From the NCBI GenBank assembly GCA_017399405.1, contig JAFQCT010000012.1, positions 186,001-250,000 of the forward strand: DNA of 64,000 bases, given 5' to 3'. This DNA is from Clostridia bacterium. GTDB lineage: Bacteria; Bacillota; Clostridia; Oscillospirales; Acutalibacteraceae. The position numbers and the translations under genes were made by a program. This document shows positions 1-64,000 of this stretch, piece after piece. The notes under the pieces were generated by a model that did no database searches, was not told the DNA's origin, and worked only from the letters and a program-made list of their open reading frames with translations. How positions within the stretch are numbered: position 1 is the first letter of the stretch; the number at the start of each line of letters is the position of its first letter.

Positions 1-71
1 TTTTCAACTGTAAGTCGCAGTAAATCTTCAAGTGTTTTTGGGTATTGACTTGGTTTCTCAAAAAATCTCAT
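1..71 (-). CDS. 5' end of an unrecognised protein (runs off the window)
   Basis: An ATG at 71 opens a frame that stays open to the window edge (23 complete codons, beginning MRFFEKPSQYPK). An in-frame TGA lies two codons upstream of the ATG, so this is the only possible ATG start here. The ribosome site is weak (a GGG about 10 nt upstream). It follows the LysM/secretin-like gene on the same strand after an 88-nt gap, so it could be the next gene of that locus. The fragment is too short to assign a family. Confidence 0.45.
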   Translation of the reverse strand, partial: MRFFEKPSQYPKTLEDLLRLTVE

Positions 72-120
72 TATTTTTCAACCCGTTTTCTGCAATAAAA
101 TAAAAGTCTGTACATAAGTG

Positions 121-152
121 GCTATGGGGGTGCGAAAATCGCACCCCTTAGC
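121..152. repeat. Palindromic intergenic element (9-bp perfect stem)
   Basis: GGGGTGCGA (127-135) pairs perfectly with TCGCACCCC (139-147) around an AAA loop; GCTA (121-124) and TAGC (149-152) extend the stem. The T-run follows on the plus strand, where there is no upstream plus gene. On the minus strand, the direction of both neighbours, no U-tract follows. It therefore looks more like a dispersed palindrome than a working terminator. It resembles the C/G-rich palindromes at 33987-34014, 35032-35059 and 54219-54244. Confidence 0.55.
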
Positions 153-159
153 TTGTTTT

Positions 160-1962
160 TTATGCGTTCTGTAAGCTGTTAAGAAGATTTGTCATTCTTG
201 TAGCTTGTGCAGAAGTTACATAAGCGTATGTAACTGCCTTATAAGATGCACCTGTAATCTCGCCTGTTGCTGGGTCTTTTTCACCCTTTTCAAGTTCAAG
301 AATAACTGTTTTGTACTCAATACCACCGAATACGCCATCATAGAGTTCTTGCATTACTTTAATGTTGCTTTCAACAGCCTCAACAGCATCTGCACTATTA
401 TCTTCTGTCTTTGACTGAATTGGAATCCATGTCTTTTCACCTGTGTCAACAGCATCAAGAGTCTGGAGTAATTCAAGAATTTCGTTGTTCCATGTAACTT
501 CATCACAATAAACAATAAGGCTGTTTGTAATTGCTGCATGGTCATAGAGATAGAAACTTACATTTTCATATTTAACGCCTTCAAGACGATTCATAAGTTC
601 TTCAACTGTACAGTTCTGAGCTGTATATGTATGTACTGTGCTTGATGCAGAAGCAACATTTGCGTCAATATCCATAATAATTGCTTTTGCATTATCGATT
701 GCTGTCTGAGTACCGAAGAGCCACAATGATTTAGTCATTCTGTCGTGACCATATACGCTGATACCCTCAACATATCTTGCAATAATTGATTCAGCATCTG
801 CTCTTGTAATGTTAATAAGGTCAATCTTTTCATAAGTGATTGGCTCTTCTTCAGGTTCTTCTGGTGTTGTTGTGTCGTCTGTATTTGTATTGTCATTTGT
901 TGTGTCATCAGAAGGAGTATTTGTTGTATCATCACCTGTTGAATCATCTGGCTTGATTACAGGAGTACCTGTTGCGTTATCACCTGTAATAGCATCTTCA
1001 GTATCAACAACCTTTTTGATTGTCATAATGTCAGCAAGCTGAGTACCGCCTACATAAACGAAGAGAGTCATAGGTCTAACTGACATTGTAATACCTGCAT
1101 GAAGACCAAGGCTTGAAAGAAGATTTGAAAAATCTGTTGCTGAAATATAGTCAAGTTCGATAGGGGTAAATGCAGCAGCAATACTGTTACTACCTACGCT
1201 GATATTTTCAGGAGCATCAAGAATTTCAACGAGTTCGTGAATTTTAGCCATTTCTTTTGGATAAGCTGAAATCCATACATCTCTGCCATTGTTGGTCTGA
1301 GATACAGTTTTAATGTTTGAAAGACCTAATGCACTTGCCTGACCGAGAAGTTCATCATAAGTGATATATTGGAATGAGAACTTTGTAAGTACAAGGCTGT
1401 CCACAAATGTGCTGTTAAGCTCACCAGCAGTAGCAACAAGAATTGTATTACCATCTTTAAGATATGAAAGACCAACCATTCTTGTAACATAATCAATTGC
1501 TTTAAGAGGTGATACTTTTTCAAGGTCAACAGTTACAGTTTCTGTACCTGCACCCTTGTAAATAACTGTATAGCCTGCATTATAAGCGATTGAAGAGATA
1601 AGGTCTTTAACATTTGATTCTTTAGCTTTGATTGTGATGCTTGAAGAAATAACCTGATTTTGTTTATTCTCACTTGTCACTGGAACTTTAAGAATCTGAC
1701 CTCTGTAAATTGAATCACTGCTGTCAAGGTCGTTATAAGTCATAATGTCACTTACTGTAACACCATTCTTACTTGCGATTGAAGCAAGTGTGTCACCGCT
1801 CTTAACTGAGTAATAGCGGTATTGACCGAGGCTTGTTCCTTTTAATCCGCCTCCGTTGTTGTCTGAACCCATTACAGTGAGTGGAGCCACCGCACTGATA
1901 AGGAGTACAATTGACAAAGCAATTACAAGAATTGATTTGCCGAGTCTCTTAGAACCTGTCAT
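160..1962 (-). CDS. Secreted LysM protein with secretin-type N-domain repeats, no secretin barrel
   Basis: This 600-residue protein begins with a signal peptide or anchor (about 1-32) and a LysM domain (about 49-93, YSVKSGDT...GQILKVP), which should bind peptidoglycan. An STN/secretin-N0-like domain follows (about 105-180). Four repeats with the beta-alpha-beta pattern of secretin N1/NolW ring-building domains come next (about 190-250, 264-320, 378-435, 443-505). A Thr/Asp-rich linker (328-375) splits the repeats. The final 90 residues are unassigned. The large beta-barrel domain of true secretins such as PilQ or GspD is absent, as expected without an outer membrane. An AGGGGGAA ribosome site precedes the ATG. 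The PilP-like gene lies 54 bp upstream. Domain calls come from reading the pattern. The function is inferred: a wall-attached ring or scaffold, possibly for a type IV pilus-like or secretion apparatus. Confidence 0.75.
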   Translation of the reverse strand: MTGSKRLGKSILVIALSIVLLISAVAPLTVMGSDNNGGGLKGTSLGQYRYYSVKSGDTLASIASKNGVTVSDIMTYNDLDSSDSIYRGQILKVPVTSENKQNQVISSSITIKAKESNVKDLISSIAYNAGYTVIYKGAGTETVTVDLEKVSPLKAIDYVTRMVGLSYLKDGNTILVATAGELNSTFVDSLVLTKFSFQYITYDELLGQASALGLSNIKTVSQTNNGRDVWISAYPKEMAKIHELVEILDAPENISVGSNSIAAAFTPIELDYISATDFSNLLSSLGLHAGITMSVRPMTLFVYVGGTQLADIMTIKKVVDTEDAITGDNATGTPVIKPDDSTGDDTTNTPSDDTTNDNTNTDDTTTPEEPEEEPITYEKIDLINITRADAESIIARYVEGISVYGHDRMTKSLWLFGTQTAIDNAKAIIMDIDANVASASSTVHTYTAQNCTVEELMNRLEGVKYENVSFYLYDHAAITNSLIVYCDEVTWNNEILELLQTLDAVDTGEKTWIPIQSKTEDNSADAVEAVESNIKVMQELYDGVFGGIEYKTVILELEKGEKDPATGEITGASYKAVTYAYVTSAQATRMTNLLNSLQNA

Positions 1963-2016
1963 TTTTAGTTCCCCCTAAAAACTTTTATATGTAAATTAAA
2001 ATAATTACCGATTTGA

Positions 2017-2523
2017 TTAGTATGTAAGTTGAATTTTCTTTTCGCCCAGAGCTACGATTACACATTCGTCTGTAATGTCTTCAACGAGCCATGAAGATGT
2101 GCCTACATAGTCGCCAACCTGAAGGTGTGGGTAAGATTGATTATCTGCTTCAACTGTTGCTGTGTAGTAACCGTCAGAGTTTACAATAATTGCTGTAACC
2201 TTTGCATTTGCAAGAGCAACATCATCAAAAACATCATCACCAAGCACTTCAATATCTTCGTAATTTCTTACATCCTGTGGAAGTACATCTACTTGTGCAC
2301 CTGAGTTATTGCCACCAACAGGACTTTCGTCAATTTCAATTGTTCCTGTTGTAAAAATAATAACAAGTGCTACAAGAACTGAAATTCCCAAGCAGATTGC
2401 AGGAATAACAACCTTCATTTTTGGGTTTTTCTCGAAGAATCCGGTTAAGCCACCGGCACTTCTTTTGTTACCGCCGCTACCACTTTTAAGCTTAGCGATT
2501 AAGTCTTTAATGTCCATATTCAT
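2017..2523 (-). CDS. PilP/GspC-like single-pass membrane protein
   Basis: The protein has 168 residues: a basic cytoplasmic N-terminus (about 1-37), one membrane span (about 38-60, VVIPAICLGISVLVALVIIF), a linker, and a C-terminal beta-rich domain (about 105-168). That domain has the PilP/GspC homology-region rhythm: a G-D-Y-V-G turn, then V-x-x-I and V-x-L strands. In pilus and type II systems such proteins sit in the inner membrane and contact the secretin N0 domain. Here the next gene encodes secretin N-type domains, so the pairing fits. The start is the ATG at 2523, chosen because TAGGAGG lies 9 nt upstream; an open frame continues to 2616 without a ribosome site. The PilP resemblance is a fold-level judgement. 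Confidence 0.65.
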   Translation of the reverse strand: MNMDIKDLIAKLKSGSGGNKRSAGGLTGFFEKNPKMKVVIPAICLGISVLVALVIIFTTGTIEIDESPVGGNNSGAQVDVLPQDVRNYEDIEVLGDDVFDDVALANAKVTAIIVNSDGYYTATVEADNQSYPHLQVGDYVGTSSWLVEDITDECVIVALGEKKIQLTY

Positions 2524-2637
2524 TATAAAACAGCCTCCTAGACGATAATAAACACAATATATAGTGGTTGTCGAAAATTTTATACATATCTTGAAAAAGG
2601 TTAGACTACTCCCCAATATGCATAATTACACATAATT

Positions 2638-2666
2638 ATTTTACTATCAAAATTCAATAAAATCAA
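2638..2666 (-). promoter_or_regulatory. SigmaA-type promoter for the PilP-like/LysM operon
   Basis: On the minus strand TTGATT (2666-2661), a 17-bp spacer and TAAAAT (2643-2638) match the housekeeping consensus. This leaves a leader of about 105 nt before the ATG at 2523. I see no recognisable riboswitch in the leader. Confidence 0.55.
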
Positions 2667-2774
2667 CCCTTATTTTTACATTTTTGCGTACAAATTACAG
2701 CACACATTTTGGCTATTTTGTATACACTTTTTGACATAATTTGGTTGTTAAAAAATTAACACTTTTCAAGGCAC

Positions 2775-2805
2775 AAAAAAGCCCCTGACGAATACCGTCA
2801 AGGGC
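2775..2805 (-). terminator. Rho-independent terminator after the 332-residue protein gene
   Basis: GCCCTTGACG pairs with CGTCAGGGGC (one mismatch) and is followed by TTTTTT on the minus strand, 33 bp past the stop at 2838. The rest of the 314-bp gap (2524-2837) holds the promoter at 2638-2666 and AT-rich sequence with no gene that I can see. Confidence 0.8.
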
Positions 2806-2837
2806 TCAATTTAGTTATTCAATATTAAATATTCAGA

Positions 2838-3836
2838 TTAATATTTGAAATTTGCGTATGTAGCTTTTGTTTCTGCTGCGCCTGTACCTGTTACATTGAA
2901 AATTGTAACAGAAATGTCAAGAGATGCACTGAAACCATATGAATACTCAAGTTTTGTAAGGTTACCGTTTTCGATAGTAGCCTTGATAATCATATTATTG
3001 TAGTTAACCTTTGATGATGGCTTAACCTGAACTGCACTACCAACTTCATTTGTAATGCTTGTGTTAACTTCTGTGTATGTGATGAAGTCATTTGTTGCAC
3101 GGTGCATAGCGTTTTTGCCATCTTTCTGTGGGTCTGCACAGTCAACAAGCTGAACCATATATACATTTCCGTCAACTTTAGCGTTTTTAACATCAGCTTC
3201 CTGAATTGTCATAGCTTTAAGGAGATATTTTTCATCCATACCTTCTGCTGCTTTACCTTTTACAATATCAGCTTCTTTTGAGCCTACACCAAGGAAACCG
3301 CCAACAACTGAGTCAAGAGATGCATTTTCGTCAACACCCTTGATAACTGTATTAAGTGCACCTGTTGCTGCACCAACATCAATTGCTTTTGTATAATCAC
3401 AATTTCTTGTCCATTTGTAAGATGCTTTTGCACCTTTTGCTGTAGCGTCATTGATTGCTTTTACGATATCAGCTGTTGAAGGACCATTGTCAGTTGTACC
3501 GCCATTATTTGTAGTACCACTATTGTCAGTTGTGCCACTGTTATCAGTTGTACCGCTGTTATCTGTTGTGCCACTGTTAGAACCACTGTTTGCAAATGGG
3601 TCTGTAGCTGTGCCACCATTGTTTGTTGTATTGTTAGAATCTACATTTTCTGTCTGATTCTGTTCTTTTGCTTTTTCAATAGCGTCTTCTGCTGCTGTTT
3701 TACCCATAGCAACAACTGCGAATGTAAGAACTGCTGCAAGAAGAATTGCCCAGAATTTTGTCCAGTTTTCGCTCTTCTTAGCTTTTTTCATAGCCTTGAT
3801 TTCAGCTTGTTCTGGAGTTAAAGGTTTCTTTGCCAT
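2838..3836 (-). CDS. Membrane-anchored protein of unknown function, tandem paralogue A
   Basis: The protein has 332 residues: a Lys-rich cytoplasmic N-terminus starting MAKKPLTPEQ, one membrane span (about 27-46), an Asn/Gly/Ser/Thr-rich linker with about five copies of a DNSGTT hexapeptide (residues about 85-117), and a C-terminal domain of about 210 residues. That domain is clearly homologous to the one in the next gene upstream (3878-4888): shared DxNASxDSVVGGFLG, a Cys in the K-W-x-R-x-C segment, and CxxPQKDGKNA. I recognise no known family. The orientation implied is a domain outside the cell. AGGAG precedes the ATG. It is probably co-transcribed with its paralogue 41 bp upstream and ends at the terminator 2775-2805. 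Confidence 0.8.
   Translation of the reverse strand: MAKKPLTPEQAEIKAMKKAKKSENWTKFWAILLAAVLTFAVVAMGKTAAEDAIEKAKEQNQTENVDSNNTTNNGGTATDPFANSGSNSGTTDNSGTTDNSGTTDNSGTTNNGGTTDNGPSTADIVKAINDATAKGAKASYKWTRNCDYTKAIDVGAATGALNTVIKGVDENASLDSVVGGFLGVGSKEADIVKGKAAEGMDEKYLLKAMTIQEADVKNAKVDGNVYMVQLVDCADPQKDGKNAMHRATNDFITYTEVNTSITNEVGSAVQVKPSSKVNYNNMIIKATIENGNLTKLEYSYGFSASLDISVTIFNVTGTGAAETKATYANFKY
3489..3582. repeat. 18-bp coding tandem repeat in paralogue A
   Basis: About five consecutive 18-bp units encode Asn-Ser-Gly-Thr-Thr-Asp in the linker. They are coding, in frame, and differ at third positions. Copy number probably varies between strains. Confidence 0.75.
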
Positions 3837-3877
3837 AATTATTTTCTCCTTTCACCTAACGGGAAATCATTTATCTC

Positions 3878-4888
3878 TTATGAGAAGTTTGAATAAGTGC
3901 AAATCATATCGCCAGCACCTTTACCTGTAATAGGAATAAGTGTAGCTTTAAGATTAAGTGCTTTAACATTCATTGAGTAAGAAATCTGAACACTCTTAAG
4001 GTTGCCACCATCAATAACAGCTTTAACTACGATTGATGTGAAGTCAACGTCGCAAGATTCAACTTTAAGAAGACTACCAAGTGAGCCAAGAGCACCTGCA
4101 ACGCCTTCTTGAACTTCTGTAAGAGTAATGAAGTCGTTTGTTACATGATTAAGAGCATTTTTACCATCTTTCTGAGGGTTGTTGCAAGCGTTGAGCTGGA
4201 ACATATAATTGTTGCCGTCAACTTTATACTGCATAACATCGCCTTCTGTAAGAGCAAATGCTTTCATAAGGTATTTTTCATTGTTCATTTTACCTTCTGC
4301 TGGAAGCTTACCGCCCTTAACATCAGCAGTCCAAGCTGGGTCATCTTTAGTACCAGTAATACCAAGGAAACCACCAACAACTGAGTCGATAGAAGCGTTT
4401 TCGTCAACTCTTTGAATAATACCGTTAAGTGTTTCTGTTGCATCACCAACATCAATAGGAGATGTGAAATAGCACTTTCTTTCCCACTTATAGTTGCCTT
4501 TATAAACTTTTGCTGTTGCATCGTTTACTGCTTTGATAGCGTCAGCCTTTGAAGTATCTGCTGCGCCTGAATCACCTGAAGGTGTGCTTGTGCTATCACC
4601 TGAAGGTGTGCTTGTGCTGTCGCCTGAGCTTGAGCCACCGAAGTCAACAACATCGTTGTTGCCACCTGTACTCTCACTACCGCCCTGCTGTGTCTGAGCA
4701 CCGCCGTTAACAACTGTGCCGCCACCGATAGCTGGTGCGAATGCAATTGCTGCAAGTGACCATGCGATTGCAATAGCAAGGAAGAATGCTAATGCTTTTG
4801 TAAATGTTCCGAAGAAGAGATTTCTTTTAGCTGTCTTTTTTTCTAATTTAGCCTGAAATTCTTCGGGTGTTAAAACCTTTTTAGCCAT
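3878..4888 (-). CDS. Membrane-anchored protein of unknown function, tandem paralogue B
   Basis: The protein has 336 residues with the same plan as its neighbour: basic N-terminus starting MAKKVLTPEE, a membrane span (about 27-52), a Gly/Ser/Thr/Asp-rich linker with a repeated STPSGD unit, and a C-terminal domain (about 110-336) aligning along its length with paralogue A. The shared motifs include VDENAS-DSVVGGFLG, CNNPQKDGKNA and TNDFIT. The conserved Cys pair could form a disulphide outside the cell. GGGG precedes the ATG, and a promoter is seen at 4932-4960. The pair looks like a recent gene duplication. No function can be assigned. Confidence 0.8.
   Translation of the reverse strand: MAKKVLTPEEFQAKLEKKTAKRNLFFGTFTKALAFFLAIAIAWSLAAIAFAPAIGGGTVVNGGAQTQQGGSESTGGNNDVVDFGGSSSGDSTSTPSGDSTSTPSGDSGAADTSKADAIKAVNDATAKVYKGNYKWERKCYFTSPIDVGDATETLNGIIQRVDENASIDSVVGGFLGITGTKDDPAWTADVKGGKLPAEGKMNNEKYLMKAFALTEGDVMQYKVDGNNYMFQLNACNNPQKDGKNALNHVTNDFITLTEVQEGVAGALGSLGSLLKVESCDVDFTSIVVKAVIDGGNLKSVQISYSMNVKALNLKATLIPITGKGAGDMICTYSNFS
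4573..4618. repeat. 24-bp coding direct repeat in paralogue B
   Basis: Two nearly identical 24-bp units encode Ser-Thr-Pro-Ser-Gly-Asp-Ser-Thr in the linker, which suggests recent slippage duplication. Confidence 0.75.
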
Positions 4889-4931
4889 TTTTAGGTTCCC
4901 CTTTCAATGATATGTATTCATATACATACTA

Positions 4932-4960
4932 AATTTACAACAAATTTTGCAAAAAGTCAA
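4932..4960 (-). promoter_or_regulatory. Promoter for the tandem paralogue pair, overlapping the end of maf
   Basis: On the minus strand TTGACT (4960-4955), 17 bp, then TAAATT (4937-4932). The -35 lies over the maf stop codon region. A short perfect dyad (TATGTAT/ATACATA, 4911-4928) lies just downstream in the leader. Confidence 0.5.
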
Positions 4961-5520
4961 TCATTATTTTTCTGTTTTTTCAAAAACTTTTCAAAAATTG
5001 CACTGATTGGTAATCCAACCACATTAAAATAGTCACCATTTATGCATTTTACAAACTTTGAAGCATAGCCCTGAATTCCGTATGCCCCTGCTTTGTCATA
5101 GCAATCATTCGTGTCTATATATCCATAAATTTCCTCGTCAGTAAGCGACAAAAACTGTACTTCAGTTTCTTCTGCGAATGTCATTGACTTACCCTTTTCA
5201 ATTATGCACACTCCTGTAAACACAGAATGTACTCTGCCTGAAAGACTTTTAAGCATATTGTATGCATCTTCTCTGCTTTTGGGTTTACCAAGGATTTTAT
5301 TGTCAAGTACAACTATTGTATCTGCACCAAGTACAGTTTCGTCATCTGCACGGTCTACTGCCATAGCCTTTCGTGCTGCAAGAAGCACTACTGCATCTTC
5401 GGGTTTTGTGCCTTCGGGGATTGTTTCATCTGCATCTGCAACGCGAACTACAAAGTCATACCCTGCATTTTTTAAGATTTCACTTCTTCTTGGTGATTTT
5501 GACGCAAGAACTAAATTCAT
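4957..5520 (-). CDS. maf: Maf-family nucleoside triphosphate pyrophosphatase
   Basis: The protein has 187 residues, normal for Maf. It starts with the family signature LVLASKSPRRSEIL (3-16) and contains the GADTIV motif and KPKSREDAYNML helix of the substrate site, then SGRVHSVFTG. Maf proteins hydrolyse dTTP/UTP or modified nucleotides to the monophosphate and are cytosolic. The start ATG overlaps the stop of the upstream NUDIX gene (ATGA), so translation is coupled. murD, the NUDIX gene and maf form one operon combining wall synthesis with nucleotide clean-up. Confidence 0.95.
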   Translation of the reverse strand: MNLVLASKSPRRSEILKNAGYDFVVRVADADETIPEGTKPEDAVVLLAARKAMAVDRADDETVLGADTIVVLDNKILGKPKSREDAYNMLKSLSGRVHSVFTGVCIIEKGKSMTFAEETEVQFLSLTDEEIYGYIDTNDCYDKAGAYGIQGYASKFVKCINGDYFNVVGLPISAIFEKFLKKQKNND

Positions 5521-6062
5521 ATCTTACCCTCATTTTTAAGTTGATTGATTTTGAGAATCATAGTCTGAGTTTTACTGTCAGGGAGTTCACCATTCATAAC
5601 CATTTCCACTGCCTTTTCCAAGGAAATCTTGTAAACCTCTAAAAACTCATCTTCGTCAGGACTTTGTTCCCCAAATTCGAGTTCAGTTGCAAGATACATG
5701 TGAATAATCTCACCACAGTAACCGGGCGTAGGGTAAAGTTTGCCTAAACTTATGTATTTGTTTGCAACTGCACCTGTTTCTTCTTTAAGTTCACGCTTGC
5801 CTGCTTCGAATGGGTCTTCACCTTTTTCAAGTTTACCTGCAGGAAGTTCGGTGACAATTTCCATATAAGGATAACGAAACTGTTTTACAAAATAAAGATT
5901 ATAGTCATCATCAAGCGGTGCAACGCAAACACCACCGTTATGTTCAACGATTTCTCGCTTTGCAACTGTTCCGTTTGGAAGAAGTGCATCGTCAACACGA
6001 AGATTTACAATTATACCCTTGAATTTATATTCCTGATTTATTGGCTTTTCTGTTAAATCCAT
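5517..6062 (-). CDS. NUDIX hydrolase, ADP-ribose pyrophosphatase type
   Basis: The protein has 181 residues. The complete NUDIX box is present (G-x5-E-x7-REL-x-EE-x-G, in GKLEKGEDPFEAGKRELKEE), preceded by the VKQFRYP and ELPAGK segments typical of the NudF/YqkG ADP-sugar group, with a P-x-P-G-Y motif after the box. The likely reaction is ADP-ribose to AMP and ribose 5-phosphate. I chose the ATG at 6062, with GGTGA 5 nt upstream; a GTG at 6071 would overlap the end of murD. The ATG sits 2 nt past the murD stop. Confidence 0.9.
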   Translation of the reverse strand: MDLTEKPINQEYKFKGIIVNLRVDDALLPNGTVAKREIVEHNGGVCVAPLDDDYNLYFVKQFRYPYMEIVTELPAGKLEKGEDPFEAGKRELKEETGAVANKYISLGKLYPTPGYCGEIIHMYLATELEFGEQSPDEDEFLEVYKISLEKAVEMVMNGELPDSKTQTMILKINQLKNEGKI

Positions 6063-6063
6063 A

Positions 6064-7347
6064 TTATTCACCGTATTTCTTTATAAGTTCTTTGTAATGT
6101 CTGCCTTTTTCTTCAAAGTTTTTGTATTCATTATAACTTGATGCTGCAGGAGAAAGAATGCAAATTCCTTTTGTGTTTTCGTATGCCCTTATAACTGCTT
6201 CTTCAAGATTTTCTGCTTTAATAAGATTTTTCTTTGTTCCGTTGGCAATCATCATATCAATAATTTTGTGACCTGTGGTTTTTGTGCCGATAATCACACT
6301 TAAATCACTATTTTCAAGGTCAACTGCAAAATCTGTGTAGTCGATACCCCTATCCTTGCCACCAATTATAAGCGTATTCGCTTTAATAGCGTTAACAGCA
6401 CACATAACTGCGTGTGGAATTGTAGCAATACAATCATTATAAAATGTAACGCCTTTATATGTGCCTACATTTTCCATTCTGTGTTCAATACCCTCAAAAT
6501 CATCAATCGCTTTTTTTGCGTCTTCTGCAGTTACGCCAAACTTTGATGCAGCAGTATATGCATAAAGTACATCGTGACGGTTATGCTCACCTGCAAGGTG
6601 AATATTATCAATCTCAAATGGCAAATCTGCATCTTTCTTAACTGCAATCGCATTTGATTTTACAGTACTTAAATCAAGATAAGGTGCAAGACCTTGTGTC
6701 CCATTATATATAAATGTGTTATTTTCATTCTGATAACGGACAATGTTAAGTTTTGCATTTACATAACCTGTCATTCCACCCTTGTAGTGTTCAAGATGTT
6801 CTTCATAAATATTAGTAAGGATTGAAACATCAGGTGAGTTTCTTGTGAATTCAAGTTGATGTGACGACATTTCAATAACTGCTATTTTATTTCCAGTCAT
6901 TTCTTCAATGTAATCAAGTACGGGCAAGCCCATATTGCCCATTAGCTCACAATCCACACCGCCGGCACAAAGCATTTTGTATGTAAGAGTTGATGTTGTG
7001 GTTTTACCTTTTGAACCCGTTACACCGATTTTTTTGCAATGTGCATATTTCAAGAACAAATCTGTTTGACAAGTTACATAAGTATTTTCCGGTACATCTA
7101 CATTCAAAAATGAGATGCCGGGGCTTTTCATAACAATATCAAACTTGCCGATATGTGAAAGATAATCTTCACCGCAGAAATATTCAACAAAATTATCGTC
7201 AATTTTCTGCTCTCTGCCATCACCGATTGCAAGCATTTTTTCAGGCAAATATTTCCTTATATAATTGTATGTGCTTTTTCCTTCTCGTCCAAAACCGAGA
7301 ATAAGTACTTTTTTATCTTTCAAAAATTCAATAATTGGAGGTAACAT
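6064..7347 (-). CDS. murD: UDP-N-acetylmuramoyl-L-alanine--D-glutamate ligase
   Basis: The protein has 427 residues, close to the family norm. An N-terminal Rossmann domain carries VLILGFGREG. The Mur ligase P-loop is GVTGSKGKTTT (about 104-114). Family motifs follow: EMSSHQLE, the H-x-E-H segment, AGEHNRHD, HRME and the NDCIATIPHA/GGKDRG segments of the C-terminal domain. MurD adds D-Glu to UDP-MurNAc-L-Ala in the cytosol. The start at 7347 has TTAGGAG 9 nt upstream; an open frame extends 14 codons further but lacks a ribosome site. Unusually, murD stands apart from a dcw cluster and heads a small operon with the NUDIX gene and maf. Confidence 0.95.
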   Translation of the reverse strand: MLPPIIEFLKDKKVLILGFGREGKSTYNYIRKYLPEKMLAIGDGREQKIDDNFVEYFCGEDYLSHIGKFDIVMKSPGISFLNVDVPENTYVTCQTDLFLKYAHCKKIGVTGSKGKTTTSTLTYKMLCAGGVDCELMGNMGLPVLDYIEEMTGNKIAVIEMSSHQLEFTRNSPDVSILTNIYEEHLEHYKGGMTGYVNAKLNIVRYQNENNTFIYNGTQGLAPYLDLSTVKSNAIAVKKDADLPFEIDNIHLAGEHNRHDVLYAYTAASKFGVTAEDAKKAIDDFEGIEHRMENVGTYKGVTFYNDCIATIPHAVMCAVNAIKANTLIIGGKDRGIDYTDFAVDLENSDLSVIIGTKTTGHKIIDMMIANGTKKNLIKAENLEEAVIRAYENTKGICILSPAASSYNEYKNFEEKGRHYKELIKKYGE

Positions 7348-7465
7348 AGATTTTTCATCTCCTAAAACGCATATATATTGATTATACATTCATAAACTTA
7401 AAAAATCAACAGAAAACCGTCATATATATAATCGAAAATATATTAAAAAACTTATAAAAACATAG

Positions 7466-7494
7466 TTGCATTGTTTAGGCAATTGTGCTATAAT
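7466..7494 (+). promoter_or_regulatory. Promoter of the EF-G-like gene
   Basis: TTGCAT (7466-7471), 17-bp spacer, TATAAT (7489-7494). The ATG at 7568 is preceded by AAGGGAGG. Confidence 0.65.
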
Positions 7495-7567
7495 TCCATT
7501 AAACTGTTGAAAAATTCTATGTATTTTTCACATAAAAGGCATATTTAGGAAAGGGAGGCATACTTCT

Positions 7568-9637
7568 ATGAAGGCTTATACCTCAAACAACATCAGAAAT
7601 ATTGCTGTGCTTGGTCACGGCGGAAAAGGAAAAACCACACTTTGTGAAGCAATGCTTTATTTAGCAGGTGCAACTGACAGACTTGGTAAAGTAGCTGACG
7701 GTAACACAGTTCTTGACTTCGACGCAGAAGAAAAAAGAAGAAAGTCATCTGTTTCATCTGCAATGGCAGCAATTGAATGGGACAACACAAAGTTGAATAT
7801 TATAGATGCTCCCGGTCTTTTTGACTTTGAAAACGGTGCAGCAGAAGCAGTTCGTGCAGCAGAAGCAGTACTTATCGTTACAAGTGCAGGCTCAGGCGTT
7901 GATGTAGGTACAGAAAAAGCATTTAAGGCAGCAGAAAAACGCGGTCTTGCTAAATTCTTTGCTATTACAAAAACTGACTCTGACCACAGAAGTTTCTACA
8001 AGACTTTTGAAGCTCTTAAAGAAGTTTACGGTAACAAACTTTGCCCTACAATCATTCCTTATATGGAAGGCAATATCACAAAATCTTATGTCAACCTTAT
8101 GACAGGTATGGCTTATGAATATGATGCAGATGGCAAGGCTACTAAAGTGGCAATGCCAAACGACCCTGTAATCGAAGAAATGACATCAGCATTTATGGAA
8201 GCTGTTGCTACTACTGACGATGAACTTATGGAGAAATTCTTTGAAGGTGAAGCATTCACACAAGAAGAAATCCTTAAAGGTCTTTGCACAGGTATTTTTG
8301 ACGGTTCAATTTATCCTGTTTATGCAGTTGCAGGTCTTACTTGTGCTGGTGTTGACCAACTTCTTTACAATCTTGCTTGGTCAGTTCCCGGTGCATACGG
8401 TTATGCAGGTGAAAATGCAAAAACTGAAGATGGTGAAGAAACAATTCTTCCTTGTGATATTAACGGTCCTCTCGCAGCAATCTGCTTTAAGACAGTTGCT
8501 GACCCATTCGTTGGTAAAATGTCATTCTTCAAGGTAGTTTCAGGTAAACTTACTCCTGATACTCAGGCTTATAATGTTCGCACAGGCGAAACAGAAAAAA
8601 TGGGTAAATTTGTTACTGTTAAAGGTGGCAAGCAGGAAGACGCTAAAGAAATTATCGCTGGTGATATCGGCGTAGTTACAAAACTTGCAAATGTTAAGAC
8701 AGGCGATACTCTTTGCGATGCTAAAAACATTGTTATTCTCGACGGTGTTGACGCTCCTAAACCTTGTCTTTCAATGGCAGTTAATGTTCGTAAAAAGGGT
8801 GAAGAAGAAAAAGTTGCTCAGGGACTTTTCAGACTTATGGAAGAAGACCCATCAATCTCATTCACAATCAATAAAGAAACAAAAGAACAAGTTCTTTCAG
8901 GTCTTGGCGAACAACATCTTGATGTTATCGTTTCAAAACTCAAGAACAAATTCGGTGTTGAAGTTGATTTAACTGTTCCTAAGGTTGCTTACAGAGAAAC
9001 AATCCGCAAATCTGCTGAAGCACAAGGTAAACATAAGAAACAGTCAGGCGGTCACGGTCAGTTCGGTGATGTACATATCCGTTTTGAACCTTGCGATAGT
9101 GATGAACTTATTTTTGAAGAAGAAGTTTTCGGTGGTGCAGTTCCAAAGAACTTCTTCCCTGCAGTTGAAAAAGGTCTTCGTGATTGCGTTCTTAAAGGTG
9201 TTCTTGCAGGCTACCCAATGGTAGGCGTTAAGGCTACACTTTATGACGGTTCTTACCACCCTGTTGACTCATCAGAAATGGCATTCAAGATGGCTGCTTC
9301 ACTTGCTTATAAGGCTGGTATTCCAAAGGCAGACCCAACAATTCTTGAGCCTGTTGGCACACTTGTTGCTCGTATGCCTGACGATAACCTTGGCGATATT
9401 ATGGGTGACATTACAAAGCGTCGCGGTAGAGTTCTCGGTATGGGACCTGCTGACGAACCAAAAATGCAGGAACTTACAGCTGAAGTTCCAATGGCAGAAA
9501 TGGGCGACTTTACAACAGTTCTCCGTTCAGTAACAGCAGGTCGTGGCTCATTCTCATTTGAGTTCACTCGTTATGAACAAGCTCCACAGAATATCGTTGA
9601 AAAAGTTATTGCAGAAGCAAAAGTTGACGAAGAATAA
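7568..9637 (+). CDS. EF-G-like translational GTPase with divergent GTPase motifs
   Basis: The protein has 689 residues with the full EF-G plan: G domain (about 1-280), domain II, domain III, domain IV with the G-G-H-G-Q-F-G-D-V signature (about 485-500), and domain V. The G motifs depart from canonical FusA. G1 is GHGGKGKTT (16-24). G3 is DAPGLFDF (80-87), so the catalytic His of DTPGHVDF is Leu84. G4 is TKTD (134-137) instead of NKxD. This marks the EF-G-like paralogue subfamily found beside the true fusA in many Firmicutes, whose role is not settled. It is monocistronic, with its own promoter and terminator, and is not next to rps/tuf genes as a main fusA would be. Confidence 0.9.
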   Translation: MKAYTSNNIRNIAVLGHGGKGKTTLCEAMLYLAGATDRLGKVADGNTVLDFDAEEKRRKSSVSSAMAAIEWDNTKLNIIDAPGLFDFENGAAEAVRAAEAVLIVTSAGSGVDVGTEKAFKAAEKRGLAKFFAITKTDSDHRSFYKTFEALKEVYGNKLCPTIIPYMEGNITKSYVNLMTGMAYEYDADGKATKVAMPNDPVIEEMTSAFMEAVATTDDELMEKFFEGEAFTQEEILKGLCTGIFDGSIYPVYAVAGLTCAGVDQLLYNLAWSVPGAYGYAGENAKTEDGEETILPCDINGPLAAICFKTVADPFVGKMSFFKVVSGKLTPDTQAYNVRTGETEKMGKFVTVKGGKQEDAKEIIAGDIGVVTKLANVKTGDTLCDAKNIVILDGVDAPKPCLSMAVNVRKKGEEEKVAQGLFRLMEEDPSISFTINKETKEQVLSGLGEQHLDVIVSKLKNKFGVEVDLTVPKVAYRETIRKSAEAQGKHKKQSGGHGQFGDVHIRFEPCDSDELIFEEEVFGGAVPKNFFPAVEKGLRDCVLKGVLAGYPMVGVKATLYDGSYHPVDSSEMAFKMAASLAYKAGIPKADPTILEPVGTLVARMPDDNLGDIMGDITKRRGRVLGMGPADEPKMQELTAEVPMAEMGDFTTVLRSVTAGRGSFSFEFTRYEQAPQNIVEKVIAEAKVDEE

Positions 9638-9656
9638 ACAACAAAACAATAAAATT

Positions 9657-9686
9657 GTCCCTACGGATTTCCGTAGGGACTTTTTT
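9657..9686. terminator. Strong rho-independent terminator between convergent EF-G-like gene and spoIIE
   Basis: GTCCCTACGG (9657-9666), loop ATTT, CCGTAGGGAC (9671-9680), then six T. The minus-strand side is also T-rich, so it can serve both genes. Confidence 0.92.
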
Positions 9687-9716
9687 AGAGGATATTGAGT
9701 TGAAACAACATTATTA

Positions 9717-12029
9717 TCATTCTTCATTTATACCTATTTTGATTACTGCTACAGTTATGTCATCGCCACGGGTTATGTTGCGTCCTCTTGCGATTGCACA
9801 AAGTTTTTGTGGCAAGTCAGCAGAATATCCGTTTTCAGCAACATAAGATTTAATTTCTTCAAGACTACTGTCGGCAGCACCGTCTGACATCATAATAACT
9901 ACATCACCGTCTTTAAGTCCACCACGAATAGTTGCAAACTCTGCTTGTCTTAAAATACCAATAGGCATAGCAGACTTTTTTATCTCACTGACTTTTCCTT
10001 TTCTGTATAAAAGTGATACAGTTGCCCCTGCTTTATAGATTACAGATTGTCCGTTATAAAGATTGATTTTAAGAATATCAAGGGTTGCGAGGGACTCTTC
10101 TCGACTTTTTACAAGCATTGCTGAGTTTACAAGCCTTAACGCACACGGGAATGAAAATCCTGAAATAATTAGTCTTGAAAAAAGTGAAGATGCCATAGCA
10201 CCATCAATAGCAGCACGGTGACCTGTTCCCATTCCGTCACTTAAAACGGTTATAAAATTGCCTTTTCCGTCATAAAACGAGTCAAAGCAATCACCACAGA
10301 TTTCCCCGTCAGTTACAGACATCTGATAGTACTCACATTCTATGATAAAAGACGGTTTTTCCCACAACATTATGATTTTTTCTTGCTCATTTTTAATAAT
10401 TGCAGGTTGTGAAAACTCTTTTTCGGTAACTTTTTCAATGCACTCTTTTATGGCTTCATCTGTCACTTTATTATTGATATTAACCGTTAAATTAACCATA
10501 GTATTACGGTCTTCATCTTCATAACAATTTACAAATGCAGGTACACCAATATCGTCAAGACTATTTTTAATTGCGTTAGATTTGCTTGCTATCGGGTTAA
10601 TTCCGTTACGAAAATCGCAAAGCAAGTCATCAAGCATTTCACAGACAGTATCAAACTGGTCGGCTGTGATTTTTCTCATTTCGTTAATTCTCCCCTCTGC
10701 ACCAAGTCGTGCTGAATATGACGAATAATTTTTATTAAAGCTGTCGCAAAGTGACATTATATGAATACATTTACTCTGTAAAGAGGTCGGTGCAAAAGAT
10801 GGTGTCACACTACCTGTTCTGCGGATTTCTTCAATCACCTCATCAAACTCACCAATAGTTGCGGACATTCCTGCTCGCCAACATTTGTCAAAACTACCGC
10901 AATCACTACAAACATTATCGCGGACACGAAGATATACCCCCGTGGTATCCGGAAGTGCTTTTTCTTTTAAGATTTCTGACACTTTTGATACTGTACCCGA
11001 CATATCCCCTACCGCATTTTTCACCATTTTTAGTCGTGAAATCATCATATTTTGCACTGCAAGTCCGTCACCTGTAAGTGTTGAAACAGATAATCGCAAC
11101 TTTGCCTGTAAAAATAGTTTTTGCGGTGCAATTATAAACAAAACTGATGCTATTGCAGTCTCAACAAGTCTTGGTATTTGGTCTTTTGTGCCACCAAAAA
11201 GCAAAAATGAAGCACCGTAAGCAAAAATATATGAAAACGCACAAAGCACTCTGCCTGAATAAGAAAACAAGCCTGAAAACAATCCTGAAATACAATAGCA
11301 GAATGTGGTAAGTGTAGAATTGCCCATCATTAAAAATCCCAAAGTTGTACCCGTGCCCATTATTGCCCCGCCACTTTCACGAAAAAGATATGAGGCAGAC
11401 ATTATAATAAAACTACATATAATTCCCGACACAGATACACCAAAAACTGCGATTTTATTTATTGTAAGCAATAAAATAAGTACTGCAATTATTGTTGAAG
11501 TCAATTCACGATTGGTAATATGTTGATTTTGTTTAAGTTTTTCTATTGAGTTTACTGCAATCGCAAAGAAATATGCACCACCAAAGGCAGTTACAGATTC
11601 TGCAACACGAATAAAAATATCGTTCAAATCAAAAATTGTGGCAAGAGTTGACACAATTCCTGTAGAAATGGTACTAAAAAGTGAAATTAACGGTAAAAAA
11701 ACAATTTTTCCACGGGTTTTTGGAAAACTGTTAATATAGAGTTTAAGAATATACACAAGAATAAGTGCCATTACATAACGAAATGCAAAAGTATATTCAT
11801 TTGTAAGAATGTAACCAAGCATTGCACCAAAGCAGGAAAAAAGTGTGTATTCTTTTTTGACTCCACTACAAAAAGCAATGCCCAACGGTGAAAAGTATTC
11901 TGTCACTGATGCAGATGCCATTAAAACACCAATACCAAAATGTATTGAGTTTATTCCTGCAGATTTCATAAAATCTGAAAGTTCAATTCGCTCATTACCC
12001 TCGCTTATTCCAAATTCCTGATTGCTCAT
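9717..12029 (-). CDS. spoIIE: Stage II sporulation protein E, membrane PP2C phosphatase
   Basis: The protein has 770 residues, close to the usual length (about 800). It has an N-terminal multi-span membrane domain (about ten helices, about 25-320), a central regulatory region with a Cys cluster (CSDCGSFDKC), and a C-terminal PP2C/SpoIIE phosphatase domain (about 545-765). That domain contains the metal-binding motifs V-L-S-D-G-M-G-T-G-H (near 597) and M-M-S-D-G-A-A-D. SpoIIE dephosphorylates SpoIIAA at the sporulation septum to release sigma-F in the forespore. AAGGTGGTG precedes the ATG. A TATAAT lies upstream, but I find no convincing Spo0A box. This gene is the best evidence that the organism can sporulate. 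Confidence 0.95.
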   Translation of the reverse strand: MSNQEFGISEGNERIELSDFMKSAGINSIHFGIGVLMASASVTEYFSPLGIAFCSGVKKEYTLFSCFGAMLGYILTNEYTFAFRYVMALILVYILKLYINSFPKTRGKIVFLPLISLFSTISTGIVSTLATIFDLNDIFIRVAESVTAFGGAYFFAIAVNSIEKLKQNQHITNRELTSTIIAVLILLLTINKIAVFGVSVSGIICSFIIMSASYLFRESGGAIMGTGTTLGFLMMGNSTLTTFCYCISGLFSGLFSYSGRVLCAFSYIFAYGASFLLFGGTKDQIPRLVETAIASVLFIIAPQKLFLQAKLRLSVSTLTGDGLAVQNMMISRLKMVKNAVGDMSGTVSKVSEILKEKALPDTTGVYLRVRDNVCSDCGSFDKCWRAGMSATIGEFDEVIEEIRRTGSVTPSFAPTSLQSKCIHIMSLCDSFNKNYSSYSARLGAEGRINEMRKITADQFDTVCEMLDDLLCDFRNGINPIASKSNAIKNSLDDIGVPAFVNCYEDEDRNTMVNLTVNINNKVTDEAIKECIEKVTEKEFSQPAIIKNEQEKIIMLWEKPSFIIECEYYQMSVTDGEICGDCFDSFYDGKGNFITVLSDGMGTGHRAAIDGAMASSLFSRLIISGFSFPCALRLVNSAMLVKSREESLATLDILKINLYNGQSVIYKAGATVSLLYRKGKVSEIKKSAMPIGILRQAEFATIRGGLKDGDVVIMMSDGAADSSLEEIKSYVAENGYSADLPQKLCAIARGRNITRGDDITVAVIKIGINEE

Positions 12030-12225
12030 TATTTCACCACCTTACAAAGTCATATACCAGTATTATATGCTTGTCCTATGGGTGTTTTTTGGTGGATTAG
12101 GTGTGTAAAATAATGTTTTATTATGATGTTTTTTGCAAAAAACAATTATAAAAAATATCTTTTCAAAAACACTATTTTATGATAAAATTATAACGGTAAT
12201 TTTCGGAATGAAATGAGGGCAAATT

Positions 12226-12957
12226 ATGGCAAAGATTTTTACTGTTGCATCCGGCAAAGGCGGTGTGGGCAAATCAACTTTCTGCACTAATATTGCAATC
12301 TCACTTGGTGAGTCAGGCAAAAATGTGCTTCTTATTGACGGTGATGCTGAACTTCGTAGTCTTGACTTACTTTTAGGCGTTGATGAGATGGTGCTTTATG
12401 ACTGGTCTGATGTTATCAAAAACAGATGTGATTCGGATAAAGCCCGACTTTTCTATAATGAAAATGTTCAACTTTTGCCTGCTCCCATTGAATATCCCGA
12501 AAATTTGACTTATGAAGATTTCAAATCTCTTTTAAGCCATTATTCAGAAAATTACGACTACATATTTATTGATGCCCCTGCCGGTGTTGGCGAGTTGCCC
12601 CAAATTTATGCAAAATGCTCTGACACTTGCATAATTGTCGCTACTGCCGATGAGATAAGTGCAAGAAGTGCTTTAATCACAGGTAACAAACTTATAAAAC
12701 TTGGTATAAAAGAAGAAAATCTGCGTCTTATTATCAACCGTTTTGATAAAAAAGCTGTAAAACAGGGCAAACTGTTAAATATAGATGAAATTATTGACAA
12801 AACTTATATAAGATTGCTTGGCATTATCCCTGAAGAAAAGAATTTAATGTATGCTTCTGTATCTGAAAAGCGTATTTCACAGTACAGTGATGCTAAAATT
12901 GCTTTTTCTAATGTGGCGGGACGAATTTTGGGCAAAGAAATTGAACTTTATTTGTAA
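12226..12957 (+). CDS. minD: MinD-type P-loop ATPase
   Basis: The protein has 243 residues with the deviant Walker A box SGKGGVGKST (9-18), the switch segment LLIDGDAELRSLDLLLG, Walker B-type YIFIDAPAG, and the MinD-like RLIINRFD segment. MinD positions division-site selection on the membrane. The usual C-terminal amphipathic membrane-targeting helix (basic and aromatic) is not evident: the protein ends GRILGKEIELYL. No minC or minE is adjacent, but mgsA follows, as in the min/rod/mgsA cluster of Clostridia, which supports the minD assignment. A weak promoter (TTTCAA-17-TAAAAT, 12160-12188) precedes it. A ParA/FlhG-like role cannot be excluded. Confidence 0.8.
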   Translation: MAKIFTVASGKGGVGKSTFCTNIAISLGESGKNVLLIDGDAELRSLDLLLGVDEMVLYDWSDVIKNRCDSDKARLFYNENVQLLPAPIEYPENLTYEDFKSLLSHYSENYDYIFIDAPAGVGELPQIYAKCSDTCIIVATADEISARSALITGNKLIKLGIKEENLRLIINRFDKKAVKQGKLLNIDEIIDKTYIRLLGIIPEEKNLMYASVSEKRISQYSDAKIAFSNVAGRILGKEIELYL

Positions 12958-12964
12958 AAAAATA

Positions 12965-12993
12965 TTGAAAATTGCGTTGTTTTTTGTTATTAT
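12965..12993 (+). promoter_or_regulatory. Promoter of mgsA
   Basis: TTGAAA (12965-12970), 17-bp spacer, TATTAT (12988-12993); GAAGGGG ribosome site before the ATG at 13055. Confidence 0.5.
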
Positions 12994-13054
12994 AGTAATG
13001 TTTGGTAGTTTTTTATTTGACTAATCAACAAAATATGAAAGAAGGGGTTAATTT

Positions 13055-13459
13055 ATGAACATAGCTCTTATGGCACATGACTCAAAAAAAGAACTTATGA
13101 CACAATTTTGCATTGCGTATTGCGGAATTTTATCTCGACACAATCTTTGTGCAACGGGTACAACAGGCAAAATGGTTTCTGAGGCAACAGGGCTTAAAAT
13201 CACACAGTTTTTAAGCGGTCCTCAGGGTGGCGACCAGCAAATCAGTTCACGAATTGCTTGTAATGAAATTGACTTGCTTCTTATTTTTAGTGACCCTTTG
13301 GGTCCAAAACCTAACGAACCTAAAGATTACACTCTTTTACGACTTTGTGATGTTCACAATGTTCCGGTTGCTACTAATATTGCAACTGCTGAAGCACTTA
13401 TTCACGCTCTTGAGCGTGGCGATTTGGATTGGCGAGACATTGTTAATCCAAAAAGATAA
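13055..13459 (+). CDS. mgsA: Methylglyoxal synthase
   Basis: The protein has 134 residues. It shows the MGS signature: MAHDSKK near the N-terminus, the phosphate-binding ATGTTG, the [10 protein letters not shown] motif with the catalytic Asp, then [19 protein letters not shown] and the VATNIATAE end. It converts dihydroxyacetone phosphate to methylglyoxal and phosphate, a glycolytic bypass under phosphate limitation. It is cytosolic and homohexameric in known members. It sits 97 bp after minD with its own promoter. Confidence 0.96.
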
Positions 13460-13477
13460 TTAAATAATTAAAATTAT

Positions 13478-13502
13478 GCCTCACTTAGAAATTGGGTGAG
13501 GC
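13478..13502 (+). other. Hairpin in the mgsA-hisS gap
   Basis: GCCTCAC (13478-13484) pairs with GTGAGGC (13496-13502) across an 11-nt loop, just upstream of the hisS ribosome site. No U-tract follows, so it is not an intrinsic terminator. No T-box core (GGGTGGNACCGCG) is present, so it is not a T-box leader. It may modulate hisS expression or mark an mRNA processing site. Confidence 0.4.
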
Positions 13503-13527
13503 AAAACATATATTAAGGAAGAATTTT

Positions 13528-14871
13528 ATGGCATTGATTACTAACGCTATTAAGGGAACACAAGATACTCTACCTAAAGAAAGTTACAAAATTCAATATG
13601 TGGAATCGGCTATGCGTGAAACTGCTGAAAACTTTGGTTTTCACGAAATGAGAACACCTGTTTTTGAGCATACCGAACTTTTTCAGCGTGGCGTAGGCGA
13701 AACTACTGATGTTGTGCAAAAAGAAATGTATACATTTGAAGATAAGGGTGGCAGAAGTATCACACTTCGCCCTGAGGGTACTGCAGGTGCAGTGCGAGCT
13801 TTCCTTGAACATGGTCTTTTTAATGAGGGACTTCCACAAAAGATTTATTATCTTACATCTTGTTACAGATATGAAAAACCACAGGCAGGCCGACTTCGTG
13901 AATTCCACCAGTTTGGTATTGAGTGTTTTGGTGCAGGTGCTCCAAGTGCTGATGCAGAGGTTATTTCACTTGCAAACGAAGTTTTCAACTATCTTGGAAT
14001 AAACAATTTAAGCCTTGAAATCAACTCAATTGGTTGTCCTGAATGCAGAAAGCATTATCACAAGGCACTTAAAGAGTATTTTGAACAATATAAAGGTGAC
14101 CTTTGCGAAACTTGTTTAGGCAGACTTGACCGCAACCCAATGAGAATTCTTGATTGTAAGAGTCCTGTTTGCAGCGGTATTGCAGACAAAGCACCAACAG
14201 TTATCGAATTCCTTTGTGATGATTGTAAAGAACATTTTGAAAGCGTTAAGAAATATCTTGATGCTATGAATATTGAATACACAGTAAATCCTCAAATTGT
14301 TCGCGGTCTTGACTATTACACAAGAACAGTCTTTGAATTTGTTTCAAAAGAAATTGGTGCACAGGGTACAGTTTGTGGCGGTGGTCGTTACGATGGTCTT
14401 ATTGCTGAAATGGGCGGTCAACCACTCCCCGCTTGCGGATTTGGTTTAGGTCTTGAAAGACTTTTACTTTTAATGGAAGCACAAGGCACAGCATTCCCAG
14501 AACCTAAAAAATGCGATTTATATATTGCAAGTATGGGCGAAAATGCAAATCTTAAAGCAGCCCAGATTGCAACTGAACTTCGTAATGAAGGAATGTGTGT
14601 TCAGTTTGATACTGTTGGTCGCGGACTTAAACCACAAATGAAATACGCAAACAAAATTGGTGCATTATACACACTTGTTTTAGGCGACAACGAAATTGAA
14701 ACAGGCAATATTAAACTTAAAAATATGGAAACAGGCGTTGAGTCTGAAATGACACTTGCGGATTTCGTTGACAATTTTCAAACAAAAGTGATTTCAGATG
14801 CTATGGCAGGATTTGAATCACTTGGTGTTGAAGGATTTGATTTATCAGACCTTTTAGGAGGTAATAACTAA
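13528..14871 (+). CDS. hisS: Histidyl-tRNA synthetase
   Basis: The protein has 447 residues, class II. Motif 1 lies near FEHTELFQRGVGE. Motif 2 has CYRYEKPQAGRLREFHQFG. The histidine-specific RGLDYYTRTVFE is present, as is motif 3, FGLGLERLL. A C-terminal anticodon-binding domain begins near residue 330 (CDLYIASMG...). It charges tRNA-His. The start at 13528 has AAGGAAG 7 nt upstream; the frame is open 12 codons earlier but without a ribosome site. It overlaps the aspS ATG by one base (TAATG), the common Firmicute hisS-aspS pair. Confidence 0.97.
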   Translation: MALITNAIKGTQDTLPKESYKIQYVESAMRETAENFGFHEMRTPVFEHTELFQRGVGETTDVVQKEMYTFEDKGGRSITLRPEGTAGAVRAFLEHGLFNEGLPQKIYYLTSCYRYEKPQAGRLREFHQFGIECFGAGAPSADAEVISLANEVFNYLGINNLSLEINSIGCPECRKHYHKALKEYFEQYKGDLCETCLGRLDRNPMRILDCKSPVCSGIADKAPTVIEFLCDDCKEHFESVKKYLDAMNIEYTVNPQIVRGLDYYTRTVFEFVSKEIGAQGTVCGGGRYDGLIAEMGGQPLPACGFGLGLERLLLLMEAQGTAFPEPKKCDLYIASMGENANLKAAQIATELRNEGMCVQFDTVGRGLKPQMKYANKIGALYTLVLGDNEIETGNIKLKNMETGVESEMTLADFVDNFQTKVISDAMAGFESLGVEGFDLSDLLGGNN

Positions 14872-16655
14872 TGGATACAATGAACGGATTAAAAAGAACT
14901 GACTACTGTGGTACTCTTAATGCTAACTTTGTAGGTAAAGAGGTTACAGTTGCAGGTTGGGTACAGCGTCGTCGCGACCTTGGTGCTTTGATTTTCATTG
15001 ACTTGCGTGACCGCACAGGTGTTGTGCAGTTGGCTTTTGACGATAACACAGACAGAGAAGTTTTTGATAAGGCATTCACAGTAAGAAGTGAATATGTACT
15101 TATGGCAAAAGGTGTTGTCCGTGAGCGTTCTTCAAAGAACAAGGATATTCCAACAGGCGACATTGAAATTGAAGTTAAAGATTTAAGAGTTGTTGGTGTA
15201 AGTGAAACACCACCTTTTGAAATTGTTGAAAACTGTCAGACATCAGAGGTAACTCGTCTTAAATACCGTTACCTTGACTTGCGTCGTCCTGACTTACAGA
15301 AGAATATTCTTCTTCGTCACAAGATTACAAAAATCACTCGTGACTACTTTGATGAAAACGGATTCATTGAAATTGAAACTCCAATGCTTATCCGTTCAAC
15401 TCCTGAGGGTGCTCGTGACTTCCTTGTTCCTTCAAGAATTCACAATGGTAGCTTCTATGCACTTCCACAATCACCACAACTTTACAAACAGCTTTCAATG
15501 GTAGCAGGTTTTGACAGATATATGCAGATTGCCCGTTGCTTCCGTGACGAAGATTTGCGTGCTGACCGTCAGCCTGAATTTACACAAATTGACCTTGAAA
15601 TGTCATTTGTAGATGTTGACGATGTTATGAATATGGGCGAGGGCTATATTCAAAGAGTTTTCAAAGAGGCTATGGGTGTTGATATTCAGTTGCCACTTCC
15701 AAGACTTACTTATAAAGACGCTATGGAGCGTTACGGTTCTGACAAGCCTGATACTCGTTACGAAATGGAACTTTGTGACTTAGGCGATGTTGTTAAGGGT
15801 TGTGGCTTCGGCGTGTTCACATCAGCACTTGAGGCAGGCGGTGCAGTTTACTGTATCACAGCTAAAAATGCCGTCAATACTCTTACAAGAAAAGAAATTG
15901 ACAAACTTACAGAGTTTGTTCGCGGTATTGGTGCAAAAGGACTTGCATTTGCTCGTCTTATGCCTGACGGACTTGCATCTTCATTTGCTAAATTCCTTAC
16001 AGAAGAGGAAATGACTGCACTCCTTAATAAAGCAGGGGCAGAAACAGGGGATGTTGTTCTTATTGTTGCTGATACAAAGAAAAACAGCGTTCTTTCGGTT
16101 CTTGGTGCACTTCGCCAAGAAGTTGCAAAGAAACTCAACATTATTCCAACAGATAAGTTTAATCTTCTTTGGATTACAGAGTTCCCATTCTTCGAGTGGG
16201 ATGAAGACTCACAAACCTTTGTTGCTATGCACCACCCATTCACTTCACCAATGGATGAATGTTTAGAATATCTTGAAACTGACAAAGCACAGGTTCGTGC
16301 AAAGGCTTATGACCTTGTTCTCAACGGTGTTGAATTGTCAAGCGGTTCAATTCGTATTACTGACCCTGCACTTCAAAAGAGAATGTTCACACTTCTTGGC
16401 CTTTCTGACGAAGAAGCATACGAGAAATTCGGTTTCTTGACAGATGCATTCAAATTTGGTCCTCCTCCACACGGTGGTATGGGCATTGGTCTTGACCGAC
16501 TTGTAATGCAGATGATTGGTGCAGATTCACTTCGTGATGTTATTGCATTCCCTAAACTTCAAAACGCAAGTGAGCCAATGACAGAGTGCCCATCTCCTGT
16601 TGATACACTTCAACTTGACGAACTTGGAATCGCAGTTAAAGAAACAGAGGAATAA
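14871..16655 (+). CDS. aspS: Aspartyl-tRNA synthetase
   Basis: The protein has 594 residues, the bacterial-type length. It has an N-terminal OB-fold anticodon domain (VTVAGWVQRRRDLGALIFIDLRDR) and the class II core with motif 2 (RCFRDEDLRADRQPEFTQID). The bacterial GAD insertion lies at about 285-415, and motif 3 is GIGLDRLVMQ near the end. Bacterial enzymes with this architecture may be discriminating (Asp only) or non-discriminating (Asp/Asn); this cannot be told from the window. AGGAGG lies inside the end of hisS, 9 nt before the ATG, so the pair is translationally coupled. Confidence 0.97.
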   Translation: MDTMNGLKRTDYCGTLNANFVGKEVTVAGWVQRRRDLGALIFIDLRDRTGVVQLAFDDNTDREVFDKAFTVRSEYVLMAKGVVRERSSKNKDIPTGDIEIEVKDLRVVGVSETPPFEIVENCQTSEVTRLKYRYLDLRRPDLQKNILLRHKITKITRDYFDENGFIEIETPMLIRSTPEGARDFLVPSRIHNGSFYALPQSPQLYKQLSMVAGFDRYMQIARCFRDEDLRADRQPEFTQIDLEMSFVDVDDVMNMGEGYIQRVFKEAMGVDIQLPLPRLTYKDAMERYGSDKPDTRYEMELCDLGDVVKGCGFGVFTSALEAGGAVYCITAKNAVNTLTRKEIDKLTEFVRGIGAKGLAFARLMPDGLASSFAKFLTEEEMTALLNKAGAETGDVVLIVADTKKNSVLSVLGALRQEVAKKLNIIPTDKFNLLWITEFPFFEWDEDSQTFVAMHHPFTSPMDECLEYLETDKAQVRAKAYDLVLNGVELSSGSIRITDPALQKRMFTLLGLSDEEAYEKFGFLTDAFKFGPPPHGGMGIGLDRLVMQMIGADSLRDVIAFPKLQNASEPMTECPSPVDTLQLDELGIAVKETEE

Positions 16656-16658
16656 TTA

Positions 16659-16904
16659 ATGAGAAATGGCATAAAAAAACTGAATACTATACTGTTTTCG
16701 GTGATTTTATGTCTCACCTTTTCGGTTACTGCATTTGCAGAAAAAACAGTTAAGTATTCAAATGAATTAACAGTTACACCAATCCGTGTTTTCTTTGCGA
16801 TTCTTGTGATTGCTCTTTTCGTGGCTATGGAAATCGCATTTGAAAAAATCCGCGAAAAACGAGTTGAAAAGAGAAATAAAAAATACGGAAAAGATGATAA
16901 GTAA
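16659..16904 (+). CDS. Small membrane protein of unknown function
   Basis: The protein has 81 residues. It has a likely signal peptide (about 1-26, cleavage near A-F-A-E), a short extracellular stretch, a membrane helix (about 43-61) and a strongly basic cytoplasmic tail (EKIREKRVEKRNKKYGK). It starts 3 nt after the aspS stop, with GAGGA inside the end of aspS, so it is the third gene of the hisS-aspS transcript. A terminator follows directly. I do not recognise the family. A signal peptide plus a second helix suggests a type I membrane topology. Confidence 0.7.
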   Translation: MRNGIKKLNTILFSVILCLTFSVTAFAEKTVKYSNELTVTPIRVFFAILVIALFVAMEIAFEKIREKRVEKRNKKYGKDDK

Positions 16905-16907
16905 AAA

Positions 16908-16938
16908 ATGCTCGGCAATCTGCCGAGCATTTTTGTTT
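16908..16938. terminator. Bidirectional terminator after the hisS-aspS operon
   Basis: ATGCTCGGCA (16908-16917), loop ATC, TGCCGAGCAT (16921-16930), then TTTTGTTTG. The A-run on the other flank makes it usable by the convergent gene ending at 16940. Confidence 0.9.
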
Positions 16939-16939
16939 G

Positions 16940-17821
16940 TTATATACCGTAGAACGATTTATAACCAAGAGTTGTCAAGTCAAATCCTGCATTGGATTTT
17001 CTTAAAATTTCATCAAAATCTGTTAACATTATAGCTGCCCAATCTGACATATCGTTGGATGCTTTTCTTTCATCTTCTAATGTATGGTCTCGTGGTTTTT
17101 CTCCACGGTGACCATATTGATAATCAACACAAGGAATGTTTACTCCTGGGCGATAAGTATCTTTTGTTGACTTACCCGAAACTATCTTTATATATGGAAC
17201 CGTTTCTAAAACATATCCTACTGACATTGCTGTTGTTTCGTATTTGTCAATTAGAATATTATATTTCCAGAAGTAATCTGGAAGATTAACAGAGTGTTCA
17301 AGCGTCAATGCATCGGATTCAGGATAATATTGCAACGATAGTAGTGCTATTGAATCGTCACTGGTATCATATTTTTTTATCACTTTCATATATCTTTTTT
17401 CTTCAGTATCATATGTAGCTGTTTTTGCATACTCTACTAACCAATTTCGTGCTTGCATATAAGTCATTTTAGGCTTTTGCGTTGGTGTTTCAACAGCAGG
17501 TGCTTTTGTAGTTGTTACAGTATTTTGAGACTGTTGATTTTGGATAGTTGTTGGTGTCTGATTTTGAACAGGTGTTTCCCCGTCATTTTTATTATTAAAC
17601 GAAGGTTTAGGTATAAGCATAACACCAATAATAACAATAATAGCAAGTATAACAGACAGAACACCCTTAACAGTTGAAGATACCGAATCTTTTTGTTGTG
17701 ACTTACTCAATTCTATTGCTTTTTCTTCAGGATTTGAGCCAGGGTACATGTTGTTTTTACAATATGCACATACTACTGCATACTCATTTGCGTTTTCTTT
17801 TTTGCAATGTGGACAAATCAT
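16940..17821 (-). CDS. Zinc-ribbon membrane protein of unknown function (XRE module 1)
   Basis: The protein has 293 residues. An N-terminal zinc ribbon (MICPHCKKEN...CAYC, 1-21) is followed by a short linker, one membrane span (about 51-71) and a Thr/Gln/Pro-rich stalk (about 75-118). An unrecognised C-terminal domain of about 175 residues (from KMTYMQARNWL) ends the protein. The topology implied is ribbon inside, domain outside. GGAGAGG precedes the ATG. It lies 77 bp downstream of the lipoprotein gene on the same strand; both are divergent from the XRE regulator at 18516, whose operators probably control them. Confidence 0.75.
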   Translation of the reverse strand: MICPHCKKENANEYAVVCAYCKNNMYPGSNPEEKAIELSKSQQKDSVSSTVKGVLSVILAIIVIIGVMLIPKPSFNNKNDGETPVQNQTPTTIQNQQSQNTVTTTKAPAVETPTQKPKMTYMQARNWLVEYAKTATYDTEEKRYMKVIKKYDTSDDSIALLSLQYYPESDALTLEHSVNLPDYFWKYNILIDKYETTAMSVGYVLETVPYIKIVSGKSTKDTYRPGVNIPCVDYQYGHRGEKPRDHTLEDERKASNDMSDWAAIMLTDFDEILRKSNAGFDLTTLGYKSFYGI

Positions 17822-17898
17822 TTTATCCTCTCCTTTAATAGTTTTTATATAATAATATTTAAGTGTTTTGCCAACACTCTATTAACAATAAAAATATA

Positions 17899-18402
17899 TT
17901 ACATTGTAATTGTGCCCGAAGCTTCTAATACTCTATTTACTTCCATATTAGTTGGAAGCATACTGATATTTCTTGTTGTTGTGTAGTCTACCACTTGAAC
18001 ATAATGCTCATATATAGTACTTGCATCAAAAGTAAATGAAATTTTATCAGTGTAATCTGATGGTGTATTTTTATAATAATCAACTGTTGCATAAGGATAA
18101 AAATCAGGATTTATAACAACATAAACACTACCAGCAGATATTGTTTGCTTAGGAGAAACATGAACTTTAACCGTGCAATAAGCATCACCCATACCACTTG
18201 AAAGAATACTGGGTTTGTATTGATAATCACTTGCTGAAAAAGTTACATTGAAGTAATCCAAAAAATTATTTGCATTTATCTCAAAGGTTTGTCTTGTTGT
18301 TTCAACAGGTGATTGCATAATTTGACCTCCTCCCATTGTACAACCAGTAAACATTGTAGCAAACAAAACGAATGCTACTGAAAGTGAAATTATTTTTTTC
18401 AT
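17899..18402 (-). CDS. Lipoprotein of unknown function (XRE module 1)
   Basis: The protein has 167 residues with a clear type II signal peptide: MKKIISLSVAFVLFATMFTG then the lipobox Cys at about residue 21. The mature part is beta-rich with no recognised domain. I chose the ATG at 18402 because AGAGG is 8 nt upstream; the ATG at 18408 abuts the ribosome site. It is the first gene downstream of the double operator at 18454-18494 in the minus direction. Confidence 0.75.
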   Translation of the reverse strand: MKKIISLSVAFVLFATMFTGCTMGGGQIMQSPVETTRQTFEINANNFLDYFNVTFSASDYQYKPSILSSGMGDAYCTVKVHVSPKQTISAGSVYVVINPDFYPYATVDYYKNTPSDYTDKISFTFDASTIYEHYVQVVDYTTTRNISMLPTNMEVNRVLEASGTITM

Positions 18403-18453
18403 AAACATATCCTCTTTTTATAAACTCGTGTCAATTTGAGATTACAAGTCGTT

Positions 18454-18494
18454 TGTAACATTTTGTTACATTTTTATTGTAACATCTTGTTACA
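18454..18494. promoter_or_regulatory. Paired operator of XRE module 1
   Basis: Two 17-bp near-identical palindromes, TGTAACA-TTT-TGTTACA (18454-18470) and TGTAACA-TCT-TGTTACA (18478-18494), lie 24 bp apart centre to centre. They fill the gap between the divergent lipoprotein and XRE genes. A TACAAT (18491-18496) over the second copy may be the regulator's -10. They are a strong candidate binding site for the XRE protein at 18516. Confidence 0.75.
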
Positions 18495-18515
18495 ATAAAT
18501 GCAAGAGGTGTTTTT

Positions 18516-18719
18516 ATGATTGGATTGAAAAAAATACGAAAAAAGCGAAACTTAAACCAACAAAAAGTTGCTATGGACTTAAATATATCAAGAGAGTGCT
18601 TATCTTATTACGAAAATGGCAAACGAGAACCTTCTCTTGCATTATTAGTTCAAATGTCAAAATATTTTAATGTATCAATAAATTATCTTATAACTGGAAA
18701 AGAATTTGAAAAAAAATAA
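18516..18719 (+). CDS. XRE-family HTH regulator (module 1)
   Basis: The protein has 67 residues, almost entirely one helix-turn-helix of the Cro/C1 type. GLKKIRKKRNLNQQKVAMDL is the first helix pair, ISRECLSYYENGKREPSL the recognition region and the characteristic Y-E-N-G-K-R turn, and FNVSINYLITG the closing helix. AGAGGTG precedes the ATG. It probably binds the palindromes at 18454-18494 and regulates itself and the divergent lipoprotein/zinc-ribbon pair. Confidence 0.88.
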   Translation: MIGLKKIRKKRNLNQQKVAMDLNISRECLSYYENGKREPSLALLVQMSKYFNVSINYLITGKEFEKK

Positions 18720-18764
18720 AACCTACAAGCATTTTGAGATTCCCTCAAAAGATTGTAGGTTTTT
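18720..18764. terminator. Bidirectional terminator between XRE gene and lipoprotein gene
   Basis: AACCTACAA (18720-18728) pairs with TTGTAGGTT (18753-18761) and the inner TTTTGAG/CTCAAAA continues the stem; a T-rich run follows. It serves convergent genes ending at 18719 and 18767. Confidence 0.85.
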
Positions 18765-18766
18765 AT

Positions 18767-19411
18767 TTATACTTTTGTAAGCACCATTGTAATTGTTGAG
18801 TCACCGTTTGTAATGCTGATTTTCACAGTATTACCACCATCTGAAACGGTATATTTTGCAGTTTCTGTAACATTTCTTGTACCGTTGAATGTGGTTTCAT
18901 AAAGAGTGTTGTTCTTTTCTGTTTTCCAAGTACCCGTAATGTTCATATCGCTTTCTGTCATATCCGCCATAGCCATAGCAATATAGGCTTCTAAAGTAAG
19001 CTTTGTATTTTTGCGGATATACTCTGCAAGCTCCTGTTCATTTTTGCAACCAAATGAAATAAGATATGTATCAACAATCATTTGTCTTGCTTGTTTTTCG
19101 CTTGTAATCTGTGTGAAAGTGCCATCTTTTTTGAATGTTACAGTACATTTTGATGTTACTATTTCACCGTTGTCACCGATTACTACATCTGTTGACGCAT
19201 TCCACTTGCCAATAAGCCTTTTATCTCGCTCAACTTTTGTGTTTTGTGAAGATTGTTTTGTCGTATCTTCTTCAGTTGTGGTTTCGGTTGTTGTTTCTGT
19301 AGTGGTTGTAGTAGTTGTTGTAGTTGTGGTTTCTTCTTCATTTCGCTTACAACCTGCAAAAGCGGTAACCATAAGAACAAAGCACAATACGATTGCAATA
19401 ATCTTTTTCAT
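18767..19411 (-). CDS. Lipoprotein with Thr-rich stalk, lipocalin-like C-terminal domain
   Basis: The protein has 214 residues. The type II signal peptide ends at the lipobox A-F-A-G-C (Cys about 21). A Thr/Glu stalk (about 28-50) includes an unbroken run of eleven Thr. The following domain has G-K-W-N near the start and G-T-W-K-T later, the pattern of small beta-barrel (lipocalin-like) lipoproteins common in gut Firmicutes. The function is unknown. AGGAA precedes the ATG. It begins 12 nt after the GH3 gene, so it is probably co-transcribed with it and may act at the cell surface in the same process. Confidence 0.75.
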   Translation of the reverse strand: MKKIIAIVLCFVLMVTAFAGCKRNEEETTTTTTTTTTTETTTETTTEEDTTKQSSQNTKVERDKRLIGKWNASTDVVIGDNGEIVTSKCTVTFKKDGTFTQITSEKQARQMIVDTYLISFGCKNEQELAEYIRKNTKLTLEAYIAMAMADMTESDMNITGTWKTEKNNTLYETTFNGTRNVTETAKYTVSDGGNTVKISITNGDSTITMVLTKV

Positions 19412-19423
19412 AATAAAATTCCT

Positions 19424-21862
19424 TTAATTATCTTTTTTAAGACAAAGTTTCAATACCCATTTTGCATTTTCTTGCATTTCATAAAGGGTAATTCCGTCTT
19501 TTTTGCCATAAGTTTTAAGTAAAGTACTGTCAGGCTTACCGTTTGTAACTCGGTCACCACCCGGCATAAGTACATTTACACAACCGCGTACTCTGTATGC
19601 CTGGTCACGAAGTTTGGGGAATTCAGGGCTCTTTGACGGACGCATCCACCAGTCTGTCATTACAAGACCTTCGTAACCCCACTCGTCACGAAGAATACGC
19701 TTGCAAAGGTCGTAGTTGTAATGTCCCCATACTCCGTTAATCTTGTTATAAGATGTCATAAGAGTTTGTGGTTGTGCCTCTTTAATACAGATTTCAAATC
19801 CTTTAAGATAAATTTCACGCAACGCTCTTTCAGAAAGTCTTGAATCATTACGGGTACGATTAACCTCTTGATTGTTACAAGCGTAATGTTTAGGGCAAGC
19901 CTTTCTGCCATTATGTTGAATACCTTTAACTGCAGCAGCACCTATAAGACCTGTTACAATAGGGTCTTCTGAATAATATTCAAAGTTTCTTCCGCAAAGG
20001 TGACTTCTGTGAATATTCATACCAGGACCGAGAAGTATGTCGCTACCCTTTTCTTTAAGTTCTTCACTAATTTTTGTATAAACCTTTTCAACAAGTTCAG
20101 TGTTAAATGTACTTGCAAGTGCAGTACCGTTTGGAATAAGCGAACAATATGAGAGAAGTCGAATACCTGACGGGCCGTCAGTTGTAATCATTGGTGGAAC
20201 ACCTTTATCGCGTAAACTCTGCAACACACCACCCATAGCACCTGCGTTACCCTTTGCACCAAGAGGTGAATCCATTTTGTAATCGCCACGGGAGATTGCT
20301 TCAAGCTCTTCAAGGCTTAATTGTGCTACAAACTCATCAAGAGTCGCTTTTCCATCTTTAACATCTTGGAGTTTAATACCCTTGTCGCCTGTTTGTACTA
20401 CACCATCTTTAATGTTATCAAGAATAATCTGTTTTAAGTCATATTCACGAAGTTTCACAGGTTCTTTAACCGCTCGACGCACACCGTTTTCTTCAACTGC
20501 TACATATCTTTCAAATGCAACTTGTGGTGCACCTGCTTGTGACACTCTTTCTCTTGGTTCAGTTCTGCCTTTCGCTATAGATGATATGTTTATGTTTCTT
20601 GCATTGCGCACAGAATTACCAACATAGAAGCTATATATGCCTTCTTCCATTACATAATGATACGCATAACCTGTCTTACCGCTATCATCATAGCTCCACA
20701 AACGATTTTCAGGGATTGTAATAACAAGAGTTTCACTCTCACCCGGTGCTAACTCTTTTGTTTTTGCAAAACCGATAAGTTCACGGGCAGGGTTGCCAAG
20801 AGTACCACAAGGTTTCTCTACATAAATCTGAACTGTTTCCTTACCCTTGTAATCCCCTGTATTTTTAACTGTGCAAGTAAATGTAAGTTCACCATTACTA
20901 TAATCAAACTTTTCAGTTGTAATATCAAATGTAGTGTATGAAAGACCAAAACCAAATGGGTAAAGGACTCTATCTTTTGCAAAAGTTTCAAAATAACGGT
21001 AGCCAACATAAATATCTTCAACATATTCGTTGAATTTAAGGTTGCCAAAGTGTGCAGATGATGGGTAATCCTCATACTTAATAGCAATAGTATCGGTAAG
21101 CTTACCACTTGGTGTAACCTTGCCACAAAGCAAGTCTGCAACTGCGTTACCACTTTCCATACCGCCTTGCCATACTATTAAAATAGCACCGATTTTGCCA
21201 TCAAACTCTCTAATCCAACTCATATCCATCACTGAGCCGATATTAAAAAGAAGTGTAACTTTATCAAACTGTTCGCAAATTCTGTGAAGAGCATTTCTTT
21301 CTTCGTCAGTTACATAAAAACTACCTTTTTCAAGGGCATTTTCACGGTCTTCGCCTGATGAACGACCGATTACAAAAAGAGCATGGTCACTGTTTTCTTT
21401 TGCTTTTTTTACGATTTCAGCAGTCAATGGCATTTCTTCATAAAATCTTGGCCAATGACCCCAAACACCGTGGTCAACAGGGTTTGCACCACACCAGGTT
21501 TCGTATAAATCTGAAAGTTCTGTATTAAGCACTAAATCTTCACAGTTTTTTAGACCATCAATAAGATTTACGCCATAGGGTTTTTTAACATCACCGCCCG
21601 AACCGTAACCTGTGAAAAACCAATCGTTCTGTACTCTGCCGAAAACGGAAACGCGACTACCCTTTGCAAAAGGTAATGTGTTATCATTTTTAAGAAGTAT
21701 TGCAGTTTCAGCCGCTGCCTGACGCAAAATCTCAGGCATACCATCAGTAATGGTTACTTCGCCTAAAGCCTCAAGTGCTTCATCTTGTGAAACATCAGCA
21801 CCAATGATTTTCATACCTAATTTCATAGCACCAACAACGATTTTTTCTGTAAACTTAGCCAT
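19424..21862 (-). CDS. Glycoside hydrolase family 3, circularly permuted domain order
   Basis: The protein has 812 residues. The usual order is reversed. The N-terminal part is the GH3 alpha/beta sandwich domain (AAETAILLKNDNTLPF, FGRVQNDWF..GSGGDV, VIGRSSGED; about 45-285). A fibronectin-III-like domain follows (about 330-420, KNTGDYKGKETVQIYV). The TIM barrel comes last (about 515-800) with TTDGPSGIR, GPGMNIHRSHLCGRNFEYYSEDP, KHYACNNQE and the nucleophile motif V-M-T-D-W-W (Asp737). This permutation is known among rumen and gut clostridial beta-glucosidases. No signal peptide is present, so it probably acts on imported oligosaccharides in the cytosol. Substrate specificity is not predictable from sequence alone. 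The promoter is at 21893-21921. Confidence 0.93.
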   Translation of the reverse strand: MAKFTEKIVVGAMKLGMKIIGADVSQDEALEALGEVTITDGMPEILRQAAAETAILLKNDNTLPFAKGSRVSVFGRVQNDWFFTGYGSGGDVKKPYGVNLIDGLKNCEDLVLNTELSDLYETWCGANPVDHGVWGHWPRFYEEMPLTAEIVKKAKENSDHALFVIGRSSGEDRENALEKGSFYVTDEERNALHRICEQFDKVTLLFNIGSVMDMSWIREFDGKIGAILIVWQGGMESGNAVADLLCGKVTPSGKLTDTIAIKYEDYPSSAHFGNLKFNEYVEDIYVGYRYFETFAKDRVLYPFGFGLSYTTFDITTEKFDYSNGELTFTCTVKNTGDYKGKETVQIYVEKPCGTLGNPARELIGFAKTKELAPGESETLVITIPENRLWSYDDSGKTGYAYHYVMEEGIYSFYVGNSVRNARNINISSIAKGRTEPRERVSQAGAPQVAFERYVAVEENGVRRAVKEPVKLREYDLKQIILDNIKDGVVQTGDKGIKLQDVKDGKATLDEFVAQLSLEELEAISRGDYKMDSPLGAKGNAGAMGGVLQSLRDKGVPPMITTDGPSGIRLLSYCSLIPNGTALASTFNTELVEKVYTKISEELKEKGSDILLGPGMNIHRSHLCGRNFEYYSEDPIVTGLIGAAAVKGIQHNGRKACPKHYACNNQEVNRTRNDSRLSERALREIYLKGFEICIKEAQPQTLMTSYNKINGVWGHYNYDLCKRILRDEWGYEGLVMTDWWMRPSKSPEFPKLRDQAYRVRGCVNVLMPGGDRVTNGKPDSTLLKTYGKKDGITLYEMQENAKWVLKLCLKKDN

Positions 21863-21892
21863 AATAAAATCCCCTTGAAATTTATTATACTT

Positions 21893-21921
21893 ATAATATC
21901 ATAACAAAACAAAAAGAGCAA
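21893..21921 (-). promoter_or_regulatory. Promoter of the GH3 gene
   Basis: On the minus strand TTGCTC (21921-21916), 17 bp, TATTAT (21898-21893), 31 bp before the ATG at 21862. Confidence 0.5.
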
Positions 21922-21945
21922 TACGAGAAGTTGAAAATTGAAAGC

Positions 21946-21978
21946 AGGAAAACAAAAAGAGCAGGTTTTTACACCTGC
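21946..21978 (-). terminator. Terminator of the XRE gene of module 2
   Basis: On the minus strand GCAGGT, a short A-rich loop, ACCTGC, then TCTTTTTGTTTT. The tail CTGCTCTTTTTGTTT is shared with the gapA terminator 600 bp away. Confidence 0.8.
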
Positions 21979-21984
21979 CTAAAA

Positions 21985-22200
21985 TTATTTTTTATATGGT
22001 TTCGTTTCATTAGTTAATTTTGCAATATAATCGATTGATACATTATAATATTCTGCAAAAAGCTTGATTGTATCTAAAGGTGGAACTCTCGTTCCATTTT
22101 CATATCGTATATATGAATTTTTAGATATGAACGCGATTTTGGCACATTGGTCTTGTGTTAAATCGTGGTCTGTTCTTAAATCTTTCAATCTTGTATCCAT
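21985..22200 (-). CDS. XRE-family HTH regulator (module 2)
   Basis: The protein has 71 residues, a single Cro/C1-type HTH: RLKDLRTDHDLTQDQCAKI, then the Y-I-R-Y-E-N-G-T-R-V-P turn and YYNVSIDYIAKLT. GGTGA lies 6 nt before the chosen ATG (22200); GTG codons further upstream are alternatives. It is divergent from the small gene at 22297, with paired repeats between them. Confidence 0.85.
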   Translation of the reverse strand: MDTRLKDLRTDHDLTQDQCAKIAFISKNSYIRYENGTRVPPLDTIKLFAEYYNVSIDYIAKLTNETKPYKK

Positions 22201-22231
22201 TATCATCACCACATAACGATTTTAACAAATA

Positions 22232-22273
22232 CTCCGAATGGGGTTGACTAAAATGCTCCGTATGGGTTATTAT
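22232..22273 (+). promoter_or_regulatory. Promoter and paired operator of module 2
   Basis: TTGACT (22244-22249), 18 bp, TATTAT (22268-22273) drives the plus gene. Two copies of CTCCGWATGGG (22232-22242 and 22256-22266), spaced exactly 24 bp, flank and overlap the -35/-10 region. The module 1 operators have the same 24-bp spacing but a different sequence. Confidence 0.7.
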
Positions 22274-22296
22274 ATGGTGTGATGAGGTGATTATTT

Positions 22297-22629
22297 ATGA
22301 ATAATAAGTTTGAAGATTTACTACTTTTAGATAATGAGTTTGATGAATATGAATCTTTGCCATCCCCTGAAATTTCTGATAGGGCAAAAAAACGATTAAA
22401 CAGACTGTTCAGAGAGGTTGTTGGCAGTTCAAACATTCCTCACCCCGATGTTGATAATTACTATGAACTAATACGAAGTAAGATTGTGCGATTTTTCAAA
22501 ATCATAATATTTAGAATCTCTAAGATATTAAAAAAGAATAATCATATACACAAACAAAAAGAGCAGGCACCGAAGTGTCTGCTCCATTTTATTGTACTTT
22601 TAAGAATTAAAGTTCTGCAAAGTATTTGA
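22297..22629 (+). CDS. Small acidic/basic protein of unknown function (module 2)
   Basis: The protein has 110 residues as the frame runs. An acidic N-terminus ([31 protein letters not shown]) is followed by a basic, possibly membrane-associated hydrophobic segment ([17 protein letters not shown]). GAGGTG precedes the ATG. The last 25 codons run through the antisense of the gapA terminator (22561-22584) and 23 bp into the gapA coding region. The original 3' end may therefore have been lost, or the convergent genes genuinely overlap. I do not recognise a family. Confidence 0.55.
22550..22584 (-). terminator. gapA terminator with UUCG tetraloop
   Basis: On the minus strand GAGCAGACAC-TTCG-GTGCCTGCTC, followed by TTTTTGTTTG. 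This is a very stable intrinsic terminator 22 bp past the gapA stop. It lies inside the 3' part of the convergent small gene. Confidence 0.9.
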
Positions 22630-23641
22630 TTGTTCTAACCATCTGTGATGTGTAGCTGTTTTCGTTGTCATACCAAGAAACAACCTGTACTTCATAGAGG
22701 TCGTCAGCAATCTTAGCAACCATTGTCTGTGTTGCATCGAAGAGTGAACCGTATCTCATACCGATAACATCTGAAGAAACGATTGGGTCTTCGTTGTAGC
22801 CGAAGCTTTCTGAAGATGCAGCTTTCATAGCAGCGTTGATGCCATCAACTGTAATGTCAGCACCCTTAACAACTGCTGTAAGGATTGTTGTTGAACCTGT
22901 TGGAACAGGAACTCTCTGTGCAGCACCGATAAGTTTACCATTGAGTTCAGGAATAACAAGACCGATAGCTTTTGCAGCACCTGTTGAGTTAGGAACGATG
23001 TTAGCAGCACCAGCACGAGCTCTTCTCATATCGCCCTTTCTGTGAGGACCGTCGAGAATCATCTGGTCGCCTGTGTAAGCGTGGATTGTAGCCATGATAC
23101 CGCTCTGGATTGGAGCATAATCATTAAGAGCCTTTGCCATAGGAGCAAGGCAGTTTGTTGTGCAAGATGCAGCTGAAATAATTGTATCATCAGCTGTAAG
23201 TGTGCCTTCGTTTACTGAGTAAACGATTGTTTTAAGGTCATTACCTGCAGGAGCAGAAATAACAACTTTCTTAGCACCAGCATCGATATGAGCCTGGCTC
23301 TTTGCTTTTGAGCAATAGAAACCTGTGCATTCAAGAACTACATCAACACCGATTTCACCCCATGGGAGTTCAGCAGCGTTAGCCATAGCATAGATTTTAA
23401 GAGTTTTACCGTCAACTGTGATTGTACCTGCTTCGTCATCAGCTTCAACTGTGTGAAGACCTTCGCCGATTCTTCCGCAGTAACCGCCCTGAGCTGTGTC
23501 GTACTTAAGAAGAGTAGCAAGCATTGATGGCTTTGTGAGGTCGTTGATAGCAACAACATCATAGCCTTCTGCACCGAACATCTGTCTGAATGCAAGGCGT
23601 CCGATACGGCCGAAACCGTTAATAGCAACTTTAACTGACAT
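22607..23641 (-). CDS. gapA: Glyceraldehyde-3-phosphate dehydrogenase
   Basis: The protein has 344 residues. It has an N-terminal NAD-binding [16 protein letters not shown], the catalytic S-C-T-T-N-C segment (nucleophile about Cys160), the sulphate-loop region [19 protein letters not shown] and W-Y-D-N-E-N-S-Y near the end. It oxidises glyceraldehyde 3-phosphate to 1,3-bisphosphoglycerate in glycolysis. The ATG at 23641 has GGAGG 8 nt upstream. It stands alone with a strong promoter and terminator rather than in a gap-pgk-tpi operon. Codon use is strongly biased, as for a highly expressed gene. Confidence 0.97.
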
Positions 23642-23696
23642 TTTGAATTCCTCCAAATAAATTAATACTAATATTATTTCGCATTAGTGCAGTATT

Positions 23697-23725
23697 ATTT
23701 TATATCTTTTTAAGCAAATATGCAA
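23697..23725 (-). promoter_or_regulatory. gapA promoter
   Basis: On the minus strand TTGCAT (23725-23720), 17 bp, TAAAAT (23702-23697). Confidence 0.6.
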
Positions 23726-23834
23726 GAGTTATTTTGAAAAATTTGGTATTTTGTGAACTTTTTGTCAAACTGTTCAAAAATCTGTGAATATTAAGGCAAA
23801 ATGGGTATAAAATTTATAGTATGGGGGTGTAAAA

Positions 23835-24470
23835 ATGCACTTAAACTGCACAAAATCTTGCAAAAACCAACAGCGTGAGCAGTTGCAACTTGAGTTTGAC
23901 CAATGTTTTTTGAATGGTGACAAGTCAGCACTTCGTGAACAATACAAAAATTTGCGACAAATTGAGCTTAACAACAATAATGAATATGACAATGAAATTA
24001 TAGATATTTCATCACTTGCCCAAAGCATTTCTATTGCTTCTGACATTCTTATTGCCGAAACGGGCATTTCTGTTATTTATTGTGGTAACAAAACTTCACC
24101 TGCGTTTTGTAATCAACGATATTTTACGAAATCCTTGCTCAATCTTATTTCAAACGCATACCTTTATGGTTGTGAAAATCTTATAACCGTTAAAACTATT
24201 GAAATGACAAACTTTGTTCGTATTGAAGTGCAAAGTGGCGGTGCATTTATAAATAGCAATTGGGGAAAAGGACTTTGTTTTGTCAATAATATCTGCCAAA
24301 ATGCAAATGGCAGATTTTTTATTGAGCAGTCCCCTACCCATACCAGTGCAGTTATGATTTTTGAAAAAGTGCGAAACTATAAATATTTGAGTAGTGTTGA
24401 TTTTTCTTCATTCCTAAACGACAGACTTTCCCCTGTTTATGTTGAATTGTTTGGAATGGAATATCATTAA
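23835..24470 (+). CDS. Degenerate GHKL/histidine-kinase-like ATPase domain protein
   Basis: The protein has 211 residues. Its C-terminal half resembles a HATPase_c domain. FTKSLLNLISNAYLYG (about 97-112) is a good N-box. VQSGGAFI stands where D-x-G-x-G is expected. GKGLCFVNNICQNANGRFFIE matches the G2 region (G-x-G-L-x-x-V-x-x-I-x-x-x-x-G). The G1 Asp is missing, and I see no H-box with a phosphorylatable His or receiver domain. Catalytic activity is therefore doubtful; a binding or anti-sigma-like role is possible. The N-terminus has a Cys pair (NCTKSC). GGGGTG precedes the ATG. It is divergent from gapA and apparently monocistronic. Confidence 0.6.
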   Translation: MHLNCTKSCKNQQREQLQLEFDQCFLNGDKSALREQYKNLRQIELNNNNEYDNEIIDISSLAQSISIASDILIAETGISVIYCGNKTSPAFCNQRYFTKSLLNLISNAYLYGCENLITVKTIEMTNFVRIEVQSGGAFINSNWGKGLCFVNNICQNANGRFFIEQSPTHTSAVMIFEKVRNYKYLSSVDFSSFLNDRLSPVYVELFGMEYH

Positions 24471-24522
24471 AATGCAAAATGCAGAGTGCAAAATAGAATC
24501 CTCTCTTTCTAGGGATATGTTT

Positions 24523-24879
24523 TTAATAATTTTTATCATATTCGTTTAATTTCATAAAATAAAAATCTGTTTCTTCTTTTGCAGATTGACATGCTAAATC
24601 AAGTATCTTTTCCTGTGGGACACCTTGTTCAATATAAAAATCAATGTGTTTATTTTGCTTACAATTAAAAATCAAATCTCTGTGTTCCCCTTCTGTTGGC
24701 ATATCATCAAATCCTAACATGCGATAATTGATAGGATTTACAACATAATTATCAATTATTATATAACTGTGATTACTATCATCGTTAAATATATAGAATA
24801 ATATAGTTTTAATATCATCTGTTGTTACATGATAATAAATAAAGTCTTGTTTATCTTTTGAATATAATTCGTATTGCAT
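24523..24879 (-). CDS. Small protein of unknown function (XRE module 3)
   Basis: The protein has 118 residues and is soluble, rich in Asp, Tyr and Asn, with no signal peptide or membrane span and no family I recognise. GGGTG precedes the ATG. It is divergent from the XRE gene at 24997 and shares with it an intergenic region containing two copies of a TTGACCAGTAT repeat. Confidence 0.65.
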   Translation of the reverse strand: MQYELYSKDKQDFIYYHVTTDDIKTILFYIFNDDSNHSYIIIDNYVVNPINYRMLGFDDMPTEGEHRDLIFNCKQNKHIDFYIEQGVPQEKILDLACQSAKEETDFYFMKLNEYDKNY

Positions 24880-24901
24880 AATATTTCACCCGTTTATTTT
24901 A

Positions 24902-24973
24902 GACCAATATACTGGTCAATATCTTCTATAAATATAACATAAAATAATATTGATTGCAACCAATACTGGTCAA
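24902..24973. promoter_or_regulatory. Paired operator of XRE module 3
   Basis: Read on the minus strand, two similarly oriented copies are seen: TTGACCAGTATATTGGTC (24919-24902) and TTGACCAGTATTGGTTG (24973-24957). Each is a GACCA...TGGT dyad. The TTGACC of the distal copy, with TATTAT 18 bp further, makes a plausible -35/-10 for the minus-strand gene, so binding would block its promoter. Confidence 0.65.
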
Positions 24974-24996
24974 AATAGACATTCTAGGAGATATTT

Positions 24997-25236
24997 ATGG
25001 AACAGAAACTTAGACGAGATAGAAATATGGGTGCTAATTTAAGACGATTAAGAGAAGAAAACAATTTTTCACAAGAAAAACTTTGCGTACAATTACAACT
25101 ACACTCTTGCGATATTATGCGTTCAACTTATGCAAAATACGAATCCTGTGAATTAAATATTCCTATAAGTGTCATCATAGCATTAAAGAAAATATACAAC
25201 TGCTCTTATGATGAATTTTTCAAAGGTTTAGAGTGA
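24997..25236 (+). CDS. XRE-family HTH regulator (module 3)
   Basis: The protein has 79 residues, one Cro/C1-type HTH: NLRRLREENNFSQEKLCVQL, then a slightly long recognition loop (LHSCDIMRSTYAKYESCELNIPIS) and IYNCSYDEFFKGL. TAGGAG precedes the ATG. It is followed by a strong terminator. It probably controls the divergent 118-residue gene and itself through the repeats at 24902-24973. Confidence 0.85.
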   Translation: MEQKLRRDRNMGANLRRLREENNFSQEKLCVQLQLHSCDIMRSTYAKYESCELNIPISVIIALKKIYNCSYDEFFKGLE

Positions 25237-25242
25237 AAAATT

Positions 25243-25275
25243 AAGGAACTTCCAATTGGAAGTTCCTTTTTTATT
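25243..25275. terminator. Bidirectional terminator (perfect 26-bp palindrome)
   Basis: AAGGAACTTCC-AATT-GGAAGTTCCTT (25243-25268) followed by TTTTATT, between the convergent XRE gene and ilvE. Confidence 0.9.
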
Positions 25276-25288
25276 GTATATTTAACTT

Positions 25289-26353
25289 TTAGTCAACTTT
25301 TACTGTCCAACCGAATGTGTCTTCGATTTTGCCATACTGAATACCGGTAAGAGTATCGTAAAGTCTTTGTGTAAGTTCGCCGATTTCAAAATTGTTGATT
25401 TCAACAACATCGTCTTTATAACGAAGTGAGCCAACAGGAGAAATAACTGCTGCAGTACCTGTGCCGAATACTTCTTCAAGAGTACCATTCTTGCCTGCTT
25501 CCATAACGGTATCAATAGCAAGTTTGCCTTCGTTTACTTTGTAGCCCCAATTTTTGAGAACTTCAATACAACTCATTCTTGTAATGCCGGGAAGAACTGT
25601 ACCTGAAGTAGCTGCTGTATAAATTTCACCATTAAGCTTAAACATAATGTTCATAGCACCAACTTCTTCAACATACTTTCTTTCAACACCGTCAAGCCAA
25701 AGAACCTGTGAATAGCCAAGTTTATGTGCTTTTTCGCCTGCTGCCATTGATGCTGCGTAGTTACCGCCACACTTGATAGCACCTGTACCGCCCGGGCAAG
25801 CACGAACAAACTCTTCTTCAACATAAATCTTAACAGGGTTAAGACCTTCTGCATAATAAGCACCTGATGGTGAGCAGATAATAATAAACTGATAACTTGC
25901 TGATGCTTTAACGCCGAGAACACCTTCTGTAGCAATTGTGAAAGGTCTGATATAAAGGCTTGTATCAGGCTCTGATGGTACCCAATCTTTATCAACAGAT
26001 ACAAGTGCTTTAACTGCATCTACGAAATCTGCAACAGGGATTTGTGGAATACAAAGACGGTCGTGAGTTGACTGCATTCTTTCAGCATTCTTGTCAGGAC
26101 GGAAAAGCTGAACACTACCGTCTGCAAGACGATATGCTTTAAGTCCTTCAAAACATTCCTGTGCATAGTGGAAAACAAGTGCTGATGGGTCAAGCACTAA
26201 AGGATGATATGGTACAACTCTTGCATCGTGCCAGCCTTGTCCTTCATCATAGTCCATAATAAACATATGGTCTGTGAAAATATGACCGAAACCAAGATTT
26301 TTCCAATCCGGCTTCTGTTTTGGTGTAGTTGTTTTCTGAATTTTGATTTGCAT
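25289..26353 (-). CDS. ilvE: Branched-chain amino acid aminotransferase
   Basis: The protein has 354 residues, the length of the class IV type II BCAT group. It shows F-E-G-L-K-A-Y-R, RPDKNAERM, the LYIRPF segment, the PLP-lysine context V-E-R-K-Y-V-E-E-V-G-A-M-N, and SGTVLPGITR/GTGTAAVISPVG, which hold the cofactor phosphate. It transfers the amino group between Leu/Ile/Val and 2-oxoglutarate. GGAG stands 9 nt before the ATG at 26353, which I prefer; an ATG at 26362 and a TTG at 26368 are alternatives with poor spacing. It lies 30 bp downstream of the dehydratase gene on the same strand. Confidence 0.95.
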   Translation of the reverse strand: MQIKIQKTTTPKQKPDWKNLGFGHIFTDHMFIMDYDEGQGWHDARVVPYHPLVLDPSALVFHYAQECFEGLKAYRLADGSVQLFRPDKNAERMQSTHDRLCIPQIPVADFVDAVKALVSVDKDWVPSEPDTSLYIRPFTIATEGVLGVKASASYQFIIICSPSGAYYAEGLNPVKIYVEEEFVRACPGGTGAIKCGGNYAASMAAGEKAHKLGYSQVLWLDGVERKYVEEVGAMNIMFKLNGEIYTAATSGTVLPGITRMSCIEVLKNWGYKVNEGKLAIDTVMEAGKNGTLEEVFGTGTAAVISPVGSLRYKDDVVEINNFEIGELTQRLYDTLTGIQYGKIEDTFGWTVKVD

Positions 26354-26383
26354 TTGCGACATCTCCAATATGTGAAAATAAAA

Positions 26384-28285
26384 TTATTTGTGTTTGTAAT
26401 TTGGAACAAGGCGTTTAAGATAATCACGCACTTCGTCAGGTTTTAAGTCTGCGATTGCCTTAATATCTTTTTCAAGTTGTTCGTCATCAATTGCCAATGG
26501 CTTTGTAACGAAAATCTTGTCATTACCTGTTTTTTGTCTTTCGTCAAGTTCTTCTTCCATAGAAAGTTCTTCATAAAGCTTTTCGCCTGGACGAAGTCCT
26601 GTAAACTGAATTTCAATATCTTTATATGGCTCAAAACCTGAAAGTTTAATAAGATTTTCTGCAAGTGACACAATCTTAACCGGCTCGCCCATATCAAGAA
26701 CAAAAATTTCGCCACCCTTTGCCAGACCACCTGCTTGTACAACAAGTTGGCTTGCTTCAGGAATTGTCATAAAGTAGCGAGTAATATCAGGGTGAGTAAC
26801 TGTAATAGGTCCGCCTTGTTCTAACTGTTCTTTGAAAATTGGAATAACACTACCGTTTGAGCCAAGAACATTACCAAAACGAACTGCTGCAAATTTTGTA
26901 CCCTTTGTAATCTTGCTGAAATGCTGAACTACAAGTTCGCACACACGCTTAGTAGCACCCATAACATTTGTAGGGTTAACCGCCTTATCAGTTGAAAGAA
27001 GAACAAAATTCTTTACTCCGTATTCATTAGCACAGAATGCAGTATTATATGTACCAAGAATATTATTTTTAACCGCTTCATAAGGGCTGTCTTCCATAAG
27101 TGGCACATGCTTATGTGCAGCAGCGTGGAAGACTGATGAAGGATTAAACTCTTCAAAAATTTCACGAAGTCTGTTAAGGTCACGAACAGAACCTATACGG
27201 ATTTCAATTTGTGGTGCACCGCAATATTTTCTGTCAAGTGAATTTTTAAGAGTGAATGCATTATTTTCGTAAATATCGAAAATAACAATCTTTTCAGGTT
27301 GATATTTTGCAATCTGTCGGCAAAGTTCACTACCGATTGAACCGCCACCACCTGTTACAAGTACTGTTTCGCCTGTAACATATTTACAAACATCTGGGTC
27401 AAGTTTGATTTCAGGACGAGAAAGCAAGTCAAGAACATCAACTTTACGAATTTTATCTGTATATGACTTGTTTGGTCCGCCAAGTTCATCAATATTAGGT
27501 GCAGTTTTAAGATTACAGCCTGTACTCATTGCGATTTCAAGAATTTCACGCTTGCGACTTGCATCGGCTGACGGAATACAATAAATAATCTCATTAACAT
27601 CGAACTCTTTTACAAGTCTTGGAATATCTGCGATTTTACCTGCAACAGGAATATCACGGATTCTAAGTTTCTGTTTTTTGTCGTCATCATCAGCAATTAC
27701 AACAGGTGAGCCGAATTTATAACCTGAAATACTCATTTCATAAAGAACTGAGTTTGCCATATCGCCTGCACCGATAATCATAATACGCTTATTTGCAACA
27801 CCGCGACGACGCTTTTTGTCCGAACGCATAGCACGATATGCTTTATAGAATGTTCTTATACCTGCACAGAACATACAGATGAACAAGAAAGCCTCAACAT
27901 ACACAGCAAAAGGAGGACAATTAATACCAAAAATGTATCCTGCCTTCATAAAAATGTAGTCAATTATAAAGCATATTGCAGTTGCAAGACCTGCACACAT
28001 AACAGTATTGGTAAGTTCATAGAATCCCATATACTTCCACAAATTTTTATATAACTTTCTTGCAAGGAAAAGCCCTATATAAACTACAGTTACATAAGGG
28101 ATACGCACAACAAGTCTTTCAATATCACTCTCATACAATCTGAAAAAGTTATGGAAAAACAGCGAAAGGAAATATGAAGCGTTTACAGCAACAATATCAA
28201 ATGCCATCATCAATAGCTGTTGTATTCTTGAACGGGTTAAAAACTTCCTCAAAATTTTCACCTCATAAAAAATCATTCTTAACAT
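26384..28285 (-). CDS. Membrane-bound nucleoside-diphosphate-sugar 4,6-dehydratase (CapD/PglF/FlaA1 type)
   Basis: The protein has 633 residues. Four or five membrane helices occupy about 15-150. A CoA-binding-like Rossmann domain follows (MIIGAGDMANSVL, about 168-180). Then comes the catalytic SDR domain with VLVTGGGGSIGSELCRQ (about 308-324), LLSTDKAVNPTNVMGATKR carrying the M-x-x-x-K replacement of Y-x-x-x-K typical of this family, and LRPGEKLYEEL. Such enzymes make UDP-4-keto-6-deoxy sugars for glycans at the inner membrane face. ATG 28285 is used here; a TTG at 28252 has a better ribosome site (GAGGTG, 7 nt). No other glycan genes are adjacent. Confidence 0.9.
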   Translation of the reverse strand: MLRMIFYEVKILRKFLTRSRIQQLLMMAFDIVAVNASYFLSLFFHNFFRLYESDIERLVVRIPYVTVVYIGLFLARKLYKNLWKYMGFYELTNTVMCAGLATAICFIIDYIFMKAGYIFGINCPPFAVYVEAFLFICMFCAGIRTFYKAYRAMRSDKKRRRGVANKRIMIIGAGDMANSVLYEMSISGYKFGSPVVIADDDDKKQKLRIRDIPVAGKIADIPRLVKEFDVNEIIYCIPSADASRKREILEIAMSTGCNLKTAPNIDELGGPNKSYTDKIRKVDVLDLLSRPEIKLDPDVCKYVTGETVLVTGGGGSIGSELCRQIAKYQPEKIVIFDIYENNAFTLKNSLDRKYCGAPQIEIRIGSVRDLNRLREIFEEFNPSSVFHAAAHKHVPLMEDSPYEAVKNNILGTYNTAFCANEYGVKNFVLLSTDKAVNPTNVMGATKRVCELVVQHFSKITKGTKFAAVRFGNVLGSNGSVIPIFKEQLEQGGPITVTHPDITRYFMTIPEASQLVVQAGGLAKGGEIFVLDMGEPVKIVSLAENLIKLSGFEPYKDIEIQFTGLRPGEKLYEELSMEEELDERQKTGNDKIFVTKPLAIDDEQLEKDIKAIADLKPDEVRDYLKRLVPNYKHK

Positions 28286-28417
28286 AGTATTTTACTCTCA
28301 TTTATGGACATTGTCAACGGAAAGTGTCACCTATTTGCGTATATTTTTTATTGTTTTACTTTACATTCAGCCTCTTGAATGTTAAAATTATACTAATTGA
28401 GTATAGGAGGAACAAAT

Positions 28418-28735
28418 ATGATTGGTTTAGGCAGATGGACAGGCACTATTGAAACTTCAATGATTAGCGGGAGTGCCATTGTTGAAATTACTGATAATAA
28501 CGGTGAATACGCATTTTCTGTTGAAACCGATTCTATTAAAACTATCCCGAATTTTACAGTTTACGATATTGTTGAAAGCGGTAACACTTTAAGCGGAAAA
28601 GCAGATATTGAAATTATGGGTAAAGTTTCTGTTCAGATTTTTGTTGAGTTTACAAGTGATACTACATTCAAGGGTTATATAAAAGTTCCGTTCTTTGGGA
28701 AATTTGAAATTAAAAATGGTAAAAAAATAGGTTAA
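28418..28735 (+). CDS. Small beta-rich protein of unknown function
   Basis: The protein has 105 residues. It is predicted mostly beta with alternating hydrophobics and no signal peptide or membrane span. AGGAGG lies 7 nt before the ATG (28418), with a TATACT -10 candidate at 28389-28394. It is separated from the methyltransferase gene by 2 nt (stop TAA, then ATG), so the two are co-transcribed. I do not recognise the family. Confidence 0.7.
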   Translation: MIGLGRWTGTIETSMISGSAIVEITDNNGEYAFSVETDSIKTIPNFTVYDIVESGNTLSGKADIEIMGKVSVQIFVEFTSDTTFKGYIKVPFFGKFEIKNGKKIG

Positions 28736-28737
28736 TT

Positions 28738-29889
28738 ATGAACAAATCAAAACAAGTTTGCCCCCACGCAAAAAAATGTGGAGGGTGTCAGTTATTAAAT
28801 CTTTCTTACGAAGAACAATTAAGACATAAACAAGTCAAAGTTATTCGTCTTTTAGGCAAATTCTGTCACATAGAAGAAATTATCGGTATGGAAAATCCGT
28901 ATAATTATCGCAATAAAGCACAATATGCTTTTGGTCGTGGCAGAAACGGGCAAACAGTTGCAGGTGTTTATCAATCATCAACTCATAAAATTGTTGATAT
29001 TGAAAGTTGTATGCTCACTGACCCTAAAGCAGACGAAATTGCAAATACCGTAAAGAAACTTCTTAAAAGTTTCAAATTGAAACCTTATGACGAAGTAACA
29101 AGGCAAGGATTTTTACGCCATGTGCTTGTAAAAACTGCATTTCGCAGCGGTGAGGTTATGGTGGTACTTGTAACTGCAACACCACAATTCCCGTCAAAGC
29201 GTTCATTTATTAACGCACTTATTGGTCGTCACCCTGAAATCACAACTATTGTGCAGAATATCAACAACAAATTTACAAGTATGGTGTTAGGTGATAAAAG
29301 CGAAGTGCTTTATGGTGATGGTAAAATCACAGAAGAACTTTGCGGACTTAAATTTCGTATTTCTCCAAAGGCGTTTTATCAGATTAACCCTGTGCAGACT
29401 GAAATTTTATACAATAAAGCTCTTGAATATGCCGATTTCAAAGGTGATGAGCAAATAATTGACGCATATTGCGGTACGGGTACAATCGGACTTATTGCAA
29501 GTAAGAATGTAAAAAGCGTTTTAGGTGTTGAAATCAACAAAGATGCGGTTAAAGATGCTAAAGAAAATGCAAAACTTAATGGTATTGATAATGTTAAATT
29601 CTTTACCGCCGATGCAGGCAAATTTATGATTGATTTGGCAAACAGCAACGAAAATATTGACGCAGTTATAATGGACCCTGCCCGTGCCGGTAGTGACATA
29701 CCATTTTTATCTTCACTTGTAAAACTCAACCCACAAAAAGTGGTTTATGTAAGTTGCAACCCTGAAACATTAGCAAGGGATTTGATGTATTTAAGTAAAA
29801 ATGGATATAAAGTTCGTAAAATTCAACCAGTTGATATGTTTCCACACACAGACCATATAGAGTGTGTTTGTTTGATAACCCGAAAGTAA
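28738..29889 (+). CDS. TrmA/RlmD-family RNA 5-methyluridine methyltransferase lacking a TRAM domain
   Basis: The protein has 383 residues. It starts directly with the iron-sulphur cluster motif C-P-H-A-K-K-C-G-G-C (8-17, with a later Cys near 101), then the central domain, then the SAM-binding IDAYCGTGTIGL (about 242-253). The motif usually written DPPR is D-P-A-R-A-G-S, and the catalytic Cys lies in VYVSCNPETLARDL. The TRAM domain usual at the N-terminus is missing. It modifies U to m5U in rRNA (RlmCD/RumA type) or tRNA; the exact target cannot be read. The window holds a second, TRAM-containing member at 44117-45475. Confidence 0.88.
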   Translation: MNKSKQVCPHAKKCGGCQLLNLSYEEQLRHKQVKVIRLLGKFCHIEEIIGMENPYNYRNKAQYAFGRGRNGQTVAGVYQSSTHKIVDIESCMLTDPKADEIANTVKKLLKSFKLKPYDEVTRQGFLRHVLVKTAFRSGEVMVVLVTATPQFPSKRSFINALIGRHPEITTIVQNINNKFTSMVLGDKSEVLYGDGKITEELCGLKFRISPKAFYQINPVQTEILYNKALEYADFKGDEQIIDAYCGTGTIGLIASKNVKSVLGVEINKDAVKDAKENAKLNGIDNVKFFTADAGKFMIDLANSNENIDAVIMDPARAGSDIPFLSSLVKLNPQKVVYVSCNPETLARDLMYLSKNGYKVRKIQPVDMFPHTDHIECVCLITRK

Positions 29890-29903
29890 AAGAGGTGTTT
29901 TAA

Positions 29904-30506
29904 TTGGAGTCTAACTTTTTCAAAGAAGAACTGTTTCAGATGAGAAAAAATTATAAAAGCAGCCCTTTAACCGATATAAAATTAAGTCGTCCAAAATGGC
30001 TTGACTCAGATGACGCATTGTCTGAAATTTATTCTCAAAAATCTGCTCTTTTACAACGCGGTGAAATCGTCTATGCAAGTATTGTGCAAGCAAACACTCT
30101 TTTATTTAAGAGCTTTCCACCTTTTAACTGTCCTGCTGAAATAATTTATTCTACAAATACTTTTGTAAATGAAAACCCTGAATATCTTTTCGATATTGCT
30201 CAAAACCTATATAACTACAAAGATGAGGATTTGAACACAATTCCAGAAGAGTGGCGAGAGATTGCAAGAGTTATTACAGACGAATATGATAGAACAGATT
30301 TTACTTTTTCTATTCAACTGAATGGGAATTTAGCAGAATACAATATGATTCCTACAATGATTTACAGAAAATTATTACCAAAGGGAAAACTGACGGGAAC
30401 CCTTCTACCCGTACTTACTATACCTGAGACCAAACAAGTTTTAATTTTACCTAAACAATATTGGACCAAAAATTTTACAAAGTTATGGGTAAGCGGGATA
30501 ATTTAA
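29904..30506 (+). CDS. Protein of unknown function
   Basis: The protein has 200 residues and is soluble, with no motif I recognise. The start is a TTG (29904) with AGAGGTG 7 nt upstream and the gene lies 14 nt after the methyltransferase; no ATG with a ribosome site is better placed. It belongs to a run of six plus-strand genes (28418-33861). Sequence features are an FPPFNCP segment near residue 70 and a C-terminal PKQYWTKNF. Confidence 0.65.
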   Translation: MESNFFKEELFQMRKNYKSSPLTDIKLSRPKWLDSDDALSEIYSQKSALLQRGEIVYASIVQANTLLFKSFPPFNCPAEIIYSTNTFVNENPEYLFDIAQNLYNYKDEDLNTIPEEWREIARVITDEYDRTDFTFSIQLNGNLAEYNMIPTMIYRKLLPKGKLTGTLLPVLTIPETKQVLILPKQYWTKNFTKLWVSGII

Positions 30507-30525
30507 TTGTCAAAGGAGAACACTT

Positions 30526-30927
30526 ATGGGACTTTTTAATATTTTCAAGAAAAAAGAGCCACTTACAGATGAGCAGATTAAGTGGAATTACTTATGGGAA
30601 TTGTGGTCACAAGAAGAAATTGGTGCACCCTATGACGCACTTATGACCTATGACAGCGAAATCAACAATGGTGGTCACGCACAGTTTTTCTATAATGTAT
30701 CAAACTGTGGTGATTTAGCAAAGGCAATAAAAAATCTTCGCGAAGTTTTACCAACAGATTTAGGTGACAACTTACAAAAGGCGTATGATGTTTTCTTGAA
30801 ATCTGCTGAAGAAGAAAATGAAGAACTTGACAACATTCTTAGTGAATGCGACAATTTCTTTTATGATAATGAAAATCTGGTTACAAATATTTTGCAAACA
30901 TACGCAAACGAAAACATTGAGATTTAA
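30526..30927 (+). CDS. DMP19-like (DUF4375) protein
   Basis: The protein has 133 residues. The segment Y-D-S-E-I-N-N-G-G-H-A-Q-F-F-Y-N (about 42-57) is the hallmark of the DUF4375/DMP19 family, and the acidic C-terminal half (EEENEELDNIL) fits. DMP19 of Neisseria acts as a DNA mimic that binds a transcriptional regulator; most clostridial members are uncharacterised. AAAGGAG precedes the ATG. An alternative view is that it is simply a small acidic domain of unknown role. Confidence 0.8.
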   Translation: MGLFNIFKKKEPLTDEQIKWNYLWELWSQEEIGAPYDALMTYDSEINNGGHAQFFYNVSNCGDLAKAIKNLREVLPTDLGDNLQKAYDVFLKSAEEENEELDNILSECDNFFYDNENLVTNILQTYANENIEI

Positions 30928-30939
30928 TTGGTGAAGGCT

Positions 30940-32034
30940 ATGAAAGTTTTAACAACTGAAAAATCCACCATAAAACTTAATAACAGAACACCTTATTATG
31001 ATTATTTGAGAGTACTATCCACATTCGCAGTAATTATTCTTCATGTTGCTGCACAGAACTTCAGAAAAGTTGAAATCGGCTCTTTCCAATGGGATGTTTT
31101 TAACTTTACGGATTCTGCCGTGCGTTGGTGCGTGCCGATTTTTGTAATGATTAGTGGTGCTTTATTTCTTGATAACAACAAACCATTAACACTCAAAAAA
31201 CTTTATAGCAAAAACATTTTAAGAATTGTTACTGCTTTTGTATTCTGGTCAGTTATTTATGCTACATACAATGTGATTGACGGAAAAGACTTGCGTGATG
31301 GTATTCTCATTTTTGTAAAAGGAAATTATCATTTATGGTTTTTATTTATGATTGCAGGGTTATATGTAATCGTTCCTCTTTTAAGAAAAATCACAGCAAG
31401 CAAATCGGCAACTCAGTATTTTATTATTGTTGGATTTATTTTTTCGTTTTTGATTCCAAGAACAATCAATCTTCTTCAAATACTGAAAATACCACATACG
31501 ACAGATTTGCTTAAAGCAATTTCATTTGCTTTTGACAATGTACATTTTAACTTCACAGCAGGTTTTGTTTTGTATTTTGTACTTGGTTATTATATCAGCC
31601 ACTATGATATAAAGAAATCTTTGCGTATTGTTGCTTATGTAATTGGCTTTATCGCCTATCTCTTCACTGCTTTTTTTACAGAATGGGTTTCCTTGAGAGA
31701 CAACAAAGTAATTGTAGATTTCTATGAAAACTATACTGTCAATGTATTATTGACATCAGTTGCAGTATTTATTTTTGCAAAATATGTGCTTTCAAAAATA
31801 GAATTGAAAGGACTAGTCTCCAAGCTTGTTTCGTTCTTTTCAAAATATAGTTTTGGAGTGTATCTTGTTCACATTCTTGTGCTTGACATTTTCAAAACAA
31901 AACTAGAAATCACTACACTTTCATTCCACCCTGTTATTTCTATTATTGTACTAACTGTTACTGTTGCAACTATTTCTTACGCAATATCTTTTATATTAAA
32001 TCATATTCCGATTCTTAAAAAATACATTGTATAA
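30940..32034 (+). CDS. Acyltransferase family 3 membrane protein
   Basis: The protein has 364 residues with about ten membrane helices. The N-terminal signature P-Y-Y-D-Y-L-R-V-L-S-T-F-A-V-I-I-L-H-V (His in helix 1) and W-C-V-P-I-F-V-M-I-S-G-A-L-F (about 65-79) identify the family. Members O-acetylate or O-acylate cell-wall or exopolysaccharide sugars across the membrane. The ATG at 30940 has GGTGAAG 5 nt upstream; a TTG at 30928 directly after the previous stop is an alternative. It lies next to GH35, in an operon-like run. Confidence 0.88.
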   Translation: MKVLTTEKSTIKLNNRTPYYDYLRVLSTFAVIILHVAAQNFRKVEIGSFQWDVFNFTDSAVRWCVPIFVMISGALFLDNNKPLTLKKLYSKNILRIVTAFVFWSVIYATYNVIDGKDLRDGILIFVKGNYHLWFLFMIAGLYVIVPLLRKITASKSATQYFIIVGFIFSFLIPRTINLLQILKIPHTTDLLKAISFAFDNVHFNFTAGFVLYFVLGYYISHYDIKKSLRIVAYVIGFIAYLFTAFFTEWVSLRDNKVIVDFYENYTVNVLLTSVAVFIFAKYVLSKIELKGLVSKLVSFFSKYSFGVYLVHILVLDIFKTKLEITTLSFHPVISIIVLTVTVATISYAISFILNHIPILKKYIV

Positions 32035-32052
32035 AAACAAGAGGTGAAAACA

Positions 32053-33861
32053 ATGTTTGAAATTAAAAACAAAGAATTCTACATGGACGGTAAACCGTTC
32101 AAAATCTATTCAGGTGCTATGCACTATTTCCGTACTGTGCCTGAATATTGGGAAGACAGACTTACAAAATTAAAACTTGCAGGATTCAACACAGTTGAAA
32201 CATACACTTGTTGGAATCTTCACGAGCCAAAACCCGGCGAGTTCAATTTTGACGGTATTCTTGACATTGAGCGTTTCGTGAAAACTGCACAGAAAGTTGG
32301 TCTTTACTGTATTGTAAGACCCGGCCCATATATTTGTGCTGAATGGGATTTCGGCGGACTTCCTGCTTGGTTACTTAAAGATAAAAATATGCAAATCCGT
32401 TGTATGTATCCTGATTTTCTCACTTGCATTGAGCGTTACTACAAAGAGTTGCTTGGCAGATTAAAACCACTTTTACAGACTAATGGCGGTAACATTATTG
32501 CAATGCAGGTTGAAAACGAGTATGGCTCATACGGTAACGATAAAGATTATCTTCGTTTCGTTGAAAAACTTACACGCGATTGCGGAATTGATGTTCCACT
32601 TTTCACATCTGACGGTAACTGGAAGAATATGATTTCAGGTGGCTCATTGCCTCACATTTATAAAGTTCTCAACTTTGGCTCAAAGGCAAAAACTGCTTTT
32701 AACTGCTTAAAAGATTTTGAGAATGACGGACCTAATATGTGTGGCGAGTTCTGGTGCGGATGGTTCGACCATTGGCGTGACATTCACCATACAAGAAAAG
32801 CTGACGAAATTGTTAAAGAAGTTCAGGACTTTTTAGATTGCGGTGCATGTTTCAATTTCTATATGTTCCACGGTGGTACAAACTTCGGCTTTAACGCAGG
32901 TGCAAACCATAATCCGGGCAAGGCTTATGAGCCAACAATCACAAGTTATGACTACTGTGCATTACTTAACGAGTGGGGCGACTATACCCCTGCTTACCAC
33001 GCAGTTCGCGAATTGTTACATAAACATCAAGGCTTAGAAATGCAAGAATTACCACCATCACCTGAACTTCAGACAATCGGTAAAGTAGAACTTACTGAAT
33101 CTGCAAGCCTTTTTGAAAATCTTGATAATATCGGTGAAAAGCACAGAGTAGCGGTTCCTGAAAGTATGGAATATTTTGGCCAGAACTTCGGTATGATTTA
33201 CTATGAAACAGTAATCAAAGGCCACTATGACCCAATCCCATTGATGATTAGAAATGTTCACGATTTCGGCTTTGTTTATGTTGATGATAAATATAAGAAA
33301 TTCATTGACAGAACAGTTTACACACAAAGTGGAAAAATCACTCTCGGCTCACTCTTTAAGAAATTTACAAAAGACGACCAAGATACCACAACTGTGTTTA
33401 TCGGCTCTGTTGACGGTGAAAAGAAAATCGGCTTGCTTGTTGATACTATGGGACGCGTTAACTACGGTGAAAAAATGATGGACAGAAAAGGTTTTTCTGA
33501 CATTTATATTGCTAATCAGCGTCAGATGGGTTATGATGTGTGGACTTTACCGCTTGATAATCTGGAGAAACTTACATACAAACCTGTTGAAAAATTCGAC
33601 AAAGACAATGGTGCTATGTTCTATAAAGGAACTTTCAAAGCAAACTCAAAAGCTGACTGTTTTGTTCACCTTGGCGGATTCCAAAAAGGTTATGTTTGGA
33701 TTAACGGTTTTAATCTTGGCAGATATTGGGAAGTTGGCCCACAAAAATCACTCTATCTTCCTGGTAGCCTTCTTAAAGAAGAAAATGAGATTGTCGTTCT
33801 TGAAACATTAGGTATGAAAAAACCTGAAATTACAATTACAAATCAACACGATTTAGGGTAA
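32053..33861 (+). CDS. Beta-galactosidase, glycoside hydrolase family 35
   Basis: The protein has 602 residues. The catalytic TIM barrel (about 5-325) contains the GH35 signature GGLPAWLL, the acid/base Glu156 in V-E-N-E-Y-G-S-Y-G and the nucleophile Glu232 in C-G-E-F-W-C-G-W-F-D-H-W. Two beta-sandwich domains follow (about 375-595, with YVWINGFNLGRYW near 550). No signal peptide is present, so the enzyme should be cytosolic and act on imported galactosides, for example from host glycans or galactan. GAGGTG lies 6 nt before the ATG at 32053; an in-frame GTG lies inside the ribosome site. It is last in its run and is followed by a terminator. Confidence 0.95.
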   Translation: MFEIKNKEFYMDGKPFKIYSGAMHYFRTVPEYWEDRLTKLKLAGFNTVETYTCWNLHEPKPGEFNFDGILDIERFVKTAQKVGLYCIVRPGPYICAEWDFGGLPAWLLKDKNMQIRCMYPDFLTCIERYYKELLGRLKPLLQTNGGNIIAMQVENEYGSYGNDKDYLRFVEKLTRDCGIDVPLFTSDGNWKNMISGGSLPHIYKVLNFGSKAKTAFNCLKDFENDGPNMCGEFWCGWFDHWRDIHHTRKADEIVKEVQDFLDCGACFNFYMFHGGTNFGFNAGANHNPGKAYEPTITSYDYCALLNEWGDYTPAYHAVRELLHKHQGLEMQELPPSPELQTIGKVELTESASLFENLDNIGEKHRVAVPESMEYFGQNFGMIYYETVIKGHYDPIPLMIRNVHDFGFVYVDDKYKKFIDRTVYTQSGKITLGSLFKKFTKDDQDTTTVFIGSVDGEKKIGLLVDTMGRVNYGEKMMDRKGFSDIYIANQRQMGYDVWTLPLDNLEKLTYKPVEKFDKDNGAMFYKGTFKANSKADCFVHLGGFQKGYVWINGFNLGRYWEVGPQKSLYLPGSLLKEENEIVVLETLGMKKPEITITNQHDLG

Positions 33862-33862
33862 G

Positions 33863-33892
33863 AAAAAATCCGACCAATTGGTCGGATTTTTT
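33863..33892 (+). terminator. Terminator after the GH35 gene
   Basis: ATCCGACC-AATT-GGTCGGAT flanked by six A and six T (33863-33892), 2 nt past the stop. Confidence 0.92.
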
Positions 33893-33922
33893 AATGCAGA
33901 ATTTATCTTAAAAATTAAAGTT

Positions 33923-33977
33923 ATTCTCAGCGTAGCGAAGAATCTCAACAAAACCCTTCGTATTGCTCAGGGTGACA
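33923..33977 (+). repeat. Dispersed palindromic repeat family 1, copy A
   Basis: A CTCAGCGTAGCGAAGAATCTC half, a short A-rich spacer and an ACCCTTCGTATTGCTCAGGGTGAC half form an imperfect palindrome. It matches the reverse complement of copy B at 34964-35025. The 5' end is truncated relative to copy B. Confidence 0.85.
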
Positions 33978-33986
33978 CTACTTTTC

Positions 33987-34014
33987 TGTAGGGTACGATG
34001 CCCACATCGTCCCG
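33987..34014 (+). repeat. Dispersed palindromic repeat family 2, copy A
   Basis: TGTAGGGTACGATG-CCCA-CATCGTCCCG; CGATG/CATCG stem with flanking G/C arms. It matches the reverse complement of the copy at 35032-35059 with about one difference and ends 3 bp from the stop of the RING-like gene. Confidence 0.85.
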
Positions 34015-34017
34015 TTT

Positions 34018-34533
34018 TTATTTCTTTATTTCTTTTAATATTTCTCGCAAAATTCTTTCTGTTCTTTGTGAACTTGATACCAATGTGCCAAACCCATAAA
34101 GAGCAAATGAACCTATCCAAGAAATGATAGCAATAGCTACACCGGATAACAATCCTGTGAAGAACAAATCTCCATCTATAGCAATATTACCTATAAAAAC
34201 AATTATACCTGCTATAATACCGATAACTGTTACTACAGTAGCAAGAGTCTTCATTTTCTCGCCAATGTTTGAAAACATACCTGTTTCGGTATTTATGTAA
34301 TGGGTATATGCTTGCTCGCTATTATTACATTCCGTAGATTGTGTTGCAACTGAACTTGTCGTGTTACTAGTAACTCCTGAAACAAAGTTTATATTTGAAC
34401 AACCACAATCTATACAATTCGATATAGATAAAGAACACCACCTATGATATGCCTTTCCACAATTCGAACAGGTTACAATGTCATTTATGTGTTCGATTGG
34501 TTCTTGGCACTTTCCACATACATACATTTCCAT
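34018..34533 (-). CDS. Prokaryotic RING/zinc-ribbon membrane protein (XRE module 4)
   Basis: The protein has 171 residues. The N-terminal metal-binding domain (about 3-46) has CGKC, CSNCGKAYHRWC and CIDC, the C-x2-C...C-x2-C-x4-H-x2-C arrangement of the prokaryotic RING-finger (Prok-RING) group. A Ser/Thr linker follows, then two membrane helices (about 95-118 and 124-152) and a basic amphipathic tail (RTERILREILKEIKK). The ATG at 34533 has GAGGTG 6 nt upstream. It is divergent from the XRE gene at 34698. The function is unknown; the RING fold here is more likely protein- or lipid-interacting than ubiquitin-related. Confidence 0.72.
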   Translation of the reverse strand: MEMYVCGKCQEPIEHINDIVTCSNCGKAYHRWCSLSISNCIDCGCSNINFVSGVTSNTTSSVATQSTECNNSEQAYTHYINTETGMFSNIGEKMKTLATVVTVIGIIAGIIVFIGNIAIDGDLFFTGLLSGVAIAIISWIGSFALYGFGTLVSSSQRTERILREILKEIKK

Positions 34534-34596
34534 AAATTTCACCTCAATTTAATCTTCTCAAACCTATTTTTTATTCAATGTTTGAGTTTAATTTAA

Positions 34597-34648
34597 TTAT
34601 TACACAACTTTTGTAACTTGTCAAGTTATATTTATAACTTTTTAAGTT
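34597..34648. promoter_or_regulatory. Paired operator and divergent promoter of XRE module 4
   Basis: Two palindromes are seen: TAACTTG-T-CAAGTTA (34614-34628, perfect 15 bp) and AACTT-TTT-AAGTT (34636-34648), 21 bp apart centre to centre. On the minus strand TTGACA (34624-34619), 16 bp, TAATAA (34602-34597) is a near-consensus promoter for the RING-like gene whose -35 lies inside the first palindrome. A TATACT at 34673-34678 may be the regulator's -10. Confidence 0.78.
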
Positions 34649-34697
34649 GTCGAGAATGTTTCAAAATAAGGTTATACTATATGTATGAGGTGACATT

Positions 34698-34925
34698 ATG
34701 GAAAAGCAACAACTCGACAACTATAAGCAATTAGGACTCAATATTGCATATTATCGTAAAGCAAAAGGATTTTCACAAATAGAGCTTGCCGAGAAAATCA
34801 ATATAAGTAGAACTCATATGAGCCGAATTGAAACCGCCGATTGTGCCGTTTCGTTAGATGTCATTTTCAATATTTGTAACGCATTAGAAATTAAACCAAA
34901 TAAATTATTTGATTTCAGAGATTAA
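34698..34925 (+). CDS. XRE-family HTH regulator (module 4)
   Basis: The protein has 75 residues, one complete Cro/C1 HTH: GLNIAYYRKAKGFSQIELAE, INISRTHMSRIETADCAVSL, and FNICNALEIKPNKLFDF. GAGGTG precedes the ATG. It probably binds the palindromes at 34614-34648, which overlap the divergent promoter, and so represses the RING-like gene. Confidence 0.88.
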   Translation: MEKQQLDNYKQLGLNIAYYRKAKGFSQIELAEKINISRTHMSRIETADCAVSLDVIFNICNALEIKPNKLFDFRD

Positions 34926-34952
34926 GAGCAGTTTAACTGCTCTTTTATTTTT
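34926..34952 (+). terminator. Terminator of the module 4 XRE gene
   Basis: GAGCAGT-TTA-ACTGCTC followed by TTTTATTTTT, directly after the stop codon. Confidence 0.88.
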
Positions 34953-34963
34953 GCAAAAATAAA

Positions 34964-35025
34964 TGTCACCCTGAGCAATGCAAAGGGTCTCTTTTTTGAG
35001 ATTCTTCGCTACGCTCAGAGTGACA
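34964..35025 (-). repeat. Dispersed palindromic repeat family 1, copy B
   Basis: TGTCACCCTGAGCAATGC... and ...CGCTACGCTCAGAGTGACA arms around GTCTC-TTTTTT-GAGA. It is a complete 62-bp imperfect palindrome, inverted relative to copy A at 33923. Confidence 0.88.
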
Positions 35026-35031
35026 CATTAA

Positions 35032-35059
35032 CGGGACGATGTGGGCATCGTCCCCTACA
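35032..35059 (-). repeat. Dispersed palindromic repeat family 2, copy B
   Basis: CGGGACGATG-TGGG-CATCGTCCCCTACA, inverted relative to the copy at 33987 and in the same orientation as the shorter relative at 54219-54244. Confidence 0.88.
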
Positions 35060-35067
35060 ATTTTGTT

Positions 35068-35655
35068 TTATTCAAAAAATTCGTTTTCAACACTTGCACA
35101 GAGATAATGGTATATTGGCAAGTGGTATTCTTGGATTTTGTAGGTTTCGGTTGATGGTGCACAGATTGTAACATCTGCAAGTTGCTTTAACTCCCCACCC
35201 GTTTTGCCCGTTAGTGCTATTGTTTTTACTCCAAGAGATTTTGCGACTTTTACTGCATTAACCACATTTTTTGAATTGCCTGATGTTGAAATTGCAATCA
35301 ACAAATCATTATCTTTTGCATAACCATAAACTTGTTGTGCAAATACCATATCTGCATCATTATCATTTATAGTTGCAGTCATAAGGGATGTATGAGCAGA
35401 AAGTGAAATCGCAGGCAAAGCACCTTGCAATTTTTCTCTTAAATCTTGTGGTATTCTCGCGTCAGTTACCTTTCTTGATTTGAGAAATCCTTTCATCAAT
35501 TCCCCTACAATATGGTCGGCATCTGCTGAACTCCCACCATTGCCACAGACAAGGATTTTTCCACCCTTTTTATATGTATCAATCATAAGTGAAAGAGCGT
35601 TTTCAATGTCGTTTTTGCAAATATTCAGTTGTGGGTATCGTTCAAATAAATCCAT
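35068..35655 (-). CDS. gmhA: SIS-domain phosphosugar isomerase, GmhA type
   Basis: The protein has 195 residues with the sedoheptulose-7-phosphate isomerase pattern: ILVCGNGGSSADADHIVGELMKGF (about 32-56), SLSAHTSLMTATINDND, AISTSGNSKNVVNAV and the C-terminal QEYHLPIYHYLCASVE that supplies a metal/substrate His. It would convert sedoheptulose 7-phosphate to D-glycero-heptose 7-phosphate for heptose or glycan sugar synthesis. The ATG at 35655 lies 1 nt past the upstream stop with GGTG 6 nt before; an alternative GTG overlaps. No HldE or HldD partner is present nearby, so the pathway remains open. The symbol follows the family. Confidence 0.85.
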   Translation of the reverse strand: MDLFERYPQLNICKNDIENALSLMIDTYKKGGKILVCGNGGSSADADHIVGELMKGFLKSRKVTDARIPQDLREKLQGALPAISLSAHTSLMTATINDNDADMVFAQQVYGYAKDNDLLIAISTSGNSKNVVNAVKVAKSLGVKTIALTGKTGGELKQLADVTICAPSTETYKIQEYHLPIYHYLCASVENEFFE

Positions 35656-35656
35656 A

Positions 35657-36583
35657 TTATTCACCCTTAAAAAGACTTAATAATTCTTTATCGCAAAAAT
35701 CTTTTATTATAATGTTTGTACCGAGTTTTTTGTGTAAATCTCGTTGAAAATCGGCATTTTCGGGAAGTCGGCTTACTACAAACGCACCCATTTGCACGCC
35801 TGCTTGAATTTCGGCACGACCGTCCCCTATTACAAGCACATTTTCGCCCTTAACACCAAGTTCTTTAAGAAGTTTTTGCATAACCATATCTTTTGGCATT
35901 TTCTCCGTCCAAGTTGAGCCAATTATATCTTCAACAAGTTCATCTTTGCCGATTTTATAGCCAAGTGCTTCAACTTCTTCATGCATTCCCATACCTTTTT
36001 CCACTACTGCACCCGTTACAAAATAATTTTTGACACCGTTATCTTTTAAGAATTGCAAAAACTCCATTGAGCCTTTTATTCTGAACTCATTGGGGTTTTC
36101 TTTTGCTTTTTTAAGATTTTTATCGCGACAAAATCCGTTGAGCACTGCCTCATAAAGTTTGAAAAGTCGAGGAGTCTGCTCTTTTAACATTTCGGTCATT
36201 TCAGGTGTTTCAGGCAAGTCGTCATAATACTCAATACCGTTGTTAATTCTCTCAATTATTTGGGAATTGGTCTGCATATCGCAATTAACTTTTATATTTC
36301 CCTCTTGAACTGACCTACGAATTGCCCACTCCATTTGAGTAAGTGCCGAAAGCCCCGCCGACTCAATACAAAACTGGTCAGTTTCGGGGAGTTTCATAGT
36401 ACCCGCAAGGGAAATAAGTCTTTTTTGATTTTTTATACTATCAAAATCTTCAGGCAAACCATTTTTGATTACATCAAAAAGACAAATGCTCATAACAGGT
36501 GGCCAATCACGAATAAGCGAATGTGTACCGTCAATATCGTGAAAAGCGTATTTAATTTTGTAGTTCTCACGAATTGTCAGCAT
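35657..36583 (-). CDS. HAD-family hydrolase
   Basis: The protein has 308 residues. Motif I is H-D-I-D-G-T-H-S (Asp16, Asp18), motif II lies near YFVTGAV (Thr), the lysine of motif III lies in the EKMPKDM region, and motif IV is VIGDGRAEIQAG. The large alpha-helical cap (about 25-165) places it among C1-capped HAD phosphatases. Co-transcription with the GmhA-type isomerase suggests a sugar-phosphate substrate, perhaps the heptose bisphosphatase role, but this is inference. AAGGAG precedes the ATG. Confidence 0.82.
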   Translation of the reverse strand: MLTIRENYKIKYAFHDIDGTHSLIRDWPPVMSICLFDVIKNGLPEDFDSIKNQKRLISLAGTMKLPETDQFCIESAGLSALTQMEWAIRRSVQEGNIKVNCDMQTNSQIIERINNGIEYYDDLPETPEMTEMLKEQTPRLFKLYEAVLNGFCRDKNLKKAKENPNEFRIKGSMEFLQFLKDNGVKNYFVTGAVVEKGMGMHEEVEALGYKIGKDELVEDIIGSTWTEKMPKDMVMQKLLKELGVKGENVLVIGDGRAEIQAGVQMGAFVVSRLPENADFQRDLHKKLGTNIIIKDFCDKELLSLFKGE

Positions 36584-36592
36584 AATAACTCC

Positions 36593-37081
36593 TTACTTTT
36601 TTGGTCCGGGTCTGTGTTTTGCGGTGTATTCAAGTGTGTTGATTTTGATAATTGTAACTATTTTTGTCATTTTTTCTTCAAATTCAAAATCCTTGCCCGT
36701 CTGTGTTTTCATAAGGGCAGATAAAGCGAATTTCTTTTCTTCAACATCTTCAACGATTTCGGCAATTCCCCTACCCATAACACTAGCATAAGTAATTCCA
36801 TATTTACAAGCAACTTCGCCCTCAAATGGCACAATATCGCAACACATTTCAAAGAAAACTTTTGGATTTGCACGAATTAAATCAAGTTTTCTGCCACGAT
36901 TTGCACCGTGAAGATAAATTGTAAGTTTACCGTCTTCCATTATGTAGCCATAATTCATTGGCACAACATAAGGCTCGTCACCATCAACAAGTCCTAAATG
37001 CAAAACTTTAGATTTATCAAGAATTTTAATAATTTCGTCTATGTCAGTAACCTGACGCTCGCGTCTTGTCATTCCGTTCAT
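36593..37081 (-). CDS. FMN-binding split-barrel (pyridoxamine-phosphate-oxidase-like, NimA type) protein
   Basis: The protein has 162 residues. It begins R-R-E-R-Q-V-T-D and continues with the G-L-V-D-G-D-E-P-Y-V-V-P-M-N-Y-G-Y segment and Y-L-H-G-A-N-R-G-R-K-L, the hallmark of the 5-nitroimidazole-reductase-like (NimA/B) flavoproteins, ending H-R-P-G-P-K-K. These bind FMN and act as small cytosolic reductases; true drug reduction cannot be inferred. It is the first gene of a three-gene minus operon with the HAD and GmhA-type genes. GAGG lies 11 nt before the ATG. Confidence 0.87.
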   Translation of the reverse strand: MNGMTRRERQVTDIDEIIKILDKSKVLHLGLVDGDEPYVVPMNYGYIMEDGKLTIYLHGANRGRKLDLIRANPKVFFEMCCDIVPFEGEVACKYGITYASVMGRGIAEIVEDVEEKKFALSALMKTQTGKDFEFEEKMTKIVTIIKINTLEYTAKHRPGPKK

Positions 37082-37170
37082 AAAATAGAAACCTCACTAA
37101 ATCTTTTTATATTCTTATCACATTTTAACACATTAACCTTGAAAAAGATATACACATATTCAAGATTGGT

Positions 37171-37202
37171 AAACAATTTTGTCGCATTTTTCAATAATTT
37201 TG
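37171..37202 (+). promoter_or_regulatory. LytTR-type direct repeat pair upstream of the two-component operon
   Basis: AAACAATTTTG (37171-37181) and CAATAATTTTG (37192-37202) repeat with a period of exactly 21 bp, two helical turns, as for known LytTR (AgrA/VirR-class) sites. The same 11-mer pair lies before the LRR gene at 39342-39373. It is about 90 bp upstream of the likely -10 (TATACT, 37293-37298), and a perfect dyad TGTAAAT-A-ATTTACA (37255-37269) lies between. The 247-bp gap 37082-37328 holds no gene that I can see. Confidence 0.65.
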
Positions 37203-37328
37203 TATTTTGACTTGTTTTTACCATTCAAATATGTACCATATAACCTAGGGATATTGTAAATAATTTACATTTAATTATTTACCATTTTTTGATATACTTA
37301 ATATATTCATAATATATGAGGTGATATT

Positions 37329-38054
37329 TTGAACATAGCAATTTGTGATGATGATAAAGAATTCAGGGCCTTTCTTGAAAACAGCTTGCGAAATTATTTT
37401 GACAAAAAAAGCTTTTCACTTAACGTATTTCAATTTGAAAGCGGAGAAGCACTTTTAAGTAACGAGCTTTTATTTGACTTGGTTTTTCTTGATGTTGAAA
37501 TGGAAAACATCAACGGTATTGAAACGGGCAAAGAATTAAAAAAGAGAAATCCGCGCAACATCATTTTTGTAATCACATCATATAACGGATATTTAGACGA
37601 TGCATTCAAAATCAACGCGTTCAGATTCTTGTCAAAACCCCTTGATGTAACAAGACTTTACAAAGCGTTAGATGATGCAAACGATTTAATAAAAAATGAT
37701 ATTATAGTATTTAACGATATATACAAGGGTGAGGATGTAAGAATTTATGCCAACGATATTATTATGTTAGAAATCGAAGGCAGAAAAACAAAAATCACAA
37801 CCGTTAATGGTACATATTTATCAAAGGACAAAATAACCGACTGGAAATTACGACTTAACGGTATCTCTTTTGTTTGCCCACATTCAAGCTACATTGTTAA
37901 TCTTGACTATTCTATAAGACACACAAGAACAGAGCTTGTTTTAGCCCGAAAGGATTCAGAAGGCAATATTGTTGACCGATTCACTGTATCTATTGCCCCT
38001 AAAAAGCAGGCAGAAATTAAAAAAGCATTTTTTTATGTTTTAGAAAGGAGATAA
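37329..38054 (+). CDS. LytTR-family response regulator (AgrA-like)
   Basis: The protein has 241 residues. The N-terminal receiver domain has the acidic pocket I-C-D-D-D (6-9), the phospho-acceptor Asp55 in L-V-F-L-D-V-E-M, and the conserved Lys103 in F-L-S-K-P. The C-terminal LytTR DNA-binding domain (about 135-238) includes I-I-M-L-E-I-E-G-R-K-T-K and V-C-P-H-S-S-Y-I-V-N. The start is a TTG with GAGGTG 5 nt upstream. It sits 2 nt before the kinase gene. It is expected to bind phased direct repeats, and candidate sites are seen upstream of this operon and of the LRR gene. Confidence 0.93.
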   Translation: MNIAICDDDKEFRAFLENSLRNYFDKKSFSLNVFQFESGEALLSNELLFDLVFLDVEMENINGIETGKELKKRNPRNIIFVITSYNGYLDDAFKINAFRFLSKPLDVTRLYKALDDANDLIKNDIIVFNDIYKGEDVRIYANDIIMLEIEGRKTKITTVNGTYLSKDKITDWKLRLNGISFVCPHSSYIVNLDYSIRHTRTELVLARKDSEGNIVDRFTVSIAPKKQAEIKKAFFYVLERR

Positions 38055-38056
38055 TT

Positions 38057-39331
38057 ATGGCGTTTTTAGCAACAATTTATTTTATTGAAATTATAATTGT
38101 ATTCCTTTTTGCAAAATCAATTTATGAGCCTAAATTTAACCATTTGATATCTTTTCTTGGCACATTGATTGCATACTCACTACTTTTTATTGTAAATGTA
38201 GTTTTCAAGCTTGAAGTGTTAAACATACTGTTTATGCTTTTAATCAATATACTCGTCTTGAAATTATTATATAAGAGCTCGTTAAAATCATCACTTTTTC
38301 ACGGACTTGCTCTTATGATTTCTGTTTTCATTTCAGAATTTACGGTAGTTTATTTTTCATCTTTGATTATAAAAGAGTCTTATATGAGTTCTGATAATCT
38401 TCATTTGCAGTCACTTATAAGTATGCTGTTATTTTTCTTGATTACACGCGTGCTTGCAAGACTTTCAATAAAAGAAAGCAACGGAGCGGCTTGGGGAACA
38501 TGGGTAGGACTTGCGGTGTTGCCATTCAGTAGTGCAGTGGTTTTATTTGCTTTCAGATTTGCAACAAAAAGTATAGCTCTACAAACAGTTGAAAGTATTT
38601 GTATACTAATTGCAAGTATTGTTCTGTTTTTGGCTAATGTGATTGCTTATGTAATATATGAACGAGCAGAGCTGAACACACAAAAACTTATGGAATTAGA
38701 GCTTGCTAACCAGAAAAATGAAATTGATATGCAATATCTTAATCTGATTGAAAAGAAAAATCAGTCAATGCAGGTTATGGCACACGATTATAAAAATCAC
38801 TTTATTACAATCGCTTCAATGACTGACTCAGTTGAGGTTAAAGAGTACATAAACGGGTTGCTTGGTGAAACGTCACGACTTGATAATATGGGCAAAACTC
38901 AAAACAGACTTTTAGATGTTATTTTAAGTAAATATACTGCGGTTTGCGAAGAAAAAGATATTGCCTTTGAAATAGACGTTGTAACTGACAACCTTGCGAT
39001 TATGAACAACAATGATATTTCATCTTTATTTAATAATCTTCTTGATAATGCAGTTGAAAGCGCAGGAAAATCAAAAGATAAAAAGGTGCTTGTGCAAATT
39101 ACAAATGTTATGAATTCTTATCGCAAAATTGCGGTAATAAATAGCTGTGATACTCCACCAAACACAAAAAATGGTGAACTTGTTACAAGCAAAGAAAACA
39201 AAGACGCACACGGTTTTGGCACAAAAAGTATTAAAAAGATTGTCAACAAATATGATGGTGAATTAGATTGGGAATTTGACGAAAACGCAAAAGTGTTCAA
39301 ATTCACAATTCTTATTCCTATAAACCAATAA
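38057..39331 (+). CDS. AgrC-like membrane sensor histidine kinase (GHKL)
   Basis: The protein has 424 residues with six or seven membrane helices (about 1-205), a coiled stretch, the H-box M-A-H-D-Y-K-N-H (phospho-acceptor about His243), the N-box N-N-L-L-D-N-A-V-E-S (about 325-335) and the G-box H-G-F-G-T-K-S-I-K-K-I-V. This is the architecture of peptide-sensing AgrC/ComD kinases. GGAG lies just before the ATG. No AgrD-like peptide or AgrB-like protease is visible within the window, so its signal is unknown. Confidence 0.93.
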   Translation: MAFLATIYFIEIIIVFLFAKSIYEPKFNHLISFLGTLIAYSLLFIVNVVFKLEVLNILFMLLINILVLKLLYKSSLKSSLFHGLALMISVFISEFTVVYFSSLIIKESYMSSDNLHLQSLISMLLFFLITRVLARLSIKESNGAAWGTWVGLAVLPFSSAVVLFAFRFATKSIALQTVESICILIASIVLFLANVIAYVIYERAELNTQKLMELELANQKNEIDMQYLNLIEKKNQSMQVMAHDYKNHFITIASMTDSVEVKEYINGLLGETSRLDNMGKTQNRLLDVILSKYTAVCEEKDIAFEIDVVTDNLAIMNNNDISSLFNNLLDNAVESAGKSKDKKVLVQITNVMNSYRKIAVINSCDTPPNTKNGELVTSKENKDAHGFGTKSIKKIVNKYDGELDWEFDENAKVFKFTILIPINQ

Positions 39332-39341
39332 AAAGATATTC

Positions 39342-39410
39342 CAATAATTTTGTTGCAATTTTCAATAATTTTGCAATTTAATTGATAAGAAAAATTATTC
39401 TTGTTAAAAT
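39342..39410 (+). promoter_or_regulatory. Promoter of the LRR gene with phased LytTR-type direct repeats
   Basis: Two perfect copies of CAATAATTTTG (39342-39352 and 39363-39373) lie exactly 21 bp apart. They end 8 bp upstream of TTGATA (39382-39387), 17-bp spacer, TAAAAT (39405-39410). The position just upstream of the -35 is the usual place for a LytTR activator. The gene starts at 39450. Confidence 0.78.
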
Positions 39411-39449
39411 CATATTGCTGCAACATCTTTTATGTGAGAGGAGATTTTT

Positions 39450-42400
39450 ATGAAAACACATATTAAGAAAATTTCACCAATATTCTTAGCTACCTTTATG
39501 TTATTATGTTCAATGGTATTGTGCACAATATTTGTAGATTTCGGAAGCACATTTACCCCGATGGCAAGTGCAGCTGATGGTAATTCTTTAAAATATACTA
39601 AGAAAGGTAACGGAACTTGTTACGTAAGTGGTTTCAGTACAGATGCCACCGACAAGGCTGGTGAACTGATTATTCCTGAAGAAATTAACGGATTAACCGT
39701 CACAGGTATCAGTAGTTATGCATTTGATGGCTGTAAGGAGCTTACAAGCGTTGTTATTCCTGGTACTGTTACAGTTATTGAAGCACGTGCTTTTCAGAAT
39801 TGCTCAAAAATTGAAACAATAGACGTTCCAAATGGCTTAACCTCATTAGGTGCTAACGCTTTTTACAATACCGCTTTTTATAAAAATGAAGTAAACTGGG
39901 ATGGCTCAATTCTTTACCTTGAAAACTATTTGCTTTCTGCAAAGAAATCTGTTTCGGGTGAAGTAACTATTAAAGACGGCACAACGCTTATGGCAGGTGC
40001 ACCATTTTCTGATAAAGCCAACATTACTAAAGTTACAATTCCTGGTTCATTATCTGTAATTAACAATGGTGCTTTCAAAAATTGTAAGGCTTTGACCGAA
40101 GTGGTGTTTTTAGAAGGCGTGCAGAAAATCGGAGAAAATGCATTCTGGAATTGCCCAAATCTTGTTAAAATGACTCTTCCCGCATCTCTTAAGGAAATCG
40201 GTCAGGATGCATTTGGAAACTGCTATGATATTGAAGAGCCACACTATAATGGTACAATTGACCAATGGGCAAGCATAAACTTCAACGGTTATTACAACAA
40301 TCCTGTTTATTGGGCTGAAACTCTTTATATTGATGGTGAAAAAATTACTGAAGTAGTTATTTCAACTTCCGTAATCAATGAAGGTGCTTTCAAGAATTGT
40401 AAAACATTAGAAAAGGTTATACTTACTGACTCGGTTGTTGAAATTCAAGAGTCTGCATTTGCCGACAATTCTTCTTTAAAGGAAATTCATTTCGGAAAGA
40501 ATGTTAATAAAGTCGGATATCTTGCATTTCAGAATTGCCAAAAAATTGAAAAAGTCACTACAACAATGGATGTAAACGAATGGTCACAGATAGATTTTTA
40601 TGATTCGCGTTCAAATCCTATTTCTGGAAACCTTTATATAAATGGTGTGTTGCTTGAAGATGCAGTTTTTTCAGGCATTACAGAAATCAAGCCATACACA
40701 TTTTACAACTGTGCATCAATTAAAAATATAAGCAGTACAAGCACTGTTCAGGTGATTGGTGAAGGTGCTTTCTTTGGCACCTCAGTTGAAAACCTGGAAA
40801 TAGCTGAAGGCACAATTTTAATTGAAGCAAACGCCTTTGCATATAGCGAAGCCTTAAAAACTGTCATTTTACCAAGCTCTCTTGTGCAGGTTGATGCTGA
40901 TGCATTTCTTAACTCAACAAATATAAATTATGTGAATTATACAGGAACACTTAGTCAATGGGTTAATATTGCTTTTTTGAGCGAAACTGCAAATCCTGTT
41001 TATTATGCAAAGGACTTACATATAAATGGTGAGCTCCTTGAATATGCGGTAATAGATAATACCGAATATATTTATTATTATTCATTTATCAATTGTGAGT
41101 CATTAAAAACTGTTTGTATAGCAGACGGTGTTACAATAGTGGCAAATTCAGCATTTTTCGGTTGCTCTAATTTAGAAAGTGTAGATTTACCAAGCACACT
41201 TACAACATTTGGTAACGATGTATTTGCTCGTTGTAATAACCTTAAAAAAGCAAATTATCGCGGTACTATTGACGAATGGGCAATGATAGATTTCTTTTCA
41301 GAGGCAGCAAACCCTATTTATTATAGTCACTGTTTATACCTCAATGATGTCCTTTTAGAAAATGCAGTAATCAAAGAAGCAGAGCAAATAAAAAATTATA
41401 CTTTTGTTAATTGCGATTCTATCAAGACTTTGATAGTCGGCGGAAACACAAAGCAAATCAACATAGCTTTTAATAACTGTCAGGGATTAACTTCAATTGA
41501 CATACAAGAAAGTGTACATAATATAGAAATCCACGCTTTTATGTATTGTACTGTTCTTGTTAACCTTCATATTTCTGAAGAAGGTGAATCACTTCCTTTA
41601 GGTAGCAGTGCTTTTTATGGATGCTCGGCACTTGAAAAAGTTATTCTTCCAAAAAGAGTTGTAAGCCTTGGCAATTCAACCTTCAAGAAATGTACTTCGT
41701 TGAAAATAGTTTATATGAACAAAGAAATTAGGAGCGTAGGATATGACGCTTTCTATGATTGCCCAGCATTAGAAATTGTTTACTATGAGTCAGGCGAAGA
41801 GCAATATGCAGAAATTATAATAGGTTCAGGTAATGAATCACTTTTAAGTGCAGAAACTCATTACAACGTTCACGATATTGAAAGTCACTACACAACAATT
41901 ACAGTTAATGCAACTTGTACAGAAGATGGCTCAATAACAAAATCTTGCCCTTGTGGTTATTCATCATTCACAATTATTCACGCATCAAGTCACAAGCCGA
42001 TTGTTATAAACAAGTATGATGCAACCTGCACACATAACGGTTACACGGGCGACACAATCTGCGAGGCTTGTAAAGAAGTATTTGAGCAAGGCGTTGTAAT
42101 TGAATATCTTGGCCACATTGGCGGTACTGCAACTTGTAGCCAACAGGCGTTATGCGAAAGATGTAGCGAGTATTATGGTGAAATTATTCCTCACTCATTT
42201 ACAAACGATACAGATGCAATATGTGATGAATGTGGCTATGAAAGAGAGTTAAACCTTCCACAAGAGCCGGAACAAAATAACGGTCAAAATACAGAACAGG
42301 ACAATACTCCAAACAATGTTCAGGATAATATTGAAAGTATTGCTCAAGACAATTCTCAAAATAATGCACAGAATAATGTTCAAGGTAATATACAGAGCCC

Positions 42401-42617
42401 AACACAAAATAGCGCGGATAACTCCAAACCAAATAACACACAAAAGCCTGTTGAAGACAACAAGCAAAATGTTGGGCAAGATAACATGATTCAAAACGAC
42501 ACACAAAATACAGAAATATCAAAAACGACCTTAATAATAACCAGTGTGGCTGTTGCTTCAGGAATTGCACTTTCAGGTGTATACATTTTCAAGAAAAAGC
42601 GAATAGTAACTAAATAA
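39450..42617 (+). CDS. BspA-like leucine-rich-repeat surface protein
   Basis: The protein has 1055 residues. A signal peptide (about 1-40) is followed by BspA/LRR_5 repeats (about 55-810; units such as AFDGCKELTSVVIPGTVTVI). Interspersed are four copies of a G-T-x-x-x-W...NP-x-Y...L-x-I-x-G module (near 268, 371, 497, 603). A Cys-rich region (about 820-932) has four CxxC-type pairs, for example CPCG, CEAC, CERC and CDEC. An Asn/Gln-rich stalk (about 937-1024), one membrane helix (about 1026-1046) and a basic tail FKKKRIVTK anchor it. There is no LPxTG. Such proteins are adhesins or binders of host or bacterial surfaces. It lies directly after the LytTR/AgrC genes and carries their candidate target repeats. 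Confidence 0.92.
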   Translation: MKTHIKKISPIFLATFMLLCSMVLCTIFVDFGSTFTPMASAADGNSLKYTKKGNGTCYVSGFSTDATDKAGELIIPEEINGLTVTGISSYAFDGCKELTSVVIPGTVTVIEARAFQNCSKIETIDVPNGLTSLGANAFYNTAFYKNEVNWDGSILYLENYLLSAKKSVSGEVTIKDGTTLMAGAPFSDKANITKVTIPGSLSVINNGAFKNCKALTEVVFLEGVQKIGENAFWNCPNLVKMTLPASLKEIGQDAFGNCYDIEEPHYNGTIDQWASINFNGYYNNPVYWAETLYIDGEKITEVVISTSVINEGAFKNCKTLEKVILTDSVVEIQESAFADNSSLKEIHFGKNVNKVGYLAFQNCQKIEKVTTTMDVNEWSQIDFYDSRSNPISGNLYINGVLLEDAVFSGITEIKPYTFYNCASIKNISSTSTVQVIGEGAFFGTSVENLEIAEGTILIEANAFAYSEALKTVILPSSLVQVDADAFLNSTNINYVNYTGTLSQWVNIAFLSETANPVYYAKDLHINGELLEYAVIDNTEYIYYYSFINCESLKTVCIADGVTIVANSAFFGCSNLESVDLPSTLTTFGNDVFARCNNLKKANYRGTIDEWAMIDFFSEAANPIYYSHCLYLNDVLLENAVIKEAEQIKNYTFVNCDSIKTLIVGGNTKQINIAFNNCQGLTSIDIQESVHNIEIHAFMYCTVLVNLHISEEGESLPLGSSAFYGCSALEKVILPKRVVSLGNSTFKKCTSLKIVYMNKEIRSVGYDAFYDCPALEIVYYESGEEQYAEIIIGSGNESLLSAETHYNVHDIESHYTTITVNATCTEDGSITKSCPCGYSSFTIIHASSHKPIVINKYDATCTHNGYTGDTICEACKEVFEQGVVIEYLGHIGGTATCSQQALCERCSEYYGEIIPHSFTNDTDAICDECGYERELNLPQEPEQNNGQNTEQDNTPNNVQDNIESIAQDNSQNNAQNNVQGNIQSPTQNSADNSKPNNTQKPVEDNKQNVGQDNMIQNDTQNTEISKTTLIITSVAVASGIALSGVYIFKKKRIVTK

Positions 42618-42621
42618 AAGA

Positions 42622-42655
42622 AACCCCGAGAAGTTAAACTCCTCGGGGTTTTTAA
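42622..42655. terminator. Bidirectional terminator after the LRR gene
   Basis: AACCCCGAG (42622-42630) pairs with CTCGGGGTT (42642-42650), followed by TTTAATTT; A-rich on the other flank, for the convergent symporter gene. Confidence 0.9.
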
Positions 42656-42656
42656 T

Positions 42657-44114
42657 TTACTCTTTTATGTCATATGTTTTTGACATTTTGCTTAACGCTT
42701 CTTCTCTTGTGATTTTACCTGTGTTGCAGTCAATCATAATCTGAACATCTTTATCCTTCAAATCATAGAAACACCAAACGATATATGACAAAAGACCGCC
42801 TATTGCAGGAATAAGCATAAAGATACGCCAAAGCATATCTAACGCGTGTTGTGTCTGTGTTACTCCGCTTTGTTCAAGTTCTTGGAATGAACCTACCTCT
42901 ACTACTTTCCAGCCAACTGATGGAAGTCCGAGTATGAAAAGTCCTAATGCACCGGAAATTGAGCCTGTAAGTTTTGCCATAAAGGTCTGTACTGCAAAAG
43001 TAATGCCCTTTGCTTCTGTACCACTCTTAAAGTAGCCATATTCAGCACAGTCAGGTGTAAACATAAACATTTCAAGGCTGACTACCGCCAATGGAACTGA
43101 GCGTATAGTAAACAGAATTATATAAACAACTGCGTTGTCATAGCCGATTGCCCACATAACAAAACTAAGTATTACATACATAAGCAAGCACACGCGATTA
43201 ACTTTCATTTTGTCATACTTGCGAATAAGTTTTGGCAACCACAAAGCAATAATAAGTTGTGGTATTGTTCCTACTGCACCTACAATCAATGAGAACAACG
43301 CACTATTAAACAAATAATATGAAACATAAAGAGTGAATGCGTTGCCGATACTGAGTGATGAATAGAAGAAAATACCTAAATAATATATAAACAAGTACTT
43401 ATTTTTAACAAGATATGAGAACATACTTCTGATAGTAAATTTCTCTTCACTTTCGGTACTAAATCGTTCTTTAAGTTTGAAAGATGCCGGCGACATTAAA
43501 GCGAATGCGATAACGCAAATAATTATTGATATCATACCGTAATTCATACCAACTTTTTCGCTGACAAGAATAGTTGATAATGTAGATGTAATACCAACAC
43601 CAATATAAGTGTAAATGCTCTTGTATGACTGAATACTATTTCTTTCGTCAACGCTTTGACTCATAGAAGTAAGTACGCCGAAAATCGGCACATCGCAAAG
43701 AGTGTAAGCGGTATCCCAAAGGATATATGCAACTGCAAACCAAGCCAACTTAACAGTTTGTGAAGAGCCCGAAGGAATGATGAATGTTAATATTGTTGCA
43801 AGTGGAATAAGTATTGTTGAAACGCGAAGCCAAGGAAGATATTTTTTGCCACTTTTGAACTTGATTGAGTCAAAAATTACGCCGAAAAGTGTGTCATTTA
43901 CCGCGTCCCATACTTTAACAACAAGCATAACTGTTGCCGACTTAATTGGGTCAATACCCAAAAACAAAAGATATGTAGTAAGACACACATTGAAAAGAGT
44001 GTAAATCATATTTTGACCTGCAAAATATGAATAATAACTCATTCTTTCAACGGGCTCAGTTGTCCAACCATCTTTGGTTGCAAAAACCTTTTTAACTAAT
44101 GAAGAAACTGCCAT
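42657..44114 (-). CDS. GPH-family sugar:cation symporter (MelB-like MFS)
   Basis: The protein has 485 residues and twelve predicted membrane helices. The N-terminal part has the family patterns M-S-Y-Y-S-Y-F-A-G-Q-N, VKVWDAVNDTLFGV (an N-D motif in the cation-site region, as in MelB) and K-S-G-K-K-Y-L-P-W-L-R. These carriers import glycosides with Na+ or H+. It may feed the cytosolic GH3 and GH35 enzymes, though it is not linked to them. It starts 2 nt after the methyltransferase gene, with GGAGG before the ATG. Confidence 0.9.
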   Translation of the reverse strand: MAVSSLVKKVFATKDGWTTEPVERMSYYSYFAGQNMIYTLFNVCLTTYLLFLGIDPIKSATVMLVVKVWDAVNDTLFGVIFDSIKFKSGKKYLPWLRVSTILIPLATILTFIIPSGSSQTVKLAWFAVAYILWDTAYTLCDVPIFGVLTSMSQSVDERNSIQSYKSIYTYIGVGITSTLSTILVSEKVGMNYGMISIIICVIAFALMSPASFKLKERFSTESEEKFTIRSMFSYLVKNKYLFIYYLGIFFYSSLSIGNAFTLYVSYYLFNSALFSLIVGAVGTIPQLIIALWLPKLIRKYDKMKVNRVCLLMYVILSFVMWAIGYDNAVVYIILFTIRSVPLAVVSLEMFMFTPDCAEYGYFKSGTEAKGITFAVQTFMAKLTGSISGALGLFILGLPSVGWKVVEVGSFQELEQSGVTQTQHALDMLWRIFMLIPAIGGLLSYIVWCFYDLKDKDVQIMIDCNTGKITREEALSKMSKTYDIKE

Positions 44115-44116
44115 AT

Positions 44117-45475
44117 TTATTCCTCCTTGGTGTTTTTAATTAAAAGAGCGACTGATTCTGTATGACTTGTGCAAGGGAACATATCAACAGGTGTTACCTC
44201 TTTTGTTTCGTAGCCCAGTTCTTTTAATATTGCACAATCGCGTGCTTGGGTTGAAACATCACAAGAAACATACACTATTTTTTTTGGTTTCATTTCTGCA
44301 ACATATTCCAATACTTCTTTATCGCAACCTTTTCGTGGTGGGTCAAGAATTACTGCATCAGGCTCGATATTCTTATCTTTAAGAATTTTTACTGCATCTT
44401 TGGCATCACCGCAGTAAAATTCGCAATTTTCAATATTGTTGTTTTTAGCGTTGACTTTAGCATCTTCAATAGCTTCAGGGATAATCTCAACACCGATTAC
44501 CTTTTTCACTTTGTTCGCCATTGAAAGCCCGATTGTACCTGCACCACAATAAAGGTCAAGTACAGTTTCATTACCTGTTGCGCCTACATATTCACTTGCT
44601 TTGTTATATAAAAGCTCTGCACAATCGTGGTTGACTTGGTAAAACGAAAGTGGCGAAAGACGGATTTTCACTCCGCAAAGCACATCTTCAATATAGTCTT
44701 CACCCCAAAGAGTTTTACACTCAAGTCCTAAAATCACATTGGTTTTTTCTTTATTAATGTTGATTACAACTGACTTTAATCCGTCAATTCTTAATAAATC
44801 ATCAACTAATTCGTGAGATTTTGGAATTTCATCCCCATTGATTACAAGGCAGACCATAATCTGCCCCGTTACAAAGGCTTTTCTTATGTAAATATGACGA
44901 ACAAGTCCTGTATGGTTTACTGAATCATAAGCAGAGATACCGAACTCGGTCATCCAGTTTTTCACGATTTCAACTATATTTGCAAATTCTTCTGGTTGTA
45001 AAACGCAATCGGAAGAATTTATTATTCTATGGCTTTTTTGAGCATAAAAGCCTGCAACTATACCCTTTTCAAAGCCTACGGGGTATTGTGCTTTGTTTCT
45101 GTATCTTTCGGTTTTACAAGTGATAATATCATTCACTTTTACATCTAAATGAGCAAGGCGAGTGAATGCGTCGACCACTTTTTGCTTTTTGAGTTGTTTT
45201 TCGGCATCATAAGAGATATGACGATATGCACACCCACCACAAGAACGAAAGTGTGGGCAATCAACATCTATTCTATCTTGGGATTTCTTCAAAATCTGCT
45301 TGATAATGCCGATAGCATAGGTCTTTTTTGCCTTAATAATGTGGGCGATTATAGTGTCACCTTTAGCCGCACCCGAAACGAACACAGCTTGACCGTTATA
45401 ATGCCCTACACCATTACCCTCGGCAGTATAGCCCTCAATATTCAATTGTATGTCTTGATTTTTTTGAAGTGACAT
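44117..45475 (-). CDS. rlmD: TrmA/RlmD-family RNA 5-methyluridine methyltransferase with TRAM domain
   Basis: The protein has 452 residues. An N-terminal TRAM domain (about 5-60, IEGYTAEGNGVGHYNGQAVFVSG) is followed by the 4Fe-4S motif C-P-H-F-R-S-C-G-G-C. The SAM domain has LDLYCGAGTIGLSMA, ILDPPRKGCDK and the catalytic V-Y-V-S-C-D-V-S-T-Q-A-R-D. This is the standard Firmicute RlmCD-type enzyme (m5U at 23S positions 747/1939 in Bacillus); the exact target here is inferred. It differs from the TRAM-less paralogue at 28738-29889, so the two probably have different RNA substrates. Confidence 0.9.
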   Translation of the reverse strand: MSLQKNQDIQLNIEGYTAEGNGVGHYNGQAVFVSGAAKGDTIIAHIIKAKKTYAIGIIKQILKKSQDRIDVDCPHFRSCGGCAYRHISYDAEKQLKKQKVVDAFTRLAHLDVKVNDIITCKTERYRNKAQYPVGFEKGIVAGFYAQKSHRIINSSDCVLQPEEFANIVEIVKNWMTEFGISAYDSVNHTGLVRHIYIRKAFVTGQIMVCLVINGDEIPKSHELVDDLLRIDGLKSVVININKEKTNVILGLECKTLWGEDYIEDVLCGVKIRLSPLSFYQVNHDCAELLYNKASEYVGATGNETVLDLYCGAGTIGLSMANKVKKVIGVEIIPEAIEDAKVNAKNNNIENCEFYCGDAKDAVKILKDKNIEPDAVILDPPRKGCDKEVLEYVAEMKPKKIVYVSCDVSTQARDCAILKELGYETKEVTPVDMFPCTSHTESVALLIKNTKEE

Positions 45476-45487
45476 ACTAACAAATCC

Positions 45488-46060
45488 TTAAAGTTTTAAT
45501 AAAATACCTGCGACAGCACCTAAAACCAACCAGAATGCAGGGTGTAATTTTTTAAGTTTCTTAATAAACATAAGACCAAATACTACAACAGAAATGGCAA
45601 TTACGGGTAATACAAATTCGCCATTTTGATAGAAAATCGGCTTGATAATACCGAAAACTGCAAACAAAACAAGGGCAGTAACAACAGGACGAATTCCTGA
45701 AAAAGCACCTTTTACATATTCGTTTTCCTTAAATGCTTTTAAGAAACCTGCAACAAGAATAATTACAATAATTGATGGTGTTACCAGTCCTAAAGTGGCA
45801 ACCATTCCACCTAAAATTCCACCGAATGTACCAAACTCACCAAAGCCCGCATTGTAGCCCGCATAAGTTGCCATATTTACGCCAATTGGTCCCGGTGTAC
45901 TTTCAGCAACTGCAACCATTACGCCTAATTGGTCTTCATTAAACCAACCGTAATCGCTTCTTGCCAAATCTTGCAAGAAAGGAATTGTAGCAGGACCGCC
46001 ACCAACTGCGAAAAGTCCAATTTTGAAAAATTCATAAAACAGTTTCAAGAAGGTCATCAT
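45488..46060 (-). CDS. Chromate transporter family protein, second half (short-chain CHR)
   Basis: The protein has 190 residues and about six membrane helices. The CHR signature F-x-x-G-L-F-A-V-G-G-G-P-A-T-I-P-F-L (about 11-28) and S-T-P-G-P-I-G-V-N-M-A-T-Y are present. Short-chain CHR proteins work as heterodimeric pairs. The start ATG overlaps the stop of its partner (46057-46060), so both are made together. The native substrate in gut anaerobes is uncertain; chromate/sulphate exchange is the family precedent. Confidence 0.9.
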   Translation of the reverse strand: MMTFLKLFYEFFKIGLFAVGGGPATIPFLQDLARSDYGWFNEDQLGVMVAVAESTPGPIGVNMATYAGYNAGFGEFGTFGGILGGMVATLGLVTPSIIVIILVAGFLKAFKENEYVKGAFSGIRPVVTALVLFAVFGIIKPIFYQNGEFVLPVIAISVVVFGLMFIKKLKKLHPAFWLVLGAVAGILLKL

Positions 46061-46605
46061 TTTGCTTTTACCCCCTTGATTTTACTATAAATAACGCCAA
46101 CAATACCACCAAAAATAACAAGAAGTATCGGTGTAACATCAAGTATAAAGCACGCAACAAGTCCGATTATAAATAGAACAACTGACATTACATTTACAAG
46201 ACTTTTTTTACCAAGTGTGATTACAGTATGAGAAAGCAATGCACAAACGATTGCGTTAATGCCTGTAAGTGCTGACGCTACTATTGGGTAATCCATAAAC
46301 GACTGCAAAACAGATGCAACAATTGTGATAATTACTATTGATGGTGCAACCATTCCAAGTGTTGCGAAAATTCCACCCAACACACCAGCATAATAATAGC
46401 CAATAAATGTTGCAGTATTTACTGCAATAATTCCCGGTGTGCACTGACCAACTGCGTAATAGTCTAAAAGTTCTTCTTCAGTTGCCCATTTTTTCTTTTC
46501 TACTATTTCTCTTGTAAGCAGTGGCAACATTGTAAGTCCTCCGCCAAAAGTGATGCTGCCTATTTTTGCAAATGTCAAAAACAAGCTTAGTAATTTTTTA
46601 ACCAT
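46057..46605 (-). CDS. Chromate transporter family protein, first half (short-chain CHR)
   Basis: The protein has 182 residues, homologous to its downstream neighbour: F-A-K-I-G-S-I-T-F-G-G-G-L-T-M-L-P-L-L (about 13-31) and G-Q-C-T-P-G-I-I-A-V-N-T-A-T-F-I-G-Y. It has about six membrane helices. GAGGAA precedes the ATG. With 45488-46060 it forms the usual SCHR pair. Confidence 0.9.
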   Translation of the reverse strand: MVKKLLSLFLTFAKIGSITFGGGLTMLPLLTREIVEKKKWATEEELLDYYAVGQCTPGIIAVNTATFIGYYYAGVLGGIFATLGMVAPSIVIITIVASVLQSFMDYPIVASALTGINAIVCALLSHTVITLGKKSLVNVMSVVLFIIGLVACFILDVTPILLVIFGGIVGVIYSKIKGVKAK

Positions 46606-46647
46606 TTTATTGTTCCTCTTTATTTTGCACTTTAGATAATTTTTAAC

Positions 46648-47256
46648 TTATTTTTGCTCGCCACTCCAGAAAATGAAATCTGACACAAGCATTGCCCTTA
46701 CAGGAGCTGCTTCTGCTCCACTGATTTTAACGGGAGCCGCTACTAAAAAGTATTTGCCGGGCTCAACATTTTCTAAATCAAGATTTTCAAGAAGTGCAAT
46801 ATTATCAACCATAAACATACGGTGTGTTCTACCGTCACTACCCTCAGGCTCAACGGTCATTCCGTCTGTGCCCACAAGCACATAACCCATATGTGAAAGT
46901 TCTGACGCAGCAGATTCGTGAAGCACGGATTTACCGTGGCTTTTTATAAGTATTCTTGTTGCATTTCTTGGGAAATATTCTTCAACAAACGCACCTGTTA
47001 TAAACTCTTCTTTAACCTCAACAACTACACAAGGTCCCAAAAACACTTCAGGGTCAAATTCTGTAATGTCACTACCATTAGGTAAAAAGTGCAAAGGTGC
47101 GTCCATATGTGTTCCGTTATGAAGACACATATTGATTTTGCTTAAATTGTATGCACATTCGTCATCAATAGTTTTCACTCTTTCAAGACTTGGTGTAGGG
47201 TCACCCGGATACACTTCACAAGTCATAACATCTTTTGAAATATCAATGATTTTCAT
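46648..47256 (-). CDS. Cyclase-family metal-dependent hydrolase (kynurenine-formamidase-like)
   Basis: The protein has 202 residues. The metal-binding signature H-N-G-T-H-M-D-A-P-L-H-F (about 46-57), the V-Y-P-G-D-P-T-P N-terminal motif and the G-T-D-G-M-T-V-E-P segment define the cyclase/KynB superfamily (PF04199). Members hydrolyse N-formylkynurenine or other amides or lactones using Zn or Mn. No tryptophan-degradation genes are nearby, so the substrate is open. It lies upstream of the CHR pair on the same strand, 42 bp away. Confidence 0.87.
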   Translation of the reverse strand: MKIIDISKDVMTCEVYPGDPTPSLERVKTIDDECAYNLSKINMCLHNGTHMDAPLHFLPNGSDITEFDPEVFLGPCVVVEVKEEFITGAFVEEYFPRNATRILIKSHGKSVLHESAASELSHMGYVLVGTDGMTVEPEGSDGRTHRMFMVDNIALLENLDLENVEPGKYFLVAAPVKISGAEAAPVRAMLVSDFIFWSGEQK

Positions 47257-47297
47257 TACATCACCCCGAAATTTTTATAGATTTATTTTAGCATATA

Positions 47298-48104
47298 TCA
47301 TATCTTTCTGTAAACAAGAAAATCAAAATGGATTTCTGTTGTAAATCCACCATTTTTTCGTATCTTATCTTCTGCACCCAATTCTGTTTTGAAATAATAT
47401 GGTGTCATTTTGAAAAGATTTACTCCCATTTCACCATCAACAGTAATTTCATTTTTAACTGTATATCTTTCTAAGAACTCAAAGCCCGCATACTCTGTGT
47501 GCTTTTCTGCATTTTCATAAACATTTTCATAAAGGAGTTCTTTTAAGCCCATTAAGTGATTTTTGCCGGGCACAGCATATATAAGATATCCGCCATTTTT
47601 CAGCACTCTTGCAGTTTCACTTTCTACCATAGGTGCAAAAATGTTGATTGCAAGGTCAAAGCACTCACTTGCAACAGGCATATTAAAACAACTACCCACT
47701 GCAAAGTTGCCTTTTTTATATTTTGCCGATGCAAAACGGACTGCTTCTTTAGAAATATCAAAACCAAATAAATCGTAGTTAGTTTTTAACTTTTCTAAAA
47801 ACCCGTCATAATACCCTTCACCGCAACCAATATCTATAATAGATATTTTTTGACTATTAGTAAAATTTGAGTTAATTATATCAACTAATTTTTCTGCAAA
47901 GCAATCGTAGTTGCCACTTTCAAGAAATGCTCGACGAGATAAAACCATATCTTTTGAGTCGCCGGGGTTGTCAGAGTGTTTTTTGTTGACAGGTAACAAG
48001 TTTACATACCCTTGTTTTGCAATATCAAAGGAATGATTGTTTATGCAATAATAACTTTTTTCGTTTTTATTCAGTTGTTCTTTGCAAATTGGACAAATGA
48101 ACAT
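47298..48104 (-). CDS. rlmA: 23S rRNA (guanine-N1-)-methyltransferase, RlmA family
   Basis: The protein has 268 residues. An N-terminal zinc finger, F-I-C-P-I-C-K-E-Q-L with later C-I-N-N-H (2-25), is followed by the RlmA-typical FDIAKQGYVNLLPV, HSDNPGD and M-V-L-S-R-R-A-F-L-E-S-G-N-Y. The SAM domain has I-D-I-G-C-G-E-G-Y-Y (about 92-101). It methylates G745 or G748 of 23S rRNA. The ATG at 48104 has GGGGG 7 nt upstream; a TTG at 48110 is less likely. The C-terminal part is typical of the family. Confidence 0.9.
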   Translation of the reverse strand: MFICPICKEQLNKNEKSYYCINNHSFDIAKQGYVNLLPVNKKHSDNPGDSKDMVLSRRAFLESGNYDCFAEKLVDIINSNFTNSQKISIIDIGCGEGYYDGFLEKLKTNYDLFGFDISKEAVRFASAKYKKGNFAVGSCFNMPVASECFDLAINIFAPMVESETARVLKNGGYLIYAVPGKNHLMGLKELLYENVYENAEKHTEYAGFEFLERYTVKNEITVDGEMGVNLFKMTPYYFKTELGAEDKIRKNGGFTTEIHFDFLVYRKI

Positions 48105-48110
48105 AGACAA

Positions 48111-48172
48111 TCCCCCCTCAGTCGTTTTCTTTGAAAACGACAGCTCCCCCTCAAGGGGGGAGCCTATTTTCC
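48111..48172. repeat. Double-hairpin intergenic element between leuS and rlmA
   Basis: Two adjacent palindromes are seen: GTCGTTTTC-TTT-GAAAACGAC (about 48121-48141) and GCTCCCCC-TCAA-GGGGGGAGC (about 48142-48164). The first lies within the rlmA leader. Neither is followed by a U-tract on the minus strand, so this is not a standard terminator. It looks like a REP-type element that has settled between two core genes. Confidence 0.65.
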
Positions 48173-48176
48173 AGCA

Positions 48177-50585
48177 TTATTTAGCAACGATATTTACAAG
48201 TTTGCCTTTAACATAGATTTCTTTAATGATATTCTTACCTTGGAGTTCTGCTGCAACTTTTTCGTCTGCTTTTGCAAGTGCAATTGCATCACCCTGTTCG
48301 ATATCAGCAGGAACATTGAGTTTTGCACGGATTTTACCATTAATCTGAACAACGATTTCAATTGTTTCGTCAACGCATTTTGCCTCATCATAAGTTGGCC
48401 ATTCACCGTCAGCAGCAATCATTTTACCGAAACCACAAGTTTCCCACATTTCTTCTGTAACATGAGGAGCAAATGGGTTAACAAGGAGAAGAAGTGCTTT
48501 GAGTTCTGCACGGTTGATTGAACCCTTTGTGTAAATCGCATTAAGAAGTGTCATAAGTGCTGCAATTGCAGTATTGTATTTAAGAGCTTCAATATCTTCT
48601 GTTACTTTCTTGATTGTTTTGTGGAATGAAGAAGAAAGTTCTTTTGAGAAATCATCACCGTCGACAAGAATTTCTTGTAAATTCCAAATTCTATCAACAA
48701 ATCTCTTACAGCCCTTAACTGAATTTTCTGACCAAGGAGCAGCCTGTTCGTAGTCACCCATAAAGAGTACATAAGTACGAAGAACATCGGCACCAAATAC
48801 ATCAACAACTTCGTTAGGGTCGATAACATTACCACGAGATTTACTCATCTTAACACCGTCAGGTCCTAAGATAAGACCCTGTGCAGTTCTCTTGGCATAA
48901 GGCTCAGCACAAGGTACTGCACCAATGTCATAAAGGAATTTGTGCCAGAAACGAGAATAGATAAGATGACGGGTAACATGCTCCATACCACCGTTGTACC
49001 AGTCAACAGGCATCCAGTAGTTAAGTTTATCCATATCAGCAAGACATTCGTCATTATGTGGGTCAATATATCTTAAGAAGTACCATGATGAACCTGCCCA
49101 CTGTGGCATTGTGTCAGTTTCACGCTTTGCATCACTGCCACATTTTGGACACTTGCAATTTACATAAGACTCAATCTTTGCAAGAGGGCTTTCGCCATCT
49201 GTACCAGGTTCAAAGTTTTCAACTTCAGGAAGTCTTAATGGAAGTTCTTCATAAGGAACAGCAACCATACCGCATTTTTCACAATGAACGATTGGAATTG
49301 GTTCGCCCCAATAACGCTGACGGTTAAACGCCCAGTCTTTCATCTTGTACTGAATACCGCCCTCACCGATACCTTTTTCCTGTAAGAAATCAATCATTTT
49401 TGCAATTGATTCTTTCTTGTTATCAACACCATTAAGGAAATCAGAGTTAACCATCTCGCCGTCGCCTGCGTAAGCAGCTTCTTCAATATTGCCACCCTTG
49501 ATAACTTCAATGATATCAATGCCGAATTTCTTTGCGAAATCGTAGTCACGGTCATCGTGTGCAGGAACAGCCATAATAGCACCTGTACCGTAACCCATCA
49601 TAACATAGTCAGATATGTAAATTGGAATATCTTTACCATTAACAGGATTTTTTGCTGTAATGCCCGCAATCTTAACGCCTGTCTTGTCTTTTACAAGCTG
49701 TGTACGCTCAAACTCTGTTTTCTTTGCACATTCTGTTCTGTATGCAAGAATTTCGTCCATATTAGAAATCTTGTCAGCATACTTGTCAATGATTGGGTGT
49801 TCAGGTGCCATAACCATAAATGTAACACCGAAAAGAGTGTCAGGACGAGTTGTGTAAATTTTTAATTCTTCAGGGATTTCGTTAAGGTTGAAATTAACGA
49901 AAGCACCTCTTGACTTACCAATCCAGTTAACCTGCTGAAGTTTGATGTTTGGAAGATAATCAACATCATTTAATCCTTCAAGAAGCTTATCAGCATACTC
50001 TGTAATTCTTAAATACCAAACATCCTTTGACTTCTGAATAACATCACTGTGGCAAATATCACACTTACCACCCTGTGAGTCTTCATTTGAAAGAACAACC
50101 TTACAAGATGGGCAGTAGTTAACAAGAGTCTTGTCACGGAAGGCAAGTCCGTTTTCAAACATTTTAAGGAAAATCCACTGTGTCCATTTATAATATTTAT
50201 CGTCAGTTGTATCAACTACTCTTGAATAGTCAAATGAAAAACCAACGCGTTTTAACTGACTTGTAAACTTTTCAATGTTCATATCAGTTACTTTTCTTGG
50301 GTGAATACCTGTTTTAATTGCATAGTTTTCTGTTGGAAGACCGTATGCGTCAAAACCGATTGGGAAAAGCACATTGTAGCCCTGAAGTCTTCTTTTTCTT
50401 GATACTACTTCAAGACCTGAATATGCTTTGATATGACCAACATGCATACCTGCACCTGATGGATATGGGAATTCAACAAGACCATAGAATTTTGGCTTAT
50501 CGTCAATTTCCTGAGCCTCAAAAACTTTTGCTTCTTCCCATTTTGCCTGCCACTTTTGTTCGGCAGCCTTAAAATCGTAATTCAT
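48177..50585 (-). CDS. leuS: Leucyl-tRNA synthetase
   Basis: The protein has 802 residues, class I. The HIGH region is P-Y-P-S-G-A-G-M-H-V-G-H (about 41-52). The editing (CP1) domain lies at about 220-410 with the T-T-R-P-D-T-L-F-G motif. A zinc-like CPKCGSDAKRETDTMPQWAGSSWYF segment is present, KMSKS is exact (about 577-581), and a C-terminal anticodon domain ends the protein. It charges tRNA-Leu and hydrolyses mischarged products. It lies 38 bp downstream of rsfS on the same strand. No T-box leader is seen. Confidence 0.97.
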   Translation of the reverse strand: MNYDFKAAEQKWQAKWEEAKVFEAQEIDDKPKFYGLVEFPYPSGAGMHVGHIKAYSGLEVVSRKRRLQGYNVLFPIGFDAYGLPTENYAIKTGIHPRKVTDMNIEKFTSQLKRVGFSFDYSRVVDTTDDKYYKWTQWIFLKMFENGLAFRDKTLVNYCPSCKVVLSNEDSQGGKCDICHSDVIQKSKDVWYLRITEYADKLLEGLNDVDYLPNIKLQQVNWIGKSRGAFVNFNLNEIPEELKIYTTRPDTLFGVTFMVMAPEHPIIDKYADKISNMDEILAYRTECAKKTEFERTQLVKDKTGVKIAGITAKNPVNGKDIPIYISDYVMMGYGTGAIMAVPAHDDRDYDFAKKFGIDIIEVIKGGNIEEAAYAGDGEMVNSDFLNGVDNKKESIAKMIDFLQEKGIGEGGIQYKMKDWAFNRQRYWGEPIPIVHCEKCGMVAVPYEELPLRLPEVENFEPGTDGESPLAKIESYVNCKCPKCGSDAKRETDTMPQWAGSSWYFLRYIDPHNDECLADMDKLNYWMPVDWYNGGMEHVTRHLIYSRFWHKFLYDIGAVPCAEPYAKRTAQGLILGPDGVKMSKSRGNVIDPNEVVDVFGADVLRTYVLFMGDYEQAAPWSENSVKGCKRFVDRIWNLQEILVDGDDFSKELSSSFHKTIKKVTEDIEALKYNTAIAALMTLLNAIYTKGSINRAELKALLLLVNPFAPHVTEEMWETCGFGKMIAADGEWPTYDEAKCVDETIEIVVQINGKIRAKLNVPADIEQGDAIALAKADEKVAAELQGKNIIKEIYVKGKLVNIVAK

Positions 50586-50623
50586 ATATATAACCTTCTT
50601 TAATAAAGATATTTTTTACTTAT

Positions 50624-50977
50624 TTATTCTGTAACTATTGAACTGATGTCATATTCAGTCGCATCTGCCCAAAGGTGCTCTAAACTATATGTTTCTCTTT
50701 GGTCAGGTGTGAAAAGATGAACAACAACCGTGCCATAGTCTAGGAGTATCCAGCCTGTTGATTTACCCTCAACATTTCTTGGTTCAACGCCTTGTTTTGT
50801 AAGTGTATCCTGAACTTCGTCAGACAAAGCACGAATATGAGTGCCTGATGTACCGGTTGCAATAACAAAGTAGTCTGCAACTGATGTAAGTTCAGTAATT
50901 TCAAGTGATTTTATATTAGTTGCTTTCTTACTGTCAAGTGTAGCAACAATGTTTTTCATAAGTTCTGTTCTATCCAT
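50624..50977 (-). CDS. rsfS: Ribosomal silencing factor RsfS
   Basis: The protein has 117 residues. The DUF143/Iojap pattern is clear: V-A-D-Y-F-V-I-A-T-G-T-S-G-T-H-I-R-A-L, V-E-P-R-N-V-E-G-K-S-T-G-W-I-L-L-D-Y-G-T-V-V-V-H-L-F. It binds ribosomal protein L14 on the large subunit and blocks subunit joining when nutrients are low. The start overlaps the yqeK stop by one base, part of the conserved yhbY-nadD-yqeK-rsfS order. Confidence 0.96.
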   Translation of the reverse strand: MDRTELMKNIVATLDSKKATNIKSLEITELTSVADYFVIATGTSGTHIRALSDEVQDTLTKQGVEPRNVEGKSTGWILLDYGTVVVHLFTPDQRETYSLEHLWADATEYDISSIVTE

Positions 50978-51555
50978 TATTTAATAATCCTTTCTGCAAG
51001 GCAGTTGTATGCTTTTACTGTATCAATGTGAATAGGTCTGCATTTTCTTGCATTGTCTTCAATGGTAAATGATAGTCCACGAAGACAAGTTTTATCAAGA
51101 CTTTCTTCTGCCATTGCTCTAACTTCAAGAATATCGGGGTATTCACGGTCTTCTGAAGTCAAATCCGCAACATAGATAATCTTTTCAAGTAGTGACATAT
51201 CTTCTTTGCCTGTTGTGTGCCAACGGACTGCTGAAAGAATATCTTTATCAGTTACATTAAGTTTTTTTCGGAGATACACCTCACCTGCTATTGCGTGAAG
51301 TGTAACTGTAATATTCTTTTCACTTTCAGTAAGAGTTTGCCCGTCACTTTCAATCATTTCAAGCATTTGGTCAAGTGGTTCATATCTCATAATATCGTGA
51401 ATAAGCCCCGCTGTGTATGCTTTTTCTGTGTTGTACCCAAACTTTTCTGCTAAATGCTTTGCTTGTTCGGCAACACATATTGAATGATACAATCTTTGCG
51501 GTGTTAAACGGGTTTTAAGAATTTCAAGAAATTCAGCGTTTCTTTCCGTATCCAT
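50977..51555 (-). CDS. yqeK: HD-domain Ap4A hydrolase YqeK
   Basis: The protein has 192 residues. HD-domain metal ligands are visible: R-L-Y-H-S-I-C-V-A near residue 20, L-I-H-D-I-M-R-Y (the HD pair, about 52), H-A-I-A-G and R-W-H-T-T-G. YqeK proteins cleave diadenosine tetraphosphate symmetrically to ADP. The ATG at 51555 lies inside the 3' end of nadD (23-bp overlap). The order nadD-yqeK-rsfS is conserved in Firmicutes and supports the call. Confidence 0.93.
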   Translation of the reverse strand: MDTERNAEFLEILKTRLTPQRLYHSICVAEQAKHLAEKFGYNTEKAYTAGLIHDIMRYEPLDQMLEMIESDGQTLTESEKNITVTLHAIAGEVYLRKKLNVTDKDILSAVRWHTTGKEDMSLLEKIIYVADLTSEDREYPDILEVRAMAEESLDKTCLRGLSFTIEDNARKCRPIHIDTVKAYNCLAERIIK

Positions 51556-52162
51556 ACAATTTATGACTCTCCATATATTCAATGATTTCCGGGTCAACAA
51601 TTCCGTAAATGCTCTTACCGTTTGTTATTCTATCACGGATTTCGCTTGAGCTTACCTCATAAGCATCTAAAAGTGAGATATGTATATTCTTACCGTCAAG
51701 TTTAGGCATATACACACCTAACTGCTCAAAAGCATAAGCACGAAGTTTTTGAATGTTCTCTGCATTATCGCGTGATGCAACACAAATAGTACACTTTTCT
51801 AAAAGTTCCTTATGCTTGTACCATTTGTGGAAAATAAGAAACATATCTGAACCGATAATAAGATATAAATCGTCATTTGGATATTTCTGCTTTAACTCGT
51901 TGACAGTAAAAATAGTGTAACTGTCTGTTGCTCGGTCCATTTCCATAGTGCTGATTTCAAACTTTGGATTATTGAATGCGATTTTACACATAGCAAGACG
52001 GTCACGATTATCTGCTAAATCATCACAACGCTTATGTGTTGGCACTTTGTTTGGAATGATAATAACTTTATCAAGCTCCAATTCCTCTGCCATTTTATTA
52101 ACCATTCTTACATGTCCCTTATGTGGGGGATTGAATGTTCCGCCGAAAATACCTATTTTCAT
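51533..52162 (-). CDS. nadD: Nicotinate-nucleotide adenylyltransferase
   Basis: The protein has 209 residues. The nucleotidyltransferase signature G-I-F-G-G-T-F-N-P-P-H-K-G-H (4-17) is complete, followed by K-V-I-I-I-P-N-K-V-P-T-H-K and a C-terminal I-S-S-T/S-x-I-R-type motif (V-S-S-S-E-I-R-D-R-I). It makes nicotinate adenine dinucleotide from NaMN and ATP. The last codons overlap the start of yqeK. It lies 2 nt after yhbY. Confidence 0.96.
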   Translation of the reverse strand: MKIGIFGGTFNPPHKGHVRMVNKMAEELELDKVIIIPNKVPTHKRCDDLADNRDRLAMCKIAFNNPKFEISTMEMDRATDSYTIFTVNELKQKYPNDDLYLIIGSDMFLIFHKWYKHKELLEKCTICVASRDNAENIQKLRAYAFEQLGVYMPKLDGKNIHISLLDAYEVSSSEIRDRITNGKSIYGIVDPEIIEYMESHKLYGYGKKR

Positions 52163-52164
52163 AA

Positions 52165-52473
52165 TTATTTTCTTCCTTTTGCTTTTTTCTTCTCGTCTTT
52201 ATGAAGTTCAGGGTTGTAACGGTAAAAAATCATACTGCCACCGATTACACCAACACAATCACTGTTTGTTGCTTCAGCTAACTTTTGTGCAATTTCTTTT
52301 GGTTTTTCAGGGCTTGTTTCTAAAAGCACTTTAATTTTAATAAGTTCGCGTGCTTTAAGTGCATCGTCAGTTTGTTTAATAAGGGCATCTGAAATTCCAC
52401 CCTTACCAACTTGAAATAATGCTTGAAGTCCATTAGCCTGACCTCTCCAATATGCTCTTTCTTTACTTGTCAT
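52165..52473 (-). CDS. yhbY: YhbY/CRM-domain RNA-binding protein
   Basis: The protein has 102 residues, a single CRM domain: L-Q-A-L-F-Q-V-G-K-G-G-I-S-D-A-L (about 16-31), K-A-R-E-L-I-K-I-K-V and C-V-G-V-I-G-G-S-M-I-F-Y-R, with a Lys-rich tail. YhbY homologues associate with pre-50S particles. It is 1 nt after rdgB and 2 nt before nadD, in a tight operon. Confidence 0.94.
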   Translation of the reverse strand: MTSKERAYWRGQANGLQALFQVGKGGISDALIKQTDDALKARELIKIKVLLETSPEKPKEIAQKLAEATNSDCVGVIGGSMIFYRYNPELHKDEKKKAKGRK

Positions 52474-52474
52474 A

Positions 52475-53068
52475 TTATTCTCCTAAATACTTCGGTAATT
52501 CTTCTACAAATTTTCTAAGTGCGTTACCACGGTGGCTTACTTTGTCTTTTTCTTCTGCTGAAAGTTCGCCGAAAGTTTTATCACCTACAAGGAATACAGG
52601 GTCATAACCAAAACCGCCGTTACCCTGTACTTCGTGTGCAATTACGCCCTCACAAGTGCCACGGACTGTAAAACTTCTGCCATCAGGGAAACAACAACAT
52701 ACACAACTTACAAATCGTGCAGTGCGTTCCTCGTTTGGTACATCTTTCATAAGTCCTAAAAGTTTTTCGTTGTTTTTAGCGTCATTTCCGTGCTCGCCAC
52801 CAAAACGGGCTGAATAAACACCGGGTGCACCGTCAAGATAGTCAACCATAAGACCTGAATCGTCTGCCACACAGACCATCCCGCTTTCTTTACAACCGCT
52901 ATCTGCCTTTAAGAATGCGTTTTCTTCAAATGTTGTACCTGTTTCTTCTACATCTGAAAGTTCAATACCCGCCATTTCGGCAGTAAGTACATTTATACCA
53001 AGTGGAGAGAGTATTCTCTGTAACTCCGCCTGTTTTTTCATATTATGAGTTGCGATTAAAAAGTCCAA
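52475..53068 (-). CDS. rdgB: XTP/dITP pyrophosphatase (RdgB/HAM1)
   Basis: The protein has 197 residues. Family motifs are the N-terminal I-A-T-H-N-M-K-K (with the K ligand), T-T-F-E-E-N-A-F-L-K-A, V-A-D-D-S-G-L-M-V-D-Y, G-A-P-G-V-Y-S-A-R-F, G-F-G-Y-D-P-V-F and the final S-H-R-G-N-A-L. It removes non-canonical purine triphosphates. Its first 26 bp overlap the end of ftsY in another frame; the ATG is the only good start. A run of Cys (SCVCCCF) near residue 121 is unusual but lies in a core strand. Confidence 0.95.
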   Translation of the reverse strand: MDFLIATHNMKKQAELQRILSPLGINVLTAEMAGIELSDVEETGTTFEENAFLKADSGCKESGMVCVADDSGLMVDYLDGAPGVYSARFGGEHGNDAKNNEKLLGLMKDVPNEERTARFVSCVCCCFPDGRSFTVRGTCEGVIAHEVQGNGGFGYDPVFLVGDKTFGELSAEEKDKVSHRGNALRKFVEELPKYLGE

Positions 53069-54194
53069 AGAAACCCCTCTTTTTCTTTTCTTCTTTTTCT
53101 TCAGGTTGAGGCTCTACCTCTTCTTTCTGTTCATATCCTTCGTCATCTGTTTCGGAAGAATCTTCAACTGCTCCACCGTTTTCATTGGTGTTTTCTTCTT
53201 GTAAAAGATTTTCATTAACTTCTTCGTGTTCTTCTTTAATCTCTTCGCTAATTTCAAGTTGAATATCCTCCTCTTCTTTATAATCTATCTTATCAAACAA
53301 ACCATCTGCAAAGGCTTCAGGTTTGAATGGCTGTAAGTCGTCAATCTGTTCACCGACACCGATAAACTTAACAGGTATGCCAAGTTCATTTTTGATTGCA
53401 AGTACCACGCCGCCACGAGCAGTACCATCAAGTTTTGTAAGCACAATACCTGTAATATCGGCAACGCTCTTAAACTCGCGAGCCTGATTAACTGCATTCT
53501 GACCTGTTGTTGCATCAAGCACTAAAAGCACTTCACGGTCAGAGTATGGAAGTTCACGGTCAATAACACGGTAAATCTTATTAAGCTCGTCCATAAGGTT
53601 TTTCTTATTGTGAAGACGACCGGCAGTATCGATAATGATAATTTCACTATCACGAGCCTTGGCAGCACTAATTGTGTCAAAAACTACTGCGGCAGGGTCT
53701 GCACCCTCTTTGTGCTTAACAATATCAACACCTGAACGGTCTGCCCAAATTTGCAACTGGTCAATTGCAGCAGCACGGAATGTATCAGCAGCACCAAGAA
53801 TAACACTCTTGCCCTGTGCTTTATACATTGCTGCCATTTTGCCGATTGTTGTAGTTTTACCAACACCGTTTACACCGATTACAAGGATAACTGACGGAAC
53901 TGTAATAAGTCCCATATCCTCGCCACCGTAAAGCATATCTGCAACGATTGTTTTAATCTGTTTGCGAATTGCCTCAGAGCCTTTTATTTTACCTTTTGAA
54001 ACTTCTTCACGAAGTTTTTCTGTAATCTCAACAGCAGTGGTAACACCAACATCACCCATAACAAGAATTTCTTCAAGTTCTGTGTAAAGGTCGTCTGTTA
54101 CCTCGTCAAAACTATCGAGCATATCGTCAATGGCCCCTGCCATTTTATTTCTTGTCTTTGTAAGACCAAAGTTGATTTTTTTGAAAATTCCCAT
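53043..54194 (-). CDS. ftsY: Signal recognition particle receptor FtsY with C-terminal acidic tail
   Basis: The protein has 383 residues. The short N-terminus MGIFKKINFGLTKTRNK leads straight into the NG domain (about 10-305). Motifs are G-V-N-G-V-G-K-T-T-T (G1), D-T-F-R-A-A-A (G2), I-D-T-A-G-R (G3), T-K-L-D-G-T-A-R-G-G (G4) and the closing F-I-G-V-G-E-Q-I-D-D-L-Q-P-F. FtsY usually carries its acidic A domain before the NG domain. Here about 70 acidic residues (about 312-370) follow it and end in the basic, aromatic K-K-K-R-G-F-F-G-L-F-N-R. The last eight codons overlap rdgB. smc lies upstream, the classic rnc-smc-ftsY order. GGAAAAT precedes the ATG. Confidence 0.95.
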   Translation of the reverse strand: MGIFKKINFGLTKTRNKMAGAIDDMLDSFDEVTDDLYTELEEILVMGDVGVTTAVEITEKLREEVSKGKIKGSEAIRKQIKTIVADMLYGGEDMGLITVPSVILVIGVNGVGKTTTIGKMAAMYKAQGKSVILGAADTFRAAAIDQLQIWADRSGVDIVKHKEGADPAAVVFDTISAAKARDSEIIIIDTAGRLHNKKNLMDELNKIYRVIDRELPYSDREVLLVLDATTGQNAVNQAREFKSVADITGIVLTKLDGTARGGVVLAIKNELGIPVKFIGVGEQIDDLQPFKPEAFADGLFDKIDYKEEEDIQLEISEEIKEEHEEVNENLLQEENTNENGGAVEDSSETDDEGYEQKEEVEPQPEEKEEKKKRGFFGLFNRNS

Positions 54195-54218
54195 AATGAT
54201 TTTCCTTTATGCTTTTTT

Positions 54219-54244
54219 CGGGCGATTCGTGAATCGCCCCTACA
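54219..54244 (+). repeat. Palindromic repeat family 2, short relative, between smc and ftsY
   Basis: CGGGCGATTC-GT-GAATCGCCC then CTACA. It shares arms and the CTACA flank with the copies at 33987 and 35032 and sits in the 94-bp smc-ftsY gap, interrupting an otherwise tight operon. Confidence 0.75.
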
Positions 54245-54288
54245 TTTACATTATTTATTATAACTTATAAAGTGCAAGATAAGTGAAT

Positions 54289-57200
54289 TTAAGCGAGACC
54301 AAGTTTTCTTGCCATTTCGGCTGTTTGGAGTTCTAATATCTTTGATACGCCTTCTTCTTGCATTGTAACACCATAAAGCATATCTGCTTCTTCCATTGTA
54401 CCGCGACGGTGAGTAATAAGAATAAACTGTGTATTCTTTGTCATTCGTCTTACATACTGAGCGTAACGAACAACATTGACATCGTCAAGGGCTGCCTCAA
54501 CCTCGTCAAAAATTACGAATGGTGCAGGTGTAACTTTAAGAATTGCAAAGAGTAGTGCAATTGCTGAAAGTCCCTTTTCACCACCTGAAAGCAAGTTGAT
54601 ATTTTGAACATTTTTGCCCGGTGGCTGAACTTTGATTTCAATATCACATTCAAGAACATTCATTTCGTCTTCAAGAATAAGTTCTGCTTTACCGCCACCA
54701 AACAACTCTGCAAATGTTTCAGAAAATGCCACATTGATTTTTTGGAACTGTTCACGGAACTGAACACTCATATTTGTTGTAAGTTCGTCAATAAGTTTAA
54801 TAAGTTCTTCTTTTGACTTTTCAACATCACCGATTTGCTCTGACATAAATTCATATCTTTCAGATACTTCTTTGTACTCGTCAATGGCAGAAACATTAAC
54901 TGAACCAAGTCCGCGGATTTCGTTCTTGAGTGCTGAAAGTCGAGTTCTTGCTTCGCCAATATTTTCAATAACGATTTCAAGAGCAATTGCCTCACGACGA
55001 GTAAGTTGATATTCGTCATAAAGTTTAGAGTTGTATTCTTCAAACTCGTTAAGCATTGATGCCTTGCGTTCTTCAAGTCGTGCAAGTTCCCCGCTTACAC
55101 GCTCACGCTCTGAACTCTTTTCTTTTTCAAGATTACGAAGGTCTGTATTTTCTTTTTCAAGATTTGTACGAGCGTCAAGTAAATCGTCAACATCAGTTTT
55201 TGCATAATCACATTTTTGACGAAGTTCTTCAGCAGATGCTCGTAAACTTTCAATATCTTTTGTAAGCCAAATGTTTTTATTCTTGAATGCTTCAATTTCT
55301 GTATCAAGTTCTTCAAGACGATTACTGTGTGAGCCTTTAAGAATGTTAAGTCGGCGAATATTATCGTCAGCAGACTGCATATCCTTTTCAAAACCTAACA
55401 TTTCAAGACGGATTTGCTCTGCTTTCTGTGAAAGTTCTTCACGAACAACTGCAAGGCTTTCACGGTCGCCACTTACTGCTTCAAGGCTCTTTTCTTTCTC
55501 TGCAATTTCATTATTAAGTTTTTCAACTGTCTCGCGAGCGGTAATACTATCTGCGTTGATTTTTTCAATGCGTTCGTTAAGTATTCTTTCTTCTTCAATA
55601 AGTTCTTTAACGCCACCTGATGATGAGTCATACTCACTTTCTGCAAGTTTATATTCACCTTCAAGACGGATTTTTTCTTCGTTAGCAGAAAGAATATCGC
55701 CCTCAATACCATTAAGGTCAGCAACTGCAGATGATAAATCTTCACTGAGCATTTTTTCTTGTATTGCAAGGTTATTCTTCTTATCTTCAAGGTCTTTGAC
55801 AGATGCACGAAGTTTGTCAATCTCGTTACTACGAGAAAGCATACCAACGCCCTGTGCCTTACTACCACCTGTCATTGAACCGCCTGCGTTAATAACTTGG
55901 CCATCAAGAGTTACAATTTTGAAACGGTTTTTATACTTCTTTGCAATGGTGATTGCAGAATCCATATCTTCACATACAACTGTTTTGCCAAGAAGATTTT
56001 CGATAATATCTTTGTATTTTTTTTCGGTTGTAACAAGGTCAGATGCGATACTTACAAAACCAAAACAATCGTCTAAATCTTTTTCGTCAAGACTGCGTGG
56101 TTTAATTGCGGTAAGTGGCAAGAATGTTGCACGACCGCCACGAGTTTCTTTAAGATATGCAATTGCTCGTTTTGCGTCATTTTCATTATCAACAATCACA
56201 TTCTGTAATGCAATACCAAGAGCAGTTTCAACTGCAACTGAATATTTATCTTTAACATTGATAAGTTGTGAAAGTGGTCCGTGGATACCGTTCAATGCAC
56301 CGCGTTTACTTTCTTTCATAACGCTACGAACTGAGCCCTGATAACCCTCCATATTCTTTTCAAGGTCATCAAGTACACGAATACGCTCGTTTTTACGCTC
56401 TATTTCAGTATCAAGAGCCTGAATTTCTGCCTTGATTTTTTCGCTTTTCTGGGTTCTTGTCTCAACTTTAATGCGATAACCCTCAACCGCGTTTTTGAAA
56501 CCATCAATTTTTTCGTTGCATTCATCCAACGCTTTTTGTGCGTTGTTTTTCTTTTCTTCTAACGCTAAAACTGTATCACGACGATTGCCCAAAAGGTCAT
56601 CAATAGCAGTAATTCTTGTTTTGATTTCTTCAATTTGCGAACTTGCAGTTTCGCTGATAACACGATTATCTGCAAGAGTTACTGTAAGAAGTGAAATCTC
56701 TTTTGAAAGTTCTGCTGCAATAGTTGCGAACTCGTTATTTTCAACCTGCAACTTTTCAATTTCACCGATTTGTGCTTCTAACTTTTTATTTGCTTCTTCG
56801 AGTCCTGCCTGTGCTTTTGCCTTTTGTTCTTCAGTTTCAAGGATTTGAGCATCAATATCAGTTTCGTCTGCGTTTGCAGTAAGTTTGTCTTTTTCTAATC
56901 TTTCAATAGACTCGTTATTATGTGCAATTGAGTTTTCGTAAACTTTTGCCTGTGCTTCAAGTTCACTTGCCTGTTCTTCAAAATGAGAAGTTGAACCACG
57001 AATTTCTTCAATCTTAACATTGATTTCGTGAGTTTTCTCAATAATATCGTTCATTTTCTGCTCAATTTCTTCAAGCTGTTTCTGAGCATCTTTATACTGA
57101 ACAGATGCAATATCAATTTTTCTGTCTTGCTCTTTTAATTTTTCCTGAGTCTTTTCAATGTTATGTAACCAAATGCCGATTTCAAGATTTTTTCTTTCTT

Positions 57201-57858
57201 CGGCAAGTACTAAAAACTTCTGTGCTTTTTCACTTTGAGTTTTAAGCGGTCCTACTCGGGATTCAAGTTCAGTTAAAATGTCACGAAGACGAACAAGATT
57301 TTCTTCGGCTTGTCCGAGGCGTTTAAGAGCATCATTTCTTCTGTAACGGAAATGTGAAATACCTGCTGCTTCTTCAAACATTTCACGGCGTTCACCTGAT
57401 TTTGAAGAAATAAGTTCAGCAATTTTACCTTGGCTGACCATTGAATAACCGTCACGGCCAAGACCTGTATCCATAAACAACTCGTTAATATCACGAAGTC
57501 TTACATTTTCACCGTTGATTTTATACTCACTATCTCCACTTCTGTAAAAGCGACGAGTAATATTAACTTCGTCTTTATCGCAGTTAAGTGTGCGGTCAGC
57601 GTTATCAAGACAAAGTGTTACCTCCGCAAAGCCTGTTGCCTTGCGAAGTTTTGTACCGCTGAAAATAACATCTTCCATCTTTGAGCCACGAAGACTCTTT
57701 GTTGACTGTTCACCAAGTACCCAACGAACAGCATCAGAAATATTACTTTTACCACTACCGTTAGGGCCAACAACACCTGTTATTCCCTTATTAAATTGAA
57801 GTACTGTTTTATCGGGACAAGACTTAAATCCCTGCATTGTAATTGACTTTAATATCAT
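54289..57858 (-). CDS. smc: Chromosome segregation ATPase SMC
   Basis: The protein has 1189 residues, full length. Walker A is G-P-N-G-S-G-K-S-N (31-39) after M-Q-G-F-K-S-C. Two long coiled coils (about 170-500 and 670-1010) flank a hinge (about 510-660) with conserved Gly residues. The C-terminal head has L-S-G-G-E-K-G-L-S-A-I-A-L-L-F-A (signature) and Walker B F-V-I-F-D-E-V-E-A-A-L-D-D. With ScpA and ScpB it forms the condensin that organises replicated chromosomes. Its start overlaps the radical-SAM gene stop by 4 bp, so translation is coupled. Confidence 0.97.
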   Translation of the reverse strand: MILKSITMQGFKSCPDKTVLQFNKGITGVVGPNGSGKSNISDAVRWVLGEQSTKSLRGSKMEDVIFSGTKLRKATGFAEVTLCLDNADRTLNCDKDEVNITRRFYRSGDSEYKINGENVRLRDINELFMDTGLGRDGYSMVSQGKIAELISSKSGERREMFEEAAGISHFRYRRNDALKRLGQAEENLVRLRDILTELESRVGPLKTQSEKAQKFLVLAEERKNLEIGIWLHNIEKTQEKLKEQDRKIDIASVQYKDAQKQLEEIEQKMNDIIEKTHEINVKIEEIRGSTSHFEEQASELEAQAKVYENSIAHNNESIERLEKDKLTANADETDIDAQILETEEQKAKAQAGLEEANKKLEAQIGEIEKLQVENNEFATIAAELSKEISLLTVTLADNRVISETASSQIEEIKTRITAIDDLLGNRRDTVLALEEKKNNAQKALDECNEKIDGFKNAVEGYRIKVETRTQKSEKIKAEIQALDTEIERKNERIRVLDDLEKNMEGYQGSVRSVMKESKRGALNGIHGPLSQLINVKDKYSVAVETALGIALQNVIVDNENDAKRAIAYLKETRGGRATFLPLTAIKPRSLDEKDLDDCFGFVSIASDLVTTEKKYKDIIENLLGKTVVCEDMDSAITIAKKYKNRFKIVTLDGQVINAGGSMTGGSKAQGVGMLSRSNEIDKLRASVKDLEDKKNNLAIQEKMLSEDLSSAVADLNGIEGDILSANEEKIRLEGEYKLAESEYDSSSGGVKELIEEERILNERIEKINADSITARETVEKLNNEIAEKEKSLEAVSGDRESLAVVREELSQKAEQIRLEMLGFEKDMQSADDNIRRLNILKGSHSNRLEELDTEIEAFKNKNIWLTKDIESLRASAEELRQKCDYAKTDVDDLLDARTNLEKENTDLRNLEKEKSSERERVSGELARLEERKASMLNEFEEYNSKLYDEYQLTRREAIALEIVIENIGEARTRLSALKNEIRGLGSVNVSAIDEYKEVSERYEFMSEQIGDVEKSKEELIKLIDELTTNMSVQFREQFQKINVAFSETFAELFGGGKAELILEDEMNVLECDIEIKVQPPGKNVQNINLLSGGEKGLSAIALLFAILKVTPAPFVIFDEVEAALDDVNVVRYAQYVRRMTKNTQFILITHRRGTMEEADMLYGVTMQEEGVSKILELQTAEMARKLGLA

Positions 57859-58856
57859 GTTATTTCTGCTACCTCAATCTGAAACTCTTCTAAATTTTCT
57901 TTACCCTTTATTATACAATGAAATCCTTGATTTTTCAATGCTTTTTCGTTTCTTTTCTGCTGTCCTTTTGCCTTACTTAACACTTTTTTGTTCACATAAA
58001 TCGCATATTCAAGATTTTTGTCTTTTTTGCTTAATTTTTCAAGGATTTTTTGCAAGTATATATGTCCCTCACAAAGCTCGCGGAATGCAGGATGATAAGC
58101 ACCGCCCACCATATCGCTTTCAACAGTTTCACTACTGTGAAGACCTAATTTTATTACTCTTATGTTTTCATTTTCAAAAATCTGTAAAAGTTTTGCACAG
58201 AATGGTGCAGTTTCTTCTGCAGTTGGTGCTATGTATTCACCTTTTTCTTGAAGAAATCCCAAATGAGTATTTTTAAGTACTACTGTAGGGTAAACTCGCA
58301 CCGTATCAGGCTGTAATTTTATAATTTCACGGGCAGTATATTCATCTTTTGTGAAATCACTTTTATAAAGACCTGTCATCATTTGAAGGCCTAACTCAAA
58401 ACCGTATTCTCTTATAAGTTTTGATGCATTTCGCACATCTTCTGCTGTGTGTCCTCTACGATTTGCAAGTAAAACATCATCACACATGCTTTGTGCACCT
58501 AATTCAATAGCAGTTACGCCATAGTTTTTGAGCGTTTCAAGTATGCTTTCATCAATACAATCGGGGCGAGTTGATACCCTTATTCCCTTAAAATTATAAA
58601 TATCTAAAAAATGCTTTGCGGCGGTTAAAAGAGAAAGCATATAATCCCTTTCAATCGCCGTAAAACTACCACCAAAGAACGCAATTTCAGTATTCTTCGG
58701 GTCAACATTATATTCAATTGCAACTTTTACCGCATTTTCAACATCCAAAGGTGTTGCGGGAACTGTTTGTCCGCTGATTGCCCTTTGATTACAAAAGCTA
58801 CAATCATTAGGGCACCCTTTATGAGGCACAAAAATGCTTATATTGCTATGGCTCAT
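57855..58856 (-). CDS. Radical-SAM protein, Elp3-like N-terminal type
   Basis: The protein has 333 residues. The cluster motif is K-G-C-P-N-D-C-S-F-C (C-x3-C-x2-C, about residues 15-22). Further motifs are A-F-F-G-G-S-F-T-A-I, R-V-S-T-R-P-D-C-I, I-E-L-G-A-Q-S-M-C-D and Y-P-T-V-V-L-K-N-T. These match the Elp3/MiaB-related radical-SAM domain without the acetyltransferase domain. This gene is frequently found between rnc and smc in Clostridia and its role is unestablished; tRNA modification is a reasonable guess only. It overlaps both neighbours by 4 bp. Confidence 0.88.
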   Translation of the reverse strand: MSHSNISIFVPHKGCPNDCSFCNQRAISGQTVPATPLDVENAVKVAIEYNVDPKNTEIAFFGGSFTAIERDYMLSLLTAAKHFLDIYNFKGIRVSTRPDCIDESILETLKNYGVTAIELGAQSMCDDVLLANRRGHTAEDVRNASKLIREYGFELGLQMMTGLYKSDFTKDEYTAREIIKLQPDTVRVYPTVVLKNTHLGFLQEKGEYIAPTAEETAPFCAKLLQIFENENIRVIKLGLHSSETVESDMVGGAYHPAFRELCEGHIYLQKILEKLSKKDKNLEYAIYVNKKVLSKAKGQQKRNEKALKNQGFHCIIKGKENLEEFQIEVAEIT

Positions 58857-59518
58857 AATCCCATTAACTCCAATGCAGATTTTGCCGCTTGTTGCTCTGC
58901 TTTTTTCTTACTACTGCCAATACCTCTGCCGATTACATTACTGTTCATATGAATTTCAACAACAAACTCTTTGTTATGGTCAGGGCCACTTTCACCAACT
59001 ACAACATACTCAAATTTTTCGGTTGGATTTTGTTGCAAAACCTCTTGCAAAGTGCTTTTGTAATCTTTGAAAACAGGCTTTGTTTCTGTTGCAACCTCAA
59101 TAAATGGTAACACAAATTTTTTAGCACATTCTATTCCACCATCAAGATAAATAGCTGCAATAAGTGCCTCAAAAGCGTCAGAAACTACTGACGGACGCTG
59201 TCTGCCACCTGTATTTTCTTCACCTTTGCCCAACAAAATCATATCGCCAAGTCCGATTTCGCCGGCAAACCCAAAAAGAGTTTTTTCACAAACTGCATAA
59301 GCACGCTTTTTAGTAAGCTCACCCTCTTTTTTATCACGATAATGCTCAAAAAGATACTCGGCAGTTATAAAACCTAACACAGAGTCGCCTAAAAATTCAA
59401 GACGCTCGTTGTCAAGCCCTGTGCCTTTTTCGTTGGCATAAGATGAGTGTGTCAACGCTCTTGCCAACAAGTTTTTATTCTTAAATTCATATCCGATTCT
59501 TTTTTCAAAATCAGTCAT
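58853..59518 (-). CDS. rnc: Ribonuclease III
   Basis: The protein has 221 residues. The RNase III signature N-E-R-L-E-F-L-G-D-S-V-L-G (about 36-48) holds the catalytic Glu and Asp residues, with D-A-F-E-A-L-I-A-A-I-Y-L further on. A double-stranded RNA-binding domain occupies the C-terminus (about 150-220, ending KKAEQQAAKSALELMGL). It processes rRNA precursors and structured mRNAs. It is preceded by a 147-bp leader region with hairpins (59550-59658), then starts the rnc/radical-SAM/smc coupled run. Confidence 0.97.
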   Translation of the reverse strand: MTDFEKRIGYEFKNKNLLARALTHSSYANEKGTGLDNERLEFLGDSVLGFITAEYLFEHYRDKKEGELTKKRAYAVCEKTLFGFAGEIGLGDMILLGKGEENTGGRQRPSVVSDAFEALIAAIYLDGGIECAKKFVLPFIEVATETKPVFKDYKSTLQEVLQQNPTEKFEYVVVGESGPDHNKEFVVEIHMNSNVIGRGIGSSKKKAEQQAAKSALELMGL

Positions 59519-59549
59519 TTTTAATTATTTCCCTTTCTAATTTTGAAAT

Positions 59550-59658
59550 AAACTTAATAACATTTAATTAAGTTTGAAAGAAAATTGTTCACAGTGCCAT
59601 TTTAAGTGAGTGGTGCTGTACAAAATAGTACCGCCCCGAACAAAAAAATGGTGCTGTG
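59550..59658 (-). other. Structured intergenic region upstream of rnc
   Basis: Three nested or adjacent inverted repeats are seen: AAACTTAAT/ATTAAGTTT (59550-59558 with 59567-59575, perfect); GGTGCTGTAC with GTACCGCCCC (59612-59621, 59628-59637, 8 of 10 pairs); and CACAGTGCCATTTT with AAAATGGTGCTGTG (59590-59603, 59645-59658, two mismatches) enclosing the second. It lies between trmFO and rnc. It may be an mRNA leader structure, possibly cut by RNase III itself, as happens in E. coli; that is inference. Confidence 0.5.
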
Positions 59659-59665
59659 GGCAATT

Positions 59666-60964
59666 TTACTCAAACTTTTTCAACGAGTTCATTCCGCGTT
59701 CAGCTAACTTCATATATCGCTCTTGTTTGTCTCTGATTTTTTCGGGTAGTGGCGGTAATACACCGAAATTTGCACCCATTGGTTGAAAGTTCTTCACACT
59801 CTCATCACTTATGTAGCGTGAAAGTGCACCTATCATTGTATCTTCAGGTAATATTACCGTTTCTTCACCTTTAAGTCTTTTAGAGAGGTTTATTCCTGCC
59901 ATAAGACCACTTGCAGCAGATTCCATATACCCCTCAACACCTGTAATTTGTCCGCCGAAGAAAATATACGGATTGCTACGCAAACTGAAATCCCCATTAA
60001 GAAGTCGCGGAGAATCAATAAATGTATTTCTGTGCATTACACCAAAGCGGAGAAACTCTGCATTTTTAAGTGCAGGAAACATACTGAAAACTCGTTTTTG
60101 TTCTGGGAATTTCAAGTTTGTCTGAAATCCCACAAGATTATACATTGTACCGTCTTTATTCTCTTTACGGAGTTGAAGATTTGCCCAAGGTCTGTGACCT
60201 GTGCGTGGGTCAGTAAGTCCTACGGGTTTAAGCGGACCATATCGCATTGTATCTTTACCGCGAGAAGCCAACACTTCAATAGGCATACAACCCTCATAAA
60301 CATCTTTGCGTTTATCAAAAGAGTGCGTTTCAGCACTTTCGGCATTGATAATTGCTTCATAAAAGGCTTCATACTCTGCCTTGTTCATAGGGCAGTTGAT
60401 ATAATCTGCGTCACCGCCACGGTCATAGCGTGACTGTGTAAAAGCACATTCCATATCAATACTATCAGCACTTACAATAGGTGCTGCTGCATCGAAAAAC
60501 GAGAGTCCATTACCACACATTTTACGGATTGTTTCAGAAAGAGCGTCACTCGCCAATGGTCCTGCACAGATTACAGTACCGTCATATCCCTGTGGTAATT
60601 CTGTGACTTCTTTTTCGATTACAGTTATATTTTTATCACTACGGATTTTTTCAGTAATGATTTTTGAAAACTCATAACGGTCAACAGCTAACGCTCCACC
60701 TGCTTCGACTTTACATTCATAAGCAGTTTCAACACAAATTGAACCTAAATATGCCATTTCGTGTTTAAGGAGTCCCGCAGCAGAGTTAAGACGCTCGGCT
60801 TTTAATGAGTTTGAGCATACAAGTTCGGCAAGAGTATCTAATTTATGGGCAGGTGATTTTTTATGTGGTTTCATTTCAAATAAATCCACTTTTATACCGT
60901 TGCGTGACAGTGCTTTTGCACACTCAACACCTGCAAGCCCACCACCGATTACTGCGACTTTCAT
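59666..60964 (-). CDS. trmFO: Methylenetetrahydrofolate--tRNA-(uracil-5-)-methyltransferase
   Basis: The protein has 432 residues. The N-terminal FAD site is V-I-G-G-G-L-A-G-V-E-C-A (4-15), followed by the GidA/TrmFO motifs F-E-M-K-P, L-A-E-L-V-C-S-N-S-L-K (Cys51 region), L-K-P-V-G-L-T-D-P-R-T-G, and G-G-Q-I-T-G-V-E-G-Y-M-E-S-A-A-S-G. It makes m5U54 in tRNA using methylene-THF and FAD. It overlaps topA by 4 bp (ATGA), the conserved topA-trmFO pair. Confidence 0.97.
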   Translation of the reverse strand: MKVAVIGGGLAGVECAKALSRNGIKVDLFEMKPHKKSPAHKLDTLAELVCSNSLKAERLNSAAGLLKHEMAYLGSICVETAYECKVEAGGALAVDRYEFSKIITEKIRSDKNITVIEKEVTELPQGYDGTVICAGPLASDALSETIRKMCGNGLSFFDAAAPIVSADSIDMECAFTQSRYDRGGDADYINCPMNKAEYEAFYEAIINAESAETHSFDKRKDVYEGCMPIEVLASRGKDTMRYGPLKPVGLTDPRTGHRPWANLQLRKENKDGTMYNLVGFQTNLKFPEQKRVFSMFPALKNAEFLRFGVMHRNTFIDSPRLLNGDFSLRSNPYIFFGGQITGVEGYMESAASGLMAGINLSKRLKGEETVILPEDTMIGALSRYISDESVKNFQPMGANFGVLPPLPEKIRDKQERYMKLAERGMNSLKKFE

Positions 60965-63084
60965 TCTTCTTTTGCCTTTCTTTTACGCTCTGCTTTCTTT
61001 TCAAAACCGCAACCCTCGTTAAGACATGAGAGCATTCCACCCTTTTTCTTAAAGAGGTATTTGCCACATTGTGGGCAAGTTTCGTCAGTTGGTTTATCCC
61101 AAGTCATAAAGTTACATTCAGGGTAGTTTCCGCAACCGTAGAAAGCGTAACCTTTTTTGGTTTTCTTTTCAATTACCTTGCCACCACAAACAGGGCAAGT
61201 TGCCTTTGTTTCAAGAACAAGAGGTTTTGTATTTTTACATTCAGGGTAACCCGGACAAGCAAGGAATTTGCCAAAACGACTTGATTTAATAATCATATTT
61301 CTTCCGCACTTATCACACTTAATGTCGGTTTCATCTTCTTTAAGACGGATTTTTTGGCCCTTCATATCAACTTTTGCCTTTGCAAGAGTTGCCTCAAAGT
61401 CGCCATAGAAATCGTGAAGCATCTGAATATAATCAGTTTTACCGCTTTCAACATCGTCAAGCTGTGCTTCCATACCCGCAGTAAACTTAACATTTACGAT
61501 TTTAGGGAATTTCTCTTTAAGAAGATTTGTTGTAGCCTCACCAAGTTCAGTTGGTTTAATCTGTTTCTGCTCACGCACAACATACTCACGCTGTGTAATA
61601 GTTGAAAGAATTGATGCGTAAGTAGATGGACGACCTACACCTGTTTCTTCAAGAGTTTTAATAAGTGATGCTTCTGTATAGCGTGCAGGTGGTTGTGTAA
61701 AGTGCTGATTACCGCTGAGTTCTTTAAGTTTAAGAGCGTCACCCTCATTGATTTTAGGGAGTTTACCCTCGTCTTCTTCATCTTCATCAGTACCTGCAAC
61801 ATAAAGACAAGTATAACCGTCAAAGCGTACTGAATAGCCACTTGCGTTGAACACTACATATTTGCCCTGTGCTTTATCAGATTCATTTGCACCGTGGATT
61901 TCTGCTTTAACTGTATCTTGAACACAGTTTGCCATAAGAGATGCCATAAAGCGTTTCCAGATAAGGCTATAGACTTTATATTGCTCTGTTGTAAGGCTCT
62001 GTTTTGCCTTTTCAGGAGTTAAATCCATCATTGTAGGACGGATTGCTTCGTGACCGTCTTGTGCATTTGCTTTTGTCTTGTAATATCTTGGTTTTTCAGG
62101 AAGATACTCTGCACCAAATGTGTTTCTGATAAAGTCATTACCCGCTGCTCGTGCTTCTTCTGAAATGCGAAGAGAGTCAGTTCTCATATAAGTGATAAGA
62201 CCAACTGCACCGATGCCCTGAATTTCAACACCTTCGTAAAGTTCCTGTGCAACTTTCATTGTTTTCTTTGCCTGGAAGTTGAGTTTACGAGATGCTTCTT
62301 GCTGAAGTGTTGATGTTGTGAAAGGAGGTGCTGGCTGACGATTACGAACACCTTTTTTAACTGAAACTGCTGTGTATTCAGCGTTGTGGAGTCGAGCAAG
62401 ATACATATCGCTTTGCTCTTTGTTTGTAATCTTAACTTTGCCTGTTTCGTCACCTACAAATGTTGCGTTAAACGCTTTTCTTGATGATGGGGCTAACATT
62501 TTAGCATCAAGAGTCCAATACTCTTCAGGCACAAATGCACAGATTTCATTTTCACGGTCAACAACAAGACGAACTGCAACTGACTGAACTCGTCCTGCAG
62601 ATAATCCACGGCGGATTTTCTGTGAAATAAAGGGACTAAGCATATAGCCCACAAGTCTGTCAAGAATTCTTCTTGCTTGCTGAGCGTTTACAAGGTCAAT
62701 ATCAATTTTTTCGATATTTTCGATACCTTTTGTAACGCTGTTTTTATTGATTTCGTTAAATTTAACTCTGTTAAAATCATTCAAATCAAGGTCTAAAAGT
62801 GTTGCCAAGTGCCATGAAATAGCTTCTCCCTCACGGTCAGGGTCGGCTGCAAGAATAACTGCTTCTGATTTGTCGGCAAGTTCTTTTAACTCTTTTACAA
62901 GTTTTTCTTTGCCCTTGATTACCATATATTTTGGAGCAAAATCATTCTTAACATCAACGCTGAGTTTAGCCGCGGGCAAATCGCGTACATGACCTTTTGA
63001 AGAAACAACTTTATAGTCACTTCCAAGGTATTTTTGAATACTTTTTGCTTTTGATGGAGATTCGACAATAACAAGTTTTGACAT
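60961..63084 (-). CDS. topA: DNA topoisomerase I
   Basis: The protein has 707 residues, type IA. The TOPRIM domain has V-I-V-E-S-P-S-K-A-K (4-14) and A-A-D-P-D-R-E-G-E-A-I-S (about 80-91). The active-site region G-L-I-T-Y-M-R-T-D-S places the nucleophile at about Tyr299. Three C-terminal zinc fingers are CDKCGRNM...CPGYPEC, CPVCGG...CGNYPEC and CPQCGK...CLNEGC (about 575-700). It relaxes negative supercoils. It lies 32 bp downstream of dprA. Confidence 0.97.
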   Translation of the reverse strand: MSKLVIVESPSKAKSIQKYLGSDYKVVSSKGHVRDLPAAKLSVDVKNDFAPKYMVIKGKEKLVKELKELADKSEAVILAADPDREGEAISWHLATLLDLDLNDFNRVKFNEINKNSVTKGIENIEKIDIDLVNAQQARRILDRLVGYMLSPFISQKIRRGLSAGRVQSVAVRLVVDRENEICAFVPEEYWTLDAKMLAPSSRKAFNATFVGDETGKVKITNKEQSDMYLARLHNAEYTAVSVKKGVRNRQPAPPFTTSTLQQEASRKLNFQAKKTMKVAQELYEGVEIQGIGAVGLITYMRTDSLRISEEARAAGNDFIRNTFGAEYLPEKPRYYKTKANAQDGHEAIRPTMMDLTPEKAKQSLTTEQYKVYSLIWKRFMASLMANCVQDTVKAEIHGANESDKAQGKYVVFNASGYSVRFDGYTCLYVAGTDEDEEDEGKLPKINEGDALKLKELSGNQHFTQPPARYTEASLIKTLEETGVGRPSTYASILSTITQREYVVREQKQIKPTELGEATTNLLKEKFPKIVNVKFTAGMEAQLDDVESGKTDYIQMLHDFYGDFEATLAKAKVDMKGQKIRLKEDETDIKCDKCGRNMIIKSSRFGKFLACPGYPECKNTKPLVLETKATCPVCGGKVIEKKTKKGYAFYGCGNYPECNFMTWDKPTDETCPQCGKYLFKKKGGMLSCLNEGCGFEKKAERKRKAKEE

Positions 63085-63116
63085 ATATCATCATCCTAAA
63101 ATCATAGATTTTTGTT

Positions 63117-64000
63117 TTAATTTATTTTATATCGTCTGCCACTCATCTGAGTAACAAGACCATAAATTTCAAGTTCTGTAATTGCAGATAAGATTTTATC
63201 TGTTGAAAGATTGCAACCCATTGTAATTTCATCTATGTGAACGGGTTCTGCACCTATAAAATCATAAACTTTTAATGCATTCTCGGTTAAATATGACGGT
63301 GCAGGCTTTTTAACAAGTTTTTGAGGCTGTGACTTTTGATTTTCTTCTTTAACCACAGTTTTTTCTGCTTGCTTTTCTTCAAGATATTTTTGTGTACGCC
63401 TTATAATCTCGTCATCAGGGAATCTTTCTTTAATATTCAGTTTATCATAAAACTTATAACAATATTCCTCTAAAATATCGTTAGGAGAAAATACTGCTCT
63501 CGCCCCATTACGAATAAGATTATTTGTGCCTAAAAATGAGGAACTTACCAAGTCACCAGGCACTGCAAAAACATCTCTGCCTTGTTCACTTGCAAGACGG
63601 GCTGTAATAAGTGAGCCACTACGCTCGCCTGCTTCAACCACAACTGTTCCGAGAGTAAGGCCCGAAATAATACGGTTACGAAGTGGAAATGTTGTTCGGC
63701 TTGCAGGTGTGAATGGAGGAAACTCTGTAACCAATGCACCATTTTTTGTAATCTGTTGACGCAAGTCTTCGTTATCCATTAAATACTTTGTACCAAGACC
63801 GCAACCAAGTACACAGATTGTTTTACCCTTTTCATCAAGTGCACCTCTGTGAGCGGCACTATCAATACCCAACGCACCACCTGAAACAATAGTAAAGCCT
63901 ACACTTGCCATTGCAGATGATAAGGCACGGGCAACTGACACACCATAGTCAGATGCTTTTCTTGCCCCTACAACTGAAACTGACAACTCACTTGTAAGTG
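63117..64000 (-). CDS. dprA: DNA processing protein DprA (5' part outside the window)
   Basis: 294 residues are visible and the frame stays open to the window edge; the TTG at 63986 is internal, since upstream codons read L-T-S-E-L-S directly before V-S-V-V-G-A-R-K-A-S. The Rossmann-type DprA core has V-S-G-G-A-L-G-I-D-S-A-A-H, F-P-L-R-N-R-I-I-S-G-L and E-A-G-E-R-S-G-S-L-I-T-A-R-L-A. A charged linker (about 210-235 of the visible part) precedes a C-terminal winged-helix domain ending MSGRRYKIN. DprA loads RecA on incoming single-stranded DNA in transformation. The missing N-terminal domain is expected beyond 64000. Confidence 0.95.
   Translation of the reverse strand, partial: LTSELSVSVVGARKASDYGVSVARALSSAMASVGFTIVSGGALGIDSAAHRGALDEKGKTICVLGCGLGTKYLMDNEDLRQQITKNGALVTEFPPFTPASRTTFPLRNRIISGLTLGTVVVEAGERSGSLITARLASEQGRDVFAVPGDLVSSSFLGTNNLIRNGARAVFSPNDILEEYCYKFYDKLNIKERFPDDEIIRRTQKYLEEKQAEKTVVKEENQKSQPQKLVKKPAPSYLTENALKVYDFIGAEPVHIDEITMGCNLSTDKILSAITELEIYGLVTQMSGRRYKIN

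Follow-up and report, generated by a model that had tools for sequence, protein, structure and literature searches.

The closest described relatives of the proteins analysed here belong to type IVa pili and type II secretion systems. PilQ of type IVa pili (N. meningitidis, solved as 4av2 and 4ar0; see also 6ve2) carries an N0 domain followed by N1-type domains, has PilP as its partner and is encoded in a pil operon. The N1-type domain is the ring-forming fold of secretins, proteobacterial PilQ has AMIN domains, and TsaP is a LysM protein of Gram-negative pili. PilP and the HR region of GspC both present a C-terminal HR-type beta domain, and the type II secretin GspD has several N1-type domains in a row (N1-N3). 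According to the accessible parts of two reviews, Gram-positive pili lack PilP and PilQ (PMC4471445, PMC6916266), and a third states in its available text that monoderms have no secretins (PMC6668835). The passage of the pilus through the thick Firmicutes wall, and the existence of a channel protein, are called unclear in the available part of PMC5007114. PilQ homologues were listed in the Gram-positive pil operons of Desulfotomaculum reducens, Pelotomaculum thermopropionicum and Halothermothrix orenii, operons that cluster with Gram-negative ones (Imam et al. 2011, PMC3244431, available text). Those are likewise PilQ homologues in a Bacillota pil operon; the same text does not mention a barrel-less architecture, LysM, a PilP partner or a fusion. 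Among the accessible passages of the open-licence literature searched, none describes a PilQ that lacks the barrel and is paired with a PilP in monoderms. The first-pass annotation of this DNA had named the SpoIIIAG-SpoIIIAH channel as a monoderm precedent. That multimeric envelope complex consists of proteins weakly homologous to YscJ/FliF (PMC2703783, in the part available) and serves by analogy only: it represents a different protein family, and no SpoIIIA family occurs among the matches of our two proteins up to E 1.

The window, a stretch of 64,000 nucleotides from a Clostridia bacterium, starts inside an operon on the minus strand in which a PilP-like and a PilQ-like gene follow each other (Table 1), as initially annotated. 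A mechanically called, TTG-started ORF of the PilP-like gene begins at 2616. As a type IVa pil operon directly follows the pair, the identity of the machine, read from the genome alone, is settled as that of a type IVa pilus, in line with the earlier proposal of the inner part of a pilus or type II apparatus. Pfam matches of the downstream proteins (T2SSE, T2SSF, PilM_2, PilX_N, N_methyl, Peptidase_A24) account for PilB, PilT, PilC, PilM, PilD and prepilins, and PilT matches a solved PilT at 1.3e-111. The putative PilN and PilO (252 and 183 aa) have no Pfam match up to 0.01 and are named from size and place. Gene order at the pil locus of UBA3329 is identical as far as that locus reaches. Two proteins of 332 and 336 aa encoded upstream (2838-4888) were rejected as parts of the system: they are present in UBA3329 but missing at the same place in two other genomes (G265, G237).

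Table 1. Features of the PilP-like/PilQ-like locus (window coordinates; residues refer to the PilQ-like protein).
Feature	Position	Strand	Basis or remark
PilP-like protein, 168 aa	2017..2523	-	ATG behind AGGAGG
Transmembrane helix of PilP-like protein	about 2347-2418	-	by eye
HR-type beta domain, C-terminal, PilP-like protein	about 2020-2238	-	PDB PilP/GspC matches of profile
Barrel-less PilQ-like protein, 600 aa	160..1962	-	Pfam, NCBIfam, profile comparison
Signal sequence, N-terminal	1867..1962	-	hydrophobic N-terminus of translation, judged by eye
LysM, residues 51-94	1681..1812	-	PF01476, E 1.9e-14
N0/STN, residues 106-186	1405..1647	-	hhalign 97.9% to N0 of Bacillota PilQ; PDB PilQ matches
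N1-type repeat R1, residues 187-255	1198..1404	-	hhalign 89.9% to PilQ N1, 98.6% to R2
N1-type repeat R2, residues 258-324	991..1191	-	hhalign 98.8% to R3; PilQ N1 directly only 39.4%
Linker, Thr/Asp/Pro-rich, low-complexity, residues 325-375	838..990	-	sequence
N1-type repeat R3, residues 376-436	655..837	-	hhalign 98.4% to R1, 71.2% to PilQ N1
N1-type repeat R4, residues 440-508	439..645	-	hhalign 94-96% to R1-R3; PilQ N1 directly only 3.7%
C-terminal domain, residues 510-598	169..435	-	partial hhalign 62-81% to R1-R3, 2.9% to R4
pilT, 5' end	1..71	-	operon runs on past position 1 as pilT-pilC-pilM-pilN-pilO-pilB-prepilins-pilD (L001, from 19071 down to 2801)

Profile comparison, with PilQ of seven secretin-bearing Bacillota as reference, recovers the N0-like domain and the four N1-like repeats first proposed for the PilQ-like protein. 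R1 to R4 are homologous to one another (94-99% in hhalign profile comparison); the C-terminal domain is possibly a divergent further N domain. Taken by itself, the window protein matches Secretin_N (1.2e-3) and STN (6.4e-3) below the curated Pfam cut-offs, and the NCBIfam models for SctC/EscC, GspD and PilQ (1.4e-5 to 4.5e-4) far below theirs, with the GspD match falling in R3-R4. The assignment becomes firm with 25 relatives, where Secretin_N is found in 22 (best 2.8e-20), STN in 14 (3.8e-8), PilQ TIGR02515 in 20 (2.2e-13) and GspD TIGR02517 in 19 (9.8e-18). The profile of the family matches type IVa PilQ structures at about 1e-11 (PilQ chain of 4av2, 2.5e-11) and GspD 5wq7 at 1.3e-9 over profile positions 259-457. 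By a small margin, its most conserved segment is the start of N0, which in N. meningitidis PilQ is the PilP-binding region (PMC3441751, available text). The Thr/Asp/Pro-rich linker is long only in the window's own family in alignment A6, which omits G683 (stop codon), L105 (G700, contig edge), L039 (a near-copy of L038) and L130. AlphaFold models of the two proteins, computed from two-row alignments of the window and UBA3329, are too poor for use (mean pLDDT 45.9 and 47.5), the C-terminal domain of the PilQ-like protein being the best-modelled region (block pLDDT 65-85). The Foldseek list obtained from the PilQ-like model puts secretion-system entries first, at a TM of about 0.1, which proves nothing.

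The PilP-like protein consists of a short cytoplasmic tail, one transmembrane helix, a linker and the HR-type domain, for which the relatives share the consensus DPF..KL.GI....G..AI.E...SY.V..G...GDS.W.V..I....V.L. Alone, it has no Pfam match up to E 0.01 and remains unmatched by the GspC, T2SSC and PilP (PF04351) models, which match 11, 5 and 2 of 25 relatives, respectively, all weakly. A profile of 25 proteins encoded at the same position, however, matches solved PilP (2ivw, 4.5e-6; 4av2 chain M, 8.6e-6) and GspC (3.1e-4), which substantiates the PilP/GspC-like C-terminal domain of the first-pass annotation. A single solved entry, 4av2, thereby holds the chains matched by both profiles. The PilP rows of alignment A7 were picked by position beside the PilQ-like gene, including that of G683; 14 of 15 separate ones checked were also matched by BLAST, L104 being the one that was not. 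In two loci (L041, L198), the PilP-like ORF is hidden behind a longer one and was found on listing all ORFs. Judged by eye, the window protein begins with its tail and transmembrane helix instead of the lipid anchor of PilP, while the relative in L104 starts in a lipobox-like manner.

As with PilP, the PilP-like gene adjoins a PilQ-like gene and pil genes. The PilQ-like protein differs from type IVa PilQ by its four N1-type repeats, the missing barrel, LysM or nothing in place of AMIN, and a host in which Omp85 was not found; it differs from GspD in lacking the barrel and in having pilT, pilM and prepilin genes as neighbours. We consider it probable that the pair forms part of a PilMNOP alignment complex that ends in an open collar of N domains, sometimes anchored by LysM, in a monoderm host. 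The PilP-like protein would sit in the membrane beside PilM, PilN and PilO, its HR domain binding N0 of the PilQ-like protein, from which N0 and the N1 domains would project outward. By analogy with secretins, the N domains would probably associate laterally and surround the growing pilus with an open collar, immediately external to the membrane. In some lineages, the N-terminal LysM may pin this collar to peptidoglycan, in the place taken by AMIN elsewhere; in others, PilP would be the sole visible tether, up to outright fusion in two lineages. The barrel and its gate would be missing because the host has no outer membrane.

Such fusions of the PilP-like and PilQ-like parts (G631 and G705; G341, G379 and G446) are as expected for partners. 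In five genomes they place the protein directly on a membrane helix, which also suits a different role: a ringless, monomeric PilQ-like protein would connect the PilMNOP base with peptidoglycan or wall positions, set the pilus site and bear the pull. The peptidoglycan-binding part of P. aeruginosa PilQ positions its machine (PMC5285504, in the part available), and LysM is found by Pfam in 12 of the 25 relatives. Outside the class it occurs in only one of ten PilQ-like proteins, so that the LysM of the initial annotation, well supported in the window, is optional and wall anchoring by it does not belong to the shared core. Many relatives lack a Pfam-visible wall-binding domain, and the four N1-type repeats that are kept would be needless in a simple tether; we regard this role as unlikely.

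The open collar at a pilus base is further favoured by where the pair occurs. Profiles lacking the window's own family single out both ORFs (1.7e-49 and 4.8e-21; next match 0.56) from a set of 179 ORFs of the window and 171 control ORFs. The first search, of the order, matched 53 of 295 genomes, 11 of which carry the PilQ-like family; the remainder, mostly LysM alone, were rejected, as was the full-profile match in control locus L170, a LysM protein without N domains. Later searches for the PilQ-like protein relied on a LysM-free alignment (A3), whose profile has no matches among the control ORFs. The pair is encoded at pil genes in all 23 genomes of the class with a readable locus and in all ten read from outside the class; a prepilin gene was counted as a pil gene. 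The readable loci do not include G760, a 165-base fragment at a contig start, or G822 (E 4.4e-4), by eye an unrelated STN-type protein. In G557 and four genomes of family f51, weak matches of the PilQ model were not accompanied by a credible barrel-less protein. Altogether, 14 families carry the pair, seven each from within and from beyond the class, with its operon place and partner kept.

One of these families, f18, differs: within the 11-20 kb read, no pil genes accompany the pair in any of its six genomes, and its function therefore need not be pilus-bound. Profiles built without f18 match its PilQ-like proteins (1e-36 to 2e-63, LysM adding to the two best) and five of its six PilP-like proteins (2e-7 to 5e-12). 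A PilC-family match is absent in four genomes (G039, G017, G101, G128) and a PilM match in five. These observations would fit a general envelope scaffold for which the pil operon is just one setting. Against this, the f18 genomes are incomplete (75-97%), the pair of G017 ends at a contig edge, and 33 other genomes have the pair at pil genes; a general scaffold appears about as improbable as a monomeric tether.

The missing barrel, already noted in the first-pass annotation, holds throughout the family: the secretin barrel PF00263 exceeds its cut-off in none of 38 genomes that carry the PilQ-like family and is not among the Pfam matches of the 25 relatives or of the ten proteins from outside the class. 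Together with the in-frame stop in the PilQ-like gene of G683, this could indicate ex-secretin genes decaying after barrel and use were lost along with the outer membrane. Conservation of place and partner across 14 families, and the fact that G683 is the sole copy with an internal stop among the class matches, make such a relic very improbable. Least probable of all is a host that is truly diderm or encodes a split or ordinary secretin elsewhere: some Bacillota are diderm with PilQ (PMC5007114, available part), and the PilQ model has matches at 1e-3, none of them over its cut-off, in 82 of the 299 genomes searched in the phylum. Against this, no barrel passes in the 38 genomes, and Omp85 is found in 0 of 19 plus 0 of 10 genomes with the PilQ-like protein (29 tested) versus three out of three true-PilQ genomes. 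In the window's genome, neither Omp85 nor a secretin barrel was found, which agrees with the annotated cell without an outer membrane.

The pair also co-occurs with a particular PilT. PilT is detected at 1e-90 or better in 143 of 391 genomes of the class sample, and 17 of the 18 readable genomes with the PilQ-like protein have a PilT in one distinct clade, set off by a branch supported at 100/100. In G705, only a conventional PilT is seen and the pair runs into a contig edge. This clade lies outside both the conventional Clostridia and the secretin-bearing Bacillota of the sample; root and outgroup branches of the tree are too long and too few for telling a vertical relic from a transfer. The tree leaves out five short fragments and the long-branch row L189, and labels L138 (G750), in which pilT opens a contig and the pair was not seen, with the group of the pair. 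In G654, a genome of the same clade, the pil locus shows neither protein and the class-wide search did not match the genome, and the pilus of this clade may therefore do without the pair. PilO measures 160-206 aa in 19 pair-bearing loci; in conventional Clostridia, the PilO profile found it in four operons, at 257-484 aa. Yet, a short PilO is not exclusive to pair-bearing operons, since the gene after pilN in conventional operon L168, by eye pilO, encodes 199 aa.

A more far-reaching version of the collar, which we put forward tentatively and rate somewhat short of even, is that Bacillota with one membrane possess an unrecognised type IVa pilus subtype. Gateless, stacked rings of N domains would then serve as a channel and a support spanning the inner zone of the wall, possibly as the legacy of a diderm ancestor's secretin, and the f18 pair would have left the pilus to become a stand-alone wall scaffold. 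The pair bears on the debate about whether Firmicutes descended from diderms, shows which portion of a secretin still serves a cell lacking an outer membrane, and is a concrete candidate for the missing wall-crossing part. That some bacteria with one membrane retain the inner half of a pilus gate, encoded together with its membrane partner in the pil operon, suggests how their pili may be aligned and pass a thick wall.

The two proteins encoded at the start of the window stand at the positions of PilP and PilQ in a type IVa pilus operon. The window (G000:C10:186001-250000) belongs to a genome of 1.96 Mb that is 97.5% complete. The pil genes for which the first-pass annotation had suggested a survey past position 1 are indeed found there on the same strand (locus L001): pilT and pilB (both T2SSE), pilC (T2SSF), pilM (PilM_2), one PilX_N protein, prepilins (N_methyl) and pilD (Peptidase_A24) are recognized by Pfam, and two proteins between pilM and pilB (252 and 183 aa), which match no Pfam family, were labelled pilN and pilO from their position and size. 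Because the operon continues on the same strand and the gene order in the closest named relative in the survey, Ruminococcaceae bacterium UBA3329, is the same to the limit of its locus, both places can be assigned. The two genes are separated by 54 bases, and a terminator-like site upstream of the PilP-like gene makes it probable that this gene is the first of the operon. The tandem paralogues beyond this site reach the cut-off of no Pfam family; they also occur in UBA3329 and do not adjoin the operon in genomes G265 or G237. Counterparts of the long prepilin-like protein in related loci appear far shorter.

Features at and near the start of the window (the last row in the numbering of L001)
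Feature	Position	Strand
PilP-like protein, 168 aa, single-pass (by eye)	2017-2523	-
PilQ-like protein, 600 aa, secreted-type (by eye)	160-1962	-
10-bp hairpin between PilQ-like gene and pilT, terminator-like on + strand	126-148	
13-pair terminator-like site upstream of PilP-like gene	2779-2807	
Tandem paralogue, 332 aa, single-pass (by eye), low-complexity linker	2838-3836	-
Tandem paralogue, 336 aa, single-pass (by eye), low-complexity linker	3878-4888	-
Protein of pil operon, 1304 aa, prepilin-type N-terminus (by eye)	L001 6988-10902	-

Taken alone, the PilQ-like protein matches LysM (PF01476) at 1.9e-14, as expected from the first reading, and gives weak matches to Secretin_N and STN in Pfam and to models of SctC/EscC, GspD and PilQ. 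Its relatives make the domain assignment firm. Among 25 of them, Pfam finds Secretin_N in 22, STN in 14 and LysM in 12, and family models find PilQ in 20 and GspD in 19. A profile of these relatives matches solved structures of PilQ (~1e-11, at its N0 positions) and GspD (~1e-9). The proposed STN/N0-like domain and four N1-like repeats were separated by profile-profile comparison into one N0 segment and four mutually homologous N1-type repeats (R1-R4), of which R2 and R4 reach PilQ N1 only via R1 and R3; the C-terminal segment partially resembles these repeats. Length varies within the family, and the 255-aa protein of G726 comprises only LysM, N0 and one repeat.

The absence of an outer-membrane barrel, also part of the original proposal, agrees with the searches. 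The secretin barrel (PF00263) is absent from the Pfam matches of the 25 relatives, is not matched in the genome that the window comes from and exceeds the cut-off in none of 38 family-bearing genomes. Eight of the 38 show sub-threshold matches, ~20-60 residues long, that fall in proteins encoded at other sites in the genome; these correspond to the end of the secretin model and lie in proteins of ~316-359 aa (G810:C39, G081:C28, G943:C3, G631:C14 and four others). Nor was any sign of an outer membrane found: Omp85 was detected in none of 19 family-bearing genomes and in none of 11 further genomes (G654 and ten that encode the PilQ-like protein), and is present in all three genomes tested that carry a true PilQ (G541, G410, G381). 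As the barrel-less PilQ is without the defining feature of a secretin, that name should not be used for it.

The window's own PilP-like protein matches no PilP, T2SSC or GspC model, and single sequences of its kind match sparsely (PilP 2/25, T2SSC 5/25, GspC 11/25). A profile of 25 same-position proteins, in turn, matches N. meningitidis PilP (2ivw, 4.5e-6; 4av2 chain M, 8.6e-6) and GspC (3.1e-4), which substantiates the suggested PilP/GspC likeness of this upstream single-pass protein. With profiles built without the window's own family, the two window proteins are the sole clear matches among 350 ORFs.

In five genomes the PilP-like and PilQ-like parts form one protein: G631 and G705 (one genus, family f151) and G341, G379 and G446 (one genus, f77, outside the class). 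All five fusions have an N-terminal membrane helix and no LysM or second signal sequence (by eye). The f151 fusions reach the contig end on their 3' side; the PilP/PilQ junction is internal in all five. Counted as two lineages, they likely represent separate events. In family f18, the two genes are adjacent in 6/6 genomes, with no pil genes within the stretches of 11-20 kb that were read. A profile from which f18 was left out recognizes five of the six f18 PilP-like proteins at 23-38 bits, where the best of 1000 shuffled sequences scores 7.5 bits; two of these five come from near-identical loci. The sixth was identified by eye. PF00482 (the PilC family) has no match in four and PilM none in five of the six genomes. 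The pair stands alone in L037, L038, L040, L041 and L042, and nearby genes at several f18 loci resemble holB, alanine racemase and a FemAB-type enzyme (by eye).

At order level, the family occurs in 11 of 295 genomes by our reading of the match list. At class level, a LysM-free profile matches 20 of 391 genomes, of which 18 are readable (G822 was not credible and G760 too short to judge). Adding G237 and G265 (both of the same genus), UBA3329, and G081 and G135 (both of family f7) gives 23 class genomes with a readable locus, and the pair stands at pil genes in 23/23. For G700 and G631 the assignment rests partly on a second contig, which opens with the tail of the PilQ-like gene and continues into pilT; many surveyed genomes are fragmented. 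Outside the class, a barrel-less PilQ-like protein lies at pil genes in 10 of 15 genomes, chosen by us among weak PilQ matches, and a PilP-like part accompanies it in all ten: a profile detects it in six, it is fused in three, and in one it was recognized by eye. One locus (L216, G412) carries two pilM-pilN-pilO sets, with a PilO of 250 aa versus one of 160 aa, the latter nearer the pair. In six of seven secretin-bearing Bacillota loci with full PilQ (L118-L124), the sole nearby pil gene recognized is PilP-like; N0 of these PilQ proteins begins within ~50 residues, leaving no space for AMIN domains.

The pair is also linked to a particular PilT. PilT is found at 1e-90 or better in 143/391 class genomes. 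Among the 18 genomes of this sample with a readable PilQ-like locus, 17 have a PilT of one clade; in the remaining one, G705, a contig edge interrupts the locus. A tree of 56 PilT sequences places 25 together on one side of a branch (support 100/100), apart from 16 conventional Clostridia and nine secretin-bearing Bacillota rows. The pair was not seen for two of the 25: G750, whose contig begins at pilT, and G654, whose complete pil locus (L163) is without both genes. Immediately upstream of pilT, L163 also encodes a further PilB-like ATPase of 506 aa. Neither the PilP-like nor the PilQ-like profile matches any of 171 ORFs in ten conventional pilT loci (L167-L176), of which three consist of a solitary pilT or of a short contig. 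PilO measures 257, 399, 456 and 484 aa in conventional loci where its profile detects it; where the pair is present it is shorter, at 160-206 aa (19 loci). L168, with an unassigned 199-aa gene after its pilN, is a probable exception. A large PilO is considered a monoderm feature by Pelicic (PMC6916266). A second, conventional pilT occurs in three genomes with the pair's operon (G631, L166; G810, L095; G765, L174).

In 2011, Imam et al. described homologues of PilQ from the pil operons of three members of the Bacillota and called their role in pilus biogenesis an intriguing question (PMC3244431). Later reviews describe Gram-positive pili as having no PilP or PilQ, found within Firmicutes in diderm species only (PMC4471445; also PMC6916266, PMC6668835), and Antunes et al. 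regard pilus passage through the Firmicutes wall, and any channel protein, as unclear (PMC5007114). A literature search of partial coverage returned neither an account of the barrel-less form nor experimental work on it.

In diderms, the PilP tail binds PilN/PilO and its HR domain binds PilQ N0 (PMC5285504; PMC3441751). Counterparts of these parts are present here in one operon, and homology together with the fusions strongly suggests PilP-N0 binding. The simplest reading is that the PilMNOP arm is retained and terminates in rings of N domains rather than in a pore through the outer membrane. N-domain rings are ~2-2.5 nm high each, so that five or six stacked would span 10-15 nm, close to the Gram-positive inner wall zone. 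LysM, where present, would keep such a collar in the wall. In P. aeruginosa, the machine is mislocalised when PilQ is without its peptidoglycan-binding AMIN domains (PMC5285504), which illustrates the use of a wall anchor. We infer that the barrel-less PilQ would form rings, guide the pilus and bear load; most likely, it works like the periplasmic half of a secretin.
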